DNA of 29,932 nt from a virus, in the IMG/VR virus record IMGVR_UViG_3300038627_000004, positions 1 through 29,932 of that record. One strand, 5' to 3'. The notes beneath the pieces were generated by a model that saw only the letters and a program-made list of their open reading frames with translations, was not told the DNA's origin and did not search any database. How positions within the stretch are numbered: position 1 is the first letter of the stretch; every line of letters begins with the position of its first letter. The translations under genes and the position numbers were made by a program. Shown one piece after another: positions 1-29,932 of this stretch.

Positions 1-41
1 GGGCCTTTGCTCCTCCTGGGCTCAAGAACCGATAGTCGCCG

Positions 42-69
42 GGGGGAGAGTCTGCGGGGACTCTCCCCC
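42..69 (-). terminator. GC-rich hairpin after the FmdB-like gene
   Basis: An 11-bp perfect inverted repeat (arms 42-52 and 59-69, loop of 6) lies about 20 bases beyond the stop codon of the leftward zinc-ribbon gene. There is no run of T after the stem in the leftward direction, so it may be a weak or factor-assisted terminator or an mRNA-stabilising hairpin. Left of it, the leftward strand carries an AGGAGGAG motif near 11-18, which could be the ribosome binding site of a gene starting beyond the window. Confidence 0.45.
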
Positions 70-87
70 TCTCGGTAAAACATTTTT

Positions 88-270
88 CTATTCCCCTTTC
101 TTGCAATACCCGTTCGCTTCGCTGTACCCCCGGATTACAAAAATCGGGGCACTCATTTGCCTGTGAGCCCTCCCAGAGCATTCTACACAGGGTATCTTCT
201 CGGAAGCAATGGACTCGATGGATTCGAAAGTCCACCCGCATTTGGGGCACTCGTAGTCATATATTGGCAT
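88..270 (-). CDS. FmdB-type zinc-ribbon protein
   Basis: This 60-residue protein starts MPIYDYECPKCG and carries two CxxC pairs (CPKC near residues 8-11, CVEC near 28-31), the arrangement of the FmdB/CxxC regulatory zinc-ribbon family. The family binds one zinc and is thought to act as a small nucleic-acid or protein adaptor; no enzymatic role is known. An AGGAG site lies just upstream of the ATG. It is the last leftward gene visible and a GC-rich hairpin follows its stop. The family assignment is firm; the function in the phage is unknown. Confidence 0.8.
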   Translation of the reverse strand: MPIYDYECPKCGWTFESIESIASEKIPCVECSGRAHRQMSAPIFVIRGYSEANGYCKKGE

Positions 271-335
271 AAATACTCCTATTCGTTGGGGCCACAGGCC
301 AGCACCCCCTTGATTATCATTGATTTTTCTCCTTC

Positions 336-605
336 CTATTTAGCGAGGGCCTTGATTATTGTGGCCATCTGCTCTGGATCATACGACGACACAATCTGAT
401 TAGACTCATCCGAGGCGAGGCGCATGGTATCATCCGGTATTGTGATGCTCCCTCCCTGGCTATGCGCAGCCGCCCATATTATCCTCCGAGCAGCGGCGTT
501 CTCCTGCTCCAAGGTTTCGACGAGACCGCCCTGAGCCTTGAGCTCCTCCTGAATTGTTTTGATGGTCCCTTCTAACACTTTGATATGGTCTTGAGCGTTT
601 GACAT
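336..605 (-). CDS. hypothetical coiled-coil protein
   Basis: The 89-residue product is not recognised. Residues 5-45 are rich in Glu, Gln, Leu and Ala with heptad-like spacing, which suggests a coiled coil; the rest is polar. An AGAAAGGAT ribosome binding site precedes the ATG. It is part of the leftward run of small genes downstream of the nuclease and probably shares its transcript. Confidence 0.65.
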   Translation of the reverse strand: MSNAQDHIKVLEGTIKTIQEELKAQGGLVETLEQENAAARRIIWAAAHSQGGSITIPDDTMRLASDESNQIVSSYDPEQMATIIKALAK

Positions 606-629
606 GGTTTTTTATCCTTTCTAAATCTG

Positions 630-917
630 TTATAGGTTGGGTCTCCAATCCACCCCCACGTCAGGCTTCCGGCGGGGAAGGACAATGTCCATTTTTCGCA
701 GTGCCGTCGCGATTTTTTTAACGGATATTATTTTGGTGACGGCCGTTGGAAAATTGGCATGAATGCATAAAACAATATATCTGCGGGACAGGCCCATTCC
801 ATCTCGGTCAACCTCCAGGAGGAGGGAGCCTATTGCATCGCTGGGGGTCCTGAACCGGGAATCCAGATTCAAAAACCGATCAGGGACACAGGCTCCCACA
901 ATCCTGTCGAGGATCAT
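630..917 (-). CDS. hypothetical protein, coupled to nuclease gene
   Basis: This is a 95-residue protein of unknown function starting MILDRIVGAC. The chosen ATG overlaps the TGA of the upstream nuclease gene in an ATGA junction (914-917), typical of translational coupling. A longer reading frame extends to 950, but the coupled start is more economical. The middle (residues about 20-70) looks like a small winged-helix-like fold with alternating hydrophobic residues, and the C-terminus is basic. No family is recognised. Confidence 0.6.
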   Translation of the reverse strand: MILDRIVGACVPDRFLNLDSRFRTPSDAIGSLLLEVDRDGMGLSRRYIVLCIHANFPTAVTKIISVKKIATALRKMDIVLPRRKPDVGVDWRPNL

Positions 918-1363
918 GCCCCTGTCTCCTCTCTGTAATTGGCGGCGCACTTGATGACCTCTAAACCGTTAGCCTTTGGGTGGATCAGGGATATTCTGTT
1001 GAGTTCTGACTCGGGCACCTCGCCTACAGTAGACAGCTGATCCCCCCTGAAAAGGTATCTTTTTACCTCGCGACCAACGCCAACGCGGAGGAGCACAAAG
1101 CACGAACCGCCGGCCGCCCATCGCCGTTTCAGCCAGGGTTTCTGCCCAGGCTGAAATTTGGTTGTAACGCGGGTTGCGGGCCGGGCAGGCCGGAGCGTCC
1201 CCTTTAGCTCCAGGTGAAAACCCCGCCCACTTAGGCACCCCTCAACGTCGGGATAACCTGGAGTTACCCAGTTCTCGACACGGCATATGTGCAATTTTTT
1301 AGCCGCAATTAGGGGCCGTGCCTGCTCCCTGAGCCATTTCCAAAGGTTTGCCTCAAATGACAC
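914..1363 (-). CDS. VRR-NUC-like phage endonuclease
   Basis: The 149-residue protein has the core of the PD-(D/E)XK nuclease fold: GYPDVEG around residues 36-42 and HLELKG around 50-55, followed by Q-x-x-W and a hydrophobic strand near 75-95. Size and motifs match the VRR-NUC and phage Holliday-junction-resolvase-like nucleases that accompany phage replication modules; they cut branched DNA. The start is GTG, with AAAGGTGAT upstream, and it lies inside the end of a 51-residue membrane-protein gene in another frame. It is followed by a coupled gene (ATGA overlap). Confidence 0.75.
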   Translation of the reverse strand: MSFEANLWKWLREQARPLIAAKKLHICRVENWVTPGYPDVEGCLSGRGFHLELKGTLRPARPATRVTTKFQPGQKPWLKRRWAAGGSCFVLLRVGVGREVKRYLFRGDQLSTVGEVPESELNRISLIHPKANGLEVIKCAANYREETGA

Positions 1364-1508
1364 GGATCACCTTTAGGGTGATGTAGGTTATCACAAAAAC
1401 CCATATCACGAATAGGATTGCCTCCAATGACACCCGGCGTTTTGGCAGGGGCTCAATGTAATTGTCGAAATATCCAAATCTGTCCCGAAGGCTTTTTAAC
1501 TGCTTCAT
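1353..1508 (-). CDS. 51-residue single-pass membrane protein
   Basis: This short gene begins ATG AAG CAG TTA after a strong AGAAAGGAG site and encodes 51 residues. Residues about 28-47 (AILFVIWVFVITYITLKVI) form one hydrophobic helix; the N-terminal half is basic and polar, so an N-in, C-out single-pass topology is likely. Its 3' end overlaps the GTG start of the nuclease gene by 11 bases in a different frame. No family is recognised; small inner-membrane proteins of this kind in phages can act in lysis control or exclusion, but nothing here proves that. Confidence 0.6.
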   Translation of the reverse strand: MKQLKSLRDRFGYFDNYIEPLPKRRVSLEAILFVIWVFVITYITLKVIRVI

Positions 1509-1570
1509 TGTTTTATTCTCCTTTCTGTAATTGGCGGGGGGTGGTTTCCTTTAAAAATGAATAACCAGGT

Positions 1571-2149
1571 TCATCGGCCCTTCGGCAGACTCGGCTTTTC
1601 GTCGCGCAACTCGGAGACATCGTATTCGTCAGCCAGGGTTGGATCAACACCACTTTCGTCAAGTATATCCATGGCCATTCCGGGCTGGTCGTGCATTCTG
1701 GACAGTTGGGCGCAGGCATAAACGACCCCAGCATCAAAGCTGTCCACATTCCCCGCAAACGTTTTACCACGCTCGTTCAGATGGTCCTCTACCAGGGGCA
1801 TGAACTCGCCTACGTCCCAATCTATCTTGGATACGACATATCTCCGCATGCGCCGGTCCCATTTGAGCACCTGGATGCGGTCCGAAAATGCGGCCATTGC
1901 GAATGCCCCGAGGACTATGGCTACCGGGTCCCCGAGGGCCAGTAGGTAGTCATCTCGGCAGCACCCTTCATTCATGAGTTTTTCCATTATCTGAGTTTTC
2001 AGTACCTGAATATCCTGGGATATACTCCCGGGTGGGAGCACGTCAACCACTTCCCCGTATTGCAATGCGGGGGACAGGTCGTGCTGGGGCCGCATCTGCC
2101 CGGTGTAGCGGTCTCGGACCGCAGGCTGGTGAATAACAAAAACTTTCAT
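1571..2149 (-). CDS. conserved phage protein of unknown function
   Basis: The 192-residue protein contains DYLLALGDPVAIVLGAFAM followed by a strand ending LKWDRRMRRY and a downstream KIDWD. This combination is familiar from uncharacterised proteins of many lytic phages, but no biochemical role is known. The ATG at 2149 overlaps the helicase stop as ATGA; an in-frame GTG nine bases upstream falls inside the ribosome binding site (AGAAAGGTG) and is unlikely to be used. The C-terminal half is acidic. It sits directly downstream of the helicase, so a replication-linked role is possible. Confidence 0.7.
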   Translation of the reverse strand: MKVFVIHQPAVRDRYTGQMRPQHDLSPALQYGEVVDVLPPGSISQDIQVLKTQIMEKLMNEGCCRDDYLLALGDPVAIVLGAFAMAAFSDRIQVLKWDRRMRRYVVSKIDWDVGEFMPLVEDHLNERGKTFAGNVDSFDAGVVYACAQLSRMHDQPGMAMDILDESGVDPTLADEYDVSELRDEKPSLPKGR

Positions 2150-3591
2150 ATTCTGCACCTTTCTAAAATGTTGCGGAGCTCTCGGCCGGTCACGTTATCG
2201 GCGACACCCCTTTTCTTCTCAAGGTTGGATAAAATATACTCATCGACGGAATCTGGGGCGGCTAAATCCACCACCGAAACGCTTTTGCCCCCCATGACCG
2301 TAGCCCTTTCACAGGCCTGGTCCCGGGCCACAATGTCGAAAACGTGTGAATACCATATTATCGTATTAGTTGCAGACAGGTCGAGTCCTTCCCCCGCGCA
2401 CGAGGGCTGACCCAGGAAAACCTGGAGGTCTCCTCGCATAAATGCCTCATGTGTCTGGTTGCGGTCTCTGTTGGGTACAGATCCGTGATACTCCCCGAAA
2501 GTCAATTTCTCATTTTTTAGTCGATTCGCGACCCGCCGTAAATCCTCACGGAAACGGCACCATATAATGGCAGGGCCGTCGAGCAGTGCGACCAATGCAT
2601 CAAGCCTGGGATCTGATTTCGGATCTACCTGTTCAACCTCATAGGTATCCGTCATCGCGAAATTAGACAAAACTTGCTGGAGCCGGAGCAACCGAGTTCC
2701 TGCGTCAACTGCCTCAACACAGGCCCCCGAGTCCAGCTCGGTGATAAATTCCTTTCGGAGTTGCTCATAAGCCCGGAGTTGCAAAGGTGACGGGTCATAG
2801 TACTGCCGAGTGACAACCACATCCGGGAGATCCTCGCAATCCTCCCGGAGAACAACAGAGGACCATTTTGCAACGCGGCCTTGCAGCTCGTCCTGATTCT
2901 GATACCCCTCTATCATTTTATACCTGCGCCGGGACCGGGGGTCGTATCCCTCCCCAACAACCGCATATCTCTGCTCGAATTCTCGAAACCGGGTGTACCC
3001 TAATGCCCCCGGACTCAGGATCTCGAATTGGCTAAAAAGCCTCAAGGGGCTGTTGCCCGTCGCGGTCCCTGATAGTATCCGCCGCATTTTGCATTTTTTT
3101 GCGAGGCCCCGGACGAGGCGTGTCCTTTTTGCTCCAGGTTTTCCAAAATGGTGGCTCTCATCTACTATTAAGGCACACAGGCCGCGTTTAACAGCCAACT
3201 TTATTGTAGCCTGCACTTTTGTGCCGAGTATGGACTCTTTTCCGAAGGCGAGAACGCAAAACCCGGGCGTCTCGATGGCGCTTTCGACCTCGGTGCGATG
3301 CTTGAGCGTTTTTGACCGGCGGGAACACCATGCGTGTCCCTGGTAATCGAACCATGCGTGTTTGGGAAACTCCCGGCGTATCCAGTTCTCGTGGACACCA
3401 TTTGGTGCAATGATGATCACAGTTTTGAGCCCTTTTTCTTGGTACCAGCCCCCGAGAGCGTCGATTACAACCTTTGTCTTTCCGGTCCGCATCTGCCACA
3501 GAACAGCTCGTGCTGGAGAGTCCCAGTAGTCATCGAGCTCGGCCGCCTGGTGTGCCCACGGGGTGTGTATTATGTTCTCAAAAAAGCTCAT
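2146..3591 (-). CDS. SNF2-family DNA helicase/ATPase
   Basis: This 481-residue protein carries all hallmarks of an SF2 helicase of the SNF2 type. Walker A MRTGKT is at residues 34-39, the DESH Walker B near 143, motif III SGTATGN near 172, and in the second RecA-like lobe GEGLDLSATNTIIW near 402 with an arginine-finger-like DQACERA near 423. Phage members accompany family A polymerases and are thought to remodel or unwind DNA during replication or recombination. Start and stop are both joined to neighbouring genes by ATGA overlaps. Length is normal for a phage SNF2 helicase and no domain is missing. Confidence 0.93.
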   Translation of the reverse strand: MSFFENIIHTPWAHQAAELDDYWDSPARAVLWQMRTGKTKVVIDALGGWYQEKGLKTVIIIAPNGVHENWIRREFPKHAWFDYQGHAWCSRRSKTLKHRTEVESAIETPGFCVLAFGKESILGTKVQATIKLAVKRGLCALIVDESHHFGKPGAKRTRLVRGLAKKCKMRRILSGTATGNSPLRLFSQFEILSPGALGYTRFREFEQRYAVVGEGYDPRSRRRYKMIEGYQNQDELQGRVAKWSSVVLREDCEDLPDVVVTRQYYDPSPLQLRAYEQLRKEFITELDSGACVEAVDAGTRLLRLQQVLSNFAMTDTYEVEQVDPKSDPRLDALVALLDGPAIIWCRFREDLRRVANRLKNEKLTFGEYHGSVPNRDRNQTHEAFMRGDLQVFLGQPSCAGEGLDLSATNTIIWYSHVFDIVARDQACERATVMGGKSVSVVDLAAPDSVDEYILSNLEKKRGVADNVTGRELRNILERCRI

Positions 3592-4139
3592 TTCGTTAGC
3601 TCAAGGAAAATGTTCATAAAATTGTCGTACGCCTCATCCGGGGGCCATCGGTAGATATAAACTCCACTAAGTGGCTCCAGATCCTCTGTGGGGCCCCAGT
3701 GGACATCGCTCCTGTGATTGGGCAACACCGCCGCCCTCTCATTAAGTATAATCCGGCTGTCAATCGATTTTACCAATTTTGAGACGTCCGGACTCGGCGG
3801 GTTTATCCCGAGCGAGACATAAACCGAATCGAGGAGCCGATCCTCACAGCCTTTAAACCCAGGGAACATTGGCTTTATTGGTGACGTCACATCCGGCAGG
3901 TATGCCTCTGCGGCGTCGTGCAACAGGGCATGCAGAGCATGCCGGGACCCCCGGAATTTATTCTGCAGGCACCAATCGGCCATGTGAACACTGTGCTCCG
4001 CAACGGAGTAGAACAGGCACTGCCCATTGTACCGGCATTTATTCGACAGCCCGTGGGCTATGTCCTCAATTCTTATGGGGTCGGGGGTCGGGCGCAGCGG
4101 CCACAGGACCTCCCCGGACCAGGTTTCAATGAATGTCAT
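3588..4139 (-). CDS. HD-domain phosphohydrolase (YfbR-like)
   Basis: The 183-residue protein has the metal-binding pattern of HD hydrolases: AEHS with H49, H52, then LLHDAAEA with H74 and D75, followed by LPDVTSPIK. This layout matches the YfbR/5'-deoxynucleotidase branch, which dephosphorylates dNMPs. In a phage it would adjust nucleotide pools, in line with the dUTPase and dNMP kinase elsewhere in the window. The gene is joined to the helicase gene by an ATGA overlap. Exact substrate is inferred from the family only. Confidence 0.82.
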   Translation of the reverse strand: MTFIETWSGEVLWPLRPTPDPIRIEDIAHGLSNKCRYNGQCLFYSVAEHSVHMADWCLQNKFRGSRHALHALLHDAAEAYLPDVTSPIKPMFPGFKGCEDRLLDSVYVSLGINPPSPDVSKLVKSIDSRIILNERAAVLPNHRSDVHWGPTEDLEPLSGVYIYRWPPDEAYDNFMNIFLELTK

Positions 4140-4149
4140 ATTTTATCTC

Positions 4150-4374
4150 CTAATGTTGAGGGTTTAGTGCGTTAGTAAGCGCAGCGGTGATCCCCGCTTT
4201 TAGGGCGTAGGACCCCAACCGATGCTCTATTATTGACGCTGCGGCTTTCAGGGCCGCCATTTGGGCGTATGGGTCGTTTGACAACTCCCCTGCGGCATGC
4301 AGGAGAGGCCCCGTCATAGCCGCGAGGGCGCCGTCTGTCATCGATGAGTTGTCCCCTTTTTTATAACCAGACAT
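4150..4374 (-). CDS. hypothetical Ala-rich protein
   Basis: The 74-residue product is Ala-rich and largely helical, with no recognised family. Two ATGs are possible. The one at 4374 has GAGGAGAGG upstream and overlaps the previous gene by 14 bases; the one at 4341 has AAAAGGGGAC upstream. It lies between the sigma-54-linked gene at 4361-4606 and the HD hydrolase and is likely cotranscribed with them. Confidence 0.55.
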   Translation of the reverse strand: MSGYKKGDNSSMTDGALAAMTGPLLHAAGELSNDPYAQMAALKAAASIIEHRLGSYALKAGITAALTNALNPQH

Positions 4375-4606
4375 CGAGCCTCTCCTCTACCGCTAATGTA
4401 TCGGCACCAATGTTGTACATGAATGTGAATACAACCTGGGTTTCGTCCGCGCTCAGGCTGGCGGTTAGGCAATCCTCCCATGAGGTCTCCCTCCCGCACA
4501 GTGTTATGCGCTCGCCGGGGGATCGCTCCTTAGCCCTACTGAGGCACTTCTCGACAATATTCGCGGCCTCAGCCAGTTCGTGGTATTCTGGGTCTACATT
4601 ACGCAT
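4361..4606 (-). CDS. hypothetical protein, first gene after a sigma-54 promoter
   Basis: This 81-residue protein begins MRNVDPEYHELAEA. The ATG at 4606 is preferred because it stands 8 bases after AAAGGAG; an upstream ATG at 4612 is too close to that site. The protein is mixed alpha/beta with two Cys and no recognised family. It is the first gene of the leftward transcript expected from the sigma-54-type promoter at 4642-4658, so it and the HD hydrolase and helicase genes downstream may be boosted by that promoter. Confidence 0.6.
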   Translation of the reverse strand: MRNVDPEYHELAEAANIVEKCLSRAKERSPGERITLCGRETSWEDCLTASLSADETQVVFTFMYNIGADTLAVEERLDVWL

Positions 4607-4641
4607 GGTCATTCTCCTTTTTAATTTATTGAGAATCAATA

Positions 4642-4658
4642 TGCAGGTTTTGTGCCAA
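4642..4658 (-). promoter_or_regulatory. sigma-54-type promoter (leftward)
   Basis: Read on the minus strand the site is TTGGCACAAAACCTGCA, with the -24 GG and -12 GC separated by exactly 10 bases, as required for RpoN holoenzyme. The predicted transcription start is near 4631, about 25 bases before the ATG at 4606. Paired activator-like palindromes lie 50-75 bases upstream. Confidence 0.75.
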
Positions 4659-4699
4659 GTAATAATTTCAGATACTTAGGTTTTCACGCCCCCGGAAAC

Positions 4700-4736
4700 T
4701 GACAAAAACCGTCACATTTTCGGCCGTTTTTTGTCA
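4700..4736 (-). promoter_or_regulatory. paired activator-site palindromes for the 4642 promoter
   Basis: Two copies of the 15-base element TGACAAnnnTTGTCA occur at 4700-4714 (12 of 12 half-site positions less two) and 4722-4736 (one perfect half, one degenerate half). Their centres are 22 bases apart. The distal copy overlaps the stop codon of the DNA polymerase gene. The same pair precedes all six other sigma-54-type promoters in the window. Confidence 0.6.
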
Positions 4737-6917
4737 TTTTCTGTACCTCTTCCCACGCCAGCCCTCAGCATTTAGTGGGAACCCCTCCGCCCAATCCGGC
4801 AGTTGAGTTATTAACTCCTCGAATTCGCTGACGTCTCCTTTGTCTTCGTCGCATTCTGCAACGAGCTCGTCGTGGGTGTGCATGACAGTGTCGTATATTG
4901 GGCTCCTCTCTGCAGTTATGAGAGCGTGGGCCTCTAAATCCCGGCATAAACCCTGGATGTTATTCTCCATTAATTTCCCGCCGTAGGTGTCAGTCCGCGC
5001 CCATTTACGTGTCACGCCATCAACGGTCATATATGTGAGTTTCGGGCGCATCTCCCCCCATGGTGTGGGTGCAGGCACAATGCTGGGGCTGCAATAAGCA
5101 ATTTTTCGGCCCGATGGCAGACGGCAGAATAGAAATTTCCCTTTGCGCAAGTACGTTACTTTTAACACCCTAAAAGGTTGCTCAGGATTCCGAACTGCTT
5201 TAATTGCTGCGGCTTCGAGGTCTCTCCACGCCTGGGGCACTTTGTGGAATCGGGAGCGGTAGGCCTTAACAACGAATTTGGCGAACTCTGTGTCAACGTC
5301 GGTCCCATAGCTCGCGCAGGTGGCCCTAAATTTAGGTGCGCCCATGCCGTACCCGAGACCGAGTATGGCCTGCTTGCCCATTTGCCGTTCCTCCGAGGGG
5401 TTTGCAATCGCTTTCGCGGGTTTGGCGTATATCTCCGCAGCCATCTCCCTGTAAATTCCTGGCTCACCCTCGGGCCTGCGGAATATCTCCAGCCCCTCGT
5501 CATCCTCCACAAACCACAACAGACCACGGGCCTCAACACCACTGTAATCCGCGACGTAAAAAATTTTGCCGGGGGCAGCCCAGAGGGCGCCCCGGAGTGC
5601 CCACGAGAGCAACTCCATTGGGCATTTGGGGCCGTAGCACGCCAGTAGCCAATCAAGGGCCCCCTCGCGAATGACACCACACATGGTGTCAGGATCCTTC
5701 ATTTTACCCCGGACAAAATTCTGAGTTTGGACAAATCGACCGGTCCATCTACCCGTGCCCGCTCCGTGGTACATGAACACGTCGCGGATACGGTCGTCCC
5801 GGGGGTCGCAGGTGTCGAGCATTTTAGAGTATTTTCGGACTGAGGTCCGGGAGGCAGTCCGTTTGCATTGCAGCACAGTGCGCACGCTCTCGGGCAGTTC
5901 CCCGTCGAGGAGCTGATCAATGGTGGCTCCCTGCATATTAGGCAGGATAACTCCCTGCCCCTCAACCCAGGTTTTTATTTTATCCCGCTGCCCCAGCGTC
6001 TCGAAAGGGGCTGGGTATGCAACGCTCTTAGTGCCATCATCGTGGGTGTGGTACACCGTTGCGGCCTCGATTGCCTCTGCGGTCGCCCGATCAACAGCTC
6101 GGGCCGCAATCTCAAGAGCTGATTCAGCCATTTTTCGATCAATCCGCACACCTCGTAAATTGATGGCCTGATCAGCCCGCCAGACCTCCAGCTCGGCGGG
6201 TCCCAGGTCCGCTAAAGACCGTGACAGCGCCCGTTCGGCCCTCACATCCTGCCTGCAGTACTCCCAGGTCCCATATATATCCTCGGGTTTTTCATGCCAA
6301 AAATAGATGGGTGGTTCCGGCTGATCTGGACGCGCCCAGCCGTACCCATCTCCGATCTCGGTGCAGCCCTCATCCATGAGCTGCTCTTTTTCAGCTTTCC
6401 GGGGTTTTCTGGGCCTGCAGAGTTTCATCATCAGCCTGTTTCCGGCCATATCCTTGGGGTATGGCAGGCCCATAGCCTCGACGGCCCCCTCTAATGAGCG
6501 GGGCAGGGCATACGTCGCTGCCTTAGCGGCGGAGCACCTCCATTGATCAGTGGGGATGCCCGGCCAGTCGAATTGAGGCCCCATCACGTTGAGCCATACT
6601 GCTCGCTCGAAAAAGGCATTGTGAGCCTCAACCTCGCACCGCTCCTGCAGAGCCCCGGCCAAATCTGCGGGGAAATCCGAGTCAGGGATTAGCCACGGGC
6701 AATCGATCTCCATGGGAACCCCATAATTTTTCTGGTACCAGGGACCCACGATATCCCAGGTCCAGGACGGTGCCCACAATTTAGGTTCGTCGTCCTCCTC
6801 CAGGGAGTAGGATAGGCATATCGGCTGGGTTGTTGGGTGGATTGAGTACATCCAGCCGCCAACGTTTTTCAGTTTAGCGGCGGATCGCGTCTCAAAATCG
6901 ATGGTTATTTGGGTCAT
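4734..6917 (-). CDS. family A DNA polymerase with 3'-5' exonuclease
   Basis: This 727-residue protein replicates the phage genome. The N-terminal exonuclease domain has the DEDD motif I IDFET (residues 6-10) and CRQDVRAE near 220. The polymerase domain has motif A YVADYSGVEARG near 455, the O-helix RQMGKQAILGLGYGMG near 505, and motif C MHTHDELVAE near 677. The length and the compact exonuclease are typical of phage PolA enzymes without a 5' nuclease domain. The ATG follows an AGGGGGG site and lies 11 bases after the upstream gene. All catalytic carboxylates are visible. Confidence 0.96.
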   Translation of the reverse strand: MTQITIDFETRSAAKLKNVGGWMYSIHPTTQPICLSYSLEEDDEPKLWAPSWTWDIVGPWYQKNYGVPMEIDCPWLIPDSDFPADLAGALQERCEVEAHNAFFERAVWLNVMGPQFDWPGIPTDQWRCSAAKAATYALPRSLEGAVEAMGLPYPKDMAGNRLMMKLCRPRKPRKAEKEQLMDEGCTEIGDGYGWARPDQPEPPIYFWHEKPEDIYGTWEYCRQDVRAERALSRSLADLGPAELEVWRADQAINLRGVRIDRKMAESALEIAARAVDRATAEAIEAATVYHTHDDGTKSVAYPAPFETLGQRDKIKTWVEGQGVILPNMQGATIDQLLDGELPESVRTVLQCKRTASRTSVRKYSKMLDTCDPRDDRIRDVFMYHGAGTGRWTGRFVQTQNFVRGKMKDPDTMCGVIREGALDWLLACYGPKCPMELLSWALRGALWAAPGKIFYVADYSGVEARGLLWFVEDDEGLEIFRRPEGEPGIYREMAAEIYAKPAKAIANPSEERQMGKQAILGLGYGMGAPKFRATCASYGTDVDTEFAKFVVKAYRSRFHKVPQAWRDLEAAAIKAVRNPEQPFRVLKVTYLRKGKFLFCRLPSGRKIAYCSPSIVPAPTPWGEMRPKLTYMTVDGVTRKWARTDTYGGKLMENNIQGLCRDLEAHALITAERSPIYDTVMHTHDELVAECDEDKGDVSEFEELITQLPDWAEGFPLNAEGWRGKRYRK

Positions 6918-6928
6918 TGCCGGCCCCC

Positions 6929-7237
6929 CTAAAACTCGAAAATGTGGACGAGCTCAAAATCATCCTGCCCCATGGAACTGTAAAGCGAGTTTTCCTTGAA
7001 CGCAGCCCCACGGTCGGACAGCATCTGGGCTTTAACGTCGCGCAGTTGGGCAATATCGTGCTGATAGGTAACCCCCTGCTTTTTTAGCAGCCTTTCGTAT
7101 TTCCGCGCAGCAGTGCCTGTTGATTTTTTATACTCATCGTCTGTGTAGGTGTACGCCTGTTTGGCTATGACATTGTCATAGTGTGCGTTCGAAGCTGATT
7201 TTTTGGGTTCGCGGTTGAATATATAGGTAATTGACAT
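6929..7237 (-). CDS. hypothetical protein, first gene of polymerase operon
   Basis: The 102-residue protein (MSITYIFNREPKKS) is not recognised. It is basic in the middle, with a probable helical region (residues 35-75), and ends in an acidic-aromatic tail DFELVHIFEF. An AGAAAGGAG site precedes the ATG. It is the first gene behind the leftward sigma-70-like promoter at 7273-7301 and directly precedes the polymerase, so it is expected to be made early with it. Confidence 0.65.
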   Translation of the reverse strand: MSITYIFNREPKKSASNAHYDNVIAKQAYTYTDDEYKKSTGTAARKYERLLKKQGVTYQHDIAQLRDVKAQMLSDRGAAFKENSLYSSMGQDDFELVHIFEF

Positions 7238-7272
7238 TTTGAAATTTCTCCTTTCTTTTTCTGTTTAAAAGA

Positions 7273-7301
7273 TGTATAACATTTAAAAGTTCAGATGTAA
7301 A
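7273..7301 (-). promoter_or_regulatory. sigma-70-like promoter of the polymerase operon
   Basis: On the minus strand TTTACA (7296-7301) and TATACA (7273-7278) are separated by 17 bases. The predicted start near 7266 leaves a leader of about 30 bases before the ATG at 7237. Paired palindromes at 7313-7349 abut the -35 side and could repress or activate it. Confidence 0.6.
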
Positions 7302-7312
7302 GCGATTTTTAT

Positions 7313-7349
7313 TGACAATCTTCGTCACAAAAACTGACAATTTTTGTCA
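7313..7349 (+). promoter_or_regulatory. paired activator-site palindromes in the divergent region
   Basis: TGACAATCTTCGTCA (7313-7327) and the perfect palindrome TGACAATTTTTGTCA (7335-7349) have centres 22 bases apart. They lie 71-93 bases upstream of the rightward sigma-54-type promoter's -24 GG and immediately upstream of the leftward sigma-70-like -35. One pair of sites could therefore control both directions. Confidence 0.65.
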
Positions 7350-7410
7350 GTCCGAATGAAACGCTTTTTTATAAATGCTCGTTTTAATTGTAAATAAAAA
7401 ACAAACAGAA

Positions 7411-7427
7411 CTGGCATAGAAAGTGCA
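7411..7427 (+). promoter_or_regulatory. sigma-54-type promoter of the methyltransferase operon
   Basis: CTGGCATAGAAAGTGCA has GG (7413-7414) and GC (7425-7426) with exact N10 spacing. The -24 box departs from TGGCAC at its last base, so this is the weakest -24 match of the seven. The predicted start is near 7438. Confidence 0.65.
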
Positions 7428-7461
7428 ACACCAAATGGGAACCCTTGAGAAAAGAGAAACC

Positions 7462-8205
7462 TTGAACTATTATAATGATAATGACCAATTTAGCGTCCGA
7501 TGGATTAGAGCCCTGATTGACGCTGGATTGATACCGAAAGGAGAAGTCGATGACCGATCAATCACAGATATCCGGCCCTCAGATCTCGAAGGCTTTACGC
7601 AATGCCACTTTTTCGCAGGCATTGGGGGCTGGTCTTACGCATTACAACTGGCTGACTGGCCCGACGACAGACCGGTCTGGACGGGATCTTGCCCTTGTCA
7701 GCCATTTAGCAACGCCGGTAAACAGGAGGGACTCAAAGACCCCCGGCATCTCTGGCCAGCTTGGAGGTGGCTCATCGCCCAGTGCAGACCTACAACGATT
7801 TTTGGGGAGCAGGTTGCATCGAAGCTTGCCCGTGAACAATGGCTCCCCGGAGTACAAACTGACCTGGAAACAATGGGATATTCCACAGCGGCCGCCGATC
7901 TGTGCTCTGCGGGCGTCTACTCCCCGAACATCCGCCAACGGATTTGGTGGGTGGGCAACACCGGAGGCGAAAAACCAAGAAGGGTATCAAGTATCCGGGG
8001 GGAAGAAATGGCCTCGCCTTGGACTTCAAGCCAAGCAATTATGTGCCGATGCCGAGATGGAAAGCACCGAAGGATACCGGTTGAATCCGCTCTTTCCCCT
8101 CTGGCTCCAAGGCTACCCAAAAGAGTGGGCCTACTGCGTGGTGCCGGAAATTCAATCAATCCATACATCGCAGCGGAATTTATAAAGGCCGCGATAAATT
8201 ACTAA
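7462..8205 (+). CDS. C5 cytosine DNA methyltransferase
   Basis: The protein (247 residues from the proposed TTG start) methylates cytosine C5 in DNA using S-adenosylmethionine. Visible motifs are I (CHFFAGIGGW), IV with the catalytic Cys (TGSCPCQPFS), VI (FGEQV), VIII (IRQRIWWVG) and X (GNSINPYIAAEF). The region between VIII and X is short, so the target-recognition part is minimal. In-frame starts at 7423 (GTG) and 7435 (ATG) fall in or before the predicted sigma-54 transcription start, so TTG at 7462 after AAAGAGA, giving MNYYNDNDQ, fits better. A second gene with its own SD overlaps it in another frame. It may protect phage DNA from restriction. Confidence 0.92.
   Translation: MNYYNDNDQFSVRWIRALIDAGLIPKGEVDDRSITDIRPSDLEGFTQCHFFAGIGGWSYALQLADWPDDRPVWTGSCPCQPFSNAGKQEGLKDPRHLWPAWRWLIAQCRPTTIFGEQVASKLAREQWLPGVQTDLETMGYSTAAADLCSAGVYSPNIRQRIWWVGNTGGEKPRRVSSIRGEEMASPWTSSQAIMCRCRDGKHRRIPVESALSPLAPRLPKRVGLLRGAGNSINPYIAAEFIKAAINY
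7550..8185 (+). CDS. overlapping-frame gene inside the methyltransferase
   Basis: A 211-residue frame runs almost the whole length of the methyltransferase gene in the +2 frame. It starts with ATG six bases after a textbook AAAGGAG site. Its product includes YKLTWKQWDIPQRPPICALRAS and, near the C-terminus, LNPLFPLWLQGYPKEW. I recall closely similar segments in predicted proteins that overlap C5 methyltransferases in many prophages, which argues for real coding; their function is unknown. The product may assist or modulate the methyltransferase, or be a separate protein. A chance frame is the alternative, but the SD and length speak against it. Confidence 0.6.
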   Translation: MTDQSQISGPQISKALRNATFSQALGAGLTHYNWLTGPTTDRSGRDLALVSHLATPVNRRDSKTPGISGQLGGGSSPSADLQRFLGSRLHRSLPVNNGSPEYKLTWKQWDIPQRPPICALRASTPRTSANGFGGWATPEAKNQEGYQVSGGKKWPRLGLQAKQLCADAEMESTEGYRLNPLFPLWLQGYPKEWAYCVVPEIQSIHTSQRNL

Positions 8206-8223
8206 GAAAGGAGAAAACACACC

Positions 8224-8385
8224 ATGAAAGCCTACAAATTAATAGTACAGGACATTTTCGGAAATGAATACCCCGAGGTGGTATACGCCGGGGACAAGAA
8301 GGCAGCCGAGAACATCGTGATGCATAACCCGCTTAATGCCTCAGTTATCGCCATCAACAGAACGTCTGAAAACCGGAAGCTATAG
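8224..8385 (+). CDS. hypothetical 53-residue protein
   Basis: A 53-residue protein beginning MKAYKLIVQDIFGNEYPEVV follows an AAGAAAGGAG site 19 bases after the methyltransferase stop. It looks like a small alpha/beta domain and ends in a basic tail. The stop codon overlaps the AGGAGG ribosome binding site of the radical SAM gene, so the two are tightly packed in one operon. No family is recognised. Confidence 0.65.
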   Translation: MKAYKLIVQDIFGNEYPEVVYAGDKKAAENIVMHNPLNASVIAINRTSENRKL

Positions 8386-8395
8386 GAGGGCCGCT

Positions 8396-9256
8396 ATGTA
8401 TTTCCCATGGGATAAATATAAGGAGATCCCCCTGGAGCGCCGGAACACGCTGCAGATATTCATTACCAACAAATGCAATCTCAAGTGCAGAGGGTGTTTT
8501 GCCCGTCACGTAATGCGGAGCGACGGCACTTTCATCTCATTCGAGGAGTACAAGCAGGCAATCCGCACATTCATTGCCCGGGGCGGGCGGCAGGTCAACT
8601 TGCTTGGGGGAGAGCCCCTATTGCACCCTAATCTGCCGGCCCTCATACGGCTAAATCGGGCGAAGGGGCTGTCAACCACAATATACACTAATGGCCGACT
8701 ACTCGACAAATGGCTCCCCCAGGACATCCAGGGTGCAAAGCTCAGGGTGTCTATGTGCTCCGCGGATATGCCCGTCAAGTCAGCGTTCAAGGTTCCTGAA
8801 AACCCGCACAGATTCGACGCTAATTATATGATGTCTGCTGGAACAACAGTGCAGGACCTCCTCGACGCCGCCGATTATTTCGAAAAAAACTTTCCGCTGT
8901 GTGGAAAATTTTTTGTTTTTTCGATGCGCGAAATGGATAACCCCCGTCGAGAATTTTTCGACGACACGGAGAACACCCCTTCTTGCTTCCAATATAAAGA
9001 GATCGTCCACCAATTTCTCAACGCATACGAAGGTAACCTGAAAATTGACATATCAAAACGGGGCGTTTTTGAGAGTACTAAAACCCTGCCCGACAATAAA
9101 TGCAGGTTCGCGAATTATTTTATAGGCGGTAAAATAATACAGTGCCCGTTCGACGTCGTTAACCTCAAATACCAACGGGGGTATGCCTTTGGGGCCCGGA
9201 GCTGCAGGCAAAACAACACCTGCTTAATGAGTAAAATTAAACTGATACGCCGATGA
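8396..9256 (+). CDS. radical SAM enzyme
   Basis: This 286-residue protein has the CxxxCxxC motif that binds the 4Fe-4S cluster of radical SAM enzymes (C27, C31, C34 in CNLKCRGC) and the SAM-binding GGEP motif at 71-74. The C-terminal part has four more Cys (around CRFANYF, IIQCPFD, SCRQNNTC), which could ligate an auxiliary cluster as in twitch/SPASM-type enzymes. Start is the ATG 7 bases after GGAGG; a longer frame to 8336 lacks a site and overlaps the previous gene. It uses SAM to form a 5'-deoxyadenosyl radical; the substrate is unknown. Its place next to a DNA methyltransferase suggests nucleic-acid or peptide modification, as inference only. Confidence 0.9.
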   Translation: MYFPWDKYKEIPLERRNTLQIFITNKCNLKCRGCFARHVMRSDGTFISFEEYKQAIRTFIARGGRQVNLLGGEPLLHPNLPALIRLNRAKGLSTTIYTNGRLLDKWLPQDIQGAKLRVSMCSADMPVKSAFKVPENPHRFDANYMMSAGTTVQDLLDAADYFEKNFPLCGKFFVFSMREMDNPRREFFDDTENTPSCFQYKEIVHQFLNAYEGNLKIDISKRGVFESTKTLPDNKCRFANYFIGGKIIQCPFDVVNLKYQRGYAFGARSCRQNNTCLMSKIKLIRR

Positions 9257-9516
9257 AACACCCACGGTGGACAACAGCGCTCCTGGCGGTGCTCATTGCT
9301 GACAGCCTCATCACCATCTATATAGGCGAGGAGGCATCGCCCATAATCCTGTGGGTTATGGGTGCTCTCAGGATTAATCTCAGAGAGGCTATGGCGCTCC
9401 GCATTATATATTTAGCTCCGCTGGTGGCGGTGGTTGACCGGTACTACAGGCCCGGAGTGGTGTTATTCTGCTATCTGGCACTGTATTTTTTAGGCGGCCT
9501 GATCACCTGGAGCTAA
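9253..9516 (+). CDS. multi-pass membrane protein (DUF5658-like)
   Basis: The 87-residue protein is coupled to the radical SAM gene by an ATGA overlap. It has three hydrophobic segments (about residues 8-25, 28-55 and 65-84), with an Asp in the first (LIADSLITIYIG) and a Glu followed by SPIILW. This pattern resembles small DUF5658-type membrane proteins, an assignment I hold weakly. The tight coupling suggests it works with, or is made in proportion to, the radical SAM enzyme. Confidence 0.6.
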   Translation: MKHPRWTTALLAVLIADSLITIYIGEEASPIILWVMGALRINLREAMALRIIYLAPLVAVVDRYYRPGVVLFCYLALYFLGGLITWS

Positions 9517-9539
9517 AACCCTAACGAAAGGACACGGAT

Positions 9540-9770
9540 ATGAAAAAATTCGCGGTTATGATGATCATTGCAGCCATGTTTTTAGCAGGCTGCGCAACAA
9601 TGGATTTCCCCCCGGAGGATATCATCCTAATGACACCCCGCGGCCCGGTGCTCGTGCCAAAACACTCGCTAAACCCAGACACGTACTGGACAACAGACGA
9701 GTATCAGGCCTGGTTGCTGGAGCAAACTAAGAGGCAGATGCAAGAGGAGATGCGCAAGCGGACCTTTTAA
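9540..9770 (+). CDS. small lipoprotein
   Basis: The 76-residue precursor begins MKKFAVMMIIAAMFLAGCA: a basic N-terminus, a hydrophobic core and the lipobox LAGC with the lipidated Cys at residue 18. The mature part of about 59 residues is polar and ends in an amphipathic, charged helix. Outer spanins (Rz1) are also small phage lipoproteins, but no partner inner spanin is seen nearby and the mature part is not Pro-rich, so that role is not claimed. An AACGAAAGGAC site precedes the ATG. Confidence 0.75.
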   Translation: MKKFAVMMIIAAMFLAGCATMDFPPEDIILMTPRGPVLVPKHSLNPDTYWTTDEYQAWLLEQTKRQMQEEMRKRTF

Positions 9771-9779
9771 GCCCAATTG

Positions 9780-9815
9780 TGACAACAATTGCCGTCAATG
9801 TGACATAAATTGTCA
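9780..9815 (+). promoter_or_regulatory. paired activator-site palindromes (cassette 3)
   Basis: TGACAACAATTGCCG (9780-9794, continuing TCA) and TGACATAAATTGTCA (9801-9815) have centres 21 bases apart and precede the -24 GG by 64-85 bases. The distal element is identical in the cassettes at 23070 and 25984. Confidence 0.65.
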
Positions 9816-9821
9816 CAAAAT

Positions 9822-9855
9822 ACCCGTATGCTTCTGTATACGGGTATTGTTTTTA
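9822..9855 (+). terminator. intrinsic terminator inside cassette 3
   Basis: Arms 9822-9831 and 9836-9845 form a 10-bp stem with one G-U pair around a TTCT loop, followed by a T-rich tract (ATTGTTTTTATT). It would end transcripts from the lipoprotein gene just before the sigma-54-type promoter. Confidence 0.7.
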
Positions 9856-9869
9856 TTGGGTTTTTTGTC

Positions 9870-9886
9870 TTGGCACGGTATCTGCA
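9870..9886 (+). promoter_or_regulatory. sigma-54-type promoter (cassette 3)
   Basis: TTGGCACGGTATCTGCA matches the RpoN consensus closely, with GG (9872-9873) and GC (9884-9885) exactly 10 bases apart. The predicted start is near 9897, just ahead of the small gene at 9924. Confidence 0.8.
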
Positions 9887-9923
9887 TTATACAATATTAA
9901 CCGCAAACGAAAGGGACAAAACA

Positions 9924-10004
9924 ATGTCAATCGAAATAATCATAGCCACAATAGCCATCGAAACTTTTTTATTTTATATCGGAAAAATGGGAGATCACTT
10001 TTAA
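9924..10004 (+). CDS. 26-residue membrane peptide
   Basis: After CGAAAGGGAC the ATG at 9924 opens a 26-codon frame, MSIEIIIATIAIETFLFYIG..., that is almost wholly hydrophobic and would span the membrane once. Its TAA overlaps the ATG of the next gene (TAATG). A longer in-frame extension upstream is excluded because it runs through the terminator and promoter. The good ribosome site and the coupling favour a real gene, but such a short frame is uncertain. Confidence 0.5.
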   Translation: MSIEIIIATIAIETFLFYIGKMGDHF

Positions 10005-10237
10005 TGAAAACAATCAACGCTCACCAATTGGACCCCCGGTCAATACATTCCGACCGGGTTGCAGCATTCACCTCGGACGGGATAAAAATTGACAACGTGT
10101 CCCGCCAGCAAGCCAAGGCACTACTGGAGGCGAGAGTCTTCTATTTAATTACAACGGACACGGTTGTGCAGATTGAGCCGGGGACTGAGGTCCAGGTTAT
10201 AAACAATGGCGTACCCTCCGAGCGGTTTATCGCTTAG
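10004..10237 (+). CDS. hypothetical protein
   Basis: The 77-residue product (MKTINAHQLDPRSIHSD) is not recognised. Its predicted order is strand, helix (VSRQQAKALLEARVF) and strand, so a compact alpha/beta domain is likely. Start is set by the TAATG overlap with the preceding membrane peptide, both lying downstream of the sigma-54-type promoter at 9870. Confidence 0.6.
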   Translation: MKTINAHQLDPRSIHSDRVAAFTSDGIKIDNVSRQQAKALLEARVFYLITTDTVVQIEPGTEVQVINNGVPSERFIA

Positions 10238-10277
10238 GGGCTTTGTGCCACTAAAAATTAAAAAGGGGAAACAAAAA

Positions 10278-10523
10278 ATGAATTTACCGGAAAATTTAAT
10301 GTTCAATCTTAAGAGCAAGATGGACCTAACGGCGGGTATTCTGAGGGGTGGTGATCTGAGGCGTTATGGCGAGGCCCGAAATGAATTAATCCAGGACATT
10401 ATCGATGTTGTGGCAATTGCAATGCTTCGTCAAGAGCGGGATCGAGTTGAGGCCCATGCAGCTAAAATCCGGGAGCAGTACGAGAACCTTATTGCAACAG
10501 GGGGTCACGCCGGCAGGCCCTAA
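10278..10523 (+). CDS. hypothetical helical protein
   Basis: The 81-residue protein beginning MNLPENLMFNLKSKMD is mostly alpha-helical and rich in Arg, Glu and Ala, with a possible coiled coil near the C-terminus (RQERDRVEAHAAKIREQYENL). The ATG follows AAAAAGGGGAAAC. A longer frame from 10206 overlaps the upstream gene without a site. Its last 35 bases overlap the convergent leftward DUF4031 gene, and no clear terminator separates them. Confidence 0.6.
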   Translation: MNLPENLMFNLKSKMDLTAGILRGGDLRRYGEARNELIQDIIDVVAIAMLRQERDRVEAHAAKIREQYENLIATGGHAGRP

Positions 10524-10773
10524 TCAATTCTGTACACCTCAGTTGCACGGCCCCCGCATTAATGGCCTCCCCCCTCATCGAGGGGGTGAGGTCATAATGT
10601 GGATAGCCGTGATTGTTTTGAAATCCGTCTCTATCCAGGCCTATTACGGCCGCGAAATCGTGCAGCTCCTCGATTAAATCCTCAGAGCCAACAGCGAGAC
10701 TACACCAGATTGGGGTGCCCGGCCGGCACTTGGACCCCGGCCAGGGCCACAAATCGTCTACATAGACCGTCAT
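10489..10773 (-). CDS. DUF4031 family protein
   Basis: The 94-residue protein opens with MTVYVDD, the signature start of the DUF4031 family, followed by the Trp/Cys-containing strand (PIWCSLAVGS) and helix SEDLIEELHDFAAVIGL, then HYDLTPSMRGEAINAGAV, all in family order. The function is unknown; members are common in phages and actinobacteria. Start is the ATG at 10773, one base past the upstream stop. It ends convergently over the rightward gene at 10278-10523. Confidence 0.8.
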   Translation of the reverse strand: MTVYVDDLWPWPGSKCRPGTPIWCSLAVGSEDLIEELHDFAAVIGLDRDGFQNNHGYPHYDLTPSMRGEAINAGAVQLRCTELIRACRRDPLLQ

Positions 10774-10774
10774 C

Positions 10775-11146
10775 TTAAAAATCCCAATGATCGTCAATCA
10801 ATTGGCAGACCCTGCCAAGAGCCCTTGGAGTTAATCCAACCATTTTTGACTCTGGCAGTTCTCCCTCAACCGCGTCTATGTGCTCCTGGAGATCATACTG
10901 GACCTCCCCAAAAACATAGCCCCCACAGAAAAACATATTGATGATAGACTGGCAGTCAATGCAGACCTTGTGCGTTGCAAATCCGTCGCCCCACACCCCG
11001 GGGACACAGTTGTATGGCTCCCCCGCGAGGATAATGCGGTGGCACTCCCCACATTCGTGGGTTTTTCTGGCGCTTTTCACCGCTTTTTCCCGCCAAAATC
11101 CGGGGGAAACCCCCTCTGCACCAGAATCTACGCATGAACAATCCAT
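10775..11146 (-). CDS. phage zinc-binding protein of unknown function
   Basis: This 123-residue protein has a zinc-ribbon-like core: HECGECHRII, then VPGVWGDGFATHKVCIDCQSI and FFCGGYVFGEVQYDLQEHI. The order CxxC...W...CxxC...CGGY.GE is familiar from small conserved phage proteins with no assigned function. A perfect AGGAGG lies upstream of the ATG. The N-terminal Cys residues (MDCSCVDS) may also bind metal. It sits last but one in the leftward operon. Confidence 0.7.
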   Translation of the reverse strand: MDCSCVDSGAEGVSPGFWREKAVKSARKTHECGECHRIILAGEPYNCVPGVWGDGFATHKVCIDCQSIINMFFCGGYVFGEVQYDLQEHIDAVEGELPESKMVGLTPRALGRVCQLIDDHWDF

Positions 11147-11168
11147 TTTGTACCTCCTATAAAATTGT

Positions 11169-11444
11169 TTATGATAATATGTCTGCCAGGAAAGCTATGT
11201 TGTCCCCGTGGCATTTTTTGGGCTTACAGTGGCAGCCCAACCGTTTGCCCTGGATCTGTTTGAGCCCCGCCGGCAGATCCGGGGAGCTCAGGAGGAGATC
11301 AAAATGCTTGGCGATGACCTCCTCCCGCGTGCCATCAACACCGATCAGGTATGGGTTCCCCCACTCTGTTCCCCGATCAATGCGGATGTCGCATTGTTCC
11401 CGGTGCATGTTTACAACCTGAGTTTTTTTAACCGAGCAGGTCAT
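11169..11444 (-). CDS. DUF4326 family protein
   Basis: The 91-residue protein has the DUF4326 pattern: VVNMHREQCDIRIDRGTEWGNPY near the start, then LKQIQGKRLGCHCKPKKCHGD. The CHC..KCHGD cluster at the end could bind metal. Members are common in phages and the function is unknown. The ATG at 11444 lies within the end of the exonuclease gene (17-base overlap); a frame to 11558 is less likely because it would run antisense-free through exonuclease coding sequence without a site. Confidence 0.82.
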   Translation of the reverse strand: MTCSVKKTQVVNMHREQCDIRIDRGTEWGNPYLIGVDGTREEVIAKHFDLLLSSPDLPAGLKQIQGKRLGCHCKPKKCHGDNIAFLADILS

Positions 11445-12024
11445 CCTCGATCTCTTCCTTTTTGGGCGGTTTGGCGGGGCCGCCGCAGGCGATGAGAAAT
11501 TTTCGAACAACTCGGGCTTGGTGGACTGCGTCGTGAAATGCATGATGCTCAGGCTCATTCATGGGGCGGCTTATAGTATTGACCCCCGGCATCATTTCAG
11601 CGGTTCGCACACACCTCTCAGCCCGATAGGACCACGGGGGTGTGCCGTAGTCGAGCCTCCGGTACAGATCCTCCAACAGCGATAGGTCGAAAGAGGGGCC
11701 TCTCGCCCAAACATTACAGTCCTTCGGGTTCTGTACTTGTTTTCGGAACCAAAGGTTAAACTTGTTAATTGCCTGATTCGGGCTAAGCCCCTTCTTCCCA
11801 AACAGCGCATCTCGGGGGCCGCTGGGTTGCTGCATCCAGAATTTTATGGTTCCCTCGGTGACAGTGCCCCCAGCGTCGAGTTGCTCCTGCCAGCTCAGGT
11901 TTTCATAAAAACCACTGTCCTCATATATCTTGTCGCGGTCAAACAGCACTGCGCCGATTGATAATATCACGGCGTCCCTGCAGGTTCCCATGGTCTCGAT
12001 GTCTATCATAACATGTTGGGTCAT
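11428..12024 (-). CDS. 3'-5' exonuclease, DEDD/RNase T-like
   Basis: The 198-residue protein starts MTQHVMIDIETMGT, giving the DEDD motif I D-x-E within the first 12 residues. A central NVWARGPSFDLSLLEDL supplies motif II, and HHAFHDAVHQARVV supplies motif III (HxxxxD). This layout is that of phage 3'-5' exoribonuclease/exonucleases related to Rv2179c and RNase T. It removes nucleotides from the 3' ends of RNA or DNA. The start at 12024 follows AAAGGAG and forms an ATGA overlap with the upstream HTH gene. Confidence 0.88.
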   Translation of the reverse strand: MTQHVMIDIETMGTCRDAVILSIGAVLFDRDKIYEDSGFYENLSWQEQLDAGGTVTEGTIKFWMQQPSGPRDALFGKKGLSPNQAINKFNLWFRKQVQNPKDCNVWARGPSFDLSLLEDLYRRLDYGTPPWSYRAERCVRTAEMMPGVNTISRPMNEPEHHAFHDAVHQARVVRKFLIACGGPAKPPKKEEIEDDLLG

Positions 12025-12317
12025 TGCGTTTTCTCCTTTAATTGTAGATTGTGAACGCCCCCTCGTTTTCGCACGGGTAGGCCCATGCGCCGGACCCACC
12101 GCAGCACTGTTTTATAATCCACCCCCAGCACCCGGGCCACCCCGGATGCGGAGCCACAATTGCGGTACAACTCCTCAATCCAAGCCGCGAAGCAGGGGTG
12201 CCCCTGCCCCTTGGCCCGACTCAGAAATTCGTAGTAATATCGGATAGGTGTCCCGAGAATCTCATCATCTTTCAGATACACATATGACCGCTCATTTACA
12301 GACACAGCCACCCCCAC
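12021..12317 (-). CDS. small helix-turn-helix protein
   Basis: The product of up to 98 residues has a helix-turn-helix around GSASGVARVLGVDYKTVLRWVRRMGLP, followed by a basic tail. Three in-frame GTG codons (12317, 12311, 12305) could start it and none has a clear site; all overlap the end of the upstream DUF5662 gene. It may be a transcriptional regulator or a DNA-binding accessory protein of replication. It carries no AAA+ or Fis-type activator domain, so it is not the sigma-54 activator. Confidence 0.68.
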   Translation of the reverse strand: MGVAVSVNERSYVYLKDDEILGTPIRYYYEFLSRAKGQGHPCFAAWIEELYRNCGSASGVARVLGVDYKTVLRWVRRMGLPVRKRGGVHNLQLKEKTQ

Positions 12318-12850
12318 AACAGATACCCGGTTGACGCCGCGGTCAAGGCCCCAACTGCCCAGTTCAGCACATTTTTCCGGCGCCGGGATTCGGGGCCCCA
12401 GCGGAATAGTGCGGTATTCCGAAACACATCCGCCATAACCGACCCAGTGTGGAACCGCTCCTGGTTGTGCTCCACACTTTTCAGCAGGTCACCCCCCGGA
12501 CTGTTTCGGGATGCAGCCGCCCAGTCACACAGCATTTCGCACAGATCGACCGCGTCCATCTCGTGAATTCCATATTTCCAGTGTTCCGGGTGGTGCCGGT
12601 TGGATTGGTAGTGGGCGTCAAGGGCTTTTTTCATCTTTTTGAGTATCTCCCGATACCTCCGCGACCCGTAGGGCGTAACTGCGAGCATGGGGATGTGATC
12701 GGAAAACGTAGATGCCTCGGCAGCCCCAAACTTGCTGAGATCATGAGTTAATGCCCGCCACATGAGGCCAGATGCCAAATTAAACAGCCCCCGGGCGACG
12801 TAAAATTTGTGGAGGGTTACCATTAGGTAGTGTGCAATCCTGTTTTTCAT
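12296..12850 (-). CDS. DUF5662 family protein with C-terminal membrane segment
   Basis: The 184-residue protein shows the DUF5662 pattern: HKFYVARGLFNLASGLMWRALTHDLSKF near residues 14-41, then a His-rich HHPEHW near 81-86 and MDAVDLCEMLCDW. The conserved His and Asp residues suggest a metal site. Unusually, residues about 160-184 form a hydrophobic helix (VGALTAASTGYLLWGWLCL), so this member may be tail-anchored. An AGAAAGGAT site precedes the ATG. The function is unknown. Confidence 0.75.
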   Translation of the reverse strand: MKNRIAHYLMVTLHKFYVARGLFNLASGLMWRALTHDLSKFGAAEASTFSDHIPMLAVTPYGSRRYREILKKMKKALDAHYQSNRHHPEHWKYGIHEMDAVDLCEMLCDWAAASRNSPGGDLLKSVEHNQERFHTGSVMADVFRNTALFRWGPESRRRKNVLNWAVGALTAASTGYLLWGWLCL

Positions 12851-12880
12851 TTAGGGTTATCCTTTCTCGATTGCTGGGGC

Positions 12881-14335
12881 CTATGACTCCGCTAAATAGT
12901 CAATGTTACGTTTAAAATTGGCGATCACACCGTCCGATTTATCCAAAACAAAGGACTCACATGCCGGAACAGCATCAACCCACATCTGGTCAAAATGCCA
13001 GAAATCCACCGCGGTCAGGGCTGACAGTTGCCGGACGAGCGTCCCGCCGACGGTGTGCGTCGGATAGGTTTTTGTGTCGGCCTTTTTGTGCTTGTGGCCA
13101 ACCCACAATTCACGGAAACGACTTTTCCCCCACTCCTCGGGCCAGAATTGAGGCAGCATATTGACCGCTCGGAGCATTTTTCCGGCAGAGGCATCGTGGG
13201 TCAGTCCAACCATGAGGTTGCCCCACTGTATCAATTTTCTCGGGCAATCCGAATACACCCCGTTGTCAACCGTGATGTGGGGGTTATTCCGGTACCGCTC
13301 CCGCATGAGCTCGACGAGCCAGTAAGATCCGTGCATGTCGTGGTTTCCGGGGACTCGTAGTATCTCCACGGGGGCGATCTGGGCGGCCTGGTCAACAACG
13401 TGGATCAGGGACTCTTTCGTGGTCCGGATAGTTTTTGGCAGACGGCTATCGACGTCCAGGTGGTGTTTGCCGTGCGGTGTCTCCGCCGCGTAATTTTCAA
13501 AATGCATGAGATCGTGGCCCACAACTATGTACAATTTCGACAATGGGAAACGAGCCATATCCGCTATATTTTTCATGCAGGATTCAATAAAAACTTTTTT
13601 GGCAATTTTCAGATCCATGTGCCCCTGCATGGTCTCATTGTTCCACGCTGCTTTGCCGAAATGCACGTCTACGGGGGACAGGACGCCGGCGAACTGTTCT
13701 GCTTTGGGCGCCGGCGGCAGCTTGATTTTTTTTATCGGGCGAAATTTGTCCACAAGGTCACGAACCGCGTTTAGAACAAATGGCACTTTGTTGGGAAGCA
13801 GCGTAACCTTAACGCTCCAGTTGGTGACCCGCACAACACGGTGCAGGTATCCATTCTTATTGCGCTTATCCGGGTATCGCACTTTCATGGAGGTGTGCCA
13901 AAAATTTACTTTGCACGGCCCCACGTCCCAAAACTCAGGGTTGATTCCCGCTTTAGCGATAGCCAACCGGATCACGTCCTCCTGGGATGGATCCTCTTCC
14001 AGCGTTTTCCCGAAAATCGTTGTTGAGGATTTTTGCCCGGGCTTGACGTCAGCCTCGATCCTCACCTCTTCGAAGTCCTCGCCGAGCTCATCCTCGCCGG
14101 CGGCATCTGCTGTGATGTTACCAAGGACTTTATCCGCATCCCCCTGAGACATTCGGGGCTGTCGGCTACCGTGCAGGCTCGGTTTCTCGGAGGAGTTAAA
14201 CTCCTCAAGCCAGCGATACACTGTTCGGATGTTGATGCCCAGGTCCCGGGATATTTGGGCTCGGCTCACTTTAGGGTCACGCCGCCAAAGGCTGTGCGCA
14301 ACTTCTTTTTTCGTAACTCCTGTGATTTTTGCCAT
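12881..14335 (-). CDS. HTH-metallophosphoesterase fusion
   Basis: This 484-residue protein joins an N-terminal helix-turn-helix (RAQISRDLGINIRTVYRWLEEF, residues 24-45) and an acidic linker to a calcineurin-like phosphoesterase. The metal motifs are visible: D-x-H (PVDVHFGK near 220), GHD..H (VVGHDLMHFEN near 270), GNHD (PGNHDMHGS near 328) and GHKHK near 412. Such proteins occur in phage replication modules and may act as nucleases or phosphatases on DNA ends; this is family inference. The gene lies between SSB and DUF5662 genes and has an AGGAGC site. Confidence 0.85.
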   Translation of the reverse strand: MAKITGVTKKEVAHSLWRRDPKVSRAQISRDLGINIRTVYRWLEEFNSSEKPSLHGSRQPRMSQGDADKVLGNITADAAGEDELGEDFEEVRIEADVKPGQKSSTTIFGKTLEEDPSQEDVIRLAIAKAGINPEFWDVGPCKVNFWHTSMKVRYPDKRNKNGYLHRVVRVTNWSVKVTLLPNKVPFVLNAVRDLVDKFRPIKKIKLPPAPKAEQFAGVLSPVDVHFGKAAWNNETMQGHMDLKIAKKVFIESCMKNIADMARFPLSKLYIVVGHDLMHFENYAAETPHGKHHLDVDSRLPKTIRTTKESLIHVVDQAAQIAPVEILRVPGNHDMHGSYWLVELMRERYRNNPHITVDNGVYSDCPRKLIQWGNLMVGLTHDASAGKMLRAVNMLPQFWPEEWGKSRFRELWVGHKHKKADTKTYPTHTVGGTLVRQLSALTAVDFWHFDQMWVDAVPACESFVLDKSDGVIANFKRNIDYLAES

Positions 14336-14349
14336 GTTTTTTTGAGCTC

Positions 14350-14535
14350 CTAATTGTTATGTTGAAAAATGGGAGTGTCCGGCCCTTTTTTGGCCGCGTC
14401 TTTGGATATCTGCACGAGGGTGTCGAGCTGATCCTCAGTCATTGTCCCGGCTCGCAGGTGTTTGACGATGGTGGCGTGCAGGTAATTCATGATAGCATTC
14501 ACCGCCGCGTCGCTCTTATCTGGGTAGGCTGGCAT
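14350..14535 (-). CDS. hypothetical 61-residue helical protein
   Basis: The 61-residue product (MPAYPDKSDAAVNAIMNYL) is predicted to form two helices and has no recognised family. ATCAGGAGAAAT precedes the ATG. It lies between the SSB gene and the metallophosphoesterase gene and should be read from the same leftward transcript unless the GC-rich hairpin at 14562-14583 cuts it down. Confidence 0.55.
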   Translation of the reverse strand: MPAYPDKSDAAVNAIMNYLHATIVKHLRAGTMTEDQLDTLVQISKDAAKKGPDTPIFQHNN

Positions 14536-14561
14536 TCTTATTTCTCCTGATCTGGGGTTTT

Positions 14562-14583
14562 GGGCGGTGGTCCCCCACCGCCC
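14562..14583 (-). terminator. GC-rich hairpin after the SSB gene
   Basis: A 9-bp perfect GC stem (arms 14562-14570 and 14575-14583) with a GGGA tetraloop on the minus strand stands directly after the SSB stop. No T-run follows, so it is more likely an mRNA-stability or attenuation hairpin that lets SSB be made in excess over the downstream genes. Confidence 0.4.
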
Positions 14584-14589
14584 ATTGAG

Positions 14590-15201
14590 TTACATGAACA
14601 TGTCGTCGTCGGCACCCTCGGTCCCATTGGGGTCCGCGACGTAGTCATCCTCCCAGACACTGTCGTCAACTTCCTCGAAATCGTTATCCGCGGTTGAGCG
14701 TTGGGTGAATGCTTCCCCGTCGCCAACTTTCTGGACATTGTTGAGGCCGAAAGCCACGCCCTTTGACTCGTTGTCGAAAGTATATGGGCTCACTGTGGCG
14801 CGGGCATAGCAACCGGCGTAAACGTCTTTTTCGTCCAGGGGCTCCTTATTGCGGCCAATAACGCCGGGAGCCATTTTTGAGCTCAGGGTGAAAAAAATCA
14901 CATCGGGGCCATAGCCGTCGAGCTCTTTTTCTTCACCGTCCCGAAACGGCCATTTGAATTGTCCAAGTTTCCGCATTTTTCGAAATGAGGCCTCACCGAA
15001 TTTCTCGATGGCGACGGTCTCAGCCGCTTTTTTCATGGCCACCATAGCGGCCTTGTCTTTACCTGTCACCGCTTTTTGAACAAGGCCGACGACGGAGTAT
15101 TTCGGGTCATTGTTCCCGTAGGCCTTCGCCTCAAAAATTTGGGGGAATGATACTCGGAAAACGGGTGTCATCAGTTTAATTCGTTGGGTTTTACCTGCCA
15201 T
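14590..15201 (-). CDS. single-stranded DNA-binding protein (DUF2815/Enc34-like)
   Basis: The 203-residue protein starts MAGKTQRIKLMTPVFRVSFPQIF and contains SVVGLVQK, KWPFRDGEE and a DVYAGCYARATVSPYTF strand, the pattern of DUF2815. This family includes the phage Enc34 SSB with an OB fold. It coats single-stranded DNA during replication. The C-terminus is strongly acidic and ends DDDMFM, as in SSBs that recruit partner proteins by an acidic tail ending in an aromatic residue. An AAAGGAG site precedes the ATG. It sits next to the DUF2800 gene, the usual neighbour. Confidence 0.88.
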   Translation of the reverse strand: MAGKTQRIKLMTPVFRVSFPQIFEAKAYGNNDPKYSVVGLVQKAVTGKDKAAMVAMKKAAETVAIEKFGEASFRKMRKLGQFKWPFRDGEEKELDGYGPDVIFFTLSSKMAPGVIGRNKEPLDEKDVYAGCYARATVSPYTFDNESKGVAFGLNNVQKVGDGEAFTQRSTADNDFEEVDDSVWEDDYVADPNGTEGADDDMFM

Positions 15202-15247
15202 TGTCGTGTCTCCTTTTTAGTCATGTTATTGGGCAGTTTATTTAAAG

Positions 15248-15274
15248 GCCTGGAGCGGCTAATCCGCTTCAGGC
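15248..15274 (-). terminator. hairpin overlapping the stop of the 15269 gene
   Basis: Arms 15248-15258 and 15264-15274 pair as 11 bp with one G-U, loop of 5. It overlaps the stop codon of the upstream leftward gene and is followed leftward by CTTTAAATAAA. It is a possible weak terminator between the two short genes and the SSB gene. Confidence 0.35.
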
Positions 15275-15499
15275 ACGGATAACTATTTGATTTTTTGCAA
15301 TTAATGTTCGGTAGTCGTCGATCGCCCGACCCACCCCGAGGTCAAACTCGATGTCCTTCATCCCCCAGGTGCAGTACCCTTCCATTGACGTGAGGGTTTC
15401 ACCCCCGCTCAGTAGCTGTCCGGCGGCGAACTCATACCCTCTCAGATGATCCCGCTCCTGGCGTTTTTGTTTTCTATCCCTAAGCCATGTTCCGATCAT
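15269..15499 (-). CDS. hypothetical protein
   Basis: The 76-residue product (MIGTWLRDRKQKRQERDHLRGYEFAAGQLLSG, shown here only in part) is basic at the N-terminus and ends in a helical, hydrophobic segment. No family is recognised, although the GYEFAAGQLLSGG stretch resembles small phage proteins of unknown role. GAGAAAAAGGAGAG precedes the ATG. It is the second gene after the sigma-54-type promoter at 15726-15742. Confidence 0.6.
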   Translation of the reverse strand: MIGTWLRDRKQKRQERDHLRGYEFAAGQLLSGGETLTSMEGYCTWGMKDIEFDLGVGRAIDDYRTLIAKNQIVIRA

Positions 15500-15501
15500 G
15501 T

Positions 15502-15690
15502 TTATTCTCTCCTTTTTCTTCGGATTATAAGGTCCTCGATATCACAGGTGTCAATGATCCCACATTCTGTGAGCTCAATGGCGTGCTGCACTTCGATCTC
15601 TGAAAATATTTTTACGAAGGAGGTGCCGGCGCTGGCCACATGCACGGTGCCCTCCAGGCCACAATTGTCACATTCCCATTTAAATTTCAC
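15502..15690 (-). CDS. small zinc-finger-like protein
   Basis: The 62-residue protein begins MKFKWECDNCGLEGTVHV with a CxxC pair near residues 7-10, and has two more Cys (near 43 and 49). It could bind a zinc ion, though the second pair is spaced more widely than in a standard ribbon. The start is GTG after AAAAGGAG. It is the first gene after the leftward sigma-54-type promoter, with a leader of about 25 bases. Confidence 0.6.
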   Translation of the reverse strand: MKFKWECDNCGLEGTVHVASAGTSFVKIFSEIEVQHAIELTECGIIDTCDIEDLIIRRKRRE

Positions 15691-15725
15691 TATTTTTCTC
15701 CTTTTTTGTTTTTTATGAATGGGGT

Positions 15726-15742
15726 TGCAGCTTTTGTGCCAA
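15726..15742 (-). promoter_or_regulatory. sigma-54-type promoter (leftward)
   Basis: The minus strand reads TTGGCACAAAAGCTGCA, with GG (15739-15740) and GC (15727-15728) separated by exactly 10 bases. The first nine bases are the same as in the other leftward site at 4642-4658. The predicted start is near 15716. Confidence 0.75.
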
Positions 15743-15793
15743 CGCCACCACCTAATATTTTCAGTTAGTTATGGGCTCGGGCGCACTTACCAG

Positions 15794-15829
15794 TGACAAA
15801 GTTTGTCACTTTGGGGACAAACTTTGTCA
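15794..15829 (-). promoter_or_regulatory. paired activator-site palindromes for the 15726 promoter
   Basis: TGACAAAGTTTGTCA (15794-15808, perfect, extended to a 19-base palindrome) and GGACAAACTTTGTCA (15815-15829) have centres 21 bases apart. They lie about 61-82 bases upstream of the -24 GG in the leftward direction, between the DUF2800 stop and the promoter. Confidence 0.7.
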
Positions 15830-15878
15830 TCCAACCTTGATCCGTGACCAATTTAATGGCCAATAGCCCGGTTAATGG

Positions 15879-17201
15879 CTACATTAGCAGATCATCCACC
15901 GGCGGCAGCTCATCAAAATCCTCGTGTGCTGGCGGCGGCAGTGCTGGCCGCTTGTCGCCCATCGGCACGAGGGTCGGCTTACCCGCGGGTTTTTCCGTCA
16001 ACTCCGCCACAATACCTTTATATTTTCCTTTGCGGGCTTTTTCGATCACAGTAAAACTCGCCAATTTTTTAATGTGGGTCACTGTTGCGGGTACCCGTTT
16101 CCGTTTCAGAGCATCCTCCGCGTCGGCCTTCCATTTACGCTGGGACCGACTGGCGACCAGTTTCCAGCCCTCAACACCTCGACCGGCCTCCAGCTCACCT
16201 ATCACCCGTGCAGTTGCGGCCTTCAGGGCTCCCTCGATAAAATCGCGCATATCCAGGATGCGGAGCACTTTTCCCATATCCATGGCCATGACGGCGGTTT
16301 TGGCGTTTTTGGCTGTTGGCTCCTCGGGTATGTCTTCGAACTCCGCGGCGGCGACTTGCAACGCCTTGGTGTGCGCTCCGTCACAGTGGCCCGCGGCGCG
16401 GCACCATCGGCATTGTTTTTCGCCGGGGTTCAGGAGATCACTGGTGTCCGTCAGATTCGCGGCTGGCAGCAGCACTTCGCGCCCCCAGTCCCGCAGCTCT
16501 TGGGCGCCTATGGTCCAGCTATCGACAGCCTCGTTTTTGGGGCATCGGGGCTGAACAATTGTGAGGACGACGTGCTCGGGCATCATATCTGCGTTGGCGT
16601 CTCCACCGAGTCCGTATATCATCAATTGGTGGTTTTTCTCGGGGCTAACAGGGATACCTCTGCCGTGTTTGTAATCGATGACGTGCATATCCCCCAACAA
16701 TTGGGTTATTCGCACGTCAATCCGGCCTCCGAGGTCGTCGCGCCCCAAAAATGATAGGTCCGCATGCGCCTCAACCTCGGCGGAGATATCCGAGGGGATG
16801 CCGTCCTCGGAGGCCCCCATGGACTCCAAGACCTCACGTATGTGCCGCACAAAAACATCAACGGCAATCACCATGTCATCGGTCACATCGTACATTTTCC
16901 AGTTGGGGTTCGCGTCTGCCTTGCCCCTCCCCGGCTCATGCAGTTCCGTCCCGTCGCCGTCGGGCTCCACGGACACAGAACACCCGAGGTATTTTTCGGC
17001 TGAAATGGCCCACCCGCCGGCGAGCATGTCATTGACGCAGCACTCTGCTATGTGGTGAGCTGCGGTGCCCTCCATGGCTGCGTCGGAGGATGTGTCCGGG
17101 CGGATCTGCCCGGAGTCCTCCAAATCCTTTATTAGCCGCACGGACCCGGGGCAATTCATCCACCGAGAGGCCGCACTGGCGCTCAATTTTGCGTGTGCCA
17201 T
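15879..17201 (-). CDS. DUF2800 PD-(D/E)XK nuclease
   Basis: The 440-residue protein begins MAHAKLSASAASRWMNCPGSV, the characteristic DUF2800 opening. It carries a RecB/Cas4-like nuclease core (LGGRIDVRI...MHVIDYKHGRG) and a Cys cluster NPGEKQCRWCRAAGHC that, with an upstream Cys, may hold a 4Fe-4S cluster. It is a likely DNA exonuclease of the phage recombination/replication module and normally sits next to DUF2815 SSB. The ATG at 17201 is 7 bases after AGGAG; the dUTPase stop overlaps this region. A longer frame to 17285 lacks a site. Confidence 0.88.
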   Translation of the reverse strand: MAHAKLSASAASRWMNCPGSVRLIKDLEDSGQIRPDTSSDAAMEGTAAHHIAECCVNDMLAGGWAISAEKYLGCSVSVEPDGDGTELHEPGRGKADANPNWKMYDVTDDMVIAVDVFVRHIREVLESMGASEDGIPSDISAEVEAHADLSFLGRDDLGGRIDVRITQLLGDMHVIDYKHGRGIPVSPEKNHQLMIYGLGGDANADMMPEHVVLTIVQPRCPKNEAVDSWTIGAQELRDWGREVLLPAANLTDTSDLLNPGEKQCRWCRAAGHCDGAHTKALQVAAAEFEDIPEEPTAKNAKTAVMAMDMGKVLRILDMRDFIEGALKAATARVIGELEAGRGVEGWKLVASRSQRKWKADAEDALKRKRVPATVTHIKKLASFTVIEKARKGKYKGIVAELTEKPAGKPTLVPMGDKRPALPPPAHEDFDELPPVDDLLM

Positions 17202-17203
17202 AA

Positions 17204-17641
17204 TCATACTCCTGTTGATCCGAACCCGCCGAGGCCCCGCGGGGTCTCGGTGAGCTCGTCTACAATTTTCACGCGGCGATCGCATGCCCGCAGGATAACC
17301 AGTTGCGCGATGCGGTCCCCACGCCTCACCCCATAGATGAGACCCCCGTGGTTGACCAGGATGACCCCGATTTCCCCTCGGTAATCCGCATCGATGATCC
17401 CGGGGGAGTTGAGGACAGTAACCCCGTGTTTAGCGGCCAGACCGCTACGCGGGCAGACCTGGGCCACATACCCATGCGGCAACTCCACGGCCCACCCGGT
17501 GGGTACGGTTCGGCTCTCCCCAGGCCGGAGGGTCACATCCTCCCGCGAGCATATGTCCAGTCCTGCAGCTTGTGGGGTCTGGTATTGGGGTGCGGGGAGT
17601 TTGGGTTCCCTGGTGTCCATCCGTTTAAATTTTACCGTCAT
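17204..17641 (-). CDS. dut: dUTPase
   Basis: The 145-residue enzyme hydrolyses dUTP to dUMP and pyrophosphate, keeping uracil out of phage DNA and feeding dTMP synthesis. All five trimeric dUTPase motifs are present: AAGLDIC (25-31), PRSGLAAKHG (64-73), GIIDADYRGEI (81-91), RGDRIAQL (107-114) and the C-terminal RGLGGFGSTG (135-144). Length is exactly that of the family. It lies between the repeat protein and the DUF2800 gene and is translated from an AGAGG site. Confidence 0.95.
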   Translation of the reverse strand: MTVKFKRMDTREPKLPAPQYQTPQAAGLDICSREDVTLRPGESRTVPTGWAVELPHGYVAQVCPRSGLAAKHGVTVLNSPGIIDADYRGEIGVILVNHGGLIYGVRRGDRIAQLVILRACDRRVKIVDELTETPRGLGGFGSTGV

Positions 17642-17650
17642 TGGGGGCCT

Positions 17651-18244
17651 CTAAACGGGTTGGGCGTCAGCGATGAATTCCTCCCGTTTATCCTCAGAGA
17701 TATCGCTCGCACGTTTGGCGTCGTATTTGTTCAGCAATTCAACTGCTGCGTCCCTGCCCTCGGTTTTCATGTAGGCCTGCAGCGCGGCGACGACGTCATC
17801 CAGTTTCGGGGCTTCAACATCGTTTTTAGGCTCGGATTTTTTGGGCTCGGCCTTTTTGGTTTCGGCCTTTTTGGGCTCGGCCTTTTTGGGCTCGGCCTTT
17901 TTGGTTTCGGCCTTTTTGGTTTCGGCCTTTTTGGTTTCGGCTTTTTCCGGGACCTCGATTTCCAGGCCGCTCAGGGCTCCGGCGATTTGTTCCAGGGCGT
18001 CGGCAATACGTTTGATTTCATTTTCCAGCATTTTGATTCTCCCTTTTTTTAAAATTTTTTTCCAGGTTATTTGGTTTCGGTCTGCGCGTTTCTCCTCCGA
18101 ACAAGGAGGGGATTTTGCGCAACCCACAATTTCCTCCCGTGTGTTTCCGTGGAATTCGCAACCGTCGCAGTTACTGTTTGGGATCAGTCGGGCGGTGTAT
18201 ATGTAATCCTCATGGGCGAAAAATTGTTCTGCGATGGGCTGCAC
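17651..18244 (-). CDS. Cys-rich segment read in frame into a Lys/Ala/Glu-repeat protein
   Basis: One uninterrupted frame of 197 residues contains two units. Residues 1-62, from a GTG after AAGGAG, carry CDGCEFHG...CAKSPPC...R.D, a small Cys-rich phage protein pattern. The second unit starts at an internal ATG (18028) with its own GGGAG site: a coiled coil (MLENEIKRIADALEQIAG), about eight KKAE(T/P) repeats, and a globular end (LDDVVAALQAYMKTEGRDAAVELL...). The linker is translated from an A-rich non-coding-like stretch, so two proteins, or a long and a short form, may be made. The globular end resembles C-termini of conserved phage proteins of unknown function. Confidence 0.65.
   Translation of the reverse strand: MQPIAEQFFAHEDYIYTARLIPNSNCDGCEFHGNTREEIVGCAKSPPCSEEKRADRNQITWKKILKKGRIKMLENEIKRIADALEQIAGALSGLEIEVPEKAETKKAETKKAETKKAEPKKAEPKKAETKKAEPKKSEPKNDVEAPKLDDVVAALQAYMKTEGRDAAVELLNKYDAKRASDISEDKREEFIADAQPV
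17833..17947 (-). repeat. 15-bp tandem repeat coding for KKAE(T/P)
   Basis: About seven to eight head-to-tail copies of a 15-bp unit (plus strand gcctttttggtttcg, with a gttt/ggct variant) encode the five-residue repeat of the protein at 17651. Two variants (Thr or Pro) alternate irregularly, which suggests expansion by slippage or unequal exchange. Confidence 0.8.
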
Positions 18245-18280
18245 GTGGTTTTTATCTCCTTTCTCAGTGTGTTGAAAGGG

Positions 18281-18311
18281 ACATTATCACCCCCAAATGA
18301 GTTTGTAAACA
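18281..18311 (-). promoter_or_regulatory. leftward sigma-70-like promoter
   Basis: On the minus strand TTTACA (18304-18309) is 17 bases from TAATGT (18281-18286), and an alternative pairing TGTTTA/GATAAT (18283-18288) also has 17. It would drive the leftward operon from 18244 to 10489, including dUTPase and SSB. Confidence 0.5.
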
Positions 18312-18336
18312 GTTTTTTTTAATTTTTTTGTTTACA
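18304..18336. promoter_or_regulatory. inverted-repeat operator between divergent operons
   Basis: TGTAAACA (18304-18311) and TGTTTACA (18329-18336) form a perfect 8-bp inverted repeat separated by 17 AT-rich bases. Each arm contains a TTTACA hexamer facing outward, so a protein bound here would cover the -35 boxes of both divergent promoters. Confidence 0.45.
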
Positions 18337-18358
18337 CAGGATCAAATCTATTATACAT
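18331..18358 (+). promoter_or_regulatory. rightward sigma-70-like promoter region
   Basis: TTTACA (18331-18336) or TTGTTT (18328-18333) precede TATTATACAT (18349-18358). No pairing has ideal spacing: TTGTTT to TATACA is 18. It is the only candidate for transcription of the PrimPol operon that starts at 18428. Confidence 0.35.
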
Positions 18359-18427
18359 AGGGTCTAAATTAGCACAAAAACCTAAACCCCGCACAACCTA
18401 AAAACCTAAAAAGGAGACGAACAGACA

Positions 18428-18607
18428 ATGGATAGCGAGGGAAAAATAGTAAGTTGCCGATTCGACCCGGAGGATTATCAATGGCTGCAGAGGGTTAAAG
18501 CCGTCCTGCAAAAAGGCAACGTGGGGACCGTGACGGATTCTGCGATCCTGCGTGATCTCGTGAGAAATGCGAAACAGGGTGAAATCTATGGGAAAATCGA
18601 AGGGTGA
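18428..18607 (+). CDS. 59-residue ribbon-helix-helix-like protein
   Basis: This short gene starts 10 bases after AAAAAGGAGA and encodes MDSEGKIVSCRFDPEDYQWL followed by a helix and TVTDSAILRDLVRNA. A short N-terminal strand, then two helices with TDSAILRDLV in the second, is the layout of ribbon-helix-helix DNA-binding proteins. As the first gene behind the inverted-repeat operator it could be an autoregulator of the divergent promoters, which is inference. Its 3' end overlaps the start of the PrimPol gene by 20 bases. Confidence 0.65.
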   Translation: MDSEGKIVSCRFDPEDYQWLQRVKAVLQKGNVGTVTDSAILRDLVRNAKQGEIYGKIEG

Positions 18608-20729
18608 TTTGAAAATCCTCTTGGACCTGGGCGCCAAACTGTTCCCCGTGAACCCCAAGCGCAAAATCCCTATACTCAAAGGGTGGCAGGATATTGCTAC
18701 ATCGGATGTGGATCGGCTGAAAACCTGGTCGCAGGAATACCCCGGTTGTGGCTGGGGTGTCGCCTGCGGTCCCTCCGGGCTCCACGTGGTAGATATCGAC
18801 GGGGTGAACGGTGAGCTGTCCGTCCTGGACAAAGATCTCCCACCCACACTCGAGGTCGAAACTCAATCTGGAAACCGACACCTATATTATAGGGCCGAGA
18901 CCGCATCCCGTAATAGGGCACTGCCCGGCCTGGATATAAAATCCACTGGTGGTCTGGTGGTCGCTCCGGGGTCGATGGGATACCGCATTGTGCATAGGCG
19001 CGGGATTGCTCCTGCTCCGGCCTGGTCGGTGGAACTCGCCGGCGCGTCCACTAAAAAAGAGCGTGACACAATCGTTCTGAGCGAGGACGATCCGGGAGAC
19101 CTTGAAAGGGCGATGCGCTGGCTCGAGGACTCAGCCCAAGGTTCGATTGAGGGCGAAGGGGGCAACGATAATGCTTTCCGCGTCGCCTGCCAGGTGCGGG
19201 ATTTTGGCGTCTCTGAGGGCATGTGCCTGGAATCAATGATGGGCGCTTGGAATGATCGGTGCGAGCCCCCCTGGGATTTTGGGGACCTGGCAAAGATTAT
19301 TGAAAACGCATACCAATATTCGCGGGGCGACCAGGGGGAGCTGTCGGCCCCAGAAGATTTTGACGCGGCCCCATCCGAAAACGAAATAGAAACCCTCCGG
19401 ATACGGGACGCAGAAACGCAGCGGCCGCCACTGATCGACCGCATGAATGCTCGGCATGCGAAAATGCCTTTTGGTGGAAAAGTCGTCGTCTGGGCGCAGG
19501 AGACCAACAGCGACGGGACCCTCGAATACCGTCCGTACTCGTGCCAGGATTTCGACAAAGTGTACGAGCACAGAAACGTGCCCGTAGAAGGCGCCGACGG
19601 AAAAATAAAACCGGTCCCGTTGGGTAAATGGTGGCGTCTCAACCCCAAACACATGCGCTGCAATCGGCTCGTGCTGGACCCCACGCTGCCAACCGGGCCG
19701 ACGGAGATGGGGGGAGCATTCAATTTGTGGCGTGGGTGGAAAATAGATCCAGTCAAGGGGGACTGGTCTGACTACCAGCGGATCGTTACCGATGCCCTGT
19801 GCGCCGGCGACAAAGCGCATGCGGGCTACATCCTCGATTGGATTGCTCTACTCCTGCAGCAGCCTACCACACTGCACAAATGTGCAATTGTTTTTCGCGG
19901 GAAAAAGGGGACCGGAAAATCCACTCTCGGGCTGGCGCTCAAAATGATATTGGGGGGCCACGCCGCTAAGGCCGATACTGCTAAGGCGATTGTCGGCCGG
20001 TTCAACTGGCATCTGCGCGATAAGGTTTTTCTGCTGGCGGAGGAGGTCCGGTGGATGCAGGACCGCGGCGGCGAAGGTGTCCTAAAATCCCTCATAACCG
20101 ACCCCGAACGGAGCTATGAGGCCAAGGGGCTCAACATAGTTGATGGGGCTAATCACATATCCCTCATGATAACGACCAACGATGATTGGGCGGTTCCGGC
20201 GTCAGCGGATGAGAGGCGTTTTGCCGTTTTCGATGTTGATGATTGCCTGATTGGTGACAGGGCACTGTGGGATCGGTTATACTCCCCCGGCGGCACACTG
20301 CGGACTGAACCGATTGCGGCGTTTATGCATGCGATGCTGGCCAGAGATATCTCCCAATTTAGCCCGATTCGAAATGCCCCAAAAACTCAGGCGCTGGCGG
20401 AGCAGGCATTCGAAAGCCTGGATTACATAGACAAATGGTGGTTCGACCGTCTGTCAACTGGGCAGCCCCCGGGGATGTCGGAGGAGAGCTGGCACACCAA
20501 CGATTTAGCGATCCCCACTGCGGACACATACGACGATTTTGCGATGACAGTGCCCCGTGGGAGGCACACTCCCAGCAAGCTAACCCTGGGCCGGCGTCTG
20601 CACAATTATGGAGTCCGTCGTAAGCGGATACGGGGGGATAATGGCCTGCAATACGTCTGGACAGTCCCAATTTTGGAGGAAGCGAGGAAAACTTTCGAGA
20701 CAATATTTAACAAAGAAATCGATTGGTAA
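18588..20729 (+). CDS. PrimPol-helicase (DUF5906/D5-like)
   Basis: The 713-residue protein combines a primase-polymerase with a replicative helicase. The N-terminal PrimPol domain (1-160) shows KLFPVNPKRKIPILKGWQ, VVDIDG, SGNRHLYYR and GGLVVAPGS. A linker follows, then an SF3-like ATPase with Walker A GKKGTGKST near 440, Walker B-like VFLLAEEVRW near 480, sensor TTNDDW near 528 and the DERRFAVFDVDD motif near 540. It makes primers and unwinds DNA for the family A polymerase. The ATG at 18588 follows AGGGTGA; an in-frame ATG at 18567 has no clear site. Confidence 0.92.
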   Translation: MGKSKGDLKILLDLGAKLFPVNPKRKIPILKGWQDIATSDVDRLKTWSQEYPGCGWGVACGPSGLHVVDIDGVNGELSVLDKDLPPTLEVETQSGNRHLYYRAETASRNRALPGLDIKSTGGLVVAPGSMGYRIVHRRGIAPAPAWSVELAGASTKKERDTIVLSEDDPGDLERAMRWLEDSAQGSIEGEGGNDNAFRVACQVRDFGVSEGMCLESMMGAWNDRCEPPWDFGDLAKIIENAYQYSRGDQGELSAPEDFDAAPSENEIETLRIRDAETQRPPLIDRMNARHAKMPFGGKVVVWAQETNSDGTLEYRPYSCQDFDKVYEHRNVPVEGADGKIKPVPLGKWWRLNPKHMRCNRLVLDPTLPTGPTEMGGAFNLWRGWKIDPVKGDWSDYQRIVTDALCAGDKAHAGYILDWIALLLQQPTTLHKCAIVFRGKKGTGKSTLGLALKMILGGHAAKADTAKAIVGRFNWHLRDKVFLLAEEVRWMQDRGGEGVLKSLITDPERSYEAKGLNIVDGANHISLMITTNDDWAVPASADERRFAVFDVDDCLIGDRALWDRLYSPGGTLRTEPIAAFMHAMLARDISQFSPIRNAPKTQALAEQAFESLDYIDKWWFDRLSTGQPPGMSEESWHTNDLAIPTADTYDDFAMTVPRGRHTPSKLTLGRRLHNYGVRRKRIRGDNGLQYVWTVPILEEARKTFETIFNKEIDW

Positions 20730-20747
20730 ATAAAAAAGGGGATTAGT

Positions 20748-20912
20748 ATGCCAGTAACAGGAGATTGTCAACATTGTCACGAGGAGCCAATTAACACACA
20801 ACCACTGCGCATGTGCAAGTCCTGCGGTAAATACCTTTGTCGCTACTGCGTGCTCGTGGACAAAAACGGTGACACATTTTGCCCCAACCACAAGAGTGAC
20901 GCCGCGGTATGA
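20748..20912 (+). CDS. 54-residue Cys-rich zinc protein
   Basis: This short frame follows AAAAAAGGGGATT and encodes 54 residues with CQHC (7-10), CKSC (23-26), CRYC (31-34), C45 and H48. This is the pattern of a treble-clef or B-box/FYVE-like two-zinc domain. It lies 18 bases after the PrimPol-helicase and before the dNMP kinase, so it belongs to the replication operon. It may be an accessory nucleic-acid or protein adaptor; no family name is certain. Confidence 0.68.
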   Translation: MPVTGDCQHCHEEPINTQPLRMCKSCGKYLCRYCVLVDKNGDTFCPNHKSDAAV

Positions 20913-20938
20913 GCGGCGCAAACTAAAGGAGAATTAAT

Positions 20939-21457
20939 ATGGTTAATACAATTTTAGTTGTAAATGGCACGGCCCGATCGGGAAAAAACACATTTGTTTC
21001 GTTTTTAGCTAAGCATTCCAACGTGCAGCTGGTAGAGATGTCATCCGTTGACACTATTAAGGCAATAGCTCGGCAGCATTTTGGGTGGGACGGCAAAAAG
21101 GATGAGAGAGGCCGCCAGCTCCTATCCGACCTCAAGGACGCTTGGTCCGGTTACATCGACGGGCCTTTCGGGGAGATGGTGGGCAACATACAGAATCTTG
21201 ACGCATCCTCCCAGGATTTTGTAACGGTGGCGTATATTCGAGAGCCGGAGGAAATAGCAAAATTAGTGTCGGCCTTCCCCGGCCGTGTGAAAACAATGCT
21301 GATTACCAGGCACTCCCCAAAATATAACAACCACGCGGATTGCAACACTACGCAATTCATGTATGATTTTATCATTAGCAACAGAGGCACCATAGGGCAA
21401 CTGAGCTCCGAGGCTAAACGCCTGGCGGATTTGCTGGGTATTGTGAATGTGACGTAA
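20939..21457 (+). CDS. deoxynucleoside monophosphate kinase-like P-loop protein
   Basis: The 172-residue protein starts with a strand and P-loop, ILVVNGTARSGKNTF (G10 to T18), followed by VEMSSVDTIKAIARQHFGW, TVAYIREPEEIAKL and a C-terminal helix. This layout matches phage dNMP kinases of the T4 gene 1 group, which convert dNMPs to dNDPs. It complements the dUTPase and HD hydrolase in the nucleotide pathway. The ATG follows AAAGGAG. The stop codon region overlaps the first activator-like palindrome of the next cassette. Confidence 0.78.
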   Translation: MVNTILVVNGTARSGKNTFVSFLAKHSNVQLVEMSSVDTIKAIARQHFGWDGKKDERGRQLLSDLKDAWSGYIDGPFGEMVGNIQNLDASSQDFVTVAYIREPEEIAKLVSAFPGRVKTMLITRHSPKYNNHADCNTTQFMYDFIISNRGTIGQLSSEAKRLADLLGIVNVT

Positions 21458-21485
21458 ATTGCCACATTACTGACAAATTGTGTCA
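21450..21485 (+). promoter_or_regulatory. paired activator-site palindromes (cassette 5)
   Basis: TGACGTAAATTGCCA (21450-21464) and TGACAAATTGTGTCA (21471-21485) have centres 21 bases apart and lie 82-103 bases before the -24 GG. The distal copy overlaps the end of the kinase gene. Confidence 0.6.
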
Positions 21486-21498
21486 CATTTTACCTAAT

Positions 21499-21535
21499 CG
21501 GCGCTATGCATAAAAATGTATAGCGCCGTTTTTAT
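21499..21535 (+). terminator. intrinsic terminator after the dNMP kinase
   Basis: A 13-bp stem (21499-21511 with 21516-21528, one G-U pair) and an AAAA loop are followed by TTTTTATT. It is the strongest terminator in the window and ends the PrimPol/kinase operon just before the next sigma-54-type promoter. Confidence 0.85.
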
Positions 21536-21557
21536 TGGGTAAAATATTTTTGGCCTC

Positions 21558-21574
21558 TTGGCACGGTATCTGCA
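21558..21574 (+). promoter_or_regulatory. sigma-54-type promoter (cassette 5)
   Basis: TTGGCACGGTATCTGCA, with GG (21560-21561) and GC (21572-21573) at N10, is identical to the promoters at 9870 and 26074. The predicted start is near 21585. Confidence 0.8.
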
Positions 21575-21619
21575 TTATAAATAACCATGAACGCAAACAA
21601 CAACATAAAGGGGGAAATC

Positions 21620-22162
21620 GTGACAAACTTTATCGAATTGAAAGCTGCGGAGCACAGGCATCTATTTAACCAGGTTAGCTTTTGTGCCAGTGCGCTAGAC
21701 AAGAAAGCAAAGCGTGTTTTTAAAAAACGGTTGTATGTCAATGGTAGGTGTATGATGGGAACTAATGGTAAGCGACTGCACCACGTACGTCTTGTGGATC
21801 GCCTTTTTGGAAACGGCGTGTATAAGGTGATGAAGCACACTAAAACTGTCATTCACTGCCTGCAGACGCCCGAGGACGTAACATATCCTGATGTTAAAAC
21901 TATTTTCCGGGAGATAAAGTCGGACTATGATGAGGTGTGGTGTAAATTGGAGGTTTTGGAAAATGACGACTTTAACAAATTTGTGTTCGCCCTTGCACGT
22001 GCTTTGCCGGGTGAAGATCATTGGTTTGATATCGAACATCTAAAGCCTCTGATCGGTCACCATTGGGATATTTGTGTTCGGGTGAACCAGGGAGAAAAGC
22101 CCTTAGTGGCAAGGAATAAGGACAAAACTGCCTTTATAATGCCGAGTGGATTGGAAAAATAG
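21620..22162 (+). CDS. beta-clamp-like protein, copy 1
   Basis: The 180-residue product begins VTNFIELKAAEHRHLFNQVS (GTG start after AAAGGGGGA). LYVNGRCMMGTNGKRLHH resembles the G-R-x-x-x-T-D/N-G-x-R-L segment of DnaN sliding-clamp domains, and the C-terminus ends AFIMPSG, like the IMPM end of DnaN. At about half the length of DnaN it could be a shortened clamp or a clamp-fold protein; this assignment is tentative. An in-frame ATG at 21587 sits at the predicted transcription start. A paralogue at 23222 shares identical stretches. It is controlled by the sigma-54 cassette upstream. Confidence 0.6.
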   Translation: MTNFIELKAAEHRHLFNQVSFCASALDKKAKRVFKKRLYVNGRCMMGTNGKRLHHVRLVDRLFGNGVYKVMKHTKTVIHCLQTPEDVTYPDVKTIFREIKSDYDEVWCKLEVLENDDFNKFVFALARALPGEDHWFDIEHLKPLIGHHWDICVRVNQGEKPLVARNKDKTAFIMPSGLEK

Positions 22163-22168
22163 AAATAC

Positions 22169-22304
22169 CCCCGCAAACAATTAAAATAGCGGGGAAATAT
22201 CGTCGTACGAGCCTGACGACGATATATACGAAATGACAGACGATGATGTCGTCTGTCATGCCCACGAAACGAGAGATCGTTTCCTGCGTAGGAAACGATC
22301 TCTC
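22169..22304 (+). other. array of four consecutive stem-loops
   Basis: Between two genes lie four inverted repeats in a row. HP1: 22169-22174/22189-22194, 6 bp. HP2: 22197-22206/22216-22225, 10 bp, loop 9. HP3: 22233-22243/22249-22259, 11 bp, loop 5. HP4: 22271-22285/22290-22304, perfect 15 bp, tetraloop GCGT. None is followed by a T-run, so they are not standard terminators. They could form a structured RNA, RNase III sites or protein-binding sites. Confidence 0.8.
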
Positions 22305-22327
22305 TACTAAATGGGGGGTAGCATACA

Positions 22328-22660
22328 ATGAGAATGTGGATGATCGACCCTAATAAAATGTGCAAAAGGCACATATCAGGGGAGCACAATGAGATCCATA
22401 AGCACCTGCCCTCATTATACGCCGGAGTATCGGTTGAGGGGCGCATGGCGCCAGTCGTTCAGATACAGCTCAATGCGCTGCAGGCGCGACACGATGAGCT
22501 GGCGCAGTACCTCAACCACAAAAGCCCGCTGGAGGTCGATGACGGGCTCATCCGGCGCAACTACGGGCCACACTATTATAGAATGGTAGATGTAACTCAC
22601 AACGAGGCGGATCTCGCTAATAGGTGCGAGGCCTGCCGTAAGCTAATTTGGAAGGGGTAA
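22328..22660 (+). CDS. pyrimidine-dimer DNA glycosylase-like protein
   Basis: The 110-residue protein opens MRMWMIDPNKMCKRHISGEH followed by NEIHKH and VSVEGRMAPVVQIQLNALQARHDELA. This matches the pyrimidine-dimer DNA glycosylase/endonuclease V-like family of phages (T4 DenV is the characterised relative), which excise UV-damaged bases. The conserved GEHxEIHKH block is intact. The C-terminal CEAC could bind metal. A GGGGGG site lies about 7 bases before the ATG. It follows the stem-loop array, with no promoter of its own visible. Confidence 0.75.
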   Translation: MRMWMIDPNKMCKRHISGEHNEIHKHLPSLYAGVSVEGRMAPVVQIQLNALQARHDELAQYLNHKSPLEVDDGLIRRNYGPHYYRMVDVTHNEADLANRCEACRKLIWKG

Positions 22661-22664
22661 AAAC

Positions 22665-22817
22665 ATGATCTTAATCGAATCGGATGAAAATGCACGGCTA
22701 CGCGAGGCAGCAGCCAATCTCTGGAAGGAAAATGCCAGGCTACAACGCCGCATAAAACGGATTGAGAGCCTGACATTCTGGGGCCGTTTAATGTTCGTCA
22801 TCACTGGGAGGGATTAA
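22665..22817 (+). CDS. 50-residue coiled-coil peptide
   Basis: This short gene begins ATGATCTTAATCG four bases after the glycosylase stop, with GGAAGGGG upstream inside that gene. The 50-residue product has heptad-like leucines in DENARLREAAANLWKENARL and a hydrophobic C-terminus (LTFWGRLMFVITG), suggesting a membrane-associated coiled coil. No family is recognised. Confidence 0.5.
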   Translation: MILIESDENARLREAAANLWKENARLQRRIKRIESLTFWGRLMFVITGRD

Positions 22818-22820
22818 AAA

Positions 22821-23069
22821 ATGAGCACACCATCACACCGACGGCGCAGAGGCCGACTGGATTATGAGCCCGGAGTTGATCCTATGGATGTTCAGCCCTA
22901 TAAAAAAGGTACGCGGGGCTTTGACGTGCATCTGCCGGATTATCTCGAGGGATGGTACGAGATGGCTCATCTCGAGGGACGGTACGAGATGGGGGACGAA
23001 AGCCCGCGCTCAGAGGAGGAGCTGTGGGAGGAGCGGTGCCCGTGCTGTGGGAGGCCCCTACCCGAGTAG
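22821..23069 (+). CDS. hypothetical protein with C-terminal CPCC knuckle
   Basis: The 82-residue protein starts MSTPSHRRRRGRLDYEPG, has a repeated Y-E-M-x-H/G-L-E-G-R/W-Y-E-M motif in the middle (EGWYEMAHLEGRYEMGDE) and ends CPCCGRPLPE, a likely metal-binding knuckle. The short duplication points to internal expansion. GGGAGGGATT precedes the ATG. The stop codon touches the first activator-like palindrome of the next cassette. Confidence 0.55.
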   Translation: MSTPSHRRRRGRLDYEPGVDPMDVQPYKKGTRGFDVHLPDYLEGWYEMAHLEGRYEMGDESPRSEEELWEERCPCCGRPLPE

Positions 23070-23105
23070 TGACAACAATTGCCGTCAAAGTGACAATTTA
23101 CGTCA
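23070..23105 (+). promoter_or_regulatory. paired activator-site palindromes (cassette 6)
   Basis: TGACAACAATTGCCG (23070-23084) and TGACAATTTACGTCA (23091-23105) have centres 21 bases apart and stand 64-85 bases before the -24 GG. Confidence 0.65.
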
Positions 23106-23115
23106 CTAAATTGGC

Positions 23116-23146
23116 GTACACTTAAGTGTACAAGTGTTGATTTTAT
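23116..23146 (+). terminator. palindromic terminator (cassette 6)
   Basis: GTACACTTAAGTGTAC (23116-23131) is a perfect 16-bp palindrome that folds to a 6-bp stem with a TTAA loop, followed by a moderately T-rich tract. It occupies the same place as the terminators in the other cassettes but with unrelated arms. Confidence 0.55.
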
Positions 23147-23159
23147 TGGGTTTTTTGTC

Positions 23160-23176
23160 TTGGCACGGGATCTGCA
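23160..23176 (+). promoter_or_regulatory. sigma-54-type promoter (cassette 6)
   Basis: TTGGCACGGGATCTGCA has GG (23162-23163) and GC (23174-23175) at N10, one base different from the promoters at 9870, 21558 and 26074. The predicted start is near 23187. Confidence 0.8.
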
Positions 23177-23221
23177 TTATGAATAACCATGGACGCAAAC
23201 AACAACATAAAGGAAAATAAA

Positions 23222-23782
23222 ATGACAAACCTTGTCGAATTGAAAGCTACGGAGAATAGGGAACTGTTTAATCAAGTAAGCTTTTGTGCCGGTGCGCTGG
23301 ACAAGAAGGCAGAGGATCTTTATAAAAAACGGTTGTATGTCAATGGTAGGTGTATGATGGGAACTAATGGTAAGCGACTGCACCACGCACGTCTCAGGTG
23401 GCGTTTTTTTGGAAACGGCACGTATAAATTGATGAAGCACACTAAAACTACCATTCAATGTGTGCGGATTTATGAGGACATAAAGTATCCTGATGTTAAA
23501 ACTATTTTCCGGGAGATAAAGTCGGACTATGATGAGGTGTGGTGTAAATTGGAGGTTTTGGAAAATGACGACTTTAACAAATTTGTGTTCGCCCTTGCAC
23601 GTGCTTTGCCGGGTGAAGATCATTGGTTTGATATCGAACATCTAAAGCCTCTGATCGGTCACCATTGGGATATTTGTGTTCGGGTGAACCAGGGAGAAAA
23701 GCCCTTAGTGGCACGGGGTGGGGACAAAACTGCCTTTATAATACTGAATAGACCGCAACAATATAAATATAAAGGAGAATAA
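23222..23782 (+). CDS. beta-clamp-like protein, copy 2
   Basis: The 186-residue paralogue of the gene at 21620 begins MTNLVELKATENRELFNQVS after AAAGGAAAA. The stretch of about 228 bases around 23485-23712 is identical to 21885-22112, and a second near-identical block covers the VNGRCMMGTNGKRLHH region; the segments between and at both ends differ. The C-terminus reads AFIILNRPQ instead of AFIMP. The clamp-fold assignment is tentative. The two copies appear to be kept alike by recombination while their ends diverge. Confidence 0.6.
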   Translation: MTNLVELKATENRELFNQVSFCAGALDKKAEDLYKKRLYVNGRCMMGTNGKRLHHARLRWRFFGNGTYKLMKHTKTTIQCVRIYEDIKYPDVKTIFREIKSDYDEVWCKLEVLENDDFNKFVFALARALPGEDHWFDIEHLKPLIGHHWDICVRVNQGEKPLVARGGDKTAFIILNRPQQYKYKGE

Positions 23783-23783
23783 A

Positions 23784-23984
23784 ATGAACACCGTCCACAT
23801 AGCCGCCGCCGACCAAAAAACCGCAGAAGAAGTTTTCAACTATCTCGACAAACTGATGACCTTCGGCTCAGTGAACATCGATACAGAGGCCAATGTGTAC
23901 GCCGCGACCAACATGACCGCCCGGGCGGCGATCAGTGTGCTGAACACCCGTTTCGGCGGCACAATCGAAACTATAATAATTTAA
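23784..23984 (+). CDS. hypothetical protein
   Basis: The 66-residue protein (MNTVHIAAADQKTAEEVFNYLD) looks like a small alpha/beta domain with strand-helix-strand-helix-strand order (VHIAA, EEVFNYLDKLM, VNIDTEANVYAAT, RAAISVLNTRFG, TIETIII). Its start is one base after the previous stop, behind GGAGAAT. No family is recognised. Confidence 0.6.
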   Translation: MNTVHIAAADQKTAEEVFNYLDKLMTFGSVNIDTEANVYAATNMTARAAISVLNTRFGGTIETIII

Positions 23985-23996
23985 GGGAGGTCAATC

Positions 23997-24116
23997 ATGC
24001 AGGGACGAATAACTAAAAAACATTTTTTCTGGATAGCCCGGGAGTTCGGACTCAAAAAAGCCCTGCTAATACTGATCTCAACCGACGCCGTCGCACTTAA
24101 CATTTTAATGTCATAA
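23997..24116 (+). CDS. 39-residue peptide, partly hydrophobic
   Basis: After GGGAGGTC the ATG at 23997 opens a 39-codon frame (MQGRITKKHFFWIAREFGLK followed by a hydrophobic segment ALLILISTDAVALNILM). A basic N-terminus and one hydrophobic helix suggest a small membrane peptide. It fills the gap between two genes with normal spacing, which favours a real gene, but length leaves doubt. Confidence 0.5.
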   Translation: MQGRITKKHFFWIAREFGLKKALLILISTDAVALNILMS

Positions 24117-24130
24117 TAGGAGACAACACC

Positions 24131-24334
24131 ATGAAATCACAATTCGATCAATTTATGGATCAGGCGAGCATTGGGGACCTGCTGGACTACCTCGAGGCCC
24201 AGGGAGACGCCCTCGAAACATTTGGTTGGGAATCCAGGTTTGAGCAGTACCTGGACGCCGACGAGGGGATTCTCGAACACGAGGAGTTTAGCGCATATTT
24301 TTTCGATAAACTGTTTATCGAGGAGGAGGTTTAG
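24131..24334 (+). CDS. small acidic hypothetical protein
   Basis: The 67-residue protein (MKSQFDQFMDQASIGDLLDYLE) is very acidic (many Asp and Glu) and predicted helical. Acidic phage proteins of this size may mimic DNA to block host DNA-binding proteins, but nothing specific supports that here. AGGAGAC precedes the ATG. Confidence 0.6.
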   Translation: MKSQFDQFMDQASIGDLLDYLEAQGDALETFGWESRFEQYLDADEGILEHEEFSAYFFDKLFIEEEV

Positions 24335-24337
24335 ACC

Positions 24338-24814
24338 ATGGAGATAACAAAAGAAAATATCCATGAATTAATCGGAGAGGGAAAACTCAGGTTCGGTGAA
24401 ACAATGCTTGAATTTGCCAACAGACAGAATTTCCAAGCAAAAAAAACTTTAGTTCTATGGGGTTTTAATGCTTCTTCGCAGTACTGTTTCGAAGCCAGTG
24501 GTAGCACCCGGTATGTGTACGCTCGTTTCCCCGTACCAAATCCTGCGTTAGGGTTAAAAGATGGAGATCCGGTGATCTGTTTGAACGGGGCCTCAAATAT
24601 AATGGAGCACAGAATCGTTAAAAAATGGAAACCTAAGTTTCCAGAGATTGTCATCATCTACCCTGACGGGCTAAATAGATGGACAGATGTGCGGAACTAC
24701 TATCAAAGATGCTCGCCGGGTTACTGGAGAATTCCAACTCCAGATGAACTCGCGGAACAGGGATTTCCGATGGATTATTACACCAAAAGGAGCAGGCAAA
24801 ATGACCAAATTTAA
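24338..24814 (+). CDS. hypothetical protein
   Basis: The 158-residue protein starts MEITKENIHELIGEGKLRFGETML, with aromatic strands (YCFEASGSTRYVYARFPVP) and an Asp/Trp/Tyr-rich end. No family is recognised. It begins three bases after the previous stop, behind GAGGAGG, and its last 14 bases overlap the start of the next gene. Confidence 0.6.
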   Translation: MEITKENIHELIGEGKLRFGETMLEFANRQNFQAKKTLVLWGFNASSQYCFEASGSTRYVYARFPVPNPALGLKDGDPVICLNGASNIMEHRIVKKWKPKFPEIVIIYPDGLNRWTDVRNYYQRCSPGYWRIPTPDELAEQGFPMDYYTKRSRQNDQI

Positions 24815-25175
24815 AAATGGCCAAGAGGTTGAGTGTTTTGATCATGGGGATAAAGAGTGGGTGATAGCGGACTATGCATGTCCACATCCGAAGATAAAGG
24901 GCAAGCACGTCATATGGACATCTATGGATAGATTGGTGGTGATCGCAGAACCCGATATTAGGCACCTTCCATTGCCAGATTGGCCGATGGACCACCCTAT
25001 TGAGGTTTCGCGCGATGGCGATGTCTGGATACCTGCCCATTTTAAGAGGTGGGGCAGGGACAGGCGTGCGGTTGTCTGGGACCACGGTCGTACAACGCAC
25101 ACCGGGGCAAAAACTGAGAAGTATCAATATTATCGGGAAAACGAAAAGGAGCAAGTAAAAAATGACCGAATTTAA
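24801..25175 (+). CDS. tandem paralogue family, copy 1
   Basis: The 124-residue protein begins MTKFKNGQEVECFDHGDKEW behind AAAGGAGC. Predicted beta-strands with D-x-x-W-V-I and GRTTHTG motifs suggest a small SH3-like or tudor-like barrel (inference). The last 14 bases overlap the following paralogue at 25162 and the first 14 overlap the preceding gene, so all three are translationally coupled. The longer frame from 24687 has no site and is not used. Confidence 0.65.
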   Translation: MTKFKNGQEVECFDHGDKEWVIADYACPHPKIKGKHVIWTSMDRLVVIAEPDIRHLPLPDWPMDHPIEVSRDGDVWIPAHFKRWGRDRRAVVWDHGRTTHTGAKTEKYQYYRENEKEQVKNDRI

Positions 25176-25515
25176 AAACGGCCAAGAGGTCGAGTATTTT
25201 GATCGTGTATCTAATGAGTGGGTGATAGTGGACTACACATGCCCACATCCGAAAATAAAAGGCTGGCACGCCATATGGGCACCTATGCGTGGATTGGTGA
25301 TAGTCGCAAAAACCGAGATTAGGCATATCCCATTGCAAGATTGGCCGACGGACCACCCTATTGAGGTTTCGTGCGGTGGTAATTTCTGGGTACCAGCCCA
25401 TTTTAAGGGGTGGGGCGAGGATGGGTGTGTGGTTGTGTGGGCCGGCGGTCGTACCTCGCACAGCGGGGCGGCAACCGAGGAATATCAATATTATCGGGAA
25501 AACGATAGGGGGTAA
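25162..25515 (+). CDS. tandem paralogue family, copy 2
   Basis: The 117-residue protein (MTEFKNGQEVEYFDRVSNEW) is clearly homologous to the gene just before it along its whole length, including CPHPKIKG, DHPIEVS, PAHFK.W and GRT.H.G. The spacer and ribosome site (AAAAGGAGCAAG) are also copied, as is the 14-base overlap, so the gene arose by tandem duplication with its translation signals. The function is unknown. Confidence 0.65.
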   Translation: MTEFKNGQEVEYFDRVSNEWVIVDYTCPHPKIKGWHAIWAPMRGLVIVAKTEIRHIPLQDWPTDHPIEVSCGGNFWVPAHFKGWGEDGCVVVWAGGRTSHSGAATEEYQYYRENDRG

Positions 25516-25558
25516 CTATGGATGGAAAAACAATACTTAATCGACAAGGAGGATAATC

Positions 25559-25979
25559 ATGACTAAATGTGAAGACATCTTTAAAATGGGAGATCCTGTG
25601 CTGGCGGGGGGACAATGATCACGATAATTGGAAACCGGCAATTTTTATATGCAAAATAGACACCTCAAATCAATTATTTAAAAATATTATATATCCATAC
25701 ATATGTTTGCCAACGGGGGGCAAAGCCCCTGTGTATTTTAGATACTGCCGTCACCTACGCCCAGACATCCAAGTTGACACACTTGTGTAGGTGAGGGCAT
25801 GTGAAAAAGACGCATGGACACCAAGATACGCTACTGGCAGACGGGATCAAAAAGGCCGTTTAGGAGCGTTTGATTGTGGAAGAACCAGTCACACAAAAAT
25901 GGGGATAACCTATTGGCCGTATCATACCCTGACCGACCCAAACAACGTGGTTCGAGGATATAAATTAACCCGGAGGTAA
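25559..25979 (+). pseudogene. broken third paralogue
   Basis: After a strong AAGGAGG site a frame begins MTKCEDIFKMGDPVLAGG and stops within 20 codons. Skipping one G in a run of six G's near 25605-25611 continues as DNDHDNWKPAIFICKI to a TAG at 25788-25790. The same frame then continues to WTPRYATG...FDCGRTSHTK, matching the WVPAHFKG...GRTSHSG end of the paralogues. It is thus a divergent third copy with a frameshift and a stop. Slippage at the G6 run or programmed recoding could in principle restore part of it. Confidence 0.6.
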
Positions 25980-25983
25980 TTTG

Positions 25984-26019
25984 TGACAACAATTGCCGTC
26001 AATGTGACAATTGTTGTCA
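25984..26019 (+). promoter_or_regulatory. paired activator-site palindromes (cassette 7)
   Basis: TGACAACAATTGCCG (25984-25998) and the perfect palindrome TGACAATTGTTGTCA (26005-26019) have centres 21 bases apart. They lie 64-85 bases before the -24 GG. Confidence 0.7.
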
Positions 26020-26025
26020 CAAATT

Positions 26026-26060
26026 ACCCGTATGCTTCTGTATACGGGTATTGATTTTAT
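26026..26060 (+). terminator. intrinsic terminator (cassette 7)
   Basis: The same 10-bp stem and TTCT loop as at 9822 (arms 26026-26035 and 26040-26049) is followed by ATTGATTTTATT. Confidence 0.65.
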
Positions 26061-26073
26061 TGGGTTTTTTGTC

Positions 26074-26090
26074 TTGGCACGGTATCTGCA
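26074..26090 (+). promoter_or_regulatory. sigma-54-type promoter (cassette 7)
   Basis: TTGGCACGGTATCTGCA with GG (26076-26077) and GC (26088-26089) at N10; identical to the promoters at 9870 and 21558. The predicted start is near 26101. Confidence 0.8.
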
Positions 26091-26135
26091 TTGTAAATAG
26101 CCATGAACGCACACAACGATAGAAAGGATAACACC

Positions 26136-26381
26136 ATGAACGATGTAATCAAAAAGATCAAAGCGATTGCCAATGAGATTGACGGGTGTTTCAACAGCTT
26201 TTCCGTTGAGGAAGCCCTGGAACTCACCGATGGTGTCGTCGCCGAGACCACTAAGGTAAACCCCTCGACAGGCACAAAGCTGGTTGTCACCGGGTCTATC
26301 GATGGGTCTATCAAAACCTGGACAACTGAGACCAAACCCAACGTTGTTGAGTACAACATAGACAAGGGGTTTAGGGTTTGA
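26136..26381 (+). CDS. hypothetical protein after cassette 7
   Basis: The 81-residue protein begins MNDVIKKIKAIANEIDGCFN, with an amphipathic N-terminal helix and then a beta-rich part (TKLVVTGSIDGSIKTWTTE). The ATG at 26136 follows AGAAAGGAT; an in-frame ATG at 26103 lies at the predicted transcription start. No family is recognised. Confidence 0.6.
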   Translation: MNDVIKKIKAIANEIDGCFNSFSVEEALELTDGVVAETTKVNPSTGTKLVVTGSIDGSIKTWTTETKPNVVEYNIDKGFRV

Positions 26382-26407
26382 ATCCAACGAATAATAAGGG
26401 GGATACA

Positions 26408-26608
26408 ATGAAAAAACAGGTCGTAACACTCGCACAATACCGCGAAATGCGCGAAGCATACAGGAAACAAACGGGCAGGACTTTCCTTCAGGATCATCGG
26501 GTGCAGGCGCTCCACAATAGCCACCCGCTGTGTAGTGACTACCCGCCCAACGTGGAACTGGACAAACCCGCGGGCATGCACGGCATGTTGACAATAACCG
26601 CAAGATAA
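26408..26608 (+). CDS. hypothetical protein
   Basis: The 66-residue protein starts MKKQVVTLAQYREMREAYRK after AAGGGGGAT. It has a helical N-terminal half and a polar C-terminal half with scattered His, Cys and Pro residues. No family is recognised. It is expected to be cotranscribed from the sigma-54-type promoter at 26074. Confidence 0.55.
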   Translation: MKKQVVTLAQYREMREAYRKQTGRTFLQDHRVQALHNSHPLCSDYPPNVELDKPAGMHGMLTITAR

Positions 26609-26624
26609 TAGAGGAGACCAATCC

Positions 26625-27017
26625 ATGAAAATGTATAAAATCAAAAAAAATTCGGGAATGTTGCAATTTAGAACCGGGAAAGGCAACTATGTTGTCCCGG
26701 GCAACATAGAAGCTGAATGCAATATACAAATTGAAGGCACCCTCCGAATAGAGGGAAGCCTGGATGTATATGAAATCAGTGCGGTGAACCTATTCGTCAG
26801 CCGGGACGTTGACGCTGACGCCGTCAGCGTGACAAACCTTGTCGCCAGGGATATATTTGCCATGAATCTTTGTGCCCAAAATGTTGTCAGCCGGGACGTT
26901 GACGCTGACGCCGTAGACGTGGCGGAACTCCTTGTCGCCAGGGATATAGATGTCATTAACCTCCGTGCCAAAAATGTTGTCTATACCGGAAAGCTATACG
27001 GCGCCACGCCGAGCTAA
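26625..27017 (+). CDS. beta-helix-like repeat protein, copy 1
   Basis: The 130-residue protein shares its first 40 residues (M-x-x-Y-x-I-x-x-N-S-x-M) with the next gene. It then has degenerate five-residue repeats such as SRDVDADAV, which occurs twice, and LVARDI. Small interior residues alternate with aliphatic ones every five positions, as in right-handed quadrilateral beta-helices of pentapeptide-like proteins. It may form a rod or polymer. GAGGAGACC precedes the ATG. Confidence 0.65.
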   Translation: MKMYKIKKNSGMLQFRTGKGNYVVPGNIEAECNIQIEGTLRIEGSLDVYEISAVNLFVSRDVDADAVSVTNLVARDIFAMNLCAQNVVSRDVDADAVDVAELLVARDIDVINLRAKNVVYTGKLYGATPS

Positions 27018-27029
27018 GGAGACCAATTT

Positions 27030-27488
27030 ATGAAAACCTACGTAATTGAATCGAATTCGGAAATGGAACGGTTCCGAAGCGAGGATGGCAGTTATGAAGT
27101 CATCGGCAACCTGAGCGCGAATTGTGGCATAAATATTAATGGGGATATCCACGCCTGGGATATCAAGGCCAGAGATATCAAGGCCAGAGATATCAAGGCC
27201 AGAGATATCCATTGTGTCGTGAACATTGACGCCAGGGATATCTCTGGCCTGGATATCTGCGCCTGGGACATTAAGGCCCGGGATATCTGCGCCAGAGATG
27301 CCGAGGCCCGGGATATCTGCACCAGAGATATCGACGCCCGGGATATCTGCGCCTGGGGCGTTAAGGCCAGGGATATCGACGTCAGAGATGCCGACGCCGA
27401 TAGCATTCACGCCCGGGACGTTCACGCCCGGAAAGTCGTCGCCCCAGACATTGATGTCATGAACCTATATTATAATGAGGGTCATTGA
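27030..27488 (+). CDS. beta-helix-like repeat protein, copy 2 (xARDI repeats)
   Basis: The 152-residue protein has the same N-terminal domain as its neighbour (MKTYVIESNSEMERFRS), followed by about 17 five-residue units with consensus x-A-R-D-I (KARDI, CARDA, EARDI, DARDI). Pentapeptide-repeat proteins fold as a square beta-helix and some mimic DNA (MfpA, Qnr); the motif here is not the canonical A-D/N-L-x-x, so only the fold class is inferred. The DNA carries tandem 15-base repeats rich in GATATC. The gene closes the accessory region. Confidence 0.7.
   Translation: MKTYVIESNSEMERFRSEDGSYEVIGNLSANCGININGDIHAWDIKARDIKARDIKARDIHCVVNIDARDISGLDICAWDIKARDICARDAEARDICTRDIDARDICAWGVKARDIDVRDADADSIHARDVHARKVVAPDIDVMNLYYNEGH
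27143..27378 (+). repeat. 15-bp tandem repeats with GATATC
   Basis: The unit GATATC(A/T)AGGCCAGA and variants (GATATCTGCGCC) recur in the second beta-helix-like gene, with many exact GATATC hexamers. Three copies at 27158-27205 are nearly identical, indicating recent expansion. Confidence 0.75.
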
Positions 27489-27661
27489 CCTCGTTTGTTC
27501 CCCTTGTTCCCCCTCTGTTCCCCTTTCTTTCGTGGAAAGGGGAACACGTAACCCTCCGAATCTATTAGGCATAGTGCCTTTGTTCCCCTTTTTCCCCTTT
27601 TTTTGATGTTTCAACTTCTTTATATTTTTTCGGTGTGTGTTTTTTTTAGGATTGCAGGTTT

Positions 27662-27690
27662 TTTACACATAGCTTTTTTATATATAGTAT
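27662..27690 (+). promoter_or_regulatory. possible sigma-70-like promoter before the terminase
   Basis: TTTACA (27662-27667) is followed after 17 bases by TAGTAT (27685-27690) in an AT-rich stretch. It could drive the terminase genes. The -10 box is a four-of-six match, so it is weak evidence. Confidence 0.35.
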
Positions 27691-27787
27691 TATACTTTAA
27701 ATAGGAACAATAGGAACAATAGGAACAATATAGTAATATCAATAATTTAGCTGTTCCCCTTTTGTTCCCCTTGTTCCCCTTTGTAAG

Positions 27788-27865
27788 TTTTTTGCATTGC
27801 AGGTTTTTTGCATTGCAGGTTTTTTGCATTGCAGGTTTTTTGCATTGCAGGTTTTTTGCATTGAG
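27788..27865 (+). repeat. 16-bp tandem repeats
   Basis: GCATTGCAGGTTTTTT is repeated four times in full with a fifth partial copy (GCATTGAG), period exactly 16. A related single copy, ATTGCAGGTTTTTT, occurs at 27651-27664. There are no unique spacers, so this is not a CRISPR array. Confidence 0.85.
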
Positions 27866-27952
27866 CCACACGGATGAGGGAAATGGTCTATTCTGCCGCA
27901 CGGACGATGGGGGTTATTTTAGTGGGCGCTGATAAAGCTCTTTACAGATAAT

Positions 27953-28678
27953 ATGCCAATGTGGTATGGATTGTGCATGAAATATACATTTCCAAAAAAT
28001 GCCGTCTTGGATGCAGTCATCGAGGACGTTAGGGCGCACGGCGACATAAACCTATCCGCGGACCGGGCCGGCGTTGAGCCCTTTCGGATCCGTGGCCTTT
28101 TAACCTACGCCGGCGATGACCCCCAATTGATCGAGGCCTCTACCGCTCTGCAGCTCGCCCAAGTAGAGGGCAAGCACAATCAAAAAAACTATGCCAAGCA
28201 GAGGTTCCTAAGCACGCTTGAGAGACGTGCATCTATATCCGAGGCTGTGGCATCCCAACCGTGGTACACTAAGAGTTTTTTTGAAACCTGGAGGATGAAA
28301 GACGTTGAATTTGACCGTGCTTGGTGTGAGGCGATTGAAAGAGCTGTTGATGGCCTACGGAGCGAAGCCTGGCGCCGCGGTGCTGAGGGCATTGATGAGC
28401 CCGTCACTCACCTGGGGCACTACTGCTATGACGAGGACCCCGACACCGGGCAGAAGCGCCAGGTCGTCATTCGAAAATACTCGGACGGCCTTCTGACAAC
28501 ACTCCTCAAACGCTATGACCCAGCATTCAGGGAGCGCATGGGTGTTGACCTATCCGCATCTGTTGAGGGCGGGTTGACCCAGGACGCAGCCATGAAGGCC
28601 CTTGGAGAACTATCCCCCGATGAGCTGTCCTCACTGTCTAAACTCCTCGACGTGGCCGAGACCGATGAACCTGACTGA
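27953..28678 (+). CDS. terminase small subunit
   Basis: The protein has up to 241 residues; MKYTFPKNAVLD from the internal ATG at 27977 is an alternative start, and neither has a strong ribosome site. It has an N-terminal helix-turn-helix-like region (LSADRAGVEPFRIRGLLTYAG), a coiled helical middle, and RKYSDGLLTTLLKRYDPAFRER, a segment typical of small terminases that bind the packaging site. It lies directly before, and overlaps by 14 bases, the large-subunit gene. It recognises DNA for packaging. Confidence 0.8.
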   Translation: MPMWYGLCMKYTFPKNAVLDAVIEDVRAHGDINLSADRAGVEPFRIRGLLTYAGDDPQLIEASTALQLAQVEGKHNQKNYAKQRFLSTLERRASISEAVASQPWYTKSFFETWRMKDVEFDRAWCEAIERAVDGLRSEAWRRGAEGIDEPVTHLGHYCYDEDPDTGQKRQVVIRKYSDGLLTTLLKRYDPAFRERMGVDLSASVEGGLTQDAAMKALGELSPDELSSLSKLLDVAETDEPD

Positions 28679-29932
28679 AACTAAAATAGGTCAGATACTT
28701 CAGACGGCGCCACACCTGATCAGGGCCGAGGCGTGCCGTCGGTCTCTGTTTGAGTTCACCCGGGAATTTTGGGGCGAGATCATAGATGAGACGCCCGTTT
28801 GGAACTGGCACATCCCATACATATGCACTGAGCTCGAAAATGTGCTCTGGCATGTGATATCGAGGGAGCGCAAGCCATACGACCTCATCATAAATGTGTC
28901 GCCGGGCACAACTAAAACAACTATTTGCTCTGTTATGTTTCAGGCTTGGTCCTGGATAGCTCGGCCGCCAGCTGGCATGTTTCCGACAGTCGAAAAGATA
29001 TGGGCGCATAAAACGCGCGGAACCGATGAGGACCCACGGCCGAAAGGTTTTAATCTAAGACACATCACGGGCTCATACGCCCTTGATATAACACTCAAAA
29101 ACTCCTCGAACTCTCGTGACATAATCAGGTCTGAGAAGTACGAGAAATATTTTCCGGAAGTCCAACTCCGTTTGGACCAGGATGCCAAATCGGATTATTC
29201 CAACACCCTCAAGGGCTCCAGGTTCTCTACCTCGGTAGGCGCCAAGGTCATGGGGACGCATGCTCATGTGATCACCATAGATGACCCCGTGGACCCTGAA
29301 CAGGCCTTATCAGACGTTGCACGGTTGAGGGCCAATGATTTTATGGACAACCTCAACACCCGTACTGTGGACAAGCGGCTGACGCCCCTTATCCTCATTA
29401 TGCAGCGGTTGCATGAGGATGACCCAACAGCGCATGTGCTCAAACGCCGCAAAAATGTTCGGCTTATTAAATTGCCGTGCGATGATAGCTGGGACGTTCA
29501 ACCGCCTGAATTGCGAGAGCGATATGCAGACGGGCTTTTTGATCCGGTCCGCATGCCGCGTGAGGTGCTCGACGATCAGAAACGGATCCTCGGGTCATAT
29601 AAATATGCCGGCCAGTTTGGTCAGGACCCACGACCGCGTGAGGGCGGCATGTTTCAGAAACAATGGTTCGAGATCGTCGATGCCGCCCCCGATGGCGGGC
29701 CCGAGATACGTGGATGGGATCTGGCCGCATCCAAGAAAAAGCGGGGCTCAGCCGGTGCAACACAGGCGGCCACTGCAGGCATCAAGCTAAAAATTGTTGG
29801 GGGCCAGCTCCTCGACGGCAAATTGGTCGGTGGCACCGTCTACATAGTAGATGACGTCAACCTATTTGGCACATCCGGCCAAGTTCGAAAAACAATGCGG
29901 GCCACAGCGAGCCGCGACGGCGTCGAGTGCAT
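28665..29932 (+). CDS. terminase large subunit (partial, open at window edge)
   Basis: The frame from ATG 28665 (MNLTETKIGQILQTA) stays open for at least 422 codons to the window end. It shows the packaging-ATPase P-loop NVSPGTTKTT near residue 86, Walker B VITIDDPVDP near 205, the coupling motif LIMQRLHEDD near 245 and, in the nuclease half, GWDLAASKKKRGSAGAT near 350. Together these identify a phage terminase large subunit, which pumps DNA into the prohead and cuts it. The C-terminal end lies outside. Structural genes are likely to follow. Confidence 0.9.
   Translation, partial: MNLTETKIGQILQTAPHLIRAEACRRSLFEFTREFWGEIIDETPVWNWHIPYICTELENVLWHVISRERKPYDLIINVSPGTTKTTICSVMFQAWSWIARPPAGMFPTVEKIWAHKTRGTDEDPRPKGFNLRHITGSYALDITLKNSSNSRDIIRSEKYEKYFPEVQLRLDQDAKSDYSNTLKGSRFSTSVGAKVMGTHAHVITIDDPVDPEQALSDVARLRANDFMDNLNTRTVDKRLTPLILIMQRLHEDDPTAHVLKRRKNVRLIKLPCDDSWDVQPPELRERYADGLFDPVRMPREVLDDQKRILGSYKYAGQFGQDPRPREGGMFQKQWFEIVDAAPDGGPEIRGWDLAASKKKRGSAGATQAATAGIKLKIVGGQLLDGKLVGGTVYIVDDVNLFGTSGQVRKTMRATASRDGVEC

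Follow-up and report, generated by a model that had tools for sequence, protein, structure and literature searches.

An iteron array laid out like P4 ori1 is the probable replication origin of a phage with a PrimPol-helicase

The stretch of DNA analysed here (the window) is a virus record of 29,932 bases, a fragment of an incomplete genome. Genes for a SNF2-type helicase, a DNA polymerase and an exonuclease lie on one strand and a PrimPol-helicase followed by the terminase on the other, an order like that in RDJL Phi 1 and the Bradleyvirinae phages DoCa5 and ZQG1. Just 5' of the DNA-packaging genes are about 370 non-coding bases (27489-27863) that form the candidate origin region. The preceding ORF ends at 27488. 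The gene for the terminase small subunit (TerS) begins at 27953, unless an in-frame ATG further along (27977) is its true start. A minus-strand ORF of 93 aa (27620-27901) is built from the repeats and is probably spurious. The locus and the genes considered with it are as follows.

18567-20729, plus strand: PrimPol-helicase (Prim-Pol PF09250, PriCT_1, DUF5906; predicted C-terminal winged helix), the proposed iteron-binding initiator
27496+, 27505+, 27516+, 27539-, 27581+, 27752+, 27763+, 27772+: exact TGTTCCCC sites
27496-27597: left iteron set, comprising the first five exact sites (the inverted one at 27539-27546) and the one-mismatch copy TTTTCCCC at 27590+
27516-27546, plus strand: hairpin in which the third direct iteron pairs with the inverted one, with a 13-bp stem and a 5-nt loop
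27600-27751: AT-rich stretch between the two iteron sets, up to 85% AT, a candidate melting region
27700-27730, minus strand: three tandem 9-bp repeats (AATAGGAAC)
27752-27779, plus strand: right iteron set, the last three exact sites, 32 bp past the last near-iteron
27787-27863, plus strand: 16-bp tandem array of GTTTTTTGCATTGCAG
27953-28678, plus strand: terminase small subunit (phrog_4044), the next gene after the repeats
28602-29930, plus strand: terminase large subunit (phrog_38 and others), cut by the contig end

Several other features of the fragment were recorded. Two adjacent genes before the repeats (26625-27017 and 27030-27488) consist of 15-bp coding repeats encoding five residues, like 'ARDID/ARDIC', and the second has no Pfam or PHROG match. 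Recent gene duplications are seen as a 361-bp tandem duplication at 24798-25505 and as a similar gene pair about 1.6 kb apart (21587-22162 and 23189-23782). In the early region, the ORF at 8336-9256 has a CxxxCxxC motif (NKCNLKCRGCF) and, judged by eye, looks like a radical SAM enzyme.

The repeat region is dominated by TGTTCCCC. The original prediction, made from the sequence, spoke of at least seven copies; we count eight exact copies in 27496-27779, seven direct and one inverted. The whole 30 kb holds ten, only two of them beyond the array, where shuffling gives 1.77 per whole window (s.d. 1.14, maximum 4), and a local scan of 27489-27952 scored 8.5 against 3.0-4.5 in six shuffles. The hairpin that had been proposed around the inverted copy is present, but its stem measures 13 bp rather than 11 bp (arms 27516-27528 and 27534-27546; -16.1 kcal/mol, z -5.2). 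The remaining elements were also correctly foreseen: an AT-rich stretch that peaks at 85% AT (27660-27699, against 48% overall), three tandem copies of AATAGGAACA with a period of 9 within that stretch, and a 16-bp array of 4.8 perfect copies, which has a degenerate partial copy near 27650 and perhaps provides unwinding or accessory sites. The reverse-complement relation noted between GGAACA and TGTTCC holds as well, the AATAGGAACA 10-mers containing three inverted near-iterons, TAGGAACA, at 27702, 27711 and 27720. An Rfam search gave no match, and among the matches listed in a literature search for TGTTCCCC there were only unrelated sequence matches.

The layout of the left iteron set is almost exactly that of the mapped origin of the satellite phage P4, and the repeat region is therefore most likely where replication starts. 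The P4 record (NC_001609) annotates an 'ori type 1 repeat', TGTTCACC, that is one base apart from TGTTCCCC. The six iterons of ori1 begin at 9310, 9320, 9331, 9353, 9396 and 9406, at offsets of 0/10/21/43/86/96 (spacings 10, 11, 22, 43, 10), whereas those of the window are at 0/9/20/43/85/94 (spacings 9, 11, 23, 42, 9), the fourth site being inverted in both. All six positions thus agree within 2 bp, with one mismatch in one of the window sites. The match is positional, because every site is flipped: the window reads +++-++ for TGTTCCCC and P4 reads ---+-- for TGTTCACC. As a result, the window has converging sites across the 23-bp gap and diverging sites across the 42-bp gap, which is the reverse of P4.

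Other elements of the two regions correspond more loosely. Both have AT-rich DNA, although in the window it is beside rather than inside the left iteron set. At a distance of about 100 bp, P4 has 'type 2 repeats', a tandem of three 10-bp units, and the window has three tandem 9-bp repeats; that these are counterparts is a guess. The second iteron set and the 16-bp array of the window have no equivalent in P4 ori1. P4 itself has two iteron regions, ori1 and crr, and no crr-like second cis region was found in the 30-kb fragment of this incomplete genome. P4 also offers a precedent for the suggestion, made in the original prediction, that one protein uses sites in both orientations.

The protein proposed to bind the sites is the PrimPol-helicase, whose best PHROG is 1156 'DNA primase'. 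Its helicase family, DUF5906 (PF19263), is common to the window protein (E 9e-19) and P4 alpha (E 2.5e-9), which favours the origin reading, and its helicase part matches the solved primase structures 6k9c/6k9e. The primase parts differ, being an archaeo-eukaryotic PrimPol (PF09250, PriCT_1) in the window and a Zn-ribbon (PF08273) with Toprim in P4 alpha; the PrimPol N terminus weakly matches pRN1 ORF904. BLASTP detected no similarity between the window PrimPol and P4 alpha, and hhalign gave a weak match between the helicase cores. Single-protein pattern searches of viral contigs returned no close relatives of either the PrimPol or TerS.

A C-terminal winged helix has been solved for P4 (1ka8, the origin-binding domain) and is predicted for the window protein. 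The last 173 residues of the PrimPol, modelled together with 19 relatives, adopt a winged-helix-like fold, with high confidence in that part. The model aligns with 1ka8 (Z 4.5, r.m.s.d. 2.4 A over 67 residues), which had the lowest r.m.s.d. listed, among the winged helices of RFX, ORC2, Cdt1 and Orc1/Cdc6; such Z values alone are not proof of kinship. A plain Foldseek search with the model gave no match under E 0.001. We count the predicted fold and its alignment with 1ka8 in favour of an origin.

Taken with the one-base difference between the repeats and the agreement of the six positions, these predictions and comparisons make it likely that 27489-27863 is an iteron replication origin of the P4 ori1 type that is bound by the PrimPol-helicase of the phage. 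Against this reading we count the flipped orientation relative to P4, the lack of BLASTP similarity to P4 alpha and the weak hhalign match. The 7 kb that separate the PrimPol gene from the repeats also count against it, as do a GC skew that turns elsewhere, the relatives that have no strong clusters and the occurrence of TGTTCCCC with initiators of other families (below).

The skew minimum is at 17563 (about 17.6 kb). Near it, AAAAACCT repeats at 18376-18412, in the divergent intergenic region 5' of the PrimPol operon, could represent an operator or a second origin. Replication might thus begin elsewhere, for example in this region at about 18.3 kb, with the array serving as an auxiliary (crr-like), partition or recombination site. 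P4 has both ori1 and crr, and several prophages have two clusters, which speaks for such an arrangement. However, the turn in skew near 17.6 kb falls where the coding strand changes, the repeats at 18.3 kb are short and are not accompanied by a mixed-orientation array, and the layout of the window array is that of ori1 rather than of crr. We regard an origin elsewhere as very unlikely.

For an origin at the array, further evidence comes from other replicons. Viral and genome contigs were scanned for spaced TGTTCCCC triplets, and many loci were found. Direct-only triples were dropped as evidence, a scrambled word giving 12 against 14 for TGTTCCCC, whereas in the mixed-orientation scan the scrambled word gave 3 matches against 13. 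Those three are not clean negatives, because they too fall in replication modules: L211 is by a DUF927 gene, L219 by a VapE-DUF5906 gene, and L220 is a near relative of L219. Mixed layouts of the form '++ 23 - 32/33/41/55 +++' or '+++ 13 - 41/42 ++' occur in Xanthobacter, Roseospira, Paracoccus and viral contigs, '+ 23 - 42 +++' in a Bacillota contig and '++ 42 - 24 +++', the order seen in P4, in another viral contig. The gaps that recur are 13/23 and 32-33/41-42/55 bp, in steps that differ by about one helical turn, although this geometric argument leans partly on related prophages and on loci picked by TGTTCCCC itself.

The neighbours of the mixed loci include DUF927, DUF3987-Toprim, VapE-like and PrimPol-AAA_25 proteins, terminase genes and integrases. 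Searches by tblastn with primase-helicase families gave a match at 6 of the 16 mixed genome loci and at none of the 59 direct-only loci (Fisher 4e-5, or 2.5e-4 when only non-self matches are counted). This recurrence of mixed clusters beside primase-helicases supports the origin reading. The word alone cannot name the binding protein, because TGTTCCCC also occurs with initiators of other families. In 2.86 Mb, a motif-free search for any 8-mer in a direct-inverted-direct arrangement with one more tandem copy found 27 loci, and shuffled copies of the same DNA yielded none; as most of these loci had been preselected by pattern, the result shows how rarely the arrangement arises by chance and should not be read as an unbiased survey.

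Other TGTTCCCC clusters were of different kinds. The class of 8-bp tandem (TGTTCCCC)n arrays was set apart, its members being located within genes for replication initiation that belong to another family. These perfect arrays, in viral contigs L002-L120 (for example L005:8738-8761 and L018:8757-8804), sit near codon 140 of genes starting MxRIRSIKPEFW (phrog_2149 replication initiation protein), with 62 of 105 loci fitting this description, and resemble an origin of the lambda O kind, located within the initiator gene. In seven contigs (L056, L030, L122, L127, L138, L124 and L216), an iteron cluster is at or about 30 bp past the 3' end of an integrase gene, and in some of these another cluster lies close to replication or terminase genes, an arrangement reminiscent of crr and ori1 in P4. 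Three Oscillospiraceae genome contigs (L165, L186 and L197) have mixed clusters next to genes for which no role in replication is evident, and these clusters represent either another element type or dispersed repeats.

We also looked at phages whose PrimPol-helicase is 24-29% identical to that of the window or was found by the same search. Exact mixed clusters above shuffle level are present in RcRudolph (GGTCGGAC, nine copies), RDJL Phi 1 (GCTATACA, seven), RHph_X2_30 (CTTGGACC, eight), MJing1 (CCCTGACC, six) and VP2 (TGTCCACC, six). Allowing one mismatch adds ZQG1 and K227 and, weakly, DoCa5, FP1, PaMx28 and BPP-1. Two of these, RDJL Phi 1 ('+ 22 - 44 +++') and ZQG1 ('++ 21 - 56 ++'), have the layout of the window in other iteron words. 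Among 30 relatives from the alignment search, most (Pamexvirus-like) have no strong exact clusters, so such clusters are common, though perhaps not universal. The same scan returned nothing in lambda, T7 or HK97 and a single cluster in P22, inside the annotated rep_origin; the annotated pac was not flagged. Both the clusters of the relatives and the behaviour of the scan on these reference phages argue for an origin.

The original prediction had left the choice between an origin and a pac site. The origin half is borne out by the near-identity to the P4 ori1 8-mer and its site positions, by the primase-helicase neighbours of similar clusters and by the predicted winged helix of the PrimPol; the pac half is not. 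A pac or cos region, in which the small terminase subunit would bind the repeats and packaging would start, is suggested by the position of the repeats directly 5' of TerS and by clusters that adjoin terminase genes in MJing1, ZQG1, BPP-1 and contigs L006, L123 and L217. However, the clusters of the relatives are not tied to TerS, lying about 5 kb from the gene in RDJL Phi 1 and 19 kb from it in RHph_X2_30, and for this reason packaging is the less likely role. In addition, the scan missed the P22 pac while finding the P22 origin, bacterial loci have clusters beside DUF927-type primases, and the spacing matches that of a replication origin, P4 ori1. We therefore consider a packaging site unlikely, although a pac site could still overlap or adjoin the origin.

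The location 5' of TerS would also be compatible with a transcriptional control region, a set of operators governing either the initiator or the late packaging genes, and two overlapping promoter-like matches are found in the AT-rich stretch. Yet such matches are near chance (4 against 1.5 expected), and some homologous clusters are 3' of integrase or primase genes. Nor would an operator explain nine sites with the spacings of a mapped origin across elements of several bacterial phyla, and this role is highly improbable.

If the array is indeed a replication origin, initiation could proceed as follows. The C-terminal winged helix of the PrimPol-helicase would bind the 8-bp TGTTCCCC sites, and their fixed pattern of direct and inverted copies would set up a higher-order complex of one or more SF3 helicase rings. 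The AT-rich stretch between the left and right sets would then melt, the PrimPol domain would prime synthesis, and the region would serve as the in vivo origin. With six sites on the left of an AT-rich core and six on the right, three of these exact and three near-copies, the arrangement would fit two hexamers.

The origins of phages with a primase-polymerase fused to an SF3 helicase appear largely unmapped, and the window array suggests how a whole class of them picks its origin. The P4-like array and those of the relatives together make a testable origin model for many phages, such as VP2/phiVC8, Bradleyvirinae such as ZQG1, RDJL Phi 1 and perhaps BPP-1. More broadly, and more tentatively, it is a real possibility that phages, satellites and prophages of several phyla share a conserved 'spacing code', and that in AEP-PrimPol phages replication starts from iteron arrays instead of the stem-loops proposed earlier. 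The code would consist of direct 8-mers 9-11 bp apart with one inverted copy between them, placed about one or two helical turns from its neighbours on one side (13 or 21-24 bp) and about three, four or five turns on the other (32-33, 41-44 or 55-56 bp), and it would span different helicase families and iteron words (TGTTCCCC, TGTTCACC, TGTATAGC and GGTCCGAG). Such arrays also allow candidate origins to be sought by spacing, free of any motif. If the word varies while the spacing is kept, the word and the recognition residues of the winged helix can be compared as a coevolving pair.

Among known systems, the replication proteins of plasmid pRN1 and phage BIP-1 combine, as does the window protein with its predicted winged helix, an AEP primase, an SF3 helicase and a winged helix (PMC4234260). 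The sole proposal found for this initiator class favours a stem-loop without iterons: no iteron origin was found in pRN1/BIP-1, and a large stem-loop just after the replication gene was proposed (PMC4234260). The window array instead consists of iterons 7 kb 3' of the PrimPol gene with a 13-bp hairpin inside, and is not a stem-loop of the pRN1/BIP-1 type; the presence of both hairpin and iterons may reconcile the two views. For BIP-1 we used BPP-1, which has been called nearly identical to it (PMC4234260). Two copies of TTGCCTCG and two of its inverse, 9 bp apart on each side, flank an AT-rich core between the PrimPol and terminase genes of BPP-1 (L270:26607-26710), with a score barely above that of shuffles. 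From its sequence, this is a candidate origin that is not described in PMC4234260.

For SaPI Rep and SCCmec Cch2, short repeats located at or close to the helicase gene are bound by the helicase itself (PMC7581432). These origins have few iterons (three for Cch2), with no P4-like spacing reported in PMC7581432, and SaPI Rep binds as two hexamers, according to work cited there. The origins of E. coli PICIs (pri-rep-ori, PMC6092414) are alike in layout, with two iteron sets around an AT-rich region as in the window, and this likeness adds to the case for an origin. PICIs are satellites, whereas the window belongs to a tailed phage that encodes a terminase and a DNA polymerase of its own; PICIs replicate by means of the element's own primase-helicase (PMC6092414), as we propose for the phage described here.
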